From: an uncultured Erysipelotrichaceae bacterium
GTDB lineage: Bacteria; Bacillota_I; Bacilli_A; RFN20; CAG-826
Direction: 5' to 3'
DNA: 39,197 nt
Assembly: GCA_902768335.1 (NCBI GenBank)
Contig: CACXKR010000010.1
Location: forward strand, 1-39,197
Positions 1 through 39,197 of this stretch are shown here, piece after piece (the stretch's first letter is position 1; every line of letters begins with the position of its first letter). The notes below the pieces were generated by a model. That model was not told the origin of the DNA. It ran no database searches and worked only from the letters and a program-made list of their open reading frames with translations. The translations under genes were made by a program, and so were the position numbers.

Positions 1-266
1 AACAACTGATTTTTAAATGCAAATTAAATGAAATCAGGGAAACTCAGCTTCCAAATGAGGATGATGACATTTTAGAAACATATCGCGCTAAAAGAGCATC
101 GGTTCTTTATAAAGAAGATGAACGTCAAGAAGTTAGACAATCACACAATAACCCTGATATCATCGCCTTATATAAGAATTTCCTTGGCGAACCAAATGGT
201 GAATTGTCTCATAAATTGCTTCATACTCACTATGATGCAAATCGTGAACAATATCCAAATAAATAA
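1..266 (+). CDS. [FeFe]-hydrogenase, C-terminal fragment (partial)
   Basis: Open from the left edge in the frame starting at base 3, giving about 87 residues to a TAA at 264-266. The end reads RQSHNNPDIIALYKNFLGEP followed by a LLHTHY block. This matches the small-subunit domain that closes the polypeptide of iron-only hydrogenases (Fe_hyd_SSU), whose usual form is R-SHENP-x-LY-x-FLGEP-x-H-LLHTHY. Known family role: reversible H2 production from reduced ferredoxin or NAD(P)H through the H-cluster. The catalytic cysteines lie upstream of the window, so I cannot tell a monomeric enzyme from a multi-subunit, electron-bifurcating one. The gene ends at a strong terminator seven bases after the stop. 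It fits an anaerobic fermentative lifestyle. Confidence 0.8.
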   Translation, partial: QLIFKCKLNEIRETQLPNEDDDILETYRAKRASVLYKEDERQEVRQSHNNPDIIALYKNFLGEPNGELSHKLLHTHYDANREQYPNK

Positions 267-272
267 TTACAT

Positions 273-292
273 AGCCCCTTATGGGGCTTTTT
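273..292 (+). terminator. Rho-independent terminator after the hydrogenase gene
   Basis: AGCCCC (273-278), loop TTAT, GGGGCT (283-288), then TTTT. The hairpin ends only five bases before the galactokinase ATG. Confidence 0.85.
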
Positions 293-297
293 AAAAA

Positions 298-1455
298 ATG
301 GACGATTTATTATATAGTAGATTTTTAGATAAATTTGGCTCAAAACCTGAATATTTTGTTACTTCTTCAGGTCGCTTTGAAGTGATTGGAAATCATACTG
401 ATCATAATGGCGGTCTTTGCGTTGCTGCTAGTTGTGATTTAGCGATAAGTGGCTATTTAAGTAAAAACAAAGATGACCAAGTTGAACTTCTTTCAGAAGG
501 ATATGAAGACATATCTTTTAAATTAGATGATTTAAGTCTAAAAAAGGCTGAAGTAGGAACCTCTAAAGGCTTAGTTAAAGGCGTCGCTATTTATTTAAAG
601 AAACATGGCTATCAAATTGGTGGTTTTTCACTTGTTTCAAAATCGACAGTTTTTAAAGGGGCTGGAGTATCTTCTTCGGCCGCTTTTGAATCGCTCATTG
701 GAGAAATCTTCAACGCTTTATATAATGATTCGAAAATCGATCCACTCACTTTGGCTAAAGCCGGACAATATTCTGAGAATTATTATTTCGATAAGAAAAG
801 CGGTCTATTAGATCAATGTGCAGTTTGCTTTGGAAATATTTCATATATGGATTTTTCATCTAAAGATGAAATCAAAGTAAAAACAATCGATTTTCCTTTC
901 GATGATATGTCCTTTGTCATCGTTAATAGCGGAGGAAGTCACGCGGATTTAAGTGACCTTTATTCTTCGATTCCTATGGATATGAAAAATGTCGCTAAAA
1001 AGCTTGGAAAGCAAACTTTAAGCGAAGTTAGCTTTGATGATGTTTATATGATTAAAGATCAATTAAGCGAATTAGAATTTTCTAGAGCAAAACATTTCTT
1101 CTCAGAAAACATTCGCGTTAAAGCTTTAGTGGACGCTTTAAAAAATAAGAATAAAGAAGCATTTCTAAGTGCAATTAAAGAATCATTTATTTCTTCTAGA
1201 GATAATCTTAAAAATATGATGGTGGAGGATCACTATGAAGGTTCACCTCTTGAAGCTTGCGATTTAGCTTATAAATTTTTAGGAAACAAAGGGGCTGCGA
1301 AGATAAATGGTGGAGGATTTGCTGGCTCAATCATCGTTTGTTTACCAAAATCTGAGAGTGAATCATTCAAACAATTCATGGCTAAAAAATATGGTGAGAA
1401 TAACGTCGCTAGCGTGAATATAAATCCATATCCACCTCAAGTCAAAAAATTATAG
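298..1455 (+). CDS. galK: Galactokinase (GHMP kinase family)
   Basis: 385 residues, the usual size for a sugar GHMP kinase that phosphorylates galactose at C1 (Leloir pathway, cytosol). Motif 1 is GRFEVIGNHTDHNGG at about residues 25-39. The glycine/serine ATP loop is FKGAGVSSSAA at about 119-129. A candidate catalytic Asp lies in SGLLDQ (D172), and motif 3 is INGGGFAG near residue 338. The classical GEHTDYN is replaced by GNHTDHN; I recall this in clostridial-type galactokinases with GRTEIGGNHTDH, so it need not mean another sugar, although the Glu that contacts sugar in human GALK1 is absent. No galT or galE lies nearby. There is no Shine-Dalgarno sequence and no clear -10 in front of the ATG, so how it is expressed is unclear. 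Specificity is less sure than family. Confidence 0.78.
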   Translation: MDDLLYSRFLDKFGSKPEYFVTSSGRFEVIGNHTDHNGGLCVAASCDLAISGYLSKNKDDQVELLSEGYEDISFKLDDLSLKKAEVGTSKGLVKGVAIYLKKHGYQIGGFSLVSKSTVFKGAGVSSSAAFESLIGEIFNALYNDSKIDPLTLAKAGQYSENYYFDKKSGLLDQCAVCFGNISYMDFSSKDEIKVKTIDFPFDDMSFVIVNSGGSHADLSDLYSSIPMDMKNVAKKLGKQTLSEVSFDDVYMIKDQLSELEFSRAKHFFSENIRVKALVDALKNKNKEAFLSAIKESFISSRDNLKNMMVEDHYEGSPLEACDLAYKFLGNKGAAKINGGGFAGSIIVCLPKSESESFKQFMAKKYGENNVASVNINPYPPQVKKL

Positions 1456-1484
1456 TTTTATTAGAATAATAAATTCGCTATAAT
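1456..1484 (+). promoter_or_regulatory. Promoter of the 20-codon transcription unit
   Basis: A perfect TATAAT at 1479-1484 follows the galK stop. The sequence at -35 spacing (TTTTAT, 1456-1461) is poor. Predicted start is near 1491, just before an AAGGAG ribosome-binding site. Confidence 0.55.
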
Positions 1485-1508
1485 ATATTTACAAAAGGAG
1501 TGAGAAAA

Positions 1509-1571
1509 ATGAATAGTATTCAATTTCTCTTAACCTTATGTAGCGAGACTAGTTCTCGTAGATATAAATAA
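1509..1571 (+). CDS. 20-codon micro-ORF (leader peptide or small protein)
   Basis: ATG at 1509, stop TAA at 1569-1571, 20 residues: MNSIQFLLTLCSETSSRRYK. AAGGAG at 1495-1500 sits eight bases before the ATG, and a TATAAT lies about 25 bases upstream, so it looks made for translation. A terminator stem begins at the base after the stop codon, so a terminating ribosome would cover its 5' arm. The peptide is hydrophobic at first, then polar and basic; I do not recognise it. Two copies of TAGCGA (1541-1546 inside the ORF, 1584-1589 in the terminator) can each pair with the single TTGCTA at 1574-1579. This allows a terminator/anti-terminator switch. It may be an attenuator leader for the gene at 1620, or a free-standing small gene. 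Confidence 0.5.
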   Translation: MNSIQFLLTLCSETSSRRYK

Positions 1572-1600
1572 AGTTGCTATTCATAGCGACTTTTTCTTTT
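1572..1600 (+). terminator. Terminator closing the micro-ORF unit
   Basis: AGTTGCTA (1572-1579), loop TTCA, TAGCGACT (1584-1591): eight pairs with one G-U, followed by a T-rich run to 1600. Confidence 0.85.
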
Positions 1601-1607
1601 ATAAGTG

Positions 1608-1613
1608 TATAAT
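1608..1613 (+). promoter_or_regulatory. -10 box of the GtrA-like gene, leaderless type
   Basis: TATAAT lies six bases before the ATG at 1620. Transcription would start at or next to the start codon. No clear -35 is visible, and there is no Shine-Dalgarno sequence. Confidence 0.5.
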
Positions 1614-1619
1614 CATTGT

Positions 1620-2150
1620 ATGCAAAAAGTTGATAGATCGAAATCGAAGTGGTGGGAATTATTCCGCTTTTTAGTGTGTGGTATTGCCGCCGCTTTAAGT
1701 GACTATTTGGCTGCACAGCTCATCGTTCTAGCGATGCCTGGAGTTAATTCAATTGTTGTCACCATAGTTTCAACAGCGATTGGTTTTGTAGTTGGCGTTA
1801 TTGTTAATTATTTAATTTCAACGTACTGGGTGTATCAAAATGTCGATAAAAGTGTTGAGACTAAATCTAAAAGATTTATCATGTGGTTCGTCATCCTTTC
1901 TTTCATCGCGATGGCTCTTTCGATTGGCACGATGTTAATTTGCGATGTTATCGTTGTCTACGCAATGCATCTTGATAGTATCGTTAACGCATCAATCGTC
2001 TCTCTTATTAAAGAAAACGGAATCAAATTTTTAATAGAGGCTAATTTTTGGACGTATTTTGTAAGTTTCGTTTTAAAAACACTAGTTGGCCTAGTGTGGA
2101 ATTATTTTACAAGAAAAAAGTTCCTTTATAAGGAACCTAAACAATCTTAA
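1620..2150 (+). CDS. GtrA-like (DPMS/GtrA family) membrane protein
   Basis: 176 residues from ATG 1620. Four hydrophobic segments fit a GtrA-type four-helix protein, with the family-like start WWELFRFLVCGIAAALSDYLA and a basic end containing WNYFTRKKFLYK. Known role of the family: membrane steps in making surface polysaccharides, often moving polyprenyl-linked sugars. An in-frame GTG at 1605 would place the start on top of the TATAAT box, so ATG 1620 is preferred. The convergent glycosyltransferase on the other strand overlaps its last 14 bases, and the last codons also form that gene's terminator hairpin. A functional link between GtrA and the glycosyltransferase is plausible but is only inferred from adjacency. 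Confidence 0.75.
   Translation: MQKVDRSKSKWWELFRFLVCGIAAALSDYLAAQLIVLAMPGVNSIVVTIVSTAIGFVVGVIVNYLISTYWVYQNVDKSVETKSKRFIMWFVILSFIAMALSIGTMLICDVIVVYAMHLDSIVNASIVSLIKENGIKFLIEANFWTYFVSFVLKTLVGLVWNYFTRKKFLYKEPKQS
2111..2136 (-). terminator. Terminator of the minus-strand glycosyltransferase, inside the GtrA-like gene
   Basis: On the minus strand GTTCCTT, a 3-base loop and AAGGAAC (2120-2136) are followed by TTTTTTCTT. The hairpin lies in the coding end of the convergent plus-strand gene. Confidence 0.75.
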
Positions 2151-3072
2151 CTGTTTTAAAGATAAATTCTTCGATTTCTGGGTATTTCTTGATATCCAGT
2201 TTTTCTTTTTTCTTTAAATCTTTGAGAATAGATTTATTCAGTTTTAGATGTTTTCTTGGCCCATGATTAAGGACGTGTCTAGAAACATAGGCGTCATAAA
2301 AAAGCGACAACTTACTACGTTTATAAGTTTTTAAAAATCCCTGCAAATATCCGTTATTTTCTGATTTATCGCACAAATATCGAATATATGAAAAAGCCCA
2401 TAAATGATATGCAAATCTCTCTTTTTTCTCAGTTTGAGTTGAACTAGTTGAGTGGATGCGATAAACGTAGAGCGGATTTTTGATTGTCTTCACTTTTTTA
2501 GCGTTCATAAAGATGCTATAGATAGCGACCGTATCCTCAAATATCGCATTAGTGGTGTCAATAATTGGGGCACCTAATAGTAGTTCTCTTTTAAATATTT
2601 TTGACCATAAGAATGAACGCATGTAAGTATCTTTTAGTAGTGCCTTGCAGGCTCCAACAGAATCGAATTCTTTATTTTTTACAAAGATATTTTTATGCTT
2701 TTTACCATTCTTCTCGGTCCTAAATGAGCAATTAACAACATCGTAACCTTTTTCGATTTCTTCAAACATTACTTTCAAGTAATCTTTTTCATAACAATCG
2801 TCGACATCTAAAAAACAAATATATTTAGCTTTCGACTTTTTAACGGCATAATTCCTTGAACCTTGGATTCCTAAGCCATTATGTAGGTCAATAATAAGGT
2901 TTGGATGATTCTTTTTATATTCATTAGCTATTTCGACAGTGTGATCTGTGCTTGGATCTATTTCCAAAAATACTTCGTATTCACCTTTGAAAGTTTGACT
3001 AAAAACACTATCTAAGCATTCTCTTAGATATTTTTCACCATTTCTTGCAGGAATGATTATTGATATATCCAT
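2137..3072 (-). CDS. Family 2 glycosyltransferase
   Basis: 311 residues with a GT-A fold. The start MDISIIIPARNGEKYLRECL is typical of GT2 enzymes, and DVDD at residues 89-92 is the metal/nucleotide-sugar DXD motif. Known role: moving a sugar from a nucleotide sugar to a growing glycan at the inner face of the membrane; the actual sugar and acceptor cannot be read from sequence. No transmembrane segment is evident. The ATG lies nine bases after the yggS stop, with no Shine-Dalgarno sequence. A TAGAAT on the minus strand (3084-3089) lies 11 bases ahead and could give a very short leader, or the gene may be co-transcribed with yggS. Confidence 0.85.
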   Translation of the reverse strand: MDISIIIPARNGEKYLRECLDSVFSQTFKGEYEVFLEIDPSTDHTVEIANEYKKNHPNLIIDLHNGLGIQGSRNYAVKKSKAKYICFLDVDDCYEKDYLKVMFEEIEKGYDVVNCSFRTEKNGKKHKNIFVKNKEFDSVGACKALLKDTYMRSFLWSKIFKRELLLGAPIIDTTNAIFEDTVAIYSIFMNAKKVKTIKNPLYVYRIHSTSSTQTEKKERFAYHLWAFSYIRYLCDKSENNGYLQGFLKTYKRSKLSLFYDAYVSRHVLNHGPRKHLKLNKSILKDLKKKEKLDIKKYPEIEEFIFKTVKIV

Positions 3073-3081
3073 ATTTAATAT

Positions 3082-3714
3082 TTATTCTAACAAAATTCTT
3101 CCAAGTCGAATATGGGTGGCACCTTCCTCGATTGCTTCTAGATAATCATCAGACATGCCCATTGAGAGATAAGGAATAGATATGTTGAATCTTTTCTCTA
3201 AATCTATTCTTAAATCTGCGAGTTTTTTAAATTGATCTTTAAGTGATAATTCATCGGCATTTTTAACCGCCATCATCATTAGACCAACGAGCTTAATATT
3301 TTTATATTTAAGGAGTTCAGATATGAATTCTTCTACTTTGTAGAAAGGAACACCATTTTTTGTTTCTTCGAGGTTGATTGAAACTTCGACGAAAGTATTT
3401 AATGGAGTCTTACGATTCTTATCGATAATCTTGGCTAAATCTAAAGAATCTAGCGAATGCAGATAATCGATTTTATCGATAACTTTTAAAGCTTTATTTC
3501 TTTGCAAGTGACCGATGAAATGCCAAACGATGTCGTATTCTTTTAATGCTTCATATTTTTCTAAAAACGCATCAACTCTATTTTCACCAAAGTTATTTAC
3601 GCCAGCATTTAGAAAATCTTTCATTTCTTCGCTACTTAAATATTTAGTGGCAGCTACTAGAGTCACGTTTTCTGGTAATGTCTTTAAGAATTCTTTGATA
3701 TCTTTGCGAACCAT
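3082..3714 (-). CDS. yggS: YggS/PLPBP family pyridoxal-phosphate homeostasis protein
   Basis: 210 residues, a little shorter than the usual 220-230. Motifs in order: VAATKY with the PLP-binding Lys at residue 24, GENRVD, WHFIGHLQRNK, and near the end LSMGMSDDY with the phosphate-binding THIRLGR. Known role: a PLP-carrying alanine-racemase-like barrel without clear enzyme activity that keeps vitamin B6 and amino acid pools balanced. In many Firmicutes it lies near cell-division genes; here it is with a glycosyltransferase. There is no Shine-Dalgarno sequence; a TACAAT lies seven bases before the ATG, which suggests a leaderless message. The divergent neighbour is the flavodoxin gene. Confidence 0.93.
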   Translation of the reverse strand: MVRKDIKEFLKTLPENVTLVAATKYLSSEEMKDFLNAGVNNFGENRVDAFLEKYEALKEYDIVWHFIGHLQRNKALKVIDKIDYLHSLDSLDLAKIIDKNRKTPLNTFVEVSINLEETKNGVPFYKVEEFISELLKYKNIKLVGLMMMAVKNADELSLKDQFKKLADLRIDLEKRFNISIPYLSMGMSDDYLEAIEEGATHIRLGRILLE

Positions 3715-3721
3715 AATAGAT

Positions 3722-3727
3722 ATTGTA
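3722..3727 (-). promoter_or_regulatory. -10 box of yggS, leaderless type
   Basis: Minus-strand TACAAT, seven bases before the yggS ATG (3714). No Shine-Dalgarno sequence is present. The -35 is poor. Confidence 0.45.
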
Positions 3728-3734
3728 ATGTTTC

Positions 3735-3752
3735 CATTTCATAATTGAAATG
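3735..3752. promoter_or_regulatory. Inverted repeat between the yggS and flavodoxin promoters
   Basis: CATTTCA (3735-3741), spacer TAAT, TGAAATG (3746-3752): perfect 7-base arms. It covers the -35 positions of both divergent promoters, as an operator would. The regulator is unknown. Confidence 0.45.
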
Positions 3753-3760
3753 ATTTATTG

Positions 3761-3766
3761 TATAAT
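3761..3766 (+). promoter_or_regulatory. -10 box of the flavodoxin-flavodiiron operon
   Basis: TATAAT followed by AAAGGAG at 3775-3781 and ATG at 3789. The -35 region falls inside the inverted repeat at 3735-3752. Confidence 0.6.
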
Positions 3767-3788
3767 TCACGTATAAAGGAGATTATTT

Positions 3789-4295
3789 ATGTCTATATTG
3801 ATTGCTTATTTTTCTAAAGATGGCGGTAATAGCGTTGATGGTGTTACCCAAAATCTTGAAAAAGGAAATACGGAAGTTGTCGCCGAAAAAATTGCTCGCT
3901 TAACTGGTGGCGAACTTTATCCTCTTATTCCAGTTGAACCTTATTCCAACAATTACTTAGTTACAACTGCACGTGCTAAAAAGGAATTGGAAGAAGGTGC
4001 TTTCCCAGAAATTGCTAATCTAAAGAAATCAATCGCTGAATACGATGTTATTTATTTAGGTTTCCCAAACTGGTACAGAAGTTACCCAAGAATAATTGCT
4101 ACATTCTTAAAATCTTTTGGTTTTAGTGGTAAGACAATCAAACCATTTTGCACCAATGAAGAAGGCGCGTTTGGTATTGGTGAACTCGAATTAAGAGCAA
4201 CTTTAAAAGATGCAAATGTAAAGGAAGGATTTGCTGTAAAAGGCAGTGAAGTCGATGATTGCGACTTAGCTTTATCAGCGTGGGTGAATAAATAA
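3789..4295 (+). CDS. Flavodoxin-like protein
   Basis: 168 residues starting ILIAYFSKDGG, the first strand and phosphate loop of a flavodoxin fold, with the flavin-side segment YLGFPNWYRSYPR. It resembles the Flavodoxin_4-type proteins rather than classical short electron-carrier flavodoxins. Inferred role: FMN-dependent electron transfer or quinone/substrate reduction in the cytosol. AAAGGAG lies seven bases upstream of the ATG. Its stop codon overlaps the start of the flavodiiron gene (TAATG), so the two are translationally coupled and probably work together, for example in reducing O2 or handling redox stress. Confidence 0.82.
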   Translation: MSILIAYFSKDGGNSVDGVTQNLEKGNTEVVAEKIARLTGGELYPLIPVEPYSNNYLVTTARAKKELEEGAFPEIANLKKSIAEYDVIYLGFPNWYRSYPRIIATFLKSFGFSGKTIKPFCTNEEGAFGIGELELRATLKDANVKEGFAVKGSEVDDCDLALSAWVNK

Positions 4296-5590
4296 TGAAA
4301 AAATTAACTGAACAACTCTATTACGTTGGAGTAAGCGATAGAAATCTAGATTTATTCGAAGGCCAATATGAAGTTCCAAATGGAATGGCCTATAACTCAT
4401 ATATTATTGTCGATGAAAAGATTGCTATCTTTGATAGCGTAGATAAAGTTTGCTTCGATGAATGGATTAAAAACATTAAAGAAGTTTTAAAGGATAAAAA
4501 ACCTGATTATTTGATTATCCATCATATGGAACCTGATCATTCTGCAAATATCATGAAACTTGTGGAAGTTTATCCTGATATCACCCTTGTATCATCGTTT
4601 TTAGCATTTAAGATGCTTGATCAATACTTCCATAAAGAAGTTAAAAACAAAATCGTTGTTAATGAAGGTGATAAGTTATCGCTTGGAAAGCACGAACTAA
4701 CCTTTATTGCCGCTCCAATGGTTCATTGGCCAGAAGTTATCGTTTCATATGAAAAGGAAACCAAAACATTATTCTCGGCTGATGGCTTTGGAAAATTCGG
4801 TGCTTTCGACTATGAAGAAGACTGGGCTTGCGAAGCAAGAAGATATTACTTTGGTATCGTTGGTAAATTTGGTGTTCAAGTCCAAGCATTGCTTAAAAAA
4901 GCTGCTACATTAGATATTAAAAGAATCTGTCCTTTACACGGACCAGTTCTTGAAGAAAACCTTTCATATTATTTAGGTTTATATGACACATGGTCAAAGT
5001 ATGAACCAGAAGCTGAAGGTGTTGCTATTTTCTACACATCTGTATATGGCCACACTAAAGAAGCAGTGGATGAATTAGAAGAAAAACTTAAAAAAGCAGG
5101 GGCTAAAAAAGTCGTTAGATTTGACCTTGCTCGCGATAGTGAATCCGAAGCTGTTGAAGATGCATTTAAATATGGAAAGATCGTTTTTGCAACTACAACT
5201 TACAGCATGTCAATCTTCCCATTTATGCATAATTTCCTTAATCATTTAATTGAACATAATTATCAAAATAGAGATATTGCTATCATCGAAAATGGTAGTT
5301 GGGCACCTAATGTTGAGAAGGTAATAAAAGATATGTTTAAGGATTCAAAAGACATTCGCTTTATTACTCCAACTGTCAAAATCCTCTCTTCAATGAACGA
5401 AGAAAATCACAAACAAATCGATGAAGTTGTCGCCGCTCTTTTGGGTAAAGCCGCTCCAAAAAAAGAAGAGAAAAAAGAGAAGTGGGTTTGCAAGATTTGC
5501 GGCTATGTTTATGAAGGAAATGAGCTACCAGAAGACTTTAAATGCCCGATTTGCAAGCATCCAGCCAGCGATTTTTCAAAATTAAAATAA
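4295..5590 (+). CDS. fprA: Flavodiiron protein with C-terminal rubredoxin domain
   Basis: 431 residues. The N-terminal beta-lactamase-like domain has all expected di-iron ligands: H77-x-E79-x-D81-H82, H144, D163 and H215. A flavodoxin domain follows from about residue 243 (FYTSVYGHTKE), then a rubredoxin-like tail with Cys 399, 402, 417 and 420. Only 14 residues separate the two Cys pairs, as in rubrerythrin-type domains, against nearly 30 in classical rubredoxin. Known role: four-electron reduction of O2 to water, or NO to N2O, protecting anaerobes. The fused rubredoxin means it can take electrons without a separate carrier, and the upstream flavodoxin may be another partner. The start is coupled to that gene by TAATG. 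O2 versus NO preference cannot be read from sequence. Confidence 0.92.
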   Translation: MKKLTEQLYYVGVSDRNLDLFEGQYEVPNGMAYNSYIIVDEKIAIFDSVDKVCFDEWIKNIKEVLKDKKPDYLIIHHMEPDHSANIMKLVEVYPDITLVSSFLAFKMLDQYFHKEVKNKIVVNEGDKLSLGKHELTFIAAPMVHWPEVIVSYEKETKTLFSADGFGKFGAFDYEEDWACEARRYYFGIVGKFGVQVQALLKKAATLDIKRICPLHGPVLEENLSYYLGLYDTWSKYEPEAEGVAIFYTSVYGHTKEAVDELEEKLKKAGAKKVVRFDLARDSESEAVEDAFKYGKIVFATTTYSMSIFPFMHNFLNHLIEHNYQNRDIAIIENGSWAPNVEKVIKDMFKDSKDIRFITPTVKILSSMNEENHKQIDEVVAALLGKAAPKKEEKKEKWVCKICGYVYEGNELPEDFKCPICKHPASDFSKLK

Positions 5591-5751
5591 CCAGTTAATT
5601 CCTAAATATCTTTTGAAAGATAAAATAAAATATTCAGGTTTTGCAAGGATTTCGAAACAAGAAAAAATCTTTTTTGAAAAAAGTCGCAAAAATCTATTGA
5701 ATTTTAATTCGTAAGAATTTAACATTTTTAGTAGGAAAGGAGTTAGTTTAA

Positions 5752-6219
5752 ATGAAAGCATTACACGTTTTTTCAAGAATCTTCCATTATCTTAAGATTT
5801 GGGATTTCATTCTTGCATTACTCGCTCTTGCTTATGGCTTCATGTCCGTTGTAAACGGCTTAGTCGTTGCTAATGATCTTGAAAACTTAGATCTCGAAGC
5901 TCTTGGCGTTGAAACAATCGAAGAATACTTATTGCCAATTGTCAGACTTGCTGGAACAATCGCTTTAGTTGTACTTGTTTTAGTTGTCCTCGGTATCTTC
6001 CACTGGGCTTTAGAACATACGTTCAAACAAGCTTATAAGATCGTTGTCCGCAAACACGAAGCAGAATGCGAAGAATGCTGCTGTGAAAAAGCTCCAGCTT
6101 CAAACCTCGATGAACAAGTCGAAGAAGTTATGAAGTGGAAAAACCTTTATGTTGAAGGTATCATTACCGAACGCGAGTTCATTGACAAACGTAATGAAAT
6201 CCTCCGCATTGCTAAATAA
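5752..6219 (+). CDS. Two-helix membrane protein with SHOCT-like tail
   Basis: 155 residues. Hydrophobic helices lie at about 15-38 and 62-85, separated by an acidic loop (ENLDLEALGVETIEEY). Then come a basic patch, a cysteine cluster CEECCCEK at about 104-111, and a final helix pair (LDEQVEEVMKWKNLYVEGII onwards) that looks like a SHOCT domain, a short oligomerising module. Function is unknown; the Cys cluster could bind metal or sense redox, which is inference. AAAGGAG at 5736-5742 sits nine bases before the ATG. The 161-base gap upstream (5591-5751) holds an AATTC/GAATT repeat and a TATCTT/AAGATA repeat but no clear gene. The gene ends in a strong terminator. Confidence 0.7.
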   Translation: MKALHVFSRIFHYLKIWDFILALLALAYGFMSVVNGLVVANDLENLDLEALGVETIEEYLLPIVRLAGTIALVVLVLVVLGIFHWALEHTFKQAYKIVVRKHEAECEECCCEKAPASNLDEQVEEVMKWKNLYVEGIITEREFIDKRNEILRIAK

Positions 6220-6240
6220 GGTTCAGTTTAACTAACTAAG

Positions 6241-6270
6241 AAGTCCTTTCTCGCGAGGGGACTTTTTATT
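6241..6270 (+). terminator. Terminator of the SHOCT-like gene
   Basis: AAGTCCTTTC (6241-6250), loop TCGC, GAGGGGACTT (6255-6264): ten pairs including two G-U, then TTT. Confidence 0.85.
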
Positions 6271-6273
6271 ATG

Positions 6274-6314
6274 AAAAAAAGGAACTAGTGTTGATTTTGC
6301 TAGTTCCTTTTAAT
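6274..6314. terminator. Second, bidirectional terminator; main terminator of clpB
   Basis: AAAAGGAACTAG (6277-6288), 11-base loop, CTAGTTCCTTTT (6300-6311). It is flanked by A-runs and T-runs, so it can act on both strands between the convergent genes. Confidence 0.8.
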
Positions 6315-6316
6315 TT

Positions 6317-8434
6317 TTAATTCTCTTTAATCACTACTTTATTATCGACATAATCGACAAGATATTTATGCTTGGTATCGACTTTGCCTTCGATAATATA
6401 TTCGGCAATTAAGGTTTCGATTTCATTTGAGATGAATCGTTTAAGCGGTCTTGCTCCAAATTCATATGAGAACGATGAATCCAATATCCATTTCTTGAGT
6501 GATTCGCTAAAAGCGAATGAGAAGTAATTCTCTTTAAGGCGTTCATTTAATATATTGAGCAACTTAGTAACAATCTTAAATTGAACTTCTTTTGTTAAAG
6601 GCTTAAAGTAGACTACTTCATCAATTCTATTTAAGAATTCTGGTCTAAAGTGTGACTTTAATAATTTTTCAACTTCTTCGCGTTTATTATTTAGTAATAA
6701 ATCAGAACCTAAATTTGAAGTCATGATGATAATTGTGTTTTTGAAGTCAACAACTCGACCTTGCGAATCAGTTAAACGACCATCATCAAGAATTTGAAGA
6801 AGAAGATTGAATACTTCAGGGTGAGCCTTTTCGATTTCATCGAATAGAACGATGGAGTATGGGTTTCTTCTTACTTTTTCGGTTAATTGGCCACCTTCTT
6901 CATAACCAACATATCCTGGTGGGGCGCCAATGAGTCTAGAAGTCGAATATTTTTCCATATATTCGGACATATCGATTCTGACCATATGCGATTCGGAATC
7001 GAATAATGATTCGGCTAAAGCTCTAGCGACTTCAGTTTTACCAACGCCAGTTGGACCTAAGAATAGGAAGCTTCCGATTGGTTTATTTTGATCTTTAATT
7101 CCTGCTCTTTGGCGAATAATGGCGTTTGAAACTAGTTTAATTGCTTCATCTTGACCAATTACTCTTTTCTCAAGAGTTTCTTTAAGATGGAGAACTTTCT
7201 CCTTTTCGCCTTCGGCGATTTTGCTTAAAGGAATATTTGTTAATTTGGAAACAATCTTTGCGATATCGTTTTCAGTAACTACTTCGGAAAGGATACGATC
7301 AACTGTTGTGTCGCTTTCAAGTTCTTTAAGCTCTTTTTCTAGTTCAGGAATCTTTTTATATTGAAGTTCGCTGGCTTTTTGATAATTAGCTTCTACGAAT
7401 GCATTAGAGAGTTCGTTACGAAGTTTATCGAGTTGAATTTTGAGTTCTTTTGCACGGTTGATCTTATTTTTCTCAAGTTGCCAACGACTTTCCAAAGAAC
7501 TTTGTTCTTCCTTAGCTTTCTTTAGGTTATCGTTAACCTTTTCAAGTCTCTTTTTACTTGCTTCATCTTTTTCTTTCTCAAGAGCGACTTTTTCAATTTC
7601 TAAAAGTTTAATCTTTCGATTGATTTCATCGAGTTCGGTTGGAGTGGATTCAATTTCCACTCTTATAGAAGCACAAGCTTCATCGATTAAATCGATGGCC
7701 TTGTCTGGAAGAAAACGAGAAGTGATGTAACGATTTGACATTGTAACTGCCGCAACAATCGCATTATCGGTGATTTTCACACCATGATGAGATTCAAATT
7801 TTTCTTTGAGACCTCTTAAAATGCTTAATGTATCTTCGACTGTTGGTTCATTCACCATTACAGGTTGGAACCTACGCTCGAGCGCGCGGTCCTTTTCTAT
7901 ATATTGTCTATATTCATTCAGTGTGGTGGCACCGATACAATCGATTTCTCCTCTAGCAAGCATCGGCTTAAGCATATTGGAAGCATCGAGTGCGCCATCG
8001 CTACGACCAGCTCCAACAATCAAATGGATTTCATCGATGAAAAGAATGATTTTACCTTCAGATTCCTTAATTTTATTAAGGACTGCTTTTAATCTTTCCT
8101 CAAATTCGCCTCGATATTTTGCACCTGCAACAAGGGCGCCCATATCGAGTTCATAGATTGTTTTTCCTTTTAAGGAAGTAGGGACGTCGTCTTGAGTTAT
8201 TCTCTGGGCTAAACCTTCGATAATAGCAGTTTTACCAACGCCCGGTTCACCGATTAAAATGACATTGTTTTTATTCTTACGAGCAAGGATTTCAATAATC
8301 TTACGAATTTCATTATCGCGACCAATTACTGGGTCGATTTTTCCATCCTTAGCTTGTTTGGTAATATCTCGACCAAACTTTTCAAGGATGTTTTCGTCGT
8401 TTTGATAATCTTGCATACCATCCATATTATTCAT
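6317..8434 (-). CDS. clpB: ClpB-type disaggregase lacking the N-domain
   Basis: 705 residues, against about 860 for full ClpB. The protein begins almost at the first AAA+ module (ILEKFGRD, about 16-23), so the mobile N-domain of about 150 residues is missing. Walker A1 is GEPGVGKT (62-69), followed by LFIDEIH and a long middle coiled coil (about 250-380). Walker A2 GPTGVGKT and the IDMSEYME region belong to the second module. The long coiled coil and CIRCE control favour ClpB over ClpC or ClpE. Known role: ATP-driven threading of aggregated protein together with DnaK. Short ClpB forms are known in other bacteria and mycoplasmas. An AAGGAGGT site precedes the ATG, and two CIRCE operators show HrcA control. 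Confidence 0.9.
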
Positions 8435-8450
8435 AATATTTACCTCCTTT

Positions 8451-8477
8451 TTGGCACTCTTACTCTTTGAGTGCTAA
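8451..8477 (-). promoter_or_regulatory. CIRCE operator 1 of clpB
   Basis: TTGGCACTC (8451-8459), 9-base spacer, GAGTGCTAA (8469-8477). It differs from the HrcA consensus at one arm base. It lies in the clpB leader, close to the transcription start. Confidence 0.93.
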
Positions 8478-8481
8478 TTAT

Positions 8482-8509
8482 ATTATATAACAAAATTGGC
8501 ACTCGTCAA
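8482..8509 (-). promoter_or_regulatory. clpB promoter between the CIRCE boxes
   Basis: On the minus strand TTGACG (8504-8509), 16-base spacer, TATAAT (8482-8487). The -35 lies inside CIRCE 2 and the start region meets CIRCE 1. Confidence 0.75.
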
Positions 8510-8522
8510 TATAGAGTGCTAA
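8496..8522 (-). promoter_or_regulatory. CIRCE operator 2 of clpB
   Basis: TTGGCACTC (8496-8504), 9-base spacer, GAGTGCTAA (8514-8522). It overlaps the -35 box. Confidence 0.93.
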
Positions 8523-8590
8523 AAATCTTTAATTAATATAAATATTAAATATTTCTTAAGCACATCGCTTTCTTTTTTATAAAAAGCAAG

Positions 8591-8596
8591 TATAAT
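8591..8596 (+). promoter_or_regulatory. -10 box of the TPR gene, leaderless type
   Basis: TATAAT eight bases before the ATG at 8605, with no Shine-Dalgarno sequence and a weak -35. Confidence 0.5.
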
Positions 8597-8604
8597 ACTT
8601 TTCA

Positions 8605-9507
8605 ATGGATAATTTAGATACCCTTTTTGAGAAAAAACAATTCGATTTGGTAATCAAATTAACTGAGGTTAGTTCTGATCCGAAAGATCGTTTTTTGCGC
8701 GTTTCTTCTTTGGTTAGTTTAGCTAAATATGATGAAGCGCTTGATGAAATCGAAAAATACCAAAATATTATCGAAGCAAAATATCCTCTTCAATTAATGA
8801 AACTTCACTTTGAATTACTTTTAAGTAAGAAATTGTTTGATGAAGCAAAAATAGCGTTAGATCATTATGAGAATTTGCCTTATATTTCTCAAGAAGCGGA
8901 AGAATACATGCGAGACATGAAAGAAAGAATAGTGGAAGAGTCTCATCCAAAGGCGCATAAAACCTATTCTTTTGATGAAATAGATGATGTTTTAGAACAC
9001 GTCACTAATCAAGGAATCATCTCCCAAGTTATCTTTTCTCTTAAGGATTACAATATAAATAATTATATTGACTCATTAAAGATATTTTTAACTAGGGAAG
9101 ATGTTCATCCTAATTTTAGGACTTATGGATTAATTCTTTTAGTCGATAATAAATTCGATGAAGAAATAAACTTTTTATCGCTTAATGGAATTGTTAAAGT
9201 TAATCCTGCAAAGCTATTCCCACCTTTTATGAGCGCTGATTTTAATGAAGTTTGTCGCTTAATCACATTAAAGGCGGATCAAAATGTCACTTTGACTCAA
9301 ACCGCCCTTCACTTATTCAATTGTTTTATAATTGATACTTATCCAGTTGATATCTATAAAAATAGCGCCGATTCTTTAGCGAACGCCTTTATCTTTATTG
9401 CAAAGTCTTATCTAAATATTGAAGTTTCATCTTTAGATGAAGAAGACAAAAAACTCGCCAACAATATCAAATATATCATTGAATCGACCCCTGATATAAA
9501 ACTCTAA
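8605..9507 (+). CDS. TPR-like protein upstream of tig
   Basis: 300 residues, rich in helices, soluble, no signal peptide. The first 120 residues look like degenerate tetratricopeptide repeats (SLAKYDEALDEIEKY, LLSKKLFDEAKIALDHYENL). The rest is helical and unassigned. It may belong to the DUF3196-type TPR proteins of Mollicutes, but I cannot confirm this. B. subtilis has a TPR gene (ysoA) directly before tig, and this looks like its positional counterpart. No catalytic motif is seen; a protein-binding role near the chaperone genes is inference. The gene has its own -10 immediately before the ATG, and tig has a separate promoter. Confidence 0.65.
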   Translation: MDNLDTLFEKKQFDLVIKLTEVSSDPKDRFLRVSSLVSLAKYDEALDEIEKYQNIIEAKYPLQLMKLHFELLLSKKLFDEAKIALDHYENLPYISQEAEEYMRDMKERIVEESHPKAHKTYSFDEIDDVLEHVTNQGIISQVIFSLKDYNINNYIDSLKIFLTREDVHPNFRTYGLILLVDNKFDEEINFLSLNGIVKVNPAKLFPPFMSADFNEVCRLITLKADQNVTLTQTALHLFNCFIIDTYPVDIYKNSADSLANAFIFIAKSYLNIEVSSLDEEDKKLANNIKYIIESTPDIKL

Positions 9508-9553
9508 TAGATATTGTCTAAAAGACAGCGAATATTAAAACTTAATATATTTC

Positions 9554-9582
9554 TTGCGAGGCTTAATGCTTTGCAATATACT
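9554..9582 (+). promoter_or_regulatory. Promoter of tig-lon-engB
   Basis: TTGCGA (9554-9559), 17-base spacer, TATACT (9577-9582). A leader of about 28 bases carries AAGGAG ahead of the tig ATG. Confidence 0.6.
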
Positions 9583-9617
9583 TTTACATAGTAAATTTAA
9601 GGAGATTCAAATAAATT

Positions 9618-10895
9618 ATGAAAAGAGAAGTAAAAAAACTCGAAAATTCCAAAGTTGAAGTTCTCTGTGATGTTGAACCAGCTCTTTGGAAAGAATATCA
9701 AGAAAAAGCTTTTAAGAAATTAGCAGCAAATCTTGAAGTCAAAGGCTTCCGTAAAGGCAAAGTCCCAGAAGCTATGGCGAGAAAAGAAATCAATCAAGGT
9801 TCCATATTTAATGAAGCCGTCAATCTTTCTCTTCAACCAGCTTTTGATGAAGTTCTTCGCGAAGAAAAGCTTCAACCATTTGCTCGTCCAAGCGTTGACG
9901 TCACTAAGTTAAGTGACAGTGAACTTCAATTGAAGTTCATCATTGTTTTAGCTCCAGAAGTTAAGCTTGGTCAATATAAAGGTTTAGGCGTTAAGAAAGA
10001 CGCTGTTAAAGTCGAAGAAAAAGAAATCGACGCTGAAGTTAAAAAACTCGTTGAGCAAAACGCTTCACTCGTCGTCAGCGAAAAACCAGCCAAGAAAGGC
10101 GATACAGTCGTCTTTGACTTTGTTGGTAGTGTAAACGGCAAAGAATTCGAAGGTGGAAAAGCTGATAACTATTCATTAGAACTCGGTTCAAATAGTTTTG
10201 TTCCAGGCTTTGAAGATCAATTAGTTGGCGTTAAGAGCGGTGAAGATCGTGAAGTTAAAGTCACCTTCCCAACTCAATACGTCCCAGATCTCGCTGGTAA
10301 AGAAGCGGTCTTTAAATGCAAGATTCACGAAGTGAAAGAAAAAGTTATTCCTGAACTTAACGAAGAATTAATTGCCGAACTTAATATTCCAAATGTTAAA
10401 ACCGTTGCAGAACTTAGAGAATACGAAAAACAAGCTCTTCTTTCTCAAAAAGAAAATGCTGCTAGTAACGCCGCATTTAATAAAGTAATGGATAAGATTA
10501 TCGAAGGTTCCAAGATTGAAATTGCCGAAGAAGTCTTAAAAGACGAAGTCGAAGGCATGAAGAAAAATATGGAACAACAAGTTTCACAACGTGGCTTAAC
10601 CCTCGAACAATATTATTCAATCACTGGTCAAAAGCCCGAAGATGTTGAAAAACAAATGAAGGTTGAAGCCGAAAAGAATCTTAGAGCCATACTTTGTATG
10701 GAAGAAATCGCTAAAGCTGAAAAAATCGAAGTTAGCGATGCTGAAGTTGAATTCGAATTCTCCAAAATTGCTGATCAATATAAGATGGAAGTTGAAAAGG
10801 TTAAAGAAATCCTTGGTAAAGATTTACCACGTTTCAAAGCCGAACTCCGTCAAAGAAGAATCCAAGATTTTATTGGAAAAGAAAATATTGCTTAA
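9618..10895 (+). CDS. tig: Trigger factor, ribosome-bound chaperone and prolyl isomerase
   Basis: 425 residues, full length. The N-terminal ribosome-binding domain has the signature GFRKGKVP at about residues 41-48. The FKBP-type isomerase domain spans about 150-240 (KGDTVVFDFVGSVNGKEFEG, FVPGFEDQLVG). The long helical C-terminal arms close the protein. Known role: docks at ribosomal protein L23 near the exit tunnel and shields nascent chains. A good AAGGAG precedes the ATG. Lon follows 26 bases later and EngB overlaps Lon, so the three probably form one operon. clpX and lonB, which follow tig in B. subtilis, are not here. Confidence 0.96.
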   Translation: MKREVKKLENSKVEVLCDVEPALWKEYQEKAFKKLAANLEVKGFRKGKVPEAMARKEINQGSIFNEAVNLSLQPAFDEVLREEKLQPFARPSVDVTKLSDSELQLKFIIVLAPEVKLGQYKGLGVKKDAVKVEEKEIDAEVKKLVEQNASLVVSEKPAKKGDTVVFDFVGSVNGKEFEGGKADNYSLELGSNSFVPGFEDQLVGVKSGEDREVKVTFPTQYVPDLAGKEAVFKCKIHEVKEKVIPELNEELIAELNIPNVKTVAELREYEKQALLSQKENAASNAAFNKVMDKIIEGSKIEIAEEVLKDEVEGMKKNMEQQVSQRGLTLEQYYSITGQKPEDVEKQMKVEAEKNLRAILCMEEIAKAEKIEVSDAEVEFEFSKIADQYKMEVEKVKEILGKDLPRFKAELRQRRIQDFIGKENIA

Positions 10896-10921
10896 TTTAA
10901 CCTTTGAAAGGAGGAATAATT

Positions 10922-13255
10922 ATGCCTTCTAACAAAAAAGAAAAATTTACCCTTCCTTTACTTGTGACGAAATCATTTTCGGTTTTTCCTAGTAAGAAGG
11001 ATGTCGCTATTGATGCGGGACGTGATTTTTCCGTTAAAGCAATTAATGCTTCTCGTGATAATAACTCATCGCTAATCCTTGTCGTTTCTCAAAAAGATGC
11101 GGCAGTGGATGTTCCGACTCAAAAGGATTTGTATGAAGTCGGCACTTTGTGCCGAATCACATCCTATAGCGATATGAAAACCTATGTTCGCATTCGTATC
11201 ATGGGTAGCGCAAGAGTGCGCATTAATAACGTTTCTTTCGACGCTGCCGGTTTCTTTGTTGCTGATAGTGAAAAACTTGAAGATGTCATTAGCGATGAAA
11301 GAAAAGTTATCTCTTTAACTAAAGCTATTGTCTCTTCACTTCAAAATGTTCCTCAAATCACTTCAATGATTCCAAGAACCGCTTTAGTGGAATTAACCAC
11401 CAAAGGCGCTGATCCAAGAGAATTACCTGATTTTTTAGGTCCTTACCTTCCTTTAACCGATGAAGGTCGACAAGCTCTTTTAAGTGAAAATATTGTCGAT
11501 AATCGTCTCGAATTTGTCTTAGCCTCTATAAGAGAAGCGATCGAAGAAGCTAAAATCGACAATGAAATTTCGAAAAATGTTGCTCAATCAACCGAAAAGC
11601 AACAAAGAGATTACATTTTAAGAGAAAAACTTCGCGCTATTAAAAAGGAACTCGGTGAAGGCGATGAAAGCGCCGACGATGAAGATTCGATTCGTAAAAG
11701 ACTCGAAGAAAATCCTTATCCAGAACACGTTAAGGCGAAAGTTAAAAGCGAATTAAAACGTTATTCGATGATGCCTCAAGCATCGCTTGAATCATCTTTA
11801 ATTATGTCTTATATCCAAACACTTATGGATGTGCCTTGGTATGAAGAAACTAAAGACAATGATGATATCGAAAATGTTAAGAAAATTTTAGATGAAGACC
11901 ATTATGGTCTTGTCGACGTTAAAAAACGTATCGTTGAATATTTAGCAGTCAAGAAGATGACTGGTAATTTAAAGGCTCCAATCCTTTGTTTCTATGGACC
12001 TCCAGGATGTGGAAAAACTTCCTTAGGAAAATCAATTGCTAGAGCGCTTGGAAGAAAATTCTTTAAAGCCTCTTTAGGTGGTATTTCCGATGAAGCTGAA
12101 ATCCGTGGACATAGACGTACATACGTTGGTTCAATGCCTGGACGTATTATCTCAGGTATGAAACGCGTTGGAGTCATCAATCCTGTTTTCCTTCTCGACG
12201 AAGTCGATAAACTTGCTTCAAGCTACAAAGGCGATCCAGCCTCTGCTCTTCTTGAAGTCTTGGACCCAGAACAGAATTTCGCTTTCAATGATAATTATCT
12301 TGAAGAACCATATGATTTAAGCAATGTCTTATTCATCTGTACAGCGAACTATTTAGAAAATATTCCTGCTCCTCTTCGCGATAGATTAGAACTCATTGAA
12401 GTGAATTCTTACACTGAATACGAGAAAGTCAAAATCGCTAAAGGTTTCTTGTTTAAGAAACAATTAGAAGCTAATGGCTTAAAATCTCGTCAAATTTCAA
12501 TTAGTGATGAAGCATATCATTATCTAATTCAAAAATACACTCGTGAAGCTGGGGTTCGTGAACTCGAACGTAAAATCGCATCCGTTATGAGAAAAGCGGT
12601 GGTTGAACTTCTTTCAAATAAAGAACTCAAAAAAGTTGAAGTCACTCCTGAAGTTATTAATAAATATTTAGGTGCTCCACTTTTTGATAACACCAAGAAA
12701 GAAAAGAAACCACAAGTCGGTGTTGTTACTGGCTTAGCTTATACTCAATATGGTGGTGATATCTTACCAATTGAAGTTAATTATTTCCCTGGTAAGGGAA
12801 ATCTTGTCCTCACTGGTAAACTTGGCGATGTGATGAAAGAATCGGCCACAATTGCTTATGACTACGTTAGAAGCAATGCGAATAGATATAAAATCGATTC
12901 GAAACTATTCTCAGATAACGATATTCATATTCATGTTCCTGAAGGTGCTGTTCCAAAAGATGGACCAAGTGCTGGTGTGGCATTAACTACTGCCATTGTT
13001 TCATTATTTACAAAAACTCCTGTAAACAATGATGTAGCGATGACTGGCGAAGTTACTTTAAGAGGTAATGCTTTACCAATTGGTGGTTTAAGAGAAAAAT
13101 CACTCGCTGCACTTCGTTCAGGAATAAAGACGATCATCGTTCCAAGCGAGAACAAAAAGGATGTTGCCGAACTTCCAAAGGAAGTTAAAGATGCAGTTAA
13201 AATCATCTATATGAACAATGTTGATGATGCTTTAAAAGTCGCCTTAGTAAAATGA
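10922..13255 (+). CDS. lon: ATP-dependent protease Lon (LonA type)
   Basis: 777 residues. An N-terminal substrate-binding domain and helical bundle are followed by the AAA+ module with Walker A GPPGCGKT (359-366) and Walker B VFLLDEVDK, then the protease domain with Ser683 in PKDGPSAG and Lys726 in GGLREKS, the Ser-Lys dyad. Known role: degrades misfolded and short-lived regulatory proteins in the cytosol. ATG 10922 is chosen over an in-frame TTG at 10904 because AAAGGAGG lies seven bases before the ATG and the TTG has no site of its own. Its TGA stop overlaps the engB start (ATGA). Confidence 0.97.
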   Translation: MPSNKKEKFTLPLLVTKSFSVFPSKKDVAIDAGRDFSVKAINASRDNNSSLILVVSQKDAAVDVPTQKDLYEVGTLCRITSYSDMKTYVRIRIMGSARVRINNVSFDAAGFFVADSEKLEDVISDERKVISLTKAIVSSLQNVPQITSMIPRTALVELTTKGADPRELPDFLGPYLPLTDEGRQALLSENIVDNRLEFVLASIREAIEEAKIDNEISKNVAQSTEKQQRDYILREKLRAIKKELGEGDESADDEDSIRKRLEENPYPEHVKAKVKSELKRYSMMPQASLESSLIMSYIQTLMDVPWYEETKDNDDIENVKKILDEDHYGLVDVKKRIVEYLAVKKMTGNLKAPILCFYGPPGCGKTSLGKSIARALGRKFFKASLGGISDEAEIRGHRRTYVGSMPGRIISGMKRVGVINPVFLLDEVDKLASSYKGDPASALLEVLDPEQNFAFNDNYLEEPYDLSNVLFICTANYLENIPAPLRDRLELIEVNSYTEYEKVKIAKGFLFKKQLEANGLKSRQISISDEAYHYLIQKYTREAGVRELERKIASVMRKAVVELLSNKELKKVEVTPEVINKYLGAPLFDNTKKEKKPQVGVVTGLAYTQYGGDILPIEVNYFPGKGNLVLTGKLGDVMKESATIAYDYVRSNANRYKIDSKLFSDNDIHIHVPEGAVPKDGPSAGVALTTAIVSLFTKTPVNNDVAMTGEVTLRGNALPIGGLREKSLAALRSGIKTIIVPSENKKDVAELPKEVKDAVKIIYMNNVDDALKVALVK

Positions 13256-13830
13256 TCGATTTCCATAAAATCGCCTTTATAAAAAGTGCGACTTCATATT
13301 TAGATAAACCCACGAAGGATCTCCCAGAGGTCCTTTTTGTGGGTAAATCAAATGTCGGAAAGTCATCTTTAATCAACGCTCTAGCAAACAATAAATCATT
13401 AGCTTTTACTTCATCAAAGCCAGGATTCACGAAACTTCTAAATTATTTTGAAGTCGATGATTCTTTCTATTTAGTGGACGCTCCAGGCTATGGCTATACC
13501 GCCAGTGGATCGCGCCATCTCAATAATTTCGCTAAAATGATGGAAGAATATTTCAAAAATCCGAACTTGAAACTAGTTATTTTTATCGTTGATTCTAGGC
13601 ACAAATTAGGAGCGAACGATGTCGATTTCTATAATTTTATTATAGATAATAATATTCCTTTCCTCCTTGTCGCTTCAAAAATCGATAAACTTAATCAAAG
13701 CGAAAAAGCAGCGATGAAAAAGAATATTGCTAGCATCGTAAAGGAAAATGAATTCATTGCTATTTCCTCGACAAAAAACGTGGGAATAGATTTACTAAAG
13801 TCAAAGATAAGTAAGGCAATTAAACAATAA
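13252..13830 (+). CDS. engB: Ribosome-assembly GTPase EngB (YsxC/YihA)
   Basis: 192 residues, normal length. G1 is GKSNVGKSS, G3 is DAPGYGY and G4 is SKID; the sequence ends with the short helix expected for the family. Known role: essential GTPase in late assembly of the 50S subunit. The ATG overlaps the lon stop by four bases, so translation is coupled. The lon-ysxC order is the same as in B. subtilis. The hem genes that follow ysxC there are absent, and valS comes next. Confidence 0.95.
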   Translation: MIDFHKIAFIKSATSYLDKPTKDLPEVLFVGKSNVGKSSLINALANNKSLAFTSSKPGFTKLLNYFEVDDSFYLVDAPGYGYTASGSRHLNNFAKMMEEYFKNPNLKLVIFIVDSRHKLGANDVDFYNFIIDNNIPFLLVASKIDKLNQSEKAAMKKNIASIVKENEFIAISSTKNVGIDLLKSKISKAIKQ

Positions 13831-13852
13831 TAATTGTCTAATTCACCTACTT

Positions 13853-13861
13853 TGTTATAAT
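13853..13861 (+). promoter_or_regulatory. Promoter of the valS T-box leader
   Basis: Extended -10 TGTTATAAT; TTGTCT at 13834-13839 is a weak -35 with 16-base spacing. Predicted start is near 13868. Confidence 0.6.
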
Positions 13862-13867
13862 TTAAGT

Positions 13868-14076
13868 GCCGTTTGAGCAAGAGGATATTTAGTTAAGTTT
13901 AGTTTAGAGAGTAGCGCAGCGGTGGAATAGCTACCTAAACCCTAAATGTTGTCGCTTGTTAGGCTGAATAGGAATATTCCGTATATCTGCGATAAAGATA
14001 ATCGAGAGCTATAACTGTGTTATAGAATTAAGGTGGTACCGCGCTCTTAGCGTCCTTATGTGGGACGTTTTTTATT
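13868..14076 (+). promoter_or_regulatory. T-box riboswitch (tRNA-Val sensing) before valS
   Basis: The signature AAGGTGGTACCGCG at 14030-14043 is the T-box antiterminator motif; TGGT suits a tRNA with discriminator A. A terminator follows: CGTCC (14051-14055), GGACG (14063-14067), then a T-run. Stem I can be drawn with CGCAG (13915-13919) against CTGCG (13987-13991) and GGAATA (13924-13929) against TATTCC (13975-13980). This leaves a loop whose 3' side is GTATAT (13981-13986), with GTA as the likely valine specifier. Uncharged tRNA-Val should stabilise the antiterminator and switch on valS. The exact specifier frame is uncertain. Confidence 0.92.
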
Positions 14077-14094
14077 TATCTAGGAGGAAAATGT

Positions 14095-16644
14095 ATGCTT
14101 GAAAAACGCTATGATCCAAAAAAAGTTGAAGAAGGAAAATATGAAAACTGGAAAAAGGAAGGCTATTTCACCGCGGGTGATAAAACTAAACAGCCTTTTT
14201 CAATGGTTATTCCTCCACCAAATGTTACTGGTAAATTACATTTAGGTCATGCTTGGAATACGACCATTCAAGATATAACTGCTAGATATAAAAAACTCCA
14301 AGGCTACGATGTAATGTGGCTCGCTGGCATGGATCACGCTGGTATAGCTACCCAAGCTAAAGTTGAAGAAAAGCTACGCTCCCAAGGAATATCAAGATAT
14401 GACCTTGGACGTGAAAAGTTTTTAGAAAAAGCTTGGGAATGGAAAAAAGAATACGCCGACAATATTCATAAACAATGGGCAAAAATGGGCTTAATGCTCG
14501 ATTATAGCCGTGAAAGATTCACTTTAGATGAATCTCTTAATAAAGCAGTTCTCCACGTTTTTAAAACCCTTTATGACAAAGGTTTAATCTACCGTGGTGA
14601 AAGAATCATCAATTTTGATCCTGAATTAAAGACTGCTTTAAGCAATATTGAAGTTGAATATAGTGAAGATAAAGGTAAATTTTATTATTTTAAATATCCA
14701 ATCGTTGATTCTAAAGATTATTTAGTCGTTGCGACTACAAGACCAGAAACGATGTTTGGTGATGTCGCAGTCTTTGTTAATCCAAAGGATAAACGTTACA
14801 AACATTTAATTGGTAAAAAGGTTATTAATCCCGCTAATGAAGAAGCTCTTCCAATCATGGGTGATGAATATGTCGATATTGAATTTGGTACAGGAGCGAT
14901 GAAATGTACTCCGGCTCACGACCCTAATGACTTCGCTTCAAGCGAAAAATATAATCTTCCTCGTATTATTTGTATGGATTTAAATGCCAAGATGAATGAA
15001 AATTGCGGTAGATACAAGGGAATGGACCGCTATGAATGCCGCGATGAACTCGTTAAACAAATCGAAAAAGATGGACGTCTAATTAAGATTGAAGATATCG
15101 TCCACACTGTCGGCCATTCTGAAAGAAGCCACACGGTAGTGGAACCAATGCTCATGAAACAATGGTTCGTGAAGATGCGCCCACTTGCTGAACAAGCTTT
15201 AAATAAGTCAAGCGTTAACTTTGTTCCAAATAGATTCTCAAACACCTTTAGACAATGGATGGAAAATGTTGATGATTGGTGCATCTCAAGACAACTTTGG
15301 TGGGGACACCGTATTCCTGCTTATTATAATAAGCAAACTGGTGATATCATCGTTAGCGAGACTCCGATAAATGATCCAAATTATTATCAAGACGAAGACG
15401 TTTTGGATACCTGGTTCTCCAGCGCTCTTTGGCCATTTGCGACCTTAGGTTGGCCAAACACTGAATCAGAAGATTATAAACGTTATTTCCCAAATTCACT
15501 TTTAGTGACCGCGTATGACATCATTTTCTTCTGGGTTTCAAGAATGATTTTTGATTCCCTTGAATTTACTGGTGAATCGCCATTTAAAGATTGCTTAATT
15601 CATGGTTTAATTCGTGACTCACAAGGTCGTAAAATGTCTAAATCGCTTGGAAACGGTATTGATCCTATCGATGTAATCGATAAATATGGTGTTGATGCTT
15701 TAAGATATTTCTTAACAACCGGTTCTGCTCCAGGACAAGATATTCGTTACATCGAAGAAAAAGTTCAAAGCAGTGCGAATTATCTTAATAAAATCTGGAA
15801 CTCCGCTAGATATGTTTTAGAAAGCCTAGGAGGAGATTTTAAACCAGTTGCCTTTAAGTTTGATGAACTTCATGAAGTTGAAAAGGATATTTTAGTCAAA
15901 CTAAATAAAACAATTAAATCCGTCACATCATTTATGGATAAGTATGAATATTCGATGGCGTCATCATATTTATACAATTTCGTTTATGATGATTTCTGTT
16001 CATCATATTTAGAGATGTCTAAAGTTTCTTTACAAAAAGGTGATGATGAATATAAAAAGGTTGTTAAATCAGTTCTAGTTTATATTCTTAAGAATATAAT
16101 CATTATGATTTATCCTTTCGCTCCATTTATTGGTGAAGAACTTTATTTAGCTCTTCCTGAGCATAAGAAATCAATCATGATCGAAGAATATGTTAAACCT
16201 TTAGATATTCCTGAAAATGATATCGAACAAGTCGAAAATCTCTATAAGATGATTCAAGATATTCGTAACTACAAAGTGAGCAACAAACTCGCTCCAAATT
16301 ACAAACTTCGCTTCATTGTTGAGGGTGAGAGTATCTTTAAAGGTTTCGAAGAATATTTGGCAAGATTTAGCTTTGCTAAAGAAATTATTCTCACTTCTAA
16401 ATCAACTTCGAAAGGAATGAGATTTGCCTATAAGAAGATGAATCTTTATATCGAAGATGAAATTTCCAAAGAAGAATTAGAGGCTAAAAGAGCAAAAGAC
16501 ATCGCTTTCTTAAAAGCTGAAATTGCGCGTAGTGAAGGCATGCTAAATAATCCGAATTTCGTCTCTAAAGCACCTAAAGAGAAGGTTGAACTTGAAAATA
16601 ATAAGCTTGCTGAATTTAAAAAGAAACTTGCCGAGCTAAATTAG
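14095..16644 (+). CDS. valS: Valyl-tRNA synthetase
   Basis: 849 residues, class I. HLGHA at residues 49-53 is the HIGH motif and KMSKS at 513-517 the second ATP motif. In between lies the CP1 editing domain (TTRPETMFGD). The C-terminus has the anticodon-binding domain and the typical final coiled coil (about 790-849). Known role: charges tRNA-Val and edits Thr-tRNA-Val. AGGAGG at 14082-14087 sits seven bases before ATG 14095; the nearer ATG at 14091 opens only three codons. Controlled by the T-box directly upstream and closed by its own terminator. Confidence 0.98.
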   Translation: MLEKRYDPKKVEEGKYENWKKEGYFTAGDKTKQPFSMVIPPPNVTGKLHLGHAWNTTIQDITARYKKLQGYDVMWLAGMDHAGIATQAKVEEKLRSQGISRYDLGREKFLEKAWEWKKEYADNIHKQWAKMGLMLDYSRERFTLDESLNKAVLHVFKTLYDKGLIYRGERIINFDPELKTALSNIEVEYSEDKGKFYYFKYPIVDSKDYLVVATTRPETMFGDVAVFVNPKDKRYKHLIGKKVINPANEEALPIMGDEYVDIEFGTGAMKCTPAHDPNDFASSEKYNLPRIICMDLNAKMNENCGRYKGMDRYECRDELVKQIEKDGRLIKIEDIVHTVGHSERSHTVVEPMLMKQWFVKMRPLAEQALNKSSVNFVPNRFSNTFRQWMENVDDWCISRQLWWGHRIPAYYNKQTGDIIVSETPINDPNYYQDEDVLDTWFSSALWPFATLGWPNTESEDYKRYFPNSLLVTAYDIIFFWVSRMIFDSLEFTGESPFKDCLIHGLIRDSQGRKMSKSLGNGIDPIDVIDKYGVDALRYFLTTGSAPGQDIRYIEEKVQSSANYLNKIWNSARYVLESLGGDFKPVAFKFDELHEVEKDILVKLNKTIKSVTSFMDKYEYSMASSYLYNFVYDDFCSSYLEMSKVSLQKGDDEYKKVVKSVLVYILKNIIIMIYPFAPFIGEELYLALPEHKKSIMIEEYVKPLDIPENDIEQVENLYKMIQDIRNYKVSNKLAPNYKLRFIVEGESIFKGFEEYLARFSFAKEIILTSKSTSKGMRFAYKKMNLYIEDEISKEELEAKRAKDIAFLKAEIARSEGMLNNPNFVSKAPKEKVELENNKLAEFKKKLAELN

Positions 16645-16666
16645 TGTAAAAATTCTTTAGTGAATT

Positions 16667-16690
16667 AAGATGGCTACGCCATCTTTTTTC
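16667..16690 (+). terminator. valS terminator
   Basis: AAGATGGC (16667-16674), loop TAC, GCCATCTT (16678-16685), then more T. Confidence 0.88.
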
Positions 16691-16762
16691 TTTAAACAAA
16701 AATTTTTCGCAAATTTTCATAAAAACCTCAGTAATAAGTTTAGTGAAAGGAGATAAAAAGCT

Positions 16763-17305
16763 ATGGTCAAAGTTTTTGCAGCCGTCTTAGTTACAGCGGT
16801 CATTATGATTGTTATCTTCCAATTCATTGACCCGAACACGACTAGCCCAATTGTTGCGAACAACGCTTCGACATTAGTTTCAGCGAGTGGAAATTCCATT
16901 AGCGTGTCAATTTCTGGAGAGGTGACTCGCTCTGGGACTTACATTTTAGAACCTAATACAACATTAGGAGATTTAATCTCTTTAGCTAGTGGCGTTACGA
17001 CAAACGCTGATGAGGCTGCGTATGACACAACTTATTTATTAGAAGATTCGATGAGCTTCTATATCGCTCCAAAATACAACAATTCTGATGTTTGTAGCAT
17101 GGATCCGATTACTAAAGTCAATATAAACGGCGATGACGAAGAAACTCTTCAAACCATCTCTGGTATTGGCTCAACCGTCGCTAAAGCGATTGTTAGCTAC
17201 CGCACTTCGAAAAATAAGTTTGGTCGAATCGAAGATGTTAAGAATGTCAACGGAATAGGCAACGCTACATTCGAAAAGATAAAGAATTATATTCGCTTGA
17301 GATGA
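16763..17305 (+). CDS. comEA: ComEA-like competence DNA receptor
   Basis: 180 residues. One N-terminal transmembrane anchor (about 3-21), then an extracellular SLBB domain (about 46-105, ISGEVTRSGTYILEPNTTLG), and a C-terminal pair of helix-hairpin-helix motifs (about 118-180, ISGIGSTVAKAI and VNGIGNATFEKI) that bind double-stranded DNA. Known role: captures incoming DNA outside the membrane and passes it to the ComEC channel. AAAGGAG lies ten bases before the ATG. The stop overlaps comEC (ATGA), so the two are coupled. Competence or pilus genes other than comEC are not in this window. Confidence 0.9.
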   Translation: MVKVFAAVLVTAVIMIVIFQFIDPNTTSPIVANNASTLVSASGNSISVSISGEVTRSGTYILEPNTTLGDLISLASGVTTNADEAAYDTTYLLEDSMSFYIAPKYNNSDVCSMDPITKVNINGDDEETLQTISGIGSTVAKAIVSYRTSKNKFGRIEDVKNVNGIGNATFEKIKNYIRLR

Positions 17306-19311
17306 GTCTATTATGTACAACGATATCACTCGTACTCGGATTATATTTCTCTAGAAATAATCTTGCTTTAAGCATCATTATTAGTCTTGTTTATATTGTA
17401 TTTATATTCGTAAGATTTTCTAAGAAACGCGCGATAGTATTTCTAACAGTCTTTATCGGCGGCGCCTTCATTGGAAACTTAAATATCAAATACGATAATC
17501 AAGACAATATTTATCAAGGAATGGTGGTGGAAGTTAAAGAAAATTACTTCATCTTCCAAAGCCACTTTGAAAAATATTACGTTTACGACGAGAACTCGGA
17601 TAAGGAAATCGGTGATTTTCTCACCATAAAAAGCAAACCTAGCGAATTCAAAACGACCACCTACGAATCCCAGTTTAATTTCGCGAATTATCTAAAAGAT
17701 AAAGGTGTCACAAGAAGCCTAGAAATAAAGGATTATCAAACTGATTTTACTAATCCGATTAGACTTCATAGTCGCAAAAAGATTTTCCTAGCTAAATTTA
17801 ATGAGAATTCTAAAGGACTTATAGATGCCTTATTGTTTAATGAAAAAGATTACTCAAATCCTGCTATAGCAACTTTTGCTGAACTCAATCTAATTTATCT
17901 AATATCGATCAGTGGGATTTATCTACATTCATTGTTCAAAGGGACAACTTATGTCTTTGGCCTCTTCTCATCTAAAAAAGTTGCAGAACTCGTCCCGATC
18001 TTACTATTTTCTCCGATAGCTTTATTTTCTTTCCCGAGAATCTCGATTCTAAGGGTGTTCTTACTAACTTCGCTCCGATATATAAATGAACATTTCTTAA
18101 AAAAGAGATTCTCGTACTTAACTTTGTTAAGTGGCCTCTCCCTGTTCTTTCTCATCATCGACTACCACCTGGTATATCAAGAAGCATTTTATATAGGATT
18201 TTTATTATCCCTACTAGGAGTGTTTTATCGAACCGGAATCAATTACTTCCCATCCAGGAAAAGAAAATATTACTTGTCCATTTTCGCTTATTTGTTTCTT
18301 CTCCCCATCATGTCTGCAAATAAGAACCTATTTCATTTATTTTCATTTCCGTTACAGTTGATGCTTATTCCTTTTATTACGGCATATATAATTCTCATCC
18401 TTCCATCAATTGTTAGATTACCTCTTACGAACCTTATAAATTCCTACTCGAACTTCCTAGTAGGGATATCAAAATCTCTATTAAAACTTGATATCTCTTT
18501 ACCTATAAAGGTAAATGAGTGGTTCTTTCTCGTTTACTACGCTTCTTTTATTTTGGCTCTCTATCTCTTAGAATCTCAAAGGATCAGACATTTAAGAAAC
18601 GTAGTGATCGCCTTGGTCAGCTTCATATGTATATCCATCTTACCAATCAGACTCCCAAATAATTCAGTTCATTTCATCAATGTTGGCCAAGGCGATTCCA
18701 TCCTTCTTTGTAATCGGAACAAATATGTCCTAATTGATACTGGCGGAAACACCAAATTCGATATGGCAGAAGAAACTCTAATTCCTTACTTTAGAAAAAT
18801 AGGAGTTTCTCACATCGATTTATTAGTGACAAGTCACGATGATTTCGACCATGCTGGAGCAGCTAGTTCTCTCATAGAGAATTTTAAAGTTAAAAGCTAC
18901 CTAAAAGAACGAAGTGATTTTCCTATTAAAGTAGGAGATATAAAACTCGAAAATATCAATTATTACGATGGTGATGAAAACGATTCTAGTCTCGTCTTCT
19001 TAGTTGATTTCATGAAGAAAAAGTGGCTTTTTACAGGCGACGCTTCAATTGAAAGTGAAAAGTACATTCTTAACAGTGGAATCAATGTTGATTGTGACAT
19101 TTTAAAAGTAGGGCATCATGGCTCAAAAACTTCTTCTTGTGAAGAATTTATAAAAGCTACTTCGCCTAGCGAAGCTGTCATCTCTTGTGGCGCAAAAAAC
19201 AAATATGGTCACCCAAATAAAGAAGTTATTGAAACATTAACAAAATACAATGTTAAAATCCGTCGCACAGATTTAGAGGGAACAATTTCTTATGTGTCGA
19301 TGTTTGCATAA
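17302..19311 (+). CDS. comEC: ComEC/Rec2 DNA-uptake channel
   Basis: 669 residues, slightly short for the family. Two N-terminal hydrophobic helices precede an extracellular region (residues about 45-165), then the multi-helix competence domain (about 170-450). The C-terminal metallo-beta-lactamase-like domain starts near 453 (FINVGQGDS) with SHDDFDHAG, FTGDAS and VGHHGS. Known role: membrane channel for single-stranded DNA during transformation; the C-terminal domain probably degrades the other strand. All metal-binding motifs are intact, so the protein looks functional. The promoter of holA begins within a few bases of its stop. Confidence 0.93.
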   Translation: MSLLCTTISLVLGLYFSRNNLALSIIISLVYIVFIFVRFSKKRAIVFLTVFIGGAFIGNLNIKYDNQDNIYQGMVVEVKENYFIFQSHFEKYYVYDENSDKEIGDFLTIKSKPSEFKTTTYESQFNFANYLKDKGVTRSLEIKDYQTDFTNPIRLHSRKKIFLAKFNENSKGLIDALLFNEKDYSNPAIATFAELNLIYLISISGIYLHSLFKGTTYVFGLFSSKKVAELVPILLFSPIALFSFPRISILRVFLLTSLRYINEHFLKKRFSYLTLLSGLSLFFLIIDYHLVYQEAFYIGFLLSLLGVFYRTGINYFPSRKRKYYLSIFAYLFLLPIMSANKNLFHLFSFPLQLMLIPFITAYIILILPSIVRLPLTNLINSYSNFLVGISKSLLKLDISLPIKVNEWFFLVYYASFILALYLLESQRIRHLRNVVIALVSFICISILPIRLPNNSVHFINVGQGDSILLCNRNKYVLIDTGGNTKFDMAEETLIPYFRKIGVSHIDLLVTSHDDFDHAGAASSLIENFKVKSYLKERSDFPIKVGDIKLENINYYDGDENDSSLVFLVDFMKKKWLFTGDASIESEKYILNSGINVDCDILKVGHHGSKTSSCEEFIKATSPSEAVISCGAKNKYGHPNKEVIETLTKYNVKIRRTDLEGTISYVSMFA

Positions 19312-19316
19312 TAGTG

Positions 19317-19322
19317 TATAAT
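19317..19322 (+). promoter_or_regulatory. -10 box of holA, leaderless type
   Basis: TATAAT six bases after the comEC stop and eight bases before the holA ATG. No Shine-Dalgarno sequence and no clear -35. Confidence 0.5.
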
Positions 19323-19330
19323 TCAAAATA

Positions 19331-20281
19331 ATGAATTACATTCTTTATGGCGAACAATATCCGATGATTAAAAAACGTCTCGGAAAAATCCTAAAAGAAA
19401 GATTAGGAGAGGTCGATGATTTTAATGTCGTTAAATTTGAATTTTCGAATGATATCGTCGACGAAATATGCGATGAAGCTAGCATGCTTCCGTTAGGATA
19501 TGACTCTAAAGCTGTAGTTATTGATAAAGCATCATTTTTGGAGCCCAAAAGCAATAAAGAAACAGTTGAAAAAATACTTTCAGTTTTAGAAAATAGTTCC
19601 GATTCCATCAATATTATTTTTATTTTACGAAACGAAAATATCGATCATAAAAACCCAATTGTAGACTATATAAAAAATAATGGCGAAATCCTCGAATTCT
19701 TAAATCTAAAAAAAGAAGAATGGCCAATCTATATTCGTAAATATTTTAAAGAAAGAAATGTCGCTATTGATGAAAACGCCGTTCAAGAACTCGCTTTAAG
19801 AGTGGATGGTGATTTATCTAGATTTGTAAATGAAGCCGAGAAACTATGCTTATATAAGGATCATCTTAGCATTGCGGATATAACTTTAATGGTTGCTAAG
19901 CCACTTGAAGATGATGCTTTCCAAATTACAAACGCGCTCTTTAAGGGTGACAATGCAAATGCATTAGCGATATTCCGCGATATTTGTTTACAGGGCTCAA
20001 ATTCTACGGATGGATTGATTCCAATGCTTGGATCGCAATTTAGATTCATTAGCGAAGTCTTGTTTTTATCAAGTAAAGGCTTAGACGAAAAAGAAATCGC
20101 ATCTGAACTAAAAGCAAACGAATGGAGAGTTAAGATCTCGCTAAGAAATAGTAGACGTTTGTCTAGAAGACAAATCGCTCATGCTTTAGACGATTTATAT
20201 TACCTTGATTATCAAATTAAAAGCGGCCAGATTGACCGCTTCTATGGACTTGAATTATTTCTAATTAATTTTCCAAATTAG
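19331..20281 (+). CDS. holA: DNA polymerase III delta subunit (clamp loader)
   Basis: 316 residues. It has the three-domain plan of HolA: a degenerate AAA+ N-terminal region (YILYGEQYPMIKKRLGKIL), a lid region (ELALRVDGDLSRFVNEAEKL), and a helical collar domain with LDDLYYLDYQIKSGQ near the end. Known role: opens the beta clamp as part of the clamp loader. Position after comEC equals B. subtilis yqeN. There is no Shine-Dalgarno sequence; the -10 lies just before the ATG. Its last 60 bases also form the terminator of the convergent rpsT gene. Confidence 0.9.
   Translation: MNYILYGEQYPMIKKRLGKILKERLGEVDDFNVVKFEFSNDIVDEICDEASMLPLGYDSKAVVIDKASFLEPKSNKETVEKILSVLENSSDSINIIFILRNENIDHKNPIVDYIKNNGEILEFLNLKKEEWPIYIRKYFKERNVAIDENAVQELALRVDGDLSRFVNEAEKLCLYKDHLSIADITLMVAKPLEDDAFQITNALFKGDNANALAIFRDICLQGSNSTDGLIPMLGSQFRFISEVLFLSSKGLDEKEIASELKANEWRVKISLRNSRRLSRRQIAHALDDLYYLDYQIKSGQIDRFYGLELFLINFPN
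20214..20241 (-). terminator. rpsT terminator, inside the holA coding end
   Basis: On the minus strand AAGCGG (20236-20241), 9-base loop, CCGCTT (20221-20226), then TTAATTT. It falls about 42 bases past the rpsT stop. Confidence 0.7.
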
Positions 20282-20282
20282 A

Positions 20283-20549
20283 TTATTTAGCAAGAGAATT
20301 GACTAACTTTGTAAGAGAAGATTTTTTACGTGCAGCTGTATTGCGGGTATAAACACCAGCAGTGACGCTCTTATCGATTAATTTAAGAGCAAGTTGTAAT
20401 TCTTTCTTTGCAGCTTCAACGTCTTTCTTTTCGCAAGCAACGCGAACCTTCTTGGATTGAGTAGAAATTCTGCTTCTATAAGCAACATTGCGTTGACGAG
20501 CTTTTTCGTTAGTTCCAATTCTTTTAATTTGTGATTTGATTTGCGCCAT
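20283..20549 (-). CDS. rpsT: 30S ribosomal protein S20
   Basis: 88 residues, normal length, with the family core RIGTNEKARQRNVAYRSRIS and the helical, basic body. Known role: binds 16S rRNA early in small-subunit assembly. AAGAGGT lies ahead of the ATG. The stop is one base from the convergent holA stop. Transcribed opposite to its neighbours, as in B. subtilis. The leader contains a perfect inverted repeat at 20580-20594, which might be used for autogenous control. Confidence 0.97.
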   Translation of the reverse strand: MAQIKSQIKRIGTNEKARQRNVAYRSRISTQSKKVRVACEKKDVEAAKKELQLALKLIDKSVTAGVYTRNTAARKKSSLTKLVNSLAK

Positions 20550-20579
20550 TTTAAATACCTCTTAAAAATGTTCGTTCAT

Positions 20580-20604
20580 AAGTTTAGCAAACTTAATGAT
20601 TATA
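20580..20604 (-). promoter_or_regulatory. rpsT promoter and leader inverted repeat
   Basis: Minus-strand TATAAT at 20599-20604. AAGTTT (20580-20585), AGC, AAACTT (20589-20594) lies at or just after the predicted start, leaving a leader of about 43 bases. Confidence 0.5.
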
Positions 20605-20612
20605 AACAATTG

Positions 20613-22616
20613 TTATTTAGATTTTTTGACTCCTTTGAGATTTAAAACCGCCTCAGTAAACTCATTTACTGATGTTAGTTTCGCGTATAATTCTTCTGGA
20701 ATTTTGATTCCAAAGGATTCATCGATTGAATTAATGAGTTCGATGTATGACATTGAATCTCCACCTAAGTCATTGATCCAGTGGTCATCATCTCCAATCT
20801 TAACGATTGGAAGATATAAAGTTTTTGCAAAGAGATTACGAATTTTCTTAACGACTGGTTCGACATCTTCTTTTTTATAACCATCGAAGTTCTTGATTTC
20901 TTTCTTTTCATCAAAGGAAACGAAAGCACCTTTTTTGATTTTTAGTAGTTCACGAACTTGGAAGCGTTTGACTTTCATTGAAGCAGTTAGAGGAAGTTTT
21001 TCTTTCGAAATGAAGAAGTCTTGCACTCTCTTTTCATTAGAAAGCGAGGCATTGATTTCATCAATTTTGGCCTTCATTGCTTTTAGCTTCTCTTCATCGA
21101 CATCGTTTGCAATTTCAAATATTGCGGTGATGGATTCGTGAGTTGACTTACCTTTTTTCACACCGACAACGCAAACATTTGTGACACCTTGAACTTCTTT
21201 GAAGTAGTCTTCGATTTCATCTGGATAGATATTCTCGCCATTTTCGTTGATGATGATGTCTTTGATACGACCTTTTATATAATAAAATCCAGTTTCATCG
21301 CATTCAGCGATATCGCCTGTAGGCATAAATCCATCGATGAGTTCTGGGGTTTGTTCAACTCCATTGATAATCTCAATTTTGTGGGTGATATCTGATTTGA
21401 TCATAAGTTCACCAACATTTGGATGGAGTTTGGTGGTGTTTCTTAATTTGAATTCGACACCATGGAGTGGTTTACCAATTGAACCTTTAAGTCTATATTC
21501 AACTTTAGGTGAAAGCTCAACGCTGACAACACCGGCTTCGGTCATTCCATATCCATTATATAATGGATAACCAACGCCATTGATAATGTTCATTGTTTCA
21601 GCAGAAATATATCCGCCACCAGAAATGCAATAGCGAACTTTTTTGCCAAGGAGTTGTCCTTGAACAATGCCTAATGCGATTGCGCTAGCGCCTTGTCCAG
21701 CTTGAACGTTATCAATTTTGTGAGTGTTATATGCGATCATCTTAGATAAGATGTCAGCCTTCTTTGGTCCTTCTAAGTCGGCTTTACGCACAACTGATTG
21801 GGCGAGTGAATCCCAGAATAGTGGAACACTATAAACATGGGTGACTCCACATCTTTGACATGTTGAAGTGACTTCGCTTGGTGAAAGATCTTTGACAAAA
21901 ACAATGTTTTTACCGTAGAAAGTATACCAAAGGAAGACGGCTACGAAACCGAAGATGTGGTGGAACGGAATAATGGCAACTATGTTTAGTTCACCAGGAT
22001 ACATGATGTCATTAGTTGTATTTGGCATATCTAAGCTTGCAGCGATTTGGTGACAGAGATTTGCGCCATCAAATACCATTAGTTTGACATTGCCAGTTGT
22101 TCCGCTGGAGCAGAAGATGACTTGATTAGCCCAAGTAACTGGAAATTTAAAGTTAACTTTAAGCTCATCTAGTCTGCCGACGTTAACTGTTGGAATATCG
22201 TAGGAAAAGATTTCCCCAGTGACAATTCCTTTAGCGCCCGATTCTCTCAAGAGAGTTTCGGTATTTTCTTTTGGAAGTTTTGCATCAATTAAAAATGGAA
22301 CAAATCCATTCATAAGGATGCCCCAGAATAGACGCGGCCAATCTGGACAGTTTTTGAGTTTCAAACCAACGACAGAATTCTTTGGAAGTTCGTGAAACTT
22401 TTGAGAAAGCTTAGAGGCTGTTTCGAAACATAATGAACGATAATTCTTATATTTATAAGAAACAACTTTTCCTTTTTCGTTAATATAGGTGATAGCTGTT
22501 TCTTTTTTGTGCAGTGTTGTAGCGGCTAGAAATATTTCTTGAAGCGTCTTTGAAGTATTTAGCAAAGCAGATGCTGATTCAAAGAACTTCTTAACTTGTT
22601 TGTTATCAATTGCCAT
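20613..22616 (-). CDS. Adenylation-carrier didomain protein (acyl/aminoacyl-AMP ligase with carrier domain)
   Basis: 667 residues. The ANL-superfamily adenylation domain shows A3 IFCSSGTTGNVK (167-178), A5 NGYGMTEAG (354-362), A7 TGD (433-435), A8 GRIKDIIINENGENIYPDEIE (449-469) and the catalytic Lys548 in LPLTASMKVKR. A carrier domain follows at about 585-660, with Ser621 in LGGDSMSY as the phosphopantetheine site. Known chemistry: ATP activates a carboxylic acid, which is then loaded on the carrier arm in the same chain. No condensation or thioesterase domain is attached, and no acceptor enzyme lies next to it. The substrate may be a fatty acid for a lipid or envelope product; a fused DltA-DltC-like role is an alternative. 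GGGGAGAT precedes the ATG. Confidence 0.82.
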   Translation of the reverse strand: MAIDNKQVKKFFESASALLNTSKTLQEIFLAATTLHKKETAITYINEKGKVVSYKYKNYRSLCFETASKLSQKFHELPKNSVVGLKLKNCPDWPRLFWGILMNGFVPFLIDAKLPKENTETLLRESGAKGIVTGEIFSYDIPTVNVGRLDELKVNFKFPVTWANQVIFCSSGTTGNVKLMVFDGANLCHQIAASLDMPNTTNDIMYPGELNIVAIIPFHHIFGFVAVFLWYTFYGKNIVFVKDLSPSEVTSTCQRCGVTHVYSVPLFWDSLAQSVVRKADLEGPKKADILSKMIAYNTHKIDNVQAGQGASAIALGIVQGQLLGKKVRYCISGGGYISAETMNIINGVGYPLYNGYGMTEAGVVSVELSPKVEYRLKGSIGKPLHGVEFKLRNTTKLHPNVGELMIKSDITHKIEIINGVEQTPELIDGFMPTGDIAECDETGFYYIKGRIKDIIINENGENIYPDEIEDYFKEVQGVTNVCVVGVKKGKSTHESITAIFEIANDVDEEKLKAMKAKIDEINASLSNEKRVQDFFISKEKLPLTASMKVKRFQVRELLKIKKGAFVSFDEKKEIKNFDGYKKEDVEPVVKKIRNLFAKTLYLPIVKIGDDDHWINDLGGDSMSYIELINSIDESFGIKIPEELYAKLTSVNEFTEAVLNLKGVKKSK

Positions 22617-22660
22617 ATTTTATCTCCCCGATTTTCATATAATAGCAAATTCTCTCATGA

Positions 22661-22689
22661 TTGAAAATCATTAAATCTAACTTTATAAT
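22661..22689 (+). promoter_or_regulatory. fmt promoter, leaderless type, with overlapping inverted repeat
   Basis: TTGAAA (22661-22666), exactly 17 bases, TATAAT (22684-22689), then seven bases to ATG 22697. The inverted repeat ATGATT-GAA-AATCAT (22657-22671) covers the -35 box. Confidence 0.78.
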
Positions 22690-22696
22690 TACGGAT

Positions 22697-23632
22697 ATGA
22701 AGTCCAAAAGCGATTATCGAATTATATACATGGGCACTCCAGAGATGAGTGCTAGAATACTTGAAAATCTTATTCAAGATGGTTTTAATATTGTCGCTCT
22801 CATAGCTCAAGAAGATAAAGCTCAAGGGCGCAAAGCTATCCTTCAAAAAGTACCTACTAAATTAGTAGCGGAAAAATATAATATTCCTGTTTATCAACCA
22901 CACCGAATTCGTAAGGATTATGAATTTGTTAAAGAACTTAAACCTGATTTAATTTTGACTATGGCCTATGGCCAAATTATTCCTCAAGGACTTCTCGATA
23001 TTCCTTCATTAGGTTGTCTTAATATCCATGGTTCGATCTTACCGAAATATCGTGGAGCCGCTCCAATACAAAGAGCAATTATCGAAGGTGAGAAGAAGAC
23101 TGGCGTTACATTAATGGAAATGATTGACAAGATGGATGCCGGTAAGATGTTCGCTTTTGAAGAGTGTGAGATATCTCCTGATGATAACTATTCTTCCTTG
23201 TGTAACAAGATCGTTGAATGTGGGAATAGAGTTATTAAAAACAATTTAATGTCATATCTTGAAGGCAATCTAAAAGGCATTGAGCAAGATGAAAATAAAG
23301 TCACTTTTGCGGATAAAATTAAGCCAGAAGATGAAAAATTAGATTTATCTAAACCCACAAATCTATTCTTAAATTGGGTTCGTGGATTAAGCGAAGAACC
23401 TGGTGGATATATCTATTTAAACAATCTCAAATTCAAAATTTATAAAGCTCATAAAATATCTGAGAATAGGAATTCCGAAGTCGGTACAATAACAATCTCT
23501 AAGCGAGTAATTCTTCAATTAAGCGATGGAGAAATAGAACTCGACGAAGTTCAACTCGAGGGTAAAAAGAAGATGGACGCTAAGAGTTTCGCAAATGGCT
23601 CCAGGCATCTAAGCGGAGCAATCGCAAAATAG
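22697..23632 (+). CDS. fmt: Methionyl-tRNA formyltransferase
   Basis: 311 residues from ATG 22697. The formyltransferase domain has the start motif IIYMGTPEMSARIL, then LNIHGSILPKYRGAAPIQRA with the catalytic Asn-His region and a later conserved Asp (MDKMDAGKM). A smaller C-terminal OB-like domain follows. Known role: formylates Met-tRNA for initiation using 10-formyl-tetrahydrofolate. An in-frame TTG at 22661 is rejected because it is the first base of the -35 box, upstream of the -10. No Shine-Dalgarno sequence is present. A terminator follows. The usual partner def is not adjacent. Confidence 0.95.
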   Translation: MKSKSDYRIIYMGTPEMSARILENLIQDGFNIVALIAQEDKAQGRKAILQKVPTKLVAEKYNIPVYQPHRIRKDYEFVKELKPDLILTMAYGQIIPQGLLDIPSLGCLNIHGSILPKYRGAAPIQRAIIEGEKKTGVTLMEMIDKMDAGKMFAFEECEISPDDNYSSLCNKIVECGNRVIKNNLMSYLEGNLKGIEQDENKVTFADKIKPEDEKLDLSKPTNLFLNWVRGLSEEPGGYIYLNNLKFKIYKAHKISENRNSEVGTITISKRVILQLSDGEIELDEVQLEGKKKMDAKSFANGSRHLSGAIAK

Positions 23633-23640
23633 GTTTTATA

Positions 23641-23669
23641 AAAAGGACTATATATAGTAGCCCTTTTTT
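23641..23669 (+). terminator. fmt terminator
   Basis: AAAAGGACTA, loop TATA, TAGT, a 3-base bulge, CCTTTTTT. Confidence 0.75.
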
Positions 23670-23671
23670 GT

Positions 23672-23677
23672 TACAAT
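23672..23677 (+). promoter_or_regulatory. -10 box of the DinG-like helicase gene, leaderless type
   Basis: TACAAT six bases before ATG 23684, directly behind the fmt terminator. No Shine-Dalgarno sequence and no clear -35. Confidence 0.42.
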
Positions 23678-23683
23678 TATCGC

Positions 23684-26017
23684 ATGGAAAAAGTTTTGTC
23701 TTTATCGGTCCATCAACTTGTTGATTTTTTACTTAGAACTGGTGATATCGATAATCGAGTATACAACAAAACGACGATGAGCGAAGGAACCAAGATTCAT
23801 TCTTTTCATCAGTCGAGGCAAAACGCAAATTACTATCCTGAATTCTTTTTAAAAGACACATTCAAAGTCAAAGACTTTACTTTCAATATTGAAGGACGCG
23901 CTGATGGAGTTATTATCGACGGTGATAAAGTTACGATCGATGAAATAAAATCAACCATCTCTCCTTTGGAGGAATATTTTGAATCACAAAAAGAATGGCA
24001 TCTAGGTCAAGCAAAATGCTACGCCTTAATGTATGCGAGACTTTATCATCTCGATGAAGTAGGGGTCCAGTTAACCTATATTCACCAAATCGAAAATACG
24101 AAGATGATAAAGAACTTCTCTTTTAAAAGAGACGAACTACAAAAATTTGTTGATAATCTTTTAAGCGAATATTTAGATTTTTATCAATTTATTTTTGATA
24201 GAACCCAAGAGAGAAATAAAACTGCTTCCAAATTAGAATTTCCGTTTCCGAAATTTAGGGCAGGGCAGAAAGAATTAGCTAAATATGCCTATGGCATCGC
24301 TACAAACGGTGGTCTCCTTTTCGCTGAAGCTCCGACTGGGATTGGTAAAACGATGTCGACTTTATATCCTTTCGCCAAATCTTTTTCGAGTGAAACCAAT
24401 GATAAAATCTTTTATTTAACTGCCAAGAACTCTGGAAGAGTTGCTGCATATAAAGCCGCTATGCTTCTTCTTGAAAAAGGCCTCAAAGCATCGGTTATTA
24501 CAATTACTGCAAAAGATAAAATTTGTCTTTGTCCTGGTAAAGGCTGTAACCCAGATGAGTGCCCATTCGCTAAAGACTATTACACTCATATTCGAGAAGC
24601 GGTAACGAAAGCAATTAAAGAGAACTTACTTTTTTCACCTGAAACAATACTTGATATTGCAAAGCAATACACAATCTGTCCGTTCGAGTTTCAATTAGAT
24701 TTGTCTCTTTATAGCGACATCATAATTTGTGATTACAATTATCTATTTGATCCAATGGTGTATCTTAGGAGATTTTTCGACGAAGATGCTTCGAAGATGA
24801 TTGTTTTAGTTGATGAATCACACAATTTGGTGGACCGCGCTAGAGAAATGTATTCAGCATCTTTTAACTCTTTCTTATTTAAGAAAGCAAAGAAAGCTGT
24901 CCATAATTTGGAACATCGAAAGATTAAAAATGCTATTAAACGAATTTCGAAAATATTTAATAAATATAAGATTCTTGAACCTGGCGATTATATTATCGAC
25001 CATCTTGAGGAAGAAGATTTAAGAGGCATAAATGCCTATCTACTTGCTTCAAGCGATGTTAATAAGCATCACCATAGCGAAATAAATGAAGACTTCACCG
25101 AATTTTTCTTTGAATTAAATAAATTTGCAAAACTTTACGATGTCTTTGACTCCTCATTTACTCTATACGTCACAAAAACGCCGTCAGGAGAGACGAAAAT
25201 TACTCTCTATTGCTTAGACCCACGAGGCCAAATAAAGATGGCTTTAAATAAGGTGAAAGCTAAGATTATTTTTTCAGCTACTTTATCGCCAGCTGAATAT
25301 TATGTCGATTTATTAGGTGGGACTAAAAGCGATCCATTGCTAAAATTAGCCTCACCATTTCCAAAGGAAAATCTTAATTTAATGGTCGCTCCAACTGTTT
25401 CAATTCGTTATAAGAATAGAAGCAAAACACTTGAAGAAGTATCTCAGTATATCAAAGCAATGGTGGAAGCCCGTTTAGGCAATTATTTTGTCTATGTTCC
25501 AAGTTATGAATATTTAGAGCAACTTGCCCCTTATCTTAAAGATATGGATGCGAATTTAATCATTCAGGAACGCGATATGAGTGAAATTGATAAGATGCAG
25601 TTCTTATCTTGCTTTGTCGATAAACCTAAGAACACGACCGTAGGATTAGCTGTTGTTGGTGGCGCCTTTGGCGAAGGTATCGATTTGGTCAGCGATCGCC
25701 TCATCGGAGTTGCCGTTATTGGAGTTGGCCTTCCTCAAATTTGTTTTGAAAGAGATTTGATTCGCTCATATTTTGAAAAAACTTCTGGAAATGGCTATTC
25801 TTATGCTTATATAAATCCAGGCATTAACAAAGTTATGCAGGCGGTTGGAAGAGTTATTAGAAGTGAATCTGATCGCGGGGTAGCTCTATTAATTGATGAT
25901 CGCTATTTAACAAAGACTTATATTGACCTCTTCAGAAACGAGTGGCCTCAATACAAAGTCGTTACTTCCTTAAAGGATGTAAAAGAAGAAGTTGCCAACT
26001 TCTGGAATAGAAAATAG
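23684..26017 (+). CDS. DinG/XPD-type DNA helicase with N-terminal PD-(D/E)XK nuclease-like domain
   Basis: 777 residues. The first 170 residues look like a Cas4/RecB-type nuclease fold: D74 in GRADGV, E87-x-K89 in TIDEIKS, then [10 protein letters not shown] with Gln109. The XPD-like helicase follows with Walker A APTGIGKT (216-223), an iron-sulphur cysteine group at C281, C283, C288, C293 and C332, DEAH-type box DESH (377-380), and motif [16 protein letters not shown]. Known family role: 5'-3' unwinding of DNA, often of damaged or R-loop-like structures. The nuclease residues seem complete, so it may cut as well as unwind; that is inference. It is not DinG of E. coli, which lacks this domain. 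No Shine-Dalgarno sequence. Its last codons hold the lepA promoter. Confidence 0.85.
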
Positions 26018-26020
26018 AAT
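25992..26020 (+). promoter_or_regulatory. lepA promoter inside the helicase gene, leaderless type
   Basis: TTGCCA (25992-25997), 17 bases, TAGAAT (26015-26020), then seven bases to ATG 26028. The -35 and most of the spacer lie in the last codons of the helicase gene. Confidence 0.75.
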
Positions 26021-26027
26021 ATTTGTT

Positions 26028-27839
26028 ATGAATTTTGATAAAAATCATATTCGTAATTTCTCAATTATTGCTCATATAGACCATGGCAAGTCCACTTTGG
26101 CGGACCGTATTTTAGAATTGACTGAAACCATTTCTAAAAGAGAAATGAAGGAGCAATTCCTCGATTCGATGGACCTTGAACGAGAAAGAGGAATCACCAT
26201 CAAACTAAACGCGGTAACGATTAAATATCATTCTTTGAATGGTGAAGATTATTTATTCAATTTAATCGACACTCCGGGGCACGTCGACTTCACCTACGAA
26301 GTATCACGCTCACTTGCGGCTTGCGAAGGTTGTTTGTTAGTAGTGGATGCAACTCAAGGCGTTGAAGCTCAAACTCTCGCCAATGTCTATTTAGCGGTGG
26401 ATAACAATCTAGAAATTGTTCCAGTAATCAATAAAATTGATTTACCAAGCGCCAGTCCAGATCTTGTTAAAAAAGAAATTGAAGATCGAATTGGCATTCC
26501 AAGCGACAATGCTTGCCTTGTATCCGCTAAGACTGGAGAAGGAATCCAAAATGTTCTAGAAGCAGTGGTTAAATATATCCCAGCGCCCAAAGGCGAAGAC
26601 GATAAACCTCTTCAAGCTTTAATTTTTGATTCATATTACGATTCTTACCGTGGAGTTGTTGTTTTGATTTGTATCAAAAATGGTAAGGTTAAAGTTGGCG
26701 ACACCATTAGACTGATGGCCGCTAACAAAGAATACCTTGTCACCGAAGTAGGTATTAGAACTCCAAAGGAGTTAAAGAAAAACGAATTATGCGCTGGTGA
26801 AGTCGGATATCTTGCTGCTCAAATCAAAGATATTAAAGACGTTATTCCTGGTGAAACTATTACTTTAAGTAATAATCCATGTAAAGAAGCACTTCCTGGT
26901 TATCGTAAGATGAACCCGATGGTTTATTGCGGACTTTATCCAGTCGACTCTAAAAAATTCAGTGATTTAAAAGAAGCTTTAGAGAAGCTATCTCTAAACG
27001 ATTCTTCCTTAGTCTTTGAAGCCGAGACCAGCCAAGCCTTAGGCTTCGGTTTTAGATGCGGTTTCCTTGGCTTACTACATATGGATGTGGTTCAGGAAAG
27101 GCTAGAAAGAGAATACAATCTCGATTTGATATTAACCGCTCCAAGCGTCATCTACCATATCATCCTTTTTAAAGGTGATATGATTGAACTCGATAACCCT
27201 TCAAAACTTCCTGATTTAACGACTATAAAAGAAATCGAAGAGCCTTACGTCAAAGCTAGAATCATGACTCCAAAGGAGTATGTTGGTCCAGTTATGGAAC
27301 TTTGTCAGAAACGTCGAGGCATCTATATCGATTTAGAATACTTTGATGACACTAGAATGGTAATAACTTATGAACTTCCATTAGCTGAAATTGTTTACAA
27401 TTTCTTTGATAAACTTAAAAGCTTCACTAAAGGTTACGCAAGCTTCGATTATGAATACAGTGGCTATCACGCTGGAAACTTAGCGAAGATGGATATTCTC
27501 CTTAATGGAGAAGTCATTGATGCTCTTTCAACAATTGTCCATCGATCAACCGCTTACGAAAGAGGAAGTGTGGTCGTTAGAAAATTAAAAGAGATTATTC
27601 CGCGTCAACAATTCGAAGTTCCAGTACAGGCTGCCATTAATGGCAAAGTCATTGCTAGAGCCGATATTAAAGCGGTTAGAAAAGATGTCTTAGCCAAATG
27701 TTATGGTGGTGACATATCTAGAAAACGTAAATTGCTTGAAAAGCAAAAAGAAGGAAAGAAGCGCATGAAAGCGATTGGTTCTGTTGAAGTTCCACAAGAA
27801 GCATTCATGAGTGTTCTCTCAATTGACGATGATAATTAA
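26028..27839 (+). CDS. lepA: Elongation factor 4 (LepA)
   Basis: 603 residues, normal size. G1 is AHIDHGKST and the G3 DTPGHVDF, with NKIDLP as G4. The LepA-specific C-terminal domain includes [15 protein letters not shown] and the basic tail [18 protein letters not shown]. Known role: ribosome-bound translational GTPase acting on stalled or assembling ribosomes. ATG 26028 is chosen over the in-frame TTG at 25992, because that TTG forms the -35 box. There is no Shine-Dalgarno sequence. Synteny with hemW and hrcA matches B. subtilis, but two genes sit between lepA and hemW here. Confidence 0.97.
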
Positions 27840-27875
27840 TCAGTTGAAACTTAGTTAAAATTTAGTAGTTTTATA

Positions 27876-27904
27876 TTGATATATACTTTGTGACATGCTA
27901 TTCT
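27876..27904 (+). promoter_or_regulatory. Promoter of the Fic-like gene
   Basis: TTGATA (27876-27881), 17 bases, TATTCT (27899-27904). The message would start near 27911 and carry a weak GAGG ten bases before ATG 27925. Confidence 0.6.
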
Positions 27905-27924
27905 ACTAGTGAGGATTTAGTATT

Positions 27925-29328
27925 ATGGCAGACAACACACTTGCAATTAGATTCAGTGAAGAGAATTATTCAACTCGTGCTGAAGTAGCCGAAGCGTTAG
28001 GCACAAATTTAATAGAACCAATTTGGGTTACGATTTTATCGTACCGTAAACAATATCGTAAACAATTGAACCTTTTTGATATTACTAAGGTTCCTTTTAC
28101 GATTGCCTACATGCCCAAAATTATTGAAAAAATTGAAACTCTCGAAGAGAGCATTTCTCAATACATTGTAAGTTTTGGTGGTTTACAACCTGGTTCAGTT
28201 TCGCAATACACAGTATTTCGAGATGTTGTTATTCATGAATTAAAAATGATTGCGAAAATCAATAAGATCAATGTTAACGATGTCGCTTTAAACAATGTTT
28301 ATGAATATAAAAACACCGAATCGTTATATGAACCACTCCATAGATATTTCGCAGCCTTAACTCACCTTGATAAAAATCCTAAAGAGAAATTTGATTTAAA
28401 TACCATTAAAACTTATTATTCGATCATTTCAGGAAGCGATTTAGACGAATCTTTCTTTAGAAAAGATGAAATTAATACGGCTGGTCAAAGGTTACTTGTT
28501 GACCGCGAATACGCTGGTGCACCTACTCAAGAAATTCCATGGTTAATGGATAACTTAATTAACTATGTTAATAATAGCAAAGATTCCTTTGTAACAAAGG
28601 TAGCGGTTACTTCTTATATGATCGCCTACATCAAACCATTTGAGAAATATAATGCTGAGATGAGTGCGATTTTAACAAAGTTAATCGTTTCGCTTAGTGA
28701 TGTTGAATCTGCCGCTGCTTATATTCCTTTAGAAGCTATTGCTTTAGATGAAAAAGGTTTGTTAGCTAGCGTTTCAAGAGAAATTCAACGTTCAAGAGAT
28801 TTAACATATGAACTCTTAAGAGTTATCGACTTATTCTCATCTTCCTTAGATATGGTGATGGATAAGATTGCGCAAGTTACGATGACCGCTGTTAAAAATT
28901 CTTACACCTTTGGTGAATCTAAAGAAGATTTTGAAAAAGAGTTTGGAGTTTCTCCAAGTGAACAAATCATTGAAACAAAGAAGGAAGTTATTGAACAACC
29001 AAAGGTTGAACAGCCAAGACCACGTGAGCATAAGCCAATTCAAGTTATCGAAAGAGAACCTGTTGAAGAAGGCCCATCTGATAAACAATTAAAACGCATG
29101 GCCGAAAACCTTCTTGAAGAAGACCCTCTTCTAAAGAAGAAACAAGCTCATTTCTATGTTAGACATTGCACCAAAGGCAAATATTATACGATCCAGCAAT
29201 TTAAGAAATGTGAAGGAACAGTCTACGAGACCGCTCGTACATCTATGGATGATTTGGCGCGCCTTGGCTACTATAAGCGTGAACAAGTGAAAAACAAGTT
29301 TGTTTACACTCCAATTGACAAAGAGTAA
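27925..29328 (+). CDS. Fic-fold protein with degenerate active site and C-terminal winged helix
   Basis: 467 residues. The middle region has the Fic layout: TAGQRLLVDREYAGAPTQEI (185-204, flap region), LMDNLINYVNN, then IKPFEKYNAEMSA (236-248) where active enzymes have HPFxxGNGR. His is Lys237, both Gly are lost (Tyr242, Ala244) and Arg is Glu245; only P-F and Asn243 remain. AMP transfer by the normal mechanism is therefore unlikely. A charged linker (about 330-385) leads to a C-terminal domain (about 390-463; TIQQFKKCEGTVYETARTSM, LGYYKREQ) that looks like a winged helix. Active Fic proteins with winged helices are known (SoFic type), so this is probably a non-catalytic, DNA- or protein-binding relative. 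Its operon partner is a small membrane protein. Actual function unknown. Confidence 0.7.
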   Translation: MADNTLAIRFSEENYSTRAEVAEALGTNLIEPIWVTILSYRKQYRKQLNLFDITKVPFTIAYMPKIIEKIETLEESISQYIVSFGGLQPGSVSQYTVFRDVVIHELKMIAKINKINVNDVALNNVYEYKNTESLYEPLHRYFAALTHLDKNPKEKFDLNTIKTYYSIISGSDLDESFFRKDEINTAGQRLLVDREYAGAPTQEIPWLMDNLINYVNNSKDSFVTKVAVTSYMIAYIKPFEKYNAEMSAILTKLIVSLSDVESAAAYIPLEAIALDEKGLLASVSREIQRSRDLTYELLRVIDLFSSSLDMVMDKIAQVTMTAVKNSYTFGESKEDFEKEFGVSPSEQIIETKKEVIEQPKVEQPRPREHKPIQVIEREPVEEGPSDKQLKRMAENLLEEDPLLKKKQAHFYVRHCTKGKYYTIQQFKKCEGTVYETARTSMDDLARLGYYKREQVKNKFVYTPIDKE

Positions 29329-29348
29329 AATAGGGAGCGAGAAAAATT

Positions 29349-29600
29349 ATGTTTAGAACTTTAGCAGCATCAGATCTATTACCATTATGGATTATCCTAG
29401 GACTCCTAGGTTTCTTTGGATTACTAATCTTAGTAATCATCTTTGTAAAAAGGCATGTCGCTTCCTTACAGATTAAAAAGGATGAAATCACCGAAGAAGA
29501 AGCTGTTCGTCAAGAACTTGACCGCATTTTAGTTCCTATCGAAGATGAAGAAATTCAAAAAGCGATGGAAGAAGAAGCTAAAAAGAATGGCCAAGCTTAA
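29349..29600 (+). CDS. Small single-helix membrane protein, unknown function
   Basis: 83 residues. A transmembrane helix at about 11-33 (LPLWIILGLLGFFGLLILVI) is followed by a short basic turn (KRH) and a long acidic cytoplasmic tail (about 40-83) predicted to be helical, perhaps coiled. I do not recognise a family. GGGAGCGAG lies about ten bases upstream, 20 bases after the Fic-like stop, and the gene overlaps hemW by 14 bases. It probably shares the Fic-like gene's message. The basic turn places the tail inside the cell. Confidence 0.65.
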   Translation: MFRTLAASDLLPLWIILGLLGFFGLLILVIIFVKRHVASLQIKKDEITEEEAVRQELDRILVPIEDEEIQKAMEEEAKKNGQA

Positions 29601-30684
29601 ACCTGAATCCTTATACATACACATTCCGTTTTGTGCTCACATATGTAAATATTGTGATTTCACAAAACTTTTTTATAATGAGCGCTTTGTTAAGCCATAT
29701 CTAAATGAGCTATTTAAAGAACTTGATTCATATAAGATTAACAAAGTTAAAACAATATATATCGGTGGAGGAACTCCGACATCTTTAAGCGATGAGGATT
29801 TTGAAAAACTGCTTCAGAAAGTAAAACCATATTTGTGTGATGGTGGTGAATTCAGCGTTGAAGCAAATGTTGAAAATCTTAGCAAAGCTAAATTAGATAT
29901 TATGAGCCGCTATGGAGTTACGAGATTATCCATCGGTGTTGAATCAACCCAAAATAGACGTCTAAAAGAAATAGGCCGAAGTCACACCTATGAGGATGCT
30001 GTTAAGGTGGTTAATGAGGCTAAAAAGCATGGTTTTGATTCAATTAATGTTGATTTAATCTATGGATTTAATGGCCAAAGTATCAAAGATTTAGAAAATG
30101 ATTTAAATAATGTCCTAGCTTTAGATGTTGATCATATTTCAATTTATTCATTGATCGTTTCTCCTGGGACTGTGTTTCATAACATGAAATATAAAGAACA
30201 AGACGAGGAAGAATCTGCGAAATATTATGAATATATTGTTAAGATTTTAAGAGAACATGGTTATGAAAGATATGAAGTTTCAAATTTTGCTAGAAACAAA
30301 AAATATGCAAAGCATAATCTTACCTATTGGCACGACAATGAATATTACGGAATAGGTTTAGGAGCTTCAGGATATATTAATGGAGTTCGCTACGAGAACA
30401 CTAAAAGTTTAGATAAATATTTAAGTGGCGATTATATCGCTAATAAGGAAATCGTTACCAAAGAAAAAGATTTTGAATATTTTTTACTCACAAATTTAAG
30501 ACTAGAATCCGGTTTCTTAAGAAAAGATTTTAAAAAACGCTTTGGTATAGATTTTACTCAGAAATATGGGAATAGATTAGATAAGTTTGTCGATACTGGC
30601 GACCTGAGAATAGATGAGAATAGGGTTAAATTAACTGATCAAGGTATGCTTATCATGGACTATATTTTGCTCAACATTATCTAA
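29587..30684 (+). CDS. hemW: HemW, heme chaperone-like radical SAM protein
   Basis: 365 residues from ATG 29587. The iron-sulphur motif CAHICKYCDF (CxxxCxxC followed by DF) and the HemW-type start SLYIHIPFCAHICKY identify it. GGGTPTSL and NVDLIYGFNGQS follow, and a C-terminal domain closes it. Known role: binds heme and delivers it, or is annotated as coproporphyrinogen oxidase-like; true oxidases have CxxxCxxCxC, which this lacks. An upstream in-frame ATG at 29545 would add 14 very basic residues and overlap the membrane-protein gene more deeply, so it is rejected. No other heme genes are in the window. A strong terminator follows. Confidence 0.92.
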   Translation: MAKLKPESLYIHIPFCAHICKYCDFTKLFYNERFVKPYLNELFKELDSYKINKVKTIYIGGGTPTSLSDEDFEKLLQKVKPYLCDGGEFSVEANVENLSKAKLDIMSRYGVTRLSIGVESTQNRRLKEIGRSHTYEDAVKVVNEAKKHGFDSINVDLIYGFNGQSIKDLENDLNNVLALDVDHISIYSLIVSPGTVFHNMKYKEQDEEESAKYYEYIVKILREHGYERYEVSNFARNKKYAKHNLTYWHDNEYYGIGLGASGYINGVRYENTKSLDKYLSGDYIANKEIVTKEKDFEYFLLTNLRLESGFLRKDFKKRFGIDFTQKYGNRLDKFVDTGDLRIDENRVKLTDQGMLIMDYILLNII

Positions 30685-30707
30685 AAGTACTGCATTTTTG
30701 AAAAATT

Positions 30708-30740
30708 AACCACTTTGTGGTTTTTTATTTTTTTAAAAAA
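30708..30740 (+). terminator. hemW terminator
   Basis: AACCAC (30708-30713), loop TTT, GTGGTT (30717-30722), then a long T-run. It separates hemW from the heat-shock operon. Confidence 0.88.
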
Positions 30741-30741
30741 T

Positions 30742-30768
30742 TTAGCACTTGAGACTTGACAGTGCCAA
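30742..30768 (+). promoter_or_regulatory. CIRCE operator 1 of hrcA (imperfect)
   Basis: TTAGCACTT (30742-30750), 9 bases, CAGTGCCAA (30760-30768). The outermost spacer-side pair is lost. It covers the -35. Confidence 0.8.
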
Positions 30769-30783
30769 AATGATTCTTATAAT
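30756..30783 (+). promoter_or_regulatory. hrcA-grpE-dnaK-dnaJ promoter
   Basis: TTGACA (30756-30761), 16 bases, TATAAT (30778-30783): both hexamers match the vegetative consensus exactly. Confidence 0.88.
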
Positions 30784-30788
30784 TATGA

Positions 30789-30815
30789 TTAGCACTCCAA
30801 AAGTGTGAGTGCCAA
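30789..30815 (+). promoter_or_regulatory. CIRCE operator 2 of hrcA
   Basis: TTAGCACTC (30789-30797), 9 bases, GAGTGCCAA (30807-30815). It begins at about the transcription start. Confidence 0.94.
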
Positions 30816-30829
30816 AAAAGGAGAAAATT

Positions 30830-31838
30830 ATGAACCGTCGAGATCGCATCTTAAAGTTGATCGTTGAACACTTCATCAAAACTGCTCAGCCAGTTGGAAG
30901 CCAAACTTTGATTAATGAGTATGGTTTGAATTATTCAAGTGCAACTATTAGAGCGGAAATGAATGCTCTTGAAGGTGATGGTCTTCTTGAAAAGACGCAT
31001 ACCTCGAGCGGACGCGTTCCTTCTAGCAAAGGTTATAGATATTATATCGATAACTTGCGTGAACGCAGCGTCTCTGAAGAATTCAAATATCAAATGCAGA
31101 CGATTCTCGACCAAAAGACACAATCGATTGAAAGCGTGATAAAAGAGTCTTGTGAGATTTTATCTCAAATGACTTCGCTAGCCTCGATTGTTCTTGGTCC
31201 AAACGCCAAGCAAGAGAAACTCGCTTCGGTTCAAATTATTCCTCTTTCAAGTTCCAGCGCAACCTGCGTCTTCGTTACTGATCAAGGTTATGTTGAAAAT
31301 AAGACGTTCGCCTTAAATGAAGAAATTCAATTAGGAGATATCGAGAAATGCGTCAAGCTTCTAAATGAAAGACTAAAAGGAACAGCGATTTCCGAATTGG
31401 TCCCAAAGATGGAAGCCATCAAGCCTCTTCTCAATGACTTCGTGATTGATCAAGATGTCATTTACCAAGCGATGTTAGAAGCTTTTGTTGGCTTTGCCAA
31501 AGATAGGCTTAACACCTATGGAGCGGACAACTTATTCGATCAACCTGAGTTCGCTAACGATGCTAGCAAGATTCGTCGACTCCTCGAGTTATTCGAATCA
31601 CCAGAAGTATTTAGAGAAGTCGAAGATGAAGCCCAAGGCGACATCTCGATTCATATCGCAGGAGAAAACGATGACGATGTATCGATCGTCTCCGCTAAAG
31701 TTAAGATTCCTGGAAAACAAGAAGGTTCGATTGCGATCGTCGGTCCTAAACGAATGGACTACGACCAAGTCGTCTCCTCAATGGAATACTTAATCGATGA
31801 ACTTGAAAAGAGATTCGCTGAAAGAAAGGAGCCAACAA

Positions 31839-31864
<26 letters not shown>
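30830..31864 (+). CDS. hrcA: Heat-inducible transcription repressor HrcA
   Basis: 344 residues from ATG 30830. The N-terminal winged helix reads RRDRILKLIVEHFIKTAQPV with SSATIRAEMNALE as recognition region, and the HrcA-specific THTSSGRVPSSKGYRYYID follows. The C-terminal two-thirds is the GAF-like and dimerisation part. Known role: binds CIRCE and is released on heat shock, with folding helped by GroEL in the classical model. AAGGAG ends six bases before the ATG; an earlier in-frame start at 30809 lies within CIRCE and is rejected. It probably controls itself and clpB. Confidence 0.97.
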
Positions 31865-34213
<2,349 letters not shown>

Positions 34214-34230
34214 TTGTTAATTAACTCTTT

Positions 34231-34258
34231 AGCGATGGGGCTAATGCCCCTTCGCTTT
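34231..34258 (+). terminator. Hairpin between dnaK and dnaJ
   Basis: AGCGA-T-GGGGC (34231-34241), loop TAAT, GCCCC-T-TCGCT (34246-34256). The T-run is only two or three bases, so it is likely a partial terminator or an mRNA-stability element. Confidence 0.7.
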
Positions 34259-34279
34259 AGTGCTTAGAAAGGAGTAACT

Positions 34280-35416
34280 ATGGCTAAAAGAGATTTCTAT
34301 GAAGTTCTAGGAATATCTAAAAGTGCAACTAAAGATGAGATTAAATCCGCTTATCGTAAATTAGCGAAGAAATATCATCCAGACTTAAATAAAGAACCTG
34401 GCGCTGAAGAAAAATTCAAAGAAGTTCAAGAAGCTTATGACATCTTATACGATGACAAGAAGCGTGAAATGTACGACCAATTTGGTATGGCTGCTTTCGA
34501 ACAAGGCGTATCTACAGGCGGAGCCGGTAATCCTTTCTCTGGTGCTGGCTTTGCAGGACAAGGCTTTGGCGATGTCGATTTAGGCGATATATTCTCATCC
34601 TTCTTTGGAGGAGGCAGAAGAAGTCAAAGAAGCTATGGTCCTCAAAGAGGAGATGACACTCTTCAAAGAATCCGCGTTCCATTTATGGACGCTATCTTAG
34701 GTAAAAAAGTTCTCGTTCCAGTTTCATATGATGAAAAATGTTCAAAATGTGATGGAACTGGTGCTAAAGATTCTTCAAGTATTAAAACCTGTACTCGCTG
34801 TGGCGGTAAAGGTTACATTAAGACTCAACAAAGAACAATCTTTGGGGTCATGGAACAACAAAGCGTCTGTCCAGACTGCGGTGGTTCAGGCAAAGTCATC
34901 ACTGACAAATGTCCAGACTGCGGTGGTCGTGGCTACAAGCATATTAAACGTGATATCGAGGTCAATATTCCTGCTGGCATCAACGCTGGTCAACAGATTC
35001 GCATTCGCGAAAAAGGTGAAGCTGGCCGTAATGGTGGACCAAATGGAGACCTTTATTTAGAAATCGTTATCACTCCACATGAATTCTTTAGACGTGATGG
35101 AAACGATATCCATATTGATGTTCCAATAAGCTTCGTTGATGCTATCTTGGGTAAGAAAGTCGACATCCCAACCGTCTATGGTGAAGCGGAAGTCGAAATC
35201 CCGGCGGGTGTTCAACCAAATCAGATCCTTCGTCTAAAAGGACGTGGTATCAAAGATATGCGTAAAGGCACTCCAGGCGATCAATATATTCACGTGATCG
35301 TTAAGACTCCAACCAAGATTTCTAGGGAGCAAAAGAAACTTCTTGAAGAATATCAATCTAAGGAAGACAAAAAGGACTCATTCTTTGAGAAATTCAAAAA
35401 GTCATTTAAACGTTAA
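34280..35416 (+). CDS. dnaJ: Co-chaperone DnaJ (Hsp40)
   Basis: 378 residues. J domain with HPD at about residues 33-35 (KKYHPDLN), Gly/Phe-rich region (about 75-115), four CxxCxGxG zinc repeats ([32 protein letters not shown]), and the two C-terminal beta domains. Known role: brings unfolded proteins to DnaK and triggers its ATPase. GAAAGGAG precedes the ATG. A strong terminator follows, which ends the heat-shock operon. All functional motifs are intact. Confidence 0.98.
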
Positions 35417-35426
35417 ACAAAGTTTA

Positions 35427-35457
35427 GGCCACTGAAAAGTGGTCTTTTCTTTTCTTT
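35427..35457 (+). terminator. Terminator of the dnaK operon
   Basis: GGCCACT (35427-35433), loop GAAA, AGTGGTC (35438-35444), then TTTTCTTTTC. Confidence 0.9.
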
Positions 35458-35468
35458 AGTTAACAATT

Positions 35469-35477
35469 TGATAAAAT
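35469..35477 (+). promoter_or_regulatory. Promoter of the deaminase gene
   Basis: Extended -10 TGATAAAAT; GGAG at 35485-35488 precedes ATG 35496. No clear -35. Confidence 0.5.
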
Positions 35478-35495
35478 ATCAAGTGGAGAAGATTT

Positions 35496-35954
35496 ATGAA
35501 CAAATATATGCATATGGCGATCCTCGAAGCTAGAAAAGGCATTCGTAAGGGTCATGGCGGTCCATTCGGCGCCGTAATTGTAAAAGATGGAGAAGTTATT
35601 GGTAAAGGCCACAACGAAGTCGTAAAAAATAACGATCCAACTTGCCATGGAGAAATGATGGCGATTCATAAAGCTTGTAAAAAGCTTGGAACATTCGATT
35701 TAAGTGGATGCGAATTATATACCACAGGTGAACCTTGCCCAATGTGCATGTCGGCTATTCTCTGGGCCAATATCGATAAAGTGTATTACGGATGTAATAT
35801 TCTTGATACCGAAGACATCGGCTTCAGAGATAAAAAATTCTACGATATGCAGCAACCAGGCGTACGCGAAAAACTTGTTATTGAGTTAGACCGCAAGGCT
35901 TGCCTTAAACTATACGCAGAATATAAAAATATCGCTGATAAGACTGCTTATTAA
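35496..35954 (+). CDS. Nucleobase/nucleoside deaminase (guanine deaminase-like)
   Basis: 152 residues, cytidine-deaminase fold. The zinc motifs are CHGEMMAI (His ligand and catalytic Glu) and PCPMC (two Cys ligands). The end has DTEDIGFRDKKFYD, like the swapped C-terminal part of GuaD-type guanine deaminases rather than TadA. The usual HAE is HGE here; I have a recollection of this in related deaminases, so activity should be retained. Known role of GuaD: guanine to xanthine in purine salvage. It could instead act on another base. It occupies the place where prmA follows dnaJ in B. subtilis and has its own promoter and terminator. Confidence 0.82.
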   Translation: MNKYMHMAILEARKGIRKGHGGPFGAVIVKDGEVIGKGHNEVVKNNDPTCHGEMMAIHKACKKLGTFDLSGCELYTTGEPCPMCMSAILWANIDKVYYGCNILDTEDIGFRDKKFYDMQQPGVREKLVIELDRKACLKLYAEYKNIADKTAY

Positions 35955-35967
35955 TAAAAAAAGAGAG

Positions 35968-35998
35968 AGGACAGAGTAAAACTGTCCTTTTGTTTTAT
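35968..35998 (+). terminator. Terminator of the deaminase gene
   Basis: AGGACAG (35968-35974), 7-base loop, CTGTCCT (35982-35988), then a T-rich tail. Confidence 0.88.
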
Positions 35999-36006
35999 CT
36001 TTAATG

Positions 36007-36015
36007 TGTTATACT
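36007..36015 (+). promoter_or_regulatory. Promoter of the TM2-rsmE-mtaB genes
   Basis: Extended -10 TGTTATACT, 13 bases before ATG 36029. The leader would be about 6-7 bases, with no Shine-Dalgarno sequence. Confidence 0.5.
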
Positions 36016-36028
36016 TTGAAAAGTATTT

Positions 36029-36463
36029 ATGGCGAAATGTAAATATTGTGGATCAGAAATATCAAGATTAGACAAAGAGAATTGCCCATTTTGTGGTGGT
36101 CGTAAACCTCTTGAAGGTGAAGATATGACCACGCAAGATATGACCAAGGCTCTTGAATCGCTAAACGGCATTGAACTACCTAAGCCAAAATCAAAAATTA
36201 TCGCTGCTATTCTCGCCTTTGTTTTCGGCATTTTTGGAGCGCATAATTACTACCTTGGCAAATACAAAATTGGCTTGATTACCTTTGGTATATCTGCTAT
36301 TACCATCGTGGGAATAGGTTCAATTCTATTCTTTGCGGTACTTCATAATGTCTTTGGTTATTTGATCCCGTTTTTTGTAATGGAAGCTTTGATGATAGGG
36401 GTCGCTTTATCCTTTCTTCTTAGACACGATATTCAAGACTCAAGAGGAGAATTTTTAAAATAA
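36029..36463 (+). CDS. TM2-domain protein with N-terminal zinc ribbon
   Basis: 144 residues. A small zinc ribbon comes first (CKYC at 4-7, CPFC at 19-22). The TM2 domain follows with IIAAILAFVFGIFGAHNYYL and the linked YLGKYKIGL, two helices joined by the family turn. A third hydrophobic segment is at about 113-130. The family has no settled enzymatic function. The stop overlaps the rsmE start by one base (TAATG), so they are coupled, but a shared role with a rRNA methyltransferase is not implied. Probably placed in the cytoplasmic membrane with the zinc ribbon inside. Confidence 0.85.
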   Translation: MAKCKYCGSEISRLDKENCPFCGGRKPLEGEDMTTQDMTKALESLNGIELPKPKSKIIAAILAFVFGIFGAHNYYLGKYKIGLITFGISAITIVGIGSILFFAVLHNVFGYLIPFFVMEALMIGVALSFLLRHDIQDSRGEFLK

Positions 36464-37188
36464 TGCAACGCTACTTTGGACGTATTTTTAAAAACATGAT
36501 CGTACTTGATGAGGATGATAAGTATCATCTCCTCAAGGTCATGCGTGCTAGAAAAGGTGAGCAAATCGAAGTTGTTGCCGATGAAAAGGTTTATTTATCA
36601 GAAATAGTTTCAACTAAACCTCTTGAAATCATCGCGAAAAAGACACTTAAAGATAACAGTGAACTTCCTAACTATATCATCCTTTTAGCTGCGCTTTTAA
36701 AAGGTGATAAGATGGATCTTGTTTTACAAAAGGCAACCGAGCTCGGTGTTAGTGAGGTCGTTTTGCTCACTACAGACCGTACCATCGTCAAGATTAAAGA
36801 TCACCAAAATGATCTTAAGCTGGGTCGCTATCAAAAGATTCTTAAAGAAGCTGCTCAACAATCTAAAAGAAATAGAATTCCTTACATTAAAAACATCATC
36901 AGTTTTGACCGTATCGATGAAATCGATGCTGATTTAAAATTTATTGCTTACGAAGAAAATAAAGGCGACGTTTCAGCTTTCAATAAAAAGTTAAAAAATG
37001 TGAAACCAGGTAAGAGAATCGCAATTATTATTGGACCAGAAGGTGGCTTCACTGAAGGCGAAGTTATTTATGCAAAGCATCATGGCTTCTCACCGGTTGG
37101 TTTAGGTAATCGCATTTTAAGGGCTGAAACAGCCTCAATTTACGCTCTTAGCGTTATCGCTAATCATCTAGAGGACAAGAATGCTTAA
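36463..37188 (+). CDS. rsmE: 16S rRNA m3U1498 methyltransferase RsmE
   Basis: 241 residues of the SPOUT class. It has the N-terminal PUA-like part (HLLKVMRARKGE) and the knot motifs IIIGPEGGFTEGEV and LGNRILRAETASIYAL that bind S-adenosylmethionine. Known role: methylates U1498 in the decoding region of the small subunit. Start coupled to the TM2 gene, and its end overlaps mtaB by eight bases. The rsmE-mtaB pair is the same as B. subtilis yqeU-yqeV. Confidence 0.96.
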   Translation: MQRYFGRIFKNMIVLDEDDKYHLLKVMRARKGEQIEVVADEKVYLSEIVSTKPLEIIAKKTLKDNSELPNYIILLAALLKGDKMDLVLQKATELGVSEVVLLTTDRTIVKIKDHQNDLKLGRYQKILKEAAQQSKRNRIPYIKNIISFDRIDEIDADLKFIAYEENKGDVSAFNKKLKNVKPGKRIAIIIGPEGGFTEGEVIYAKHHGFSPVGLGNRILRAETASIYALSVIANHLEDKNA

Positions 37189-38422
37189 ATTCATTTCTCT
37201 TGGCTGTAAAGTTAACTCCTACGAAACTAATGCTTTGAAGGAGTTATTTTTAAATAATGGTTTTTCTAACGACGATGAAATAGTGGTGATCAATACTTGT
37301 TCAGTCACCGCTATAGCGGATCAAAAATCACGTCAAATTATTCGCCGTGAAAGAAGGAAGAACCCAAAAGCAATTTTATGTGTGATGGGTTGCTATAGCC
37401 AAAAGAACGCTGATTATGTCGTTAATGAATGTCATGCCGATATTGTAGTCGGAACCTCTAACCGCCCTAAATTAGTGGAATTAGTTAAAAAGTTTATCAA
37501 AGATAAAAAACCGATAATCGCCGTTGAAAATGAAACTCGTAAATTTGAATATGAGTCATTTAATAGCATTGCTATCCCTAATACGACAAGAGCGTATATA
37601 AAAGTGGAAGATGGCTGCAATAATTTTTGCTCTTATTGCACGATTCCTTATACACGAGGAGTCGCAAGAAGTAGAGACAAAGAAGAAATAGTTTCCGAAA
37701 TTAAAGAACTCATCAAACACGGTTTCCTCGAATTTGTCATCACCGGAATCCATACCGCTCATTATGGTTTAGATAATAAAGGTGTCTCATTTTCTTCTTT
37801 AATAGAAGAATTATTAGATATTGATGGTCTATATCGCTTACGAATAAGCTCGATAGAAGAAAGCGAAATTGATGATAAATTCATTGAACTTTTAAAAGAC
37901 AAAGATAATATCGCTAATCACTTGCACATGCCACTTCAAAGTGGATCGCCTTCTGTTTTAAAAAGAATGAGAAGAAAATATAATGTTGATGACTTTATTA
38001 ACAAAGTTAATCGTATTAGAGAAGTTCGTCCTGATATTGCGATTACGACTGATGTAATAGTGGGTTTCCCTGGTGAAAGTGAAGAAGAATTTTTAGAGAC
38101 AGTTGAATTTATAAAGAAAGTTAATTTTGCGGAGCTTCATGTTTTTCCATTTTCTGCTCGAGAAGGAACTCCAGCTTATTCGATGAGTGATCAAATTGCT
38201 CCTGAAATTAAATCTAAACGAGTTCAAATTCTTTTAGAATTAAGTGAAAAGCTAAAAGAGAATTATCGTAAACAATTCATTGGTAAAGAGCTTGAAGTTA
38301 TCATTGAAGAAAAAGATAAAGAGACCGGACTAATGATGGGTCATTCTTCGAATTATTTGTTGCTTAAAGATAATCTTCCAGAATCATCTATTGGTAAAAT
38401 TGTTAAAATAAAAGTTCGATAA
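37181..38422 (+). CDS. mtaB: tRNA t6A37 methylthiotransferase MtaB
   Basis: 413 residues. The N-terminal UPF0004 domain holds three Cys (VNTCSVT, VMGCYSQ and one at the start in LGCKVN). The radical-SAM motif is CNNFCSYCTIPYTRG. A short C-terminal TRAM-like region (GKELEVIIEEKD to the end) closes it. Known role: adds a methylthio group to t6A37 in tRNAs reading ANN codons, using two iron-sulphur clusters. MtaB rather than MiaB or RimO is favoured by the gene order and the start KFISLGCKVNSYE. AGAGGA precedes the ATG inside rsmE. Confidence 0.94.
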   Translation: MLKFISLGCKVNSYETNALKELFLNNGFSNDDEIVVINTCSVTAIADQKSRQIIRRERRKNPKAILCVMGCYSQKNADYVVNECHADIVVGTSNRPKLVELVKKFIKDKKPIIAVENETRKFEYESFNSIAIPNTTRAYIKVEDGCNNFCSYCTIPYTRGVARSRDKEEIVSEIKELIKHGFLEFVITGIHTAHYGLDNKGVSFSSLIEELLDIDGLYRLRISSIEESEIDDKFIELLKDKDNIANHLHMPLQSGSPSVLKRMRRKYNVDDFINKVNRIREVRPDIAITTDVIVGFPGESEEEFLETVEFIKKVNFAELHVFPFSAREGTPAYSMSDQIAPEIKSKRVQILLELSEKLKENYRKQFIGKELEVIIEEKDKETGLMMGHSSNYLLLKDNLPESSIGKIVKIKVR

Positions 38423-38467
38423 AATCTAAACTTTTGATATAAATATTAAACATTGTTTTAAATTTGT

Positions 38468-38495
38468 TTGATTAGGTCTATTGTTCATATATAAT
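38468..38495 (+). promoter_or_regulatory. rpmF promoter
   Basis: TTGATT (38468-38473), 16 bases, TATAAT (38490-38495), then AAAGGAGG before ATG 38524. Confidence 0.65.
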
Positions 38496-38523
38496 ATATG
38501 CAGTCCAAAGGAGGCTTATAAAG

Positions 38524-38790
38524 ATGGCAGTTCCATTTAGAAGAACATCCAAAACCGCAAAAAGAATGAGAAGAACTCATTTCAAATTATCGGTTTCTGG
38601 ATTAGTTAAATGCCCAAATTGTGGGGCAACAATTAAATCACACAACGTCTGTCCAAAATGTGGTTACTATGGCGGCAAAGATGTCGTTACTAAAGCCAAA
38701 CAAGAAAAGGCAGTCGATGTAAAGCCAGTTAAAAAAGCTCCGGCCAAGAAGGCTGCAGCTAAGAAAGAAGAAAAAGCGAAGGCTGAATAA
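38524..38790 (+). CDS. rpmF: 50S ribosomal protein L32 with long Lys/Ala-rich tail
   Basis: 88 residues; the usual L32 has about 57-60. The first 57 residues are a normal L32: [20 protein letters not shown] and a zinc ribbon (CPNC, CPKC) ending in GYYGGKDVV. The extra 30 residues ([20 protein letters not shown] onwards) are low in complexity, rich in Lys, Ala and Glu, and resemble histone-H1-type tails. Known role: small protein of the large subunit. The tail is probably disordered and may bind rRNA or DNA; that is inference. A strong AAAGGAGG is upstream. Confidence 0.95.
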
Positions 38791-38793
38791 TTG

Positions 38794-38802
38794 TGATACA
38801 AT
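38794..38802 (+). promoter_or_regulatory. deoC promoter
   Basis: Extended -10 TGATACAAT just after the rpmF stop; GAGG at 38811-38814, ATG at 38823. Confidence 0.5.
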
Positions 38803-38822
38803 AATTCTACGAGGTAAACAAA

Positions 38823-39197
38823 ATGGAAATTAACAGAATGATTGATCATACGCTTCTTAAACAAGATGCTTCTATCGAAGCAATTAAGAAATTATGTGAG
38901 GAGGCGAAACAATACAAATTCGCGTCAGTGTGCGTTAACCCAGGATTCGTTCCACTCGCTGCTAAATTGTTAAAAGGCACCGAAGTTAAAGTTTGCACAG
39001 TTGTCGGTTTCCCATTAGGTGCAACCCTTCCAGAAAGCAAAGCTTATGAAGCTAAACTCGCTATCGAGAATGGTGCAACCGAAGTAGATATGGTCTTAAA
39101 TGATTCGATGGCAAAGGAACATGATTATGACTACATTGCCAAAGAAGTCGCTTTAGTTAAGAAAGCTTGTGGTAAGGTTTTACTCAAGGTAATTCTT
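38823..39197 (+). CDS. deoC: Deoxyribose-phosphate aldolase, N-terminal part (cut by window edge)
   Basis: First 125 codons. The start MEINRMIDHTLLKQDAS and the blocks FASVCVNPGFVP, VVGFPLGATLPESKAYEAKL and GATEVDMVLN are typical of class I DERA. Known role: splits 2-deoxyribose-5-phosphate into glyceraldehyde-3-phosphate and acetaldehyde in deoxynucleoside salvage. The Schiff-base Lys lies beyond the edge. It has its own extended -10 and a GAGG site. It is separated from rpmF by only 32 bases and may also receive read-through. Confidence 0.95.
   Translation, partial: MEINRMIDHTLLKQDASIEAIKKLCEEAKQYKFASVCVNPGFVPLAAKLLKGTEVKVCTVVGFPLGATLPESKAYEAKLAIENGATEVDMVLNDSMAKEHDYDYIAKEVALVKKACGKVLLKVIL

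Follow-up and report, generated by a model that had tools for sequence, protein, structure and literature searches.

A Fic-derived protein without catalytic residues and its probable DNA sites at the chromosome terminus and dif

The stretch of DNA analysed here (the window; 39,197 nucleotides from an uncultured Erysipelotrichaceae bacterium) carries a gene whose product is probably a non-catalytic, Fic-derived DNA-binding protein of the terminus and dif region that also controls its own gene, as judged from the co-occurrence of the gene with arrays of TTAGTA direct repeats. Its task may thus be to mark the chromosome's end point, close to dif, at which chromosome copies become separated, and not to modify other proteins. 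No report of such a dead-Fic protein, or of the dif module described below, was found in the open-access literature. The gene and the parts of its product are as follows.

27925..29328, plus strand: dead-Fic gene, 467 aa, an ATG-start ORF with a Pfam Fic match
27925..28104, plus strand: N-terminal conserved segment, residues 1-60, RFxxExYxTRxEVAxALGTxLIDxIWxxIxxYR, from alignments
28459..28683, plus strand: Fic core, residues 179-253, from the PF02661 match
28633..28659, plus strand: dead motif KPFEKYNAE at the HPFxxGNGR position, residues 237-245, from 77 orthologues
28885..29079, plus strand: P/E/K-rich, poorly conserved linker, residues about 321-385, from column entropy
29080..29325, plus strand: winged-helix-like C-terminal domain, residues 386-467, the most conserved part, from entropy and a weak PF03965 match

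The Fic layout proposed in an earlier note on this DNA was borne out by profile searches. Pfam Fic (PF02661) matched residues 179-253 with 26.4 bits (gathering cut-off 24), the family profile matched the solved Fic proteins 4rgl (E=1.1e-12, spanning profile positions 66-312), 8cil (1.9e-8) and 7cb8 (8.3e-6), and the PADLOC SoFic model matched the protein at 6e-11. A two-sequence AlphaFold model had a pLDDT of 36 and left the fold unconfirmed. The C-terminal winged helix, also named in the earlier note, was recovered in part: PF03965 (Penicillinase_R, BlaI-type) gave weak sequence matches in all 18 aligned members (best E 7.9e-5), but the window's own protein scored 14.4 bits, below the cut-off. 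A single-sequence model showed a wing-like hairpin at low confidence (pLDDT 55). In the alignment of 77 orthologues, mean column entropy was 1.45 bits for the winged helix, 2.31 for the Fic core and 2.81 for the linker; the presumed DNA-reading end thus appears to be the most constrained part of the protein.

At residues 237-245 the window reads KPFEKYNAE in place of HPFxxGNGR; as the earlier note had observed, the His, both Gly and the Arg are replaced. Pro, Phe and Asn are retained. Alignment showed that the catalytic His is present in none of the 77 orthologues (Lys in 52, Arg in nine, Gln in five, others in the remainder), and that the first Gly and the final Arg are likewise found in none, with Glu at the latter position in 56. 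Pro is kept in 77/77, as is Phe or Tyr, and Asn or Ser is common at the motif. The orthologues share a replacement consensus, [KR]PF[ED]x[YFH][NS][ED]E. The same loss in all 77 aligned sequences implies that the catalytic residues were already gone in a common ancestor and that this state has become fixed, and that the replaced motif is itself under constraint. That the altered motif carries a new chemistry rather than none is extremely improbable: the replacement motif is indeed conserved, but all positions of HPFxxGNGR other than Pro, Phe/Tyr and Asn have been replaced, and in relatives from a second order (family f25) the middle domain is much shorter.

Five further Fic genes were found in the window's own genome (G000, <1 Mb; contigs C4, C6, C17 and C22). 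Four of these, ordinary Fic genes, retain HPFxxGNGR and have no match to the winged-helix model, implying that the dead-Fic gene is not a decayed copy. A decayed copy, to which close relatives with an intact motif would have pointed in the earlier note, was ruled out, because the loss is shared by all orthologues, and the ordinary Fic genes of the own genome are intact and unrelated to it in the winged helix; no intact-motif close relative was found.

A first search detected the dead-Fic gene in 31 of 41 genomes, and a 20-sequence profile detected it in 180 of the 192 genomes of the order, which consists of gut bacteria with small genomes (142 of the 150 good ones). These are genomes of which many are fragmentary and most apparently metagenome assemblies. 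Four of the 12 genomes without the gene, all of family f1, also lack lepA, so that the absence there is an assembly gap. The gene order is lepA, dead-Fic gene, hemW, hrcA, grpE, dnaK; the placement between lepA and hemW was seen in the window and wherever flanks were read, down to about 20% identity. The position stated and the vertical conservation suggested in the earlier note were thus both confirmed. No relative was found in the viral contigs searched, and a prophage or mobile gene was ruled out on this ground and because the gene is always syntenic.

Outside the order, profile matches were mostly ordinary Fic domains. A short homologue of roughly 250-310 aa was, however, found in a single family, f25, of the second order (20 of the 196 genomes searched). 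It resembles the dead-Fic protein in its N-terminus (the residues 1-60 segment, by alignments and in L109) and winged helix, and it lies between lepA and hemW in both genomes in which flanks were read; it differs in the shorter middle domain, a Spo0A-like neighbour, TTTTGTCGAA upstream and the lack of a TAGT array (11-bp arrays in 0/15 f25 upstream regions). The alignments and flanks support vertical, syntenic descent of the gene across the order and in this one family. The Spo0A-like gene follows the short homologue at L109:4588-5307 (TIGR02875 63.6 bits, below the cut-off of 200; its receiver looks degenerate), and TTTTGTCGAA-like sequences, which resemble Spo0A boxes, precede most f25 homologues (L105, L156-L173).

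Two elements lie immediately upstream of the dead-Fic gene.

27851..27867, plus strand: candidate operator TTAGTT-N5-TTAGTA, an 11-bp direct repeat with its spacing kept in 57 of 72 orthologues
27876..27904, plus strand: TTGATA-17-TATTCT resembling a promoter, 8 bp past the array, 9/12 matches

Within the genus, upstream regions have TTAGTA-N5-TTAGTA in common. Two TAGT exactly 11 bp apart were found within 200 bp upstream of 57 of 72 orthologues (64 of 72 when spacings of 11 or 22 bp are counted), and in the histogram of spacings the main peaks are at 11 and 22, while TAGTAGT gives rise to side peaks. No 11-bp TAGT array was present in 166 upstream regions of lepA, hemW, hrcA, grpE and dnaK from loci of the same set; promoter arrays are absent in some orthologues of the gene itself (L124, L100, L102). 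In L090, L092, L093 and L096 the upstream array is on the reverse strand, and its occurrence in either orientation favours a DNA site. The promoter, called good in the earlier note, proved to be modest: it has TG before the second hexamer, and 9/12 matches is about shuffle level. A dyad spanning the -35 was also seen at 27870-27890; it reads CTTATTGTAATAAG in the genus, and its arms change together between species. Others have a GC-rich hairpin with a T-run at this position, and the dyad is possibly the lepA terminator.

Each genome has about five copies of the exact two-box pattern, which recurs at the same places in related genomes, namely at the dead-Fic gene, at dxs, in the interval after rsfS, after plsY and at glyS-dnaG; some of these, such as dxs and dnaG, are promoter-like places. 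The three-box pattern gave about 540 matches, compared with about 26 for the reversed pattern, and was found in 140 of the 192 genomes (count from table). Nine genomes that have lepA and lack the gene (f4, f6, f8 and G035) contained a single three-box match between them, and none was found in G032, in which the winged helix is degenerate and its conserved residues are lost, or in 30 genomes without the gene from the rest of the class. Among f25 genomes with the short homologue, two of 19 had a three-box match. This co-occurrence largely follows whole clades, clear independent co-losses being limited to two (G035 and G032), and it suggests that the dead-Fic protein very probably binds the arrays. 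It is quite unlikely that another protein binds them and that the dead-Fic gene is only the best conserved target of that protein. The link between protein and arrays does come from co-occurrence, and hexamer-N5 repeats resemble the sites of OmpR/PhoB-family proteins; but the arrays vanish along with the gene or with the intact winged helix, and the window's own genome (89% complete) has no match to PF00486, the OmpR-type domain, so that an OmpR-type regulator was rejected as the array binder. A KOPS-like reading of the arrays was also rejected, the sites being too few.

The positions of the arrays point to the terminus. In the 879-kb contig of G062, the GC-skew maximum lies at 183-184 kb; dif, one mismatch away from a Firmicutes consensus, is at 184,434, the next best candidate having six mismatches. 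Twelve of the 19 strict arrays of this genome are within 45 kb of dif (p=3e-8); shuffled copies have 0-1 arrays. The nine arrays of at least three boxes are all intergenic in a genome that is 94% coding; seven of them are within 45 kb of dif and two lie between convergent genes. The dif site of G115 (176.9 kb) falls together with its skew maximum (170-176 kb), and arrays flank them, so that clustering at the terminus was seen in both genomes.

The interval after rsfS, one of the recurring places, is the dif site. With the Firmicutes dif consensus, a dif candidate was found in 40/40 genomes, mostly with 0-1 mismatches (two or three mismatches in G154, G025, G032 and G036). An array lies next to dif in 21 of 23 gene-bearing genomes, on the XerD-arm side, about 100-170 bp away and oriented toward dif, compared with 0/8 gene-lacking genomes (in a ninth, G036, the flank was too short). 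In the window's own genome, dif is at G000:C18:10110 and the array at 9978. One of the two exceptions is G025, which has the gene and its promoter array and no array at the dif candidate; in the other, G154, dif is uncertain. A second, mirrored array is often present beyond dif in family f3, where the loci were found via the arrays, and the dif loci of genus g48 (G042, G043, G044 and G046; L310-L313) carry dense TAGT/ACTA pairs in both orientations and no single polar array.

In 19 of the 31 gene-bearing genomes examined, a set that includes G000 (L327), a DnaA-box-like sequence, TTWTCCAC, separates dif from the array, mostly 98-104 bp from the dif centre; it was found in 0/16 others and in 0.7% of random windows. 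In most, the array starts either 27-33 bp or 41-42 bp beyond it, a difference of about one 11-bp period. The DNA between dif, TTWTCCAC and the array is apparently unconserved across genera, so the layout seems to be selected. That the gene itself lies close to dif carries no weight as evidence, since lepA is near dif also in G034 and G206, which lack the dead-Fic gene.

Taken with the arrays next to its own gene, these positions bear on the suggestion of the earlier note that the protein is a regulator. That suggestion holds in part: there are probable sites before the protein's own gene, but sites also lie beside dif, are clustered at the terminus and in part occupy gaps between convergent genes, places that call for no promoter, so regulation is only part of the picture. 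It is unlikely that the protein is an ordinary transcription factor whose arrays serve as operators for the gene itself and for a small number of further genes (dxs, dnaG) and are near the terminus by chance. Such a factor would fit arrays placed directly against the -35 of the dead-Fic gene and ahead of dxs and dnaG, and direct repeats of 11 bp adjoining the -35 are typical for activators. However, the array that varies least keeps a set distance, side and orientation relative to dif and, in the genomes read, stands between convergent genes, another array follows plsY, and the clustering at the GC-skew maximum is strong; a plain regulator would explain the promoter arrays only. The main role of the dead-Fic protein is therefore likely to be at the terminus or at dif.

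A role at the terminus could also be that of a replication fork trap, with the dead-Fic protein as a polar terminator like RTP or Tus, which we regard as very unlikely. RTP/Ter of B. subtilis and Tus/ter of E. coli share with the present system sites in the terminus, a directional site and a site before the protein's own gene, and RTP is a winged-helix protein, as the dead-Fic protein may be. The dead-Fic system differs from both in its dif-locked site and in the lack of strict polarity and of any sequence relation found: by hand tally, 29 of 44 non-dif arrays (about two thirds) are directed at dif, G087, G090, G092 and G050 are exceptions to the polarity rule, and there was no RTP match by profile. 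A strict fork trap was rejected because this polarity is too weak. Fork traps are reviewed in PMC10331603.

Three other known systems invite comparison. SoFic-type Fic/Fido AMP-transferases share the Fic core by profile and probably the arrangement of a helical core followed by a winged helix; the dead-Fic protein differs from them in that no orthologue has the catalytic His, the Gly loop or the Arg, in its distinct N-terminal segment, in its vertical position among core genes and in a winged helix that is more conserved than the Fic core. The dead-Fic protein would resemble MatP/matS, which organizes the Ter macrodomain of E. coli, in being a dedicated DNA-binding protein with several dispersed sites in the terminus region around dif. 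MatP is a ribbon-helix-helix protein that acts on palindromic sites, whereas the dead-Fic system has a putative winged helix, 11-bp direct repeats and one site locked to dif; a Pfam search of the dead-Fic protein gave no MatP match. The plasmid Xer accessory systems (cer/psi with ArgR, PepA and ArcA) also place accessory DNA at a fixed distance beside an Xer core site, about 180 bp of it in cer (PMC5357621); the present system is at the chromosomal dif, uses a different protein and lies on the XerD side. Few groups have well-known terminus organizers whose sites have been mapped (MatP, Tus, RTP). If the proposed role is true, an order-wide, dif-locked system derived from a dead enzyme fold would be an independent solution, the chromosomal dif would become comparable with plasmid cer and psi, and the protein would clearly exemplify a Fic fold put to new use as a structural scaffold for DNA binding, its sites being already mapped.

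In the mechanism proposed for this role, the winged helix would recognize TTAGTA direct-repeat arrays with an 11-bp period, and several subunits, joined through the flexible linker to their winged helices, would be able to line up along one face of the DNA. Binding to the array in its own promoter would make the dead-Fic gene autoregulated. The protein would further occupy the array about 100-170 bp from dif, which is on the XerD-arm side, points at dif and usually has TTWTCCAC in between, as well as intergenic arrays up to about 45 kb from dif. Its dead Fic domain may serve as a dimerization or docking module, and the protein's likely task is to form a nucleoprotein complex at dif and the terminus which would aid chromosome-dimer resolution, decatenation or positioning of the terminus. 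More tentatively, and with somewhat less than even confidence, the dif of this order may be, instead of a bare 28-bp site, part of a fixed module (dif, about 100 bp, TTWTCCAC, 11-bp TTAGTA array) in which an array-bound dead-Fic complex gates XerCD dimer resolution or recruits topoisomerase IV.

ParE is our guess for the docking partner of the dead Fic domain, because active Fic proteins modify ParE (PMC7479194) and parE-parC lies 3-8 kb from dif in the window's own genome; it is conceivable that the dead domain still docks on ParE. An FtsK P-loop motif was seen in G115 and was not found in the G062 sequence examined. Another candidate partner, also a guess, is the product of the usual downstream neighbour of the dead-Fic gene.

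29349..29600, plus strand: ORF for a one-pass small membrane protein, 83 aa, with a charged tail

Most members of family f1, and some of f3, have this ORF between the dead-Fic gene and hemW, and it was not found in several f5 genomes; it scored 17.5 bits against TIGR04561, below the cut-off. In one subgroup of the genus (L046, L047, L052, L054, L055 and L056), an insert of about 1 kb separates it from the dead-Fic gene and, judged from the first residues, reads as a 6-phosphofructokinase gene. On the other side of lepA, the window encodes a DinG/XPD-type helicase at 23684-26017, the N-terminal 190 aa of which resemble by eye a PDDEXK (Cas4-like) nuclease, and this helicase gene is kept upstream of lepA over much of the order.
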